Source: Deltaproteobacteria bacterium
GTDB lineage: Bacteria; UBA10199; DSSB01
Assembly: GCA_021414045.1 (NCBI GenBank)
Contig: JAIOPF010000313.1
Location: 1-8,902 of the forward strand
Direction: 5' to 3'
Length of the DNA stretch: 8,902 nucleotides
Below the pieces are notes generated by a model, which did not search any database, was not told the origin of the DNA, and saw nothing but the letters and a program-made list of their open reading frames with translations. The translations under genes were made by a program, and so were the position numbers. Positions 1 to 8,902 of the stretch are shown one piece after another; within the stretch, counting starts at the first letter, position 1, and each line of letters opens with the position of its first letter.

Positions 1-1
1 C

Positions 2-1567
2 CGCACCGACGCCCAAGGCGATCGAAAAATTCCGACGTCGACACGGATCGGAATGCACGAGGCCCATCGCCTCTTGGCGAATAGCGGAGCGTTATTCGCT
101 GTGGATTGGGCCGAAGGTCAAGGTGGGCGCCTGGAGAAGCAGGCCGGGAGTTTCGACGAATTCATGGCGGACCTCCATCTGGCTTACGTCGCCGCCGGTC
201 CCTCGCTGCGGGCGCATATTCGAAGTCTTCCCGAAGGTTCGCCGGCGCGCGAGGCCTGGGACTTGATCTATGGCGAGCTCCGTGATCGCATCTTCGGCGG
301 CCTGGAATACGATTTTTCCAGCCTGCCCCCGGTACCGCCGAAACCGGGTTTGAAGTTGATTCCAGGAGGAAAACAGCCTCCGAAACCCCCGACGGCGATC
401 GAGGTTCCCCAAGGTTTCTTGGATGCGCAGATCGGCCCGCACAATGCGATTCAGGAAAAGCACGCCAAGGGTTTGGCCGCCGGACGCGATCCCGGAGTCG
501 GGCGTCACGAGCACAACGAGGATCGATTCGCCGTCGCGAAATTGAAGGCGGCGGATGGAAAGCCGATGACACGATTTTTCGCCATCGACGGGATGGGAGG
601 CCATGAGGGCGGGGAATTCGCCGCCGTCTTCACGCAATATATCCTCGAGGCCGCCTTGCGGAATCCGCACATTTCTCTGGAGGCCGCCGTCAAGCTAGCG
701 GACAAGAAAATGCTCCAGCATCCTGAGTTCAAGCGACTCAAGGGCGAGCCGGGAGCCGTTCTCGCCGGAGTTGAGGCGAAGCAAATATCCGATAGTCTCT
801 ACGAAGTTCGCTTGGTGGACGTGGGCGACTCCGAGGCCATGGTTTTTGAGGAGAATTTCCAGCTGCAAGGAGAGGCCTATACCACCAAGGAGCCCCGAAG
901 CTCCAAAAAGCTGCCTCGAGGCCAGACCTTGATCACTCGCCTGGATCCCTTTGCCCACGTCGTCGATCAGGCCGTGGGTGGACATTACCGGGATGGCAAA
1001 AACGAGCTCGACGTCGGCGTGGAAGTGCACTACGCGCGCAAGGGTTCTATCGCGGTGGCGGGATCGGACGGGTTCACCGAAAACTTCGTGAGCAAGGACG
1101 AGATCGGGGAAGTGCTTCGCAACAGCGGGGCAAAAAATGCCGCTGAGATGGAATTGGCCTTGCGCAACGAAGCCTTGCTGCGCATGAATATATTCCAGGA
1201 TTTCAGAGCATCGGGCCGGCTCGGCCAAGCAATCACTCATGCGGACTTTGTCAAAGCCTACGAGAAAGTATGGAAGCAAACGCCTCCCGCCGGAAAATGG
1301 CGTTATGAAGGGTTGATCCTACTCGAGAAGGGCAGAGTCGTGGATCCCAGCAAGGATCCGAAGCGTGACGGAACGGCCGCCTATTTTCGGGGAACCTTTA
1401 AGTTGGATAACATTTCTGTCGTTGTCCATGTTCTGGGCGAAGGGGAGTCCGGCTCCGGACAGCCCCTTGGAGTTCGAGTGGACTTCCGTCCCGCGCCCTT
1501 GCCGCCCTTGGTTGCCAATTCCGCCGCGCCCGCTCCGGCGATCCCAGCCCAGGGCGGAAAGCATTAA
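2..1567 (+). CDS. PP2C-family Ser/Thr protein phosphatase, probably 5'-truncated by the window edge
   Basis: Metal-dependent protein phosphatase that would remove phosphate from Ser/Thr residues. Counting from the first ATG in the window (base 53), the PP2C acidic motifs appear in order: N155-E156-D157; D179 in DGMGGHEGG; G258-D259-S260; S338-D339-G340; and D452-N453 followed by a hydrophobic strand. These are the metal-binding positions of the family, so the domain looks catalytically intact. Residues 1 to about 88 are an unrecognised helical region, about 89-120 a Pro/Lys-rich linker, and the last 25 residues a Pro/Ala-rich tail. The frame has no stop between base 2 and ATG 53, and no Shine-Dalgarno sequence precedes that ATG, so the true start may lie left of the window. 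I therefore give the open frame. No signal peptide or membrane segment is visible in the part present. No partner kinase is in the window, so its substrate is unknown. The PP2C assignment is firm; the start is not. Confidence 0.88.
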   Translation, partial: RTDAQGDRKIPTSTRIGMHEAHRLLANSGALFAVDWAEGQGGRLEKQAGSFDEFMADLHLAYVAAGPSLRAHIRSLPEGSPAREAWDLIYGELRDRIFGGLEYDFSSLPPVPPKPGLKLIPGGKQPPKPPTAIEVPQGFLDAQIGPHNAIQEKHAKGLAAGRDPGVGRHEHNEDRFAVAKLKAADGKPMTRFFAIDGMGGHEGGEFAAVFTQYILEAALRNPHISLEAAVKLADKKMLQHPEFKRLKGEPGAVLAGVEAKQISDSLYEVRLVDVGDSEAMVFEENFQLQGEAYTTKEPRSSKKLPRGQTLITRLDPFAHVVDQAVGGHYRDGKNELDVGVEVHYARKGSIAVAGSDGFTENFVSKDEIGEVLRNSGAKNAAEMELALRNEALLRMNIFQDFRASGRLGQAITHADFVKAYEKVWKQTPPAGKWRYEGLILLEKGRVVDPSKDPKRDGTAAYFRGTFKLDNISVVVHVLGEGESGSGQPLGVRVDFRPAPLPPLVANSAAPAPAIPAQGGKH

Positions 1568-1725
1568 ACCCAAGGACTCCCGCAACTTGTGTACAAGCCT
1601 GCCGAAACCCTAGGCACCACTTTTCGTTGCTTATCCTCCTCGATATCAGGTAGGGGCCTGCCAAGATTGAACCTTGGTGAGTCGCGCGAAGGTGTGGCGT
1701 AAGTATTTGTATTTGTTGGTTAATT

Positions 1726-1731
1726 AGGGGG
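1726..1731 (+). promoter_or_regulatory. Ribosome binding site for the 1011-residue protein
   Basis: AGGGGG lies 7 bases before the ATG at 1739, one mismatch from the AGGAGG consensus and at normal spacing. It supports that start. The rest of the 171-base gap after the phosphatase gene shows no convincing -10/-35 pair. It has only a weak CCAAG/CTTGG inverted repeat (1661-1677) with no T-tract behind it. Confidence 0.6.
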
Positions 1732-1738
1732 CATTTTC

Positions 1739-4700
1739 ATGACAGGTCTGCATCGTCCGGCAGGATTTTCGCCGGACAAGCAAGCCGAGAAGATCACCTT
1801 TGCGCCCGGCCCAAGGCCGGAGAGCACGGGCCCATTATTGTCTGAATGGTTGGGGGGCTTAGTCACCCCGAGGGCCGGACAGGGATTCTCCCTGCAAAAA
1901 TTATCCGCAGCGGAAAATAAGGCCCTTGAAAAAAAATTGGGTCCTCAGGGACTTTTGGAAATCCTCGCCTTATCCGAAGAATCCGATCCTGAAATCTTCT
2001 ATCAAACATGGTGGAATTTCGCACTGCGCCAGCAAGACGCAGGCAATCTTGAGGTGGCGGTTTCCGTCTACCAGCGGTTGGCACAGGGAGACTCTTCTCT
2101 GCGAGAGACCGCCCAACGCCAATGGGACGCCTTGGCCGGACGCGGTTCGGTAGGTGGGCGCCTGGAAGTTTTGCTAGGACAATTTTCCGAACAGGCCACC
2201 GATCCCGCCATGCTGGGGGGCATGTTGGTTGCTTCAACTGTTTTCCAAGGGACCCGATTGCTCGGTCTCTCCAGGCTCCTGTCGGCGCCTGAAGCGGGAT
2301 GGTTGACCCGCGGCGCCGGCGCTCGCTTCCTGGCTTCTTCCATGGGTTTCGCCGCCGAGGTTCCGAGCTTCTTGCTTACGAGCAAGGGCCTCCATCAGGC
2401 CATGGGCAAATCGCAGGATTGGTCCTCGCGGGCCTTGCTGGGAGAGGGCTTCGGATTGGGTTTGAACCTATTATTCCTCAAGAGCTTCGGAGCTCTCGGT
2501 CGCCGGGGCGTCGAGACCTTGGGCACAGGGACCCTCCGAACGGCTCCCGGCCTAATCAAGCGGATTTCGGCCGACTTGTTTCCCCAGGCGGCCAGTTTCG
2601 CCGGAATTTATTTGGGGCATCGCGCCGAGATCGCATTGGGGCTTCGCCCCCACCTTGACGATGCCACCACCCTGACGGATTCCTTGACCTTCCTTTTGCA
2701 ATTTCATGTTGGCGGCCAACTGAGCGGCGCGCTGCAGGGGCCTAAGTTCGCTCGGACCGTACGCGAGATGGAAATCCTGTCTGGAACGCTGGCGCCGCGC
2801 CCGAGAACGGCCGGGACGGGCGGCTTTGGTTCTTGGCGGTTTGGTTTCGAGGCTCCGAACTCCGTCGCCTCTTCACCCAATTTCGAATTCTTCAAAGAGG
2901 GTCCGAGTCCAGCCCCGACGCAACTAAAGCCGGCCTTCGAACCCCTTTTCATGTCGTCGTTCAGCAGTGGGGAATCCTCGGCCAAGGAATTTCTCGAGCG
3001 CCGTCTCCGGATGCTCCTGATGGAAAAACTCGAAGTTGGTTCCACGGCGGCTCCCGAATTGCAGGATAAGTTTCCCTCGAAGGTGGCGGAGATCGCGGAA
3101 AATTTCGCTCACACCCCCGACGTGGACGCGGAACGTTATTTTGGACTGATGCGAGACAGCCAATTGCAGGATATCGCCCATGAGGACGGAAGGGTGACAA
3201 CCCGAGTTGAGCAGCTTTCGGTGGCGGCCAAGTATTTCCGCTACGTGAAGGAAATGAATACCTTTCGCCGCGCCATCGGATCTCTCTACGATCACCTTGT
3301 GCAAGAGGCCTTCGAGCGCGTCATTGCCGAAGGCGGCATCGCCGACTTCGATGCCTTGGTCCGCGTCGCCGGTGTGCATCGTCGTATCGAGGCGGTGGAG
3401 AAATTCCTGCAGGAAAGGCAATGGTCGGCGCGTTACCGCTTCTTCGATAAGCCCGGTCTGGCACCCGCCACTCCTTCCTCCCGACCTTCCGCTTGGCTGT
3501 CGAGGGCCCGGGACTGGTTCAGCCCCTTCCGAAGAGTGGAGACTTCCCAACAGGAACCCGTATGGCTGCCAAAGCTGAGTTCGCTGCCGCTTTCCGTGGA
3601 AAGCCGGAGAGCCATCGAACGCTACTTGCGTAGCTTCGACGACGGAGAAGCCGCCGCTCCCTTTCGAGACAAGGCGCACAATTACATTCTATGGAAGCCC
3701 AAGCAGGATGGCTCGCGGCGCGAGGCATTCACGGTCCAAGTCGCCATGGAGGGCCTCTCCGCTTACATGAGAACCTGGCAGGGTCACACCCGCTTCATCC
3801 GGGTATTGGAGGATGCGGTGGTTCCCTTGCTGCATTTCGACCGGATATTCAAAGTGCTGGCGACACGGGACTTGCCGCATAAGATCGCCGAAGTCGCCTC
3901 TTCGGAAGAGTTCCACTGGGGGCAGCTCGAGGGATTCCTGGAGCTTTCCCAAGAAGAAGAGGGTTACGATTCCACCGTCGCTAAGATCAACGGGACGGTA
4001 TACACCGGATACCTCTATGACCGCGTCCTGGCGGAGAAGTTCGCCCGTTTCTACCAAAACGCCGGAATCTACATGCACGACGTCGAAATGAAGATTCGTC
4101 TGGGACGCTTTCATCACCGCGCCCAAGAATTGCTCGAAAGCAAGGTCACCCAAAAAATAAAGGCGTGGGTCGATGAAAAGGCCAAGGTAGGCTTTGCCGC
4201 CCCCGCCATGCAGGAGATCCAGGCCAAACGTCATTTCTTCCAGGGCCAAGTCAATTACGACAAGCCGGAAATTCTCTCCATGCTGCGATTGAATCCGACT
4301 CCGGTGGCCAAAAGGGCCATTGAGGCCATCGAGGGGGGAGAAGTCGACTTGCGGGTTTTTAGCAAGGATCAGCTGAGGAATTTGTGGCGTGGTTTGCCGC
4401 ACGGCGAGCGCGACAAGGAGCCGCCGCAGGCGATTTTCGTCCCCGCCCACAAGAACCCGGGCCGTCGGCCTTTGATTGCGGTCACGGAATTGGATCCCAA
4501 TCTCACCTTCGACCAAAAAATCCTCCGCGCGATTTCGTTGGCGGCCATCACTGTCCACGAATTCGAGCATTATCTCCACGCCGATTTGGACAACGTCATG
4601 ATCTCGGAAATGCGTTCGTGGCTGGAAGAAACCTATTTTTTGATGCACCACGGGGAATTGGGCCCTTGGTATGAAATGCAGGAAACCGCTCCCTACGGGT

Positions 4701-4774
4701 TCGGGATTTATCTCCGCAATTTGGTCGACAAGGATTATCTCGAAGGGCCTCGCGACGTGGTGTTTCAGCCTTGA
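1739..4774 (+). CDS. Large two-part protein: hydrophobic paralogous N-terminal module and C-terminal HExxH metallopeptidase-like domain
   Basis: 1011 residues, not a family I can name. Residues about 86-117 look like a TPR-type helical pair. Residues 130-337 are a Gly/Ala-rich region with several hydrophobic stretches (about 157-180, 197-215, 235-253, 281-302, 313-334) that is clearly paralogous to the next gene. Residues about 345-410 are a Pro/Ser/Gly-rich linker. Residues about 415-900 are charged and mostly helical. The C-terminus carries strand-like segments (PQAIFVPAH, PLIAVTEL) and then a helix with H940-E941-F942-E943-H944, the zinc-binding and catalytic HExxH motif. E957 and E963/E964 follow as possible third ligands. 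This spacing resembles ImmA/IrrE-like and other gluzincin-type proteases, but the assignment is inference from the motif. No signal peptide is seen, so the N-terminus probably starts in the cytoplasm or at a membrane. The start is set by an AGGGGG site 7 bases upstream. It lies in tandem with the phosphatase gene (171-base gap) and the paralogue (117-base gap). A substrate cannot be proposed. Confidence 0.85.
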   Translation: MTGLHRPAGFSPDKQAEKITFAPGPRPESTGPLLSEWLGGLVTPRAGQGFSLQKLSAAENKALEKKLGPQGLLEILALSEESDPEIFYQTWWNFALRQQDAGNLEVAVSVYQRLAQGDSSLRETAQRQWDALAGRGSVGGRLEVLLGQFSEQATDPAMLGGMLVASTVFQGTRLLGLSRLLSAPEAGWLTRGAGARFLASSMGFAAEVPSFLLTSKGLHQAMGKSQDWSSRALLGEGFGLGLNLLFLKSFGALGRRGVETLGTGTLRTAPGLIKRISADLFPQAASFAGIYLGHRAEIALGLRPHLDDATTLTDSLTFLLQFHVGGQLSGALQGPKFARTVREMEILSGTLAPRPRTAGTGGFGSWRFGFEAPNSVASSPNFEFFKEGPSPAPTQLKPAFEPLFMSSFSSGESSAKEFLERRLRMLLMEKLEVGSTAAPELQDKFPSKVAEIAENFAHTPDVDAERYFGLMRDSQLQDIAHEDGRVTTRVEQLSVAAKYFRYVKEMNTFRRAIGSLYDHLVQEAFERVIAEGGIADFDALVRVAGVHRRIEAVEKFLQERQWSARYRFFDKPGLAPATPSSRPSAWLSRARDWFSPFRRVETSQQEPVWLPKLSSLPLSVESRRAIERYLRSFDDGEAAAPFRDKAHNYILWKPKQDGSRREAFTVQVAMEGLSAYMRTWQGHTRFIRVLEDAVVPLLHFDRIFKVLATRDLPHKIAEVASSEEFHWGQLEGFLELSQEEEGYDSTVAKINGTVYTGYLYDRVLAEKFARFYQNAGIYMHDVEMKIRLGRFHHRAQELLESKVTQKIKAWVDEKAKVGFAAPAMQEIQAKRHFFQGQVNYDKPEILSMLRLNPTPVAKRAIEAIEGGEVDLRVFSKDQLRNLWRGLPHGERDKEPPQAIFVPAHKNPGRRPLIAVTELDPNLTFDQKILRAISLAAITVHEFEHYLHADLDNVMISEMRSWLEETYFLMHHGELGPWYEMQETAPYGFGIYLRNLVDKDYLEGPRDVVFQP
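2126..2749 (+). other. Paralogous hydrophobic module, copy 1 (residues 130-337)
   Basis: By-eye alignment with the downstream 645-residue protein gives 14/26 identities (residues 130-155 against 86-111), 21/49 (205-253 against 160-208) and 22/56 (282-337 against 227-282), each block without internal gaps. Shared landmarks are D-A-L-x-G-x-G, R-x-E near residue 141, A-T-D at 153-155, E-V-P at 207-209, L-N-L at 242-244, and H294-R295-x-E297 followed by A-L-G-L-R-P to 304. The region is Gly/Ala-rich and hydrophobic, which suggests membrane association. That role is inferred. Confidence 0.8.
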
Positions 4775-4854
4775 TTCGTCCGCACAACTTGTTTTATCCC
4801 CGCACGATACTTGATGAGCAAGGGCTCGGGGCTCGGAAGCACTCCTCCTGTTAT

Positions 4855-4880
4855 CGCCGATTCTCCGGCGGGTTTCCCCG
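4855..4880 (+). other. Two overlapping short hairpins ahead of the 645-residue protein gene
   Basis: CGCCG (4855-4859) can pair with CGGCG (4866-4870), and alternatively CGGG (4869-4872) with CCCG (4877-4880). The two share bases and would exclude each other. Only TTT follows, then AAAATCAC and the ATG at 4892. They are too short to call a terminator. They could affect translation of the next gene, or be chance in GC-rich DNA. Confidence 0.2.
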
Positions 4881-4891
4881 TTTAAAATCAC

Positions 4892-6829
4892 ATGAAGCTT
4901 GATTCATCTCGACTTCGGGACTTGGTCTCGGATCCCGCGGCCTCCGCGGAATTGGAGGCCATTTTCCAGGAAAACCAGGCGCCACTCCTGCTGCGGGAGC
5001 TGGGAGGTTTCGCGCGCCGGCAGGCCGAAGCGGGACGCGTCGAGGCCGCGGCGGGCATCGATGCTTGGATTGCCCGGTTGCCGCCAGAAACCGGAATCAA
5101 TGCCGGTTCTATTGCCGCTATCGCGGCGGAGGCAAGGGCCGACCTGGATGCCTTGAGGGGACAAGGCCCTTTTGGCCGCCGGATGGAATTTTTGACGCGG
5201 CGTTTTTCCCGCGATGCCACGGATTATCGGACGATCCTTCCCATGATGCTCGGCGGGCTTGCCGGAACCTATGCCGGCACGCTGGTGCTGGGGAGGTTTT
5301 CCGCTGGAGTGCAAGTCGGGTTTGGCGGCGCGCTAAGGGCCAGAGCTTGGGCCGGAGCCGCCGCTCTTGCCGTCGAGGTTCCGATCTATTCGCTCTCAAG
5401 CCGGGCCTTGTCGGCATGGAGCGGGACTCCCCAAGCCTGGGATTCGCCTTCTCTGGCGGGCGATTTCTTTTCCTGTCTGCTCAACCTCGGCGCCATGAAA
5501 TTGGGCGGGGCCTTGGGAGAAGAAGGGCGCGCGCTTTCGCGGGGTTTCGGTACGGTCGGCTCGACCCTGCCCATGCTCACGCAATTCTCGGCGTTGCTGG
5601 TCACCCACCGTTTGGAGGCGGCCTTGGGCCTTCGCCCGAAAGCCGACCTTGCCGCCGAGATGACGGATGGATTGGCGACGCTCTTGAGCTTGGAGGCGGG
5701 GGCCAGAGTCGGTCGTCGGATTTTGGGTCCCGGTTTTCGTGCCCTGCAAGCGAGATTGCAATTTCGGAATAAACTCTATCGCCAACGGCCTTTTTCAAGA
5801 TTGCCGTTGAGCGGAAGTTATTTCCCCCCGAAAAAAGGAGATTCCAGTCTGGTCTTAGTCTTGCCTTTACTGGGGATGATGGGAACGTCTTGGCGGGAAC
5901 CGAAGGCCGCGCTGGCGGTGGGCGCGGCCTGTTTCGGCATGGCCTTGTGGGATAGAATCTTGCGGCCGAGAAACGGGGACGGCCGTCTCGATGATCCCAT
6001 CCATTTAGGTCCGGAAAGAAATCGAGGGCTATCCCACGGCAGGCGGGAGCCCATGTCCCTTTTGCAAATGGAGGAATCCGATTTGCGATTGGGAAATGAA
6101 ATTCCCTTCATCAAGAAAACCGTCCTGGAAGATTATTGTCTCTTGGGAAACTGCACCGTCGGGAAGATCGGTGGTTACTGGTGGATTTTCCGCGAATTCG
6201 AGAGCCCCTTTTTCGGCAGATTGACCTTTTTGCCCGGCTCTCGGCCGGAGGTCGTGGCGAAGGTGGGAAACCTCTATCCGTTGGACTCGCAAGATCAATT
6301 TTTAATGGACGCCATGAGCTACGTCTGGGACCGGGAGAGAAGCGCGGATGCAGAACCGCGGCAAAGCCTCGATGTCCGAACCTTGAACCGCCACATCCTG
6401 CTGGGAGACCTGCGCGGGATTCGGCAGGCGGGAGTTTACTACCGGGACGATTTCGCCCGAAACCTTTCGATCCATTACCAGGCCATCCAAGTCAATCCCT
6501 ACCCAGTTCATCCCACCTGGAATGCGCTGATCGATCCCCGCAACGGTCTCATCGCGGCTTTGGGAAGCGGGGCGGCTTCAGGCATGGAGGGGATGGTACG
6601 GGTCAAAATGCATTTCGACAGGCTGACTCCGGAACCGACCTACCAACCACGGATTAGGCGCTTGGAATTTTTCGAAGGGTGGCAACCGGAAGAACCCTTG
6701 AGAGGACAATTGGAAGGCTTGATAGGCTTGGAGGTGAGGCCTCTATTGTTGCATCCGATGGTTGTCTTGGATGCGAGGAGAAATGGCCTGCCGGAAATCC
6801 CACTGCCCGCCCAGGCCCCATTGAGGTAA
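4892..6829 (+). CDS. Paralogue of the upstream 1011-residue protein, with a different C-terminal domain
   Basis: 645 residues, function unknown. Residues about 31-62 are TPR-like and match the upstream protein (A-x-R-Q, then A-G, then E-x-A). Residues 86-282 are the shared Gly/Ala-rich hydrophobic module, including H239-R240-x-E242 and A-L-G-L-R-P to 249. Two further hydrophobic segments follow at about 318-330 and 339-354, probably membrane-spanning. Next come a charged Arg/Gly-rich linker (about 355-390) and an unrecognised C-terminal domain of about 250 residues, with aromatic-rich strands around G427-W431 and a YPVHPTW stretch at 537-543. I see no HExxH and no PP2C motif, so the C-terminal part is not equivalent to that of its neighbour. 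No signal peptide is visible. The ATG at 4892 lacks a Shine-Dalgarno sequence (GTTTAAAATCAC precedes it). It is still the most likely start, because a TPR-like segment shared with the paralogue begins soon after. The stop overlaps the T-tract of the convergent terminator. Confidence 0.82.
   Translation: MKLDSSRLRDLVSDPAASAELEAIFQENQAPLLLRELGGFARRQAEAGRVEAAAGIDAWIARLPPETGINAGSIAAIAAEARADLDALRGQGPFGRRMEFLTRRFSRDATDYRTILPMMLGGLAGTYAGTLVLGRFSAGVQVGFGGALRARAWAGAAALAVEVPIYSLSSRALSAWSGTPQAWDSPSLAGDFFSCLLNLGAMKLGGALGEEGRALSRGFGTVGSTLPMLTQFSALLVTHRLEAALGLRPKADLAAEMTDGLATLLSLEAGARVGRRILGPGFRALQARLQFRNKLYRQRPFSRLPLSGSYFPPKKGDSSLVLVLPLLGMMGTSWREPKAALAVGAACFGMALWDRILRPRNGDGRLDDPIHLGPERNRGLSHGRREPMSLLQMEESDLRLGNEIPFIKKTVLEDYCLLGNCTVGKIGGYWWIFREFESPFFGRLTFLPGSRPEVVAKVGNLYPLDSQDQFLMDAMSYVWDRERSADAEPRQSLDVRTLNRHILLGDLRGIRQAGVYYRDDFARNLSIHYQAIQVNPYPVHPTWNALIDPRNGLIAALGSGAASGMEGMVRVKMHFDRLTPEPTYQPRIRRLEFFEGWQPEEPLRGQLEGLIGLEVRPLLLHPMVVLDARRNGLPEIPLPAQAPLR
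5147..5737 (+). other. Paralogous hydrophobic module, copy 2 (residues 86-282)
   Basis: Counterpart of the module at 2126-2749, aligned block by block with about 40-54% identity. The copy is about 11 residues shorter overall, with the differences in the loops between conserved blocks. The two copies diverge enough that they represent an old duplication and not a recent tandem repeat. Confidence 0.8.
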
Positions 6830-6873
6830 AAAAAGACGCGAACCGCTACCCCAAAGGGAACGGTTCGCGTCTT
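6828..6873 (-). terminator. Rho-independent terminator of the small secreted-peptide gene
   Basis: A perfect 13-bp inverted repeat pairs 6833-6845 (AAGACGCGAACCG) with 6861-6873, around a 15-base loop that can add a CCC/GGG pairing. Read on the minus strand, the stem runs into seven T residues (6834-6828), the classic intrinsic terminator form. On the + strand the stem is followed by CTTGGG and not a T-run, so it would stop + transcripts less well. It sits between convergent genes, 24 bases beyond the stop of the small minus-strand gene. Confidence 0.88.
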
Positions 6874-6897
6874 GGGAAAGGGAATAAACCTTCGTTA

Positions 6898-7137
6898 TTA
6901 CTTCGCCGGTTCCGCGGGCTTTTCGGCCGGAGGCGCCTTCGGGGTTTCCTTGGCCGCGGCGGCATCAGTGGTCGTGGCCGGCTTCGCGGTGTGGTGTTTG
7001 CGCGCCGTGCGGTGATAGTTCCCGCCCTGCGGATCGCCGATTGCTAGGTCGCTACCGTTGGCGGCGGCGTGAGAAACGGCCACGTTGACCATGGGGAATA
7101 AGGCACTTAAAGCCAAAACCAGTGCTACTTTTTTCAT
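6898..7137 (-). CDS. Small secreted Ala/Lys/Pro-rich peptide
   Basis: 79 residues. The N-terminus is a typical Sec signal peptide: Lys-Lys, a hydrophobic core of about 16 residues (ALVLALSALFPMVNVAV), then S-H-A-A with probable cleavage near residue 24-25. The mature part of about 55 residues is polar and low-complexity, with a His/Arg/Lys patch (H-R-T-A-R-K-H-H) followed by Ala/Lys/Pro/Glu/Thr repeats ending in PAEPAK. It has no catalytic motif and is probably disordered in the periplasm or outside the cell. The start at 7137 is chosen because AAGGAG lies 5 bases upstream and the signal peptide begins there. A longer in-frame start at 7194 would put 19 polar residues in front of it. Composition recalls acid-shock-type or envelope-associated small proteins, but no homology is claimed. 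It has its own candidate promoter and a strong terminator, so it is likely a separate transcript. Confidence 0.8.
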   Translation of the reverse strand: MKKVALVLALSALFPMVNVAVSHAAANGSDLAIGDPQGGNYHRTARKHHTAKPATTTDAAAAKETPKAPPAEKPAEPAK

Positions 7138-7142
7138 GAGAT

Positions 7143-7148
7143 CTCCTT
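7143..7148 (-). promoter_or_regulatory. Ribosome binding site of the small secreted peptide
   Basis: On the minus strand AAGGAG is followed by 5 bases and then the ATG at 7137. This is the best Shine-Dalgarno site in the window and it decides the start over the upstream in-frame ATG at 7194. Confidence 0.8.
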
Positions 7149-7178
7149 TGTACCAGGGAATGTTGAAAAACCGCCGCA

Positions 7179-7206
7179 AAGATACAGGCTTCACCTATGA
7201 TTGCAA
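7179..7206 (-). promoter_or_regulatory. Candidate sigma-70-type promoter for the small peptide gene
   Basis: On the minus strand, TTGCAA (7206-7201) is separated by 16 bases from TATCTT (7184-7179), each close to the TTGACA and TATAAT consensus. It lies in the 84-base gap after the CorC-like gene and would give a leader of about 35 bases before the ATG. Two hexamers with acceptable spacing are suggestive, not proof. Confidence 0.45.
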
Positions 7207-7221
7207 GGCCGAAAATACTGC

Positions 7222-8565
7222 CTAATGACCGTTCGCCGCGTTGGGCTCTTCCTCCGACTTTTCGAACAACAACTTGAGGACACGGCGATTTTTGACCTCG
7301 AGGGCCGAAATTCGGTAGGGTGGAAGGCGAATCGTGTCGCCCTCCCGGGCCAGCCGTCCTAAATGGTTGATGAAAAATCCCCCCACCGACACCGAGTTGT
7401 CGTCTTCCAAGGAAAGATCGAGGACCTGCTCGATGTCGCGCAAGGTCGCCGTGCCGTCGACGAGGTAGGAATTTTCGCTGCGCTTGCTCACCTTCGGGAG
7501 CTCTTGGTCGAATTCGTCCTGAATCTCGCCGACCAATTCCTCGATGACGTCCTCGAGCGAGACCAGTCCCGCAGAAGTTCCGAATTCGTTGATGACGATG
7601 GCCATGTGGATCTTCTTCGTCTGGAATTCGCGCAGCAATTGGTCGCTGGTGACGGATTCGGGAACGTAGAGGATGGGGCGCTTGAGGTCGTAGAGATTGA
7701 TGAGGTTGTCGCTGTCTTCCAGGGCCCAGATCACGTCCTTGATGTTGATGAGCCCGATCACGTGGTCGAGGTCGCCGTCGCAGAGCGGGAATCGCGTGTG
7801 CCCGGATTCCTTGGCGATGCGCAGGTTTTCTTCCGAGGAATGGCTTAGCTGCAGGTAGACGATGTCTTGGCGCGGCACCATGACCTGGCGCGCGGTGCGA
7901 TGCGTGAATTCGAAGATGTTCTCCAAAAGGGAAGCCTTGCGCGGCGAGAGAGAGCCTTCCTCGTAGGAGTCTTCCACGATCAGGCGGATTTCGTCCTCGG
8001 TATGGGTTTCCTCGCCGGGCTTCATCTCGAAGCCGAGCAAGCGCACGATGGCGTTGGTGGTGTTGTTGAGGAACCAGAGAAAGGGAAAGAAAACCCAATA
8101 GAAAAACCGCATCGGCACCGCGACGAAAAGCAGGACCTTTTCGGCGGTCTGGATCGCCATCTGTTTGGGAACCAACTCGCCCACCACCAGATGCAACACG
8201 GTGATGACGGTGAAGGCCGTCGTGAAGGCGATGCCGTGAATGGTGCCTTCGCTGAGCGCGAAATTTCGGAGCAGGGGTTCGATGAGGGAGGCAAAAGCCG
8301 GTTCGCCGACCCAACCTAGGCCCAAGCTCGCCAGGGTGATGCCGAGCTGGGTCGCGGAAAGATAGGCGTTGAGGTTCAGGACGATGGAATAGGCCCAACG
8401 CGCCAGGAAATTTCCGCTGTCTTGCAGCGTCTCGAGCCGGGTGGTGCGAACCTTGACCATGGCGAACTCGGCGGCCACAAAAAAGCCGTTGAGTAGGACC
8501 AAGAGCAAGGCGATCGTCAGGTACCAGGGGGAAATCTCGTGGGGGGAAAGGGACGAATTAGACAT
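7222..8565 (-). CDS. HlyC/CorC-family membrane protein (CNNM/DUF21, CBS pair, CorC_HlyC domain)
   Basis: Inner-membrane protein of the family that includes CorC, TlyC and YtfL, associated with divalent-cation (Mg/Co) efflux or homeostasis; 'hemolysin' names are historical. From the start at 8565 it has 447 residues, normal for the family. Residues about 15-180 form the DUF21/CNNM transmembrane domain, with N-G-F-F-V-A-A-E-F-A at 26-35, L-S-A-T-Q-L-G-I-T at 69-77 and the G-E-L-V-P-K signature at 129-134. The CBS pair follows (V-M-V-P-R at 238-242; about 297-355 with E-F-G-T-S-A-G-L-V at 336-344 and E-D-V-I-E-E-L-V-G-E-I at 347-357). The C-terminal CorC_HlyC domain (about 375-437) includes D-G-T-A at 380-383 and S-V-G-G-F at 402-406. 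The start is uncertain. ATG 8565 has only a weak GGA upstream; ATG 8583 and GTG 8625 are in frame, but ATG 8583 overlaps a TATAAT and the AGGAG at GTG 8625 runs into the start codon. I chose 8565 because the first membrane segment follows closely. All domains look intact. Confidence 0.93.
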   Translation of the reverse strand: MSNSSLSPHEISPWYLTIALLLVLLNGFFVAAEFAMVKVRTTRLETLQDSGNFLARWAYSIVLNLNAYLSATQLGITLASLGLGWVGEPAFASLIEPLLRNFALSEGTIHGIAFTTAFTVITVLHLVVGELVPKQMAIQTAEKVLLFVAVPMRFFYWVFFPFLWFLNNTTNAIVRLLGFEMKPGEETHTEDEIRLIVEDSYEEGSLSPRKASLLENIFEFTHRTARQVMVPRQDIVYLQLSHSSEENLRIAKESGHTRFPLCDGDLDHVIGLINIKDVIWALEDSDNLINLYDLKRPILYVPESVTSDQLLREFQTKKIHMAIVINEFGTSAGLVSLEDVIEELVGEIQDEFDQELPKVSKRSENSYLVDGTATLRDIEQVLDLSLEDDNSVSVGGFFINHLGRLAREGDTIRLPPYRISALEVKNRRVLKLLFEKSEEEPNAANGH

Positions 8566-8581
8566 AAATTCCGAAGTCACC

Positions 8582-8587
8582 ATTATA
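8582..8587 (-). promoter_or_regulatory. Possible -10 box of the CorC-like gene
   Basis: TATAAT on the minus strand is a perfect -10 match just upstream of the ATG at 8565, and it overlaps an alternative ATG at 8583. The only -35-like sequence is TTGCCC, 15 bases away, which is short spacing. If real, the transcript would start within about 10 bases of the 8565 ATG and favour that start. Confidence 0.3.
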
Positions 8588-8639
8588 TAGCTTAGGGTCC
8601 TCGGGCAACCCAGCGATTTTTCCACTCCTGAATGAAATT

Positions 8640-8658
8640 AATAATGATAAGAGAATTC
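8640..8658. promoter_or_regulatory. Fur-box-like AT-rich site between divergent genes
   Basis: Aligned with the 19-base Fur consensus, this site matches 12 positions, including an unbroken ten-base ATAATGATAA (8641-8650) that covers one half-site. The other half (GAGAATTC) matches poorly. It lies in the 174-base divergent gap and could serve either gene. The surrounding bases are AT-rich, so chance is a real alternative. Confidence 0.25.
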
Positions 8659-8739
8659 AATAAGTTGCGCTCTCATTTTCAAAAAAGCCGAGACAGCCGG
8701 TCAAATAAACCTAGACACTCTTACGTGGGCTCCTCTACG

Positions 8740-8902
8740 ATGAAGGTCATGGCGAGGCTTCGCGTAAAATCTTGCATGTTCTTGGTGGCGTTCTTCGCGG
8801 CCTTCCTGGCTCTTGGTCTTCCGAGCCTGCTTCCTCTTTGTTCGGGGGCGGCTCGCGGCGCGATGCTTCGCCATCCCTGCTGCGCCGGCAAAACGACCTG
8901 CG
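8740..8902 (+). CDS. Start of a secreted Cys-containing protein, cut by the right edge
   Basis: The frame is open from ATG 8740 to the window end, giving 54 codons. It reads as a signal peptide: basic n-region M-A-R-L-R-V-K, a hydrophobic core of about 17 residues (about 12-30), and a likely cleavage after S-G-A-A-R-G-A. The mature start then has clustered cysteines, H-P-C-C-A-G-K-T-T-C. Such Cys pairs after a signal peptide suggest metal binding or disulphides, but too little is present to name a family. No Shine-Dalgarno sequence precedes 8740; ATG 8749 is a second in-frame choice. It is divergent from the CorC-like gene. The signal-peptide shape, and not homology, is the evidence that this is a real gene. 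Confidence 0.5.
   Translation, partial: MKVMARLRVKSCMFLVAFFAAFLALGLPSLLPLCSGAARGAMLRHPCCAGKTTC

Follow-up and report, generated by a model that had tools for sequence, protein, structure and literature searches.

Two adjacent genes in an 8,902-nucleotide stretch of deltaproteobacterial DNA, hereafter the window, belong to an undescribed protein family in which an N-terminal module of ~270 residues is joined to dozens of unrelated C-terminal parts, or passengers, per genome. The module shared by the two proteins is real, and within a small group of uncultured bacteria it is far more widespread than the window shows. The likely role of the module is recruitment: as an address domain, it would bring passengers to a common docking site that is membrane-associated or self-assembled. 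This tentative reading is assigned a probability of about 0.42.

The two genes, P0001 and P0002 (Table 1), are tandem paralogues with a common N-terminal module, as the first-pass annotation had proposed. BLASTP aligns residues 69–337 of P0001 with residues 15–282 of P0002 (E = 4e-23, 32% identity, 285 aligned columns). The homology had been described as three separate blocks; since the BLASTP region is continuous, these are parts of a single homologous region, which also contains the TPR-like lead-in attributed to both proteins. The signature reported at first sight, H-R-x-E followed by A-L-G-L-R-P, occurs in P0001 as HRAEIALGLRP (residues 294–304) and in P0002 as HRLEAALGLRP (residues 239–249). 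The family HMM scores the two modules at E = 2.6e-91 and 3.3e-68, respectively, with both being among the sequences used to build it. The neighbouring gene P0003 carries the motif DGMGGHEGG, which we take to be that of a PP2C-like phosphatase, and had no Pfam match. It shares 60% identity over 514 columns with the gene preceding the P0001 orthologue in genome G001; in both contigs the N-terminal part of the gene is missing.

Table 1. Features of the window (positions counted from its first nucleotide)
Feature	Position	Strand	Basis
P0003, 5′-truncated PP2C-like phosphatase (putative), upstream of P0001	2..1567	+	
P0001, 1011 aa: N-terminal tail, then module, linker predicted disordered, HExxH passenger	1739..4774	+	
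Shared module in P0001, residues 74–344: TPR-like lead-in and apolar helical bundle	1958..2770	+	Family HMM, AF2 model
P0001 linker motif PAFEPLFMSSFSSGESS, residues 398–414, in predicted disordered stretch	2930..2980	+	Family linker motif
HEFEH (residues 940–944) and Glu957, gluzincin-like metal site (putative) of P0001 passenger	4556..4609	+	Motif conservation
P0002, 645 aa: module and passenger without recognised relatives	4892..6829	+	
Shared module in P0002, residues 20–289	4949..5758	+	Family HMM, AF2 model
P0002 degenerate linker motif GMMGTS, residues 328–333	5873..5890	+	Picked by eye

The module was found in 8 of 46 genomes of the class, with a large expansion in five genomes of one family; two genomes of that same family (73% and 82% complete) were without it altogether. 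There are 57 module match rows in the genome of the window and 85 in a relative of the same genus, counts that include a few pieces of one gene. The profile search proposed earlier gave 219 module ORFs in stretches fetched from the eight genomes, 188 of them near full length (at least 240 of the 270 profile positions), which bears out the picture of a constant platform joined to swapped C-termini, often in tandem. This set leaves out match contigs C45, C80 and C149 of the window genome and takes in part of the matches of G002, G003 and G004. As these are draft genomes, copy numbers are minimum estimates, and contig ends truncate many of the ORFs; alignment searches scored 42–55 candidates per genome. 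Among the families listed, no Pfam or NCBIfam model matched more than 4 of 56 members, so that none covers the module as a family.

Behind this one module, 166 C-termini fall in 77 clusters. Nineteen of the 48 C-termini in the window genome pass the Pfam cut-off, while 29 are without a match above it. Passengers in that genome include phosphofructokinase (PFK), biotin carboxylase, kinases, histidine kinases, sigma factors, helicases, HTH proteins, an aminotransferase and type I fatty-acid synthase (FAS); histidine kinases with PAS domains and Ser/Thr kinases are among the passengers of the family. In other genomes, neighbouring genes carry a multidomain acetyl-CoA carboxylase (ACC) and a fungal-like FAS beta as passengers. 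Their best matches are PDB chains 5csk_A (E = 1.2e-117) and 7q5s_B (E = 2.9e-292), respectively, which we take to be a fungal multidomain ACC and a fungal type I FAS. While these two passengers are most like such enzymes, they differ from them in carrying the bacterial module at the N-terminus; the module-bearing ACCs are 2430 to 2556 residues long. Ketosynthase and PutA passengers also occur in other genomes, as do, among the matches listed, GGDEF, RelA_SpoT, FHA and AA_permease. Catalytic motifs are intact in kinase, PFK, biotin carboxylase and HExxH passengers. All three genomes in which a fused PFK was seen also have an unfused PFK match, which in the window genome is a contig-edge fragment. 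The second matches in G001 and G002 are cut at contig ends and may be fused or unfused; G003 has two PFK matches besides the fused one.

The HExxH domain previously recognized at the C-terminus of P0001 is genuine, in that the motif and a downstream Glu are kept in 9 of 9 related C-termini, an arrangement like that of gluzincin-type metalloproteases. Searches with this passenger gave no Pfam match and no PDB sequence match at E = 1, and a known peptidase family was not detected. The P0001 orthologue in G001 has the same architecture, and its C-terminal part is 45% identical over 729 columns. P0002 had no Pfam match at E = 1, and its passenger had no relative among the 166 C-termini at E = 1e-5. 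The two membrane-like segments once assigned to P0002 are less secure: its C-terminal part peaks at a Kyte-Doolittle 19-residue mean of 1.49 (residues 339–357), below the usual 1.6.

Module genes form 48 same-strand neighbour pairs <500 bp apart. Five of the pairs overlap by >250 nt, probably because a frame shift has split one gene or a start was called too early. The median of the 48 gaps is 34 nt and the largest is 230 nt, with 3 being at least 200 nt. Both C-terminal types are known in 33 pairs, and 4 of these share the type; the modules of tandem neighbours are closer to each other (median identity 56% vs. 39%), and the module tree was built with FastTree only. A likely origin of new members is that the module is duplicated in tandem and a new C-terminus is then captured. 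Once formed, fusions are kept across species, as seen in 85 reciprocal pairs, and module identity correlates with C-terminal identity across orthologous pairs (Spearman 0.89, 78 of 85 pairs). Selection was estimated from those 16 of the 20 listed G001–G002 reciprocal pairs that had >200 module codons. Median omega was 0.197 for 16 modules and 0.200 for 14 C-termini, which indicates similar purifying selection; the linker as a whole evolves somewhat faster (0.12 to 0.62, median 0.26 in 16 pairs).

These data bear on the idea that the module has no common function now and is simply carried along after a spread through fusion and duplication in tandem. In its favour, there are signs that members were duplicated and their C-termini changed, and a few copies are broken, with an in-frame stop in 1 of 57 match rows of the window genome and 1 of 85 in the same-genus relative. 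It is nonetheless highly improbable, given that the module is under the same purifying selection as the C-termini, that a linker motif recurs before unrelated passengers, and that the fusions persist across species.

The tandem layout also recalls polymorphic toxin and effector systems, in which a constant N-terminal part is followed by a variable one in tandem arrays diversified by recombination (PMC3482391). The module family is alike in its constant N-terminus, its variable C-terminus and its arrays. By this analogy the module would be a delivery domain that exports passengers to neighbouring cells or prey, and toxin-like C-termini do exist, namely HExxH domains and one Gp49/DUF891 match in G007; eukaryote-like ACC and FAS speak for it as well. 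The differences are considerable, however. The recognised passengers (19 of 48 C-termini in the window genome, and likewise those in other genomes) are housekeeping-type enzymes and regulators, mostly cell-internal, and sigma factors, GGDEF proteins, histidine kinases, a permease and very large ACCs all fit home use. The tandem gaps leave no room for immunity genes, a hydrophobic N-terminal stretch occurs in 1 of 139 proteins, and a secretion-type N-terminal domain was not recognised. The C-termini evolve slowly, and no T6SS sheath gene, the sole secretion route examined, was found in six genomes. The polymorphic effector label of the first-pass annotation therefore fits poorly, and delivery is decidedly unlikely.

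The module is predicted to be all-helical, with a TPR-like lead-in and five apolar helices, and the predicted fold had no significant Foldseek match. AlphaFold2 modelled P0002 residues 1–320 with a pLDDT of 89 and a pTM of 0.79, and P0001 residues 59–425 with a pLDDT of 83. Compared by helix order, the two models agree, but they are not independent, as the underlying alignments share most rows. Core helices h1–h5 are apolar on all sides and have a low moment (27 sequences). Hydropathy is ambiguous because 127 of 139 modules lie below the usual transmembrane threshold, with the 19-residue Kyte-Doolittle mean exceeding 1.6 in the other 12. Envelope-anchored enzymes, the other earlier suggestion, are possible in view of the apolar helices, but most modules fall short of the threshold.

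In MASE1-type sensors, a single apolar helical domain at the N-terminus is combined with several outputs, and membrane-associated sensor domains generally couple one input to many outputs. The main rival to recruitment is that the module acts as a new input domain of this sort, sensory or allosteric, through which one signal (e.g., a lipid or membrane state) would switch many outputs at once. Numerous passengers are classic signalling outputs, including PAS histidine kinases, Ser/Thr kinases, GGDEF, RelA/SpoT, FHA, HTH and sigma factors; a sensory role therefore fits them too, which counts against recruitment. Of the domains treated in related work (PMC6510439, PMC8846402), MASE1 (PMC6510439) is a close comparison. 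The module is like it in being an apolar helical N-terminal domain on several outputs, and unlike it in its mostly sub-threshold hydropathy, its predicted disordered linker and its metabolic passengers. ACC, type I FAS, ketosynthase, PFK, PutA, aminotransferase and permease are hardly signalling outputs, and a linker predicted to be disordered (in P0001) would be a poor relay for an allosteric signal. On balance, a sensor is rather unlikely.

Within the linker, pLDDT falls below 50 over P0001 residues 365–413. A family linker motif scores >5 in 147 of 175 linkers, the same set from which it was learnt, and has a log-likelihood of 974 vs. 259 for one shuffled set. A second motif lies upstream of the first, close to P-A-L-A-x-A-G with Ala at alternate positions; it emerged from the 139 linkers with room there (log-likelihood 431 vs. 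174 for one shuffled set). Signal-peptidase AxA boxes closely follow a transmembrane segment. The second motif, which lies in a stretch predicted to be disordered in P0001, could mean that the linker is a processing site and the module a pro-domain cut off to release the passenger. This is improbable, as no protease partner is known, the last core helix is only moderately apolar and ends too early for such a box, and a docking motif accounts for the conservation equally well.

Under the recruitment reading, the apolar helices would embed in one face of a membrane, or else pack together or onto a shared partner, with contacts from the TPR-like lead-in and the linker motif. Gathered in this way, the passengers may make up a second set of enzymes, metabolic and regulatory, that is spatially separate. 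Against this, the only Pro_dh match of G007 sits on a module, and the tag is therefore not confined to second copies. Also on that side are the two PFK matches that G003 has besides its fused one, the somewhat faster evolution of the linker, the ambiguous hydropathy, the 29 unrecognised C-termini, the two module-free genomes of the family and the negative searches for shell, encapsulin and T6SS sheath genes, which yielded no scaffold or docking partner. BMC encapsulation peptides (PMC7221423, PMC12108088) direct unrelated enzymes of a pathway to one place, and the module would likewise be a tag that gathers unrelated enzymes. It differs from those short peptides in being a folded domain 270 residues long, and in tagging regulators too. 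None of 6 genomes, of which 3 are at least 90% complete, had a BMC shell gene (PF00936), and an encapsulin shell gene, by PF04454 alone, was found in 0 of 6. A bolder version, possible but doubtful, is a genome-wide protein sorting code in which module and linker motif would assign several dozen proteins per genome, enzymes as well as regulators, to a membrane domain or an intracellular compartment without a shell; the proteins so sorted would be an organelle proteome of a new kind in bacteria. Its cargo would include a second lipid line (ACC/FAS) and a second phosphofructokinase, as well as kinases and sigma factors.

Should the module prove to be an address tag, one folded domain would sort a sizeable part of the proteome in these bacteria; sorting of this kind is known from eukaryotic organelles and, by means of short peptides, from microcompartments. 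Sequence would then tell which proteins live together in the cell, and the module would be a ready-made candidate domain for gathering enzymes. If it is sensory instead, kinases, sigma factors, GGDEF, RelA/SpoT and fatty-acid synthesis would share one domain, an unusual breadth for a regulatory input.

The claim of the first-pass annotation that adjacent P0001 (1011 aa) and P0002 (645 aa) have a common hydrophobic N-terminal module and unrelated ends held up, as BLASTP aligned the two at 32% identity over 285 columns (E 4e-23), i.e., as a diverged pair of modules. The passenger (the C-terminal part behind the ~270-residue module) of P0001 is a metalloprotease-like domain whose HExxH and downstream Glu are conserved in 9/9 relatives, and it matched no known family in Pfam and PDB sequence searches. 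No relative of the P0002 passenger was present among 166 C-termini compared. The ORF upstream of P0001, which we take from its motif to be a PP2C-like phosphatase, had no Pfam match. It is 60% identical to a gene in the same position before the P0001 orthologue of G001, a genome of the same genus, and in both cases a contig end cuts off the N-terminal part of the gene.

Features of the window, passengers of its own genome and individual loci in the compared genomes
Feature	Location	Strand	Basis or remark
PP2C-like phosphatase (presumed)	window 2-1567	+	upstream of P0001
Small ORF, 98 aa	window 6898-7194	-	signal-peptide-like stretch, Ala/Pro/Lys-rich tail
CNNM/CBS/CorC_HlyC transporter-associated protein, ordinary type	window 7222-8625	-	Pfam
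PFK; PAS; type I FAS; methyltransferase + aminotransferase	own genome		Pfam above cut-off
HTH; PadR; FHA	own genome		Pfam above cut-off
Biotin carboxylase, HATPase, ResIII helicase (2 each)	own genome		Pfam above cut-off
Protein kinase (4)	own genome		Pfam above cut-off; one followed by FGE-sulfatase domain
Sigma-70 (2)	own genome		Pfam above cut-off; one with amine oxidase
Module protein of G007	L140 2109-5759	+	C-terminal Gp49/DUF891 match, E 9.2e-6
Type I FAS beta part	L110 10457-15154	+	adjoins multidomain ACC
Type I FAS beta part	L025 3-5417	-
6454-aa open frame of G024	C5 ~78200-84934 (part is L224)		Pro_dh and FAS helical domain matches

The module is multicopy. P0002 as query gave 57 match rows in the window's own genome, an 84%-complete assembly of 2.6 Mb in 385 contigs. 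The rows are confined to the N-terminal part of P0002 (residues 5 to 361 at most, self match excluded), and a profile built from them found 56 module ORFs, fragments counted, among 1173 ORFs of ≥100 aa on the 41 contigs read. G001, rated 100% complete, gave 85 match rows and 78 module ORFs within its fetched stretches. An in-frame TGA occurs in one match row of each genome (C176, L036, and C53, L086, respectively). A broader profile placed the module in 8 of the 46 genomes of the class. Five, all of one family, each have between 41 and 56 matches among the 55 candidates scored in a genome, a relative at the order level has 11, and two further genomes have 2 and 1; the same profile did not find it in two members of the expanded family (73% and 82% complete). 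Profile searches found no module in 14/14 genomes outside the class. From 5.8 billion proteins, 7993 candidates were scored with a profile, and 194 of them had E values of 1e-5 or better; the named sources among the 120 listed of these are "Deltaproteobacteria bacterium" or "bacterium" records.

Passengers are diverse. The own genome has 50 C-termini of ≥60 aa, which form 40 groups at E 1e-5, and 19 of the 48 submitted to Pfam match a family above its cut-off; grouping at E 1e-10 across seven genomes placed 166 C-termini of ≥100 aa in 77 groups, of which 40 have one member. Additional passengers among 68 C-termini of G001 include GGDEF, RelA_SpoT, amidase, PALP, AA_permease, and FHA (E 1e-8). 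G007, the order-level relative, carries the module on PutA (Pro_dh, E 3.9e-60; Aldedh, E 4e-103), on a HATPase-domain protein, and on a kinase that also has an FGE-sulfatase domain. The kinases, PFK, biotin carboxylases, and HExxH members examined retain intact catalytic motifs. That the module provides sensory input to its passengers has a modest chance of being correct.

Lipid synthesis is represented by a 2556-residue module protein of G001 that contains the biotin-carboxylase and carboxyltransferase parts of a multidomain acetyl-CoA carboxylase (ACC; 5csk_A, E 1.2e-117). The product of the adjoining gene also has the module; its FAS beta part matches fungal-type chains (7q5s_B, E 2.9e-292) much more strongly than the other listed type I FAS group (best E 1.1e-116). 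Bacterial beta parts nearer the fungal-type than the other listed type I FAS chains are found at L110 and L025. G004 has three module proteins in succession: a module-ACC, then one matching ketosynthase (best E 9e-20), then one with no match. PF08354, the FAS helical domain, occurs in 13/46 genomes of the class, and the long G024 frame is possibly one giant protein.

The module is predicted to be all-helical, with a TPR-like lead-in and then five long helices, and the P0001 and P0002 models agree in this order, most alignment rows being common to both predictions. Unlike the lead-in, the five core helices are apolar all round in 27 sequences (mean Eisenberg hydrophobicity 0.38-0.58, moment 0.08-0.26; 10-14% charged), yet the KD19 maximum exceeds 1.6 in only 12/139 modules. 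Such a profile is compatible with helices buried either in a membrane face or within an assembly and does not tell the two apart. Delivery of the passengers by the module is quite improbable.

Between module and passenger, the P0001 linker is predicted to be disordered. Linkers overall evolve somewhat faster (median omega 0.26, 16 pairs), and therefore short motifs are what stands out. A motif of approximately P-x-I/V-L/F-M-M-S-G-x-G-E-G scores >5 in 147/175 non-redundant linkers, at a median of 43 residues past the module (log-likelihood 974 vs. 259 for one shuffled set). Upstream of it, approximately R-P-A-L-A-x-A-G reaches 431 vs. 174 shuffled in the 139 linkers with room, a set-wide score without a per-sequence threshold. 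Their recurrence ahead of unrelated passengers would suggest that the proteins share a partner for binding or processing. Processing at the linker, which would release the passenger from the module, is unlikely. The 40 residues preceding the module hold a weak family-wide Leu- and Arg-rich motif (308 vs. 161 in one shuffled set).

Fusions are kept in 85 reciprocal-best C-terminal pairs between genomes, module and C-terminal identity correlate (Spearman 0.89; 78 pairs with ≥150 aligned module residues), and the median omega of modules (0.197, n = 16) is close to that of C-termini (0.200, n = 14). A module without function is the least credible reading. The module tree (127 rows, 35 C-terminal types) requires 71 type changes, where 34 is the minimum possible and 200 shuffles gave a mean of 107.7 (minimum 102); inheritance of module with passenger therefore appears partly vertical, with many partner changes. 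Since the modules of tandem neighbours are more alike (median 56% identity in 33 pairs vs. 39% in random same-genome pairs) but their C-terminal types seldom agree (4/33 pairs with both known), local duplication with C-terminal replacement is suggested; gene conversion among neighbours is a possible alternative.

Fused PFK is found in the own genome, G003, and G004, with an unfused match alongside in 3/3, that of the own genome being truncated by a contig end; in G001 and G002 the second PFK match is likewise truncated and may be either fused or unfused. Stand-alone biotin carboxylases coexist with fused ones. Pro_dh is present in 31/46 genomes, and no module was seen when 10 Pro_dh loci of other genomes were read with 1.5-kb flanks, where a distant N-terminus may be missed; the single Pro_dh match of G007 is the fused one. 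Because fused PFK stands beside unfused PFK and the G007 Pro_dh is fused only, the tag marks second copies and, at least once, a sole copy. The favoured reading, at a probability of roughly two in five, is that the module would be a recruitment module, docking its passengers at a common membrane-associated or self-assembled site.
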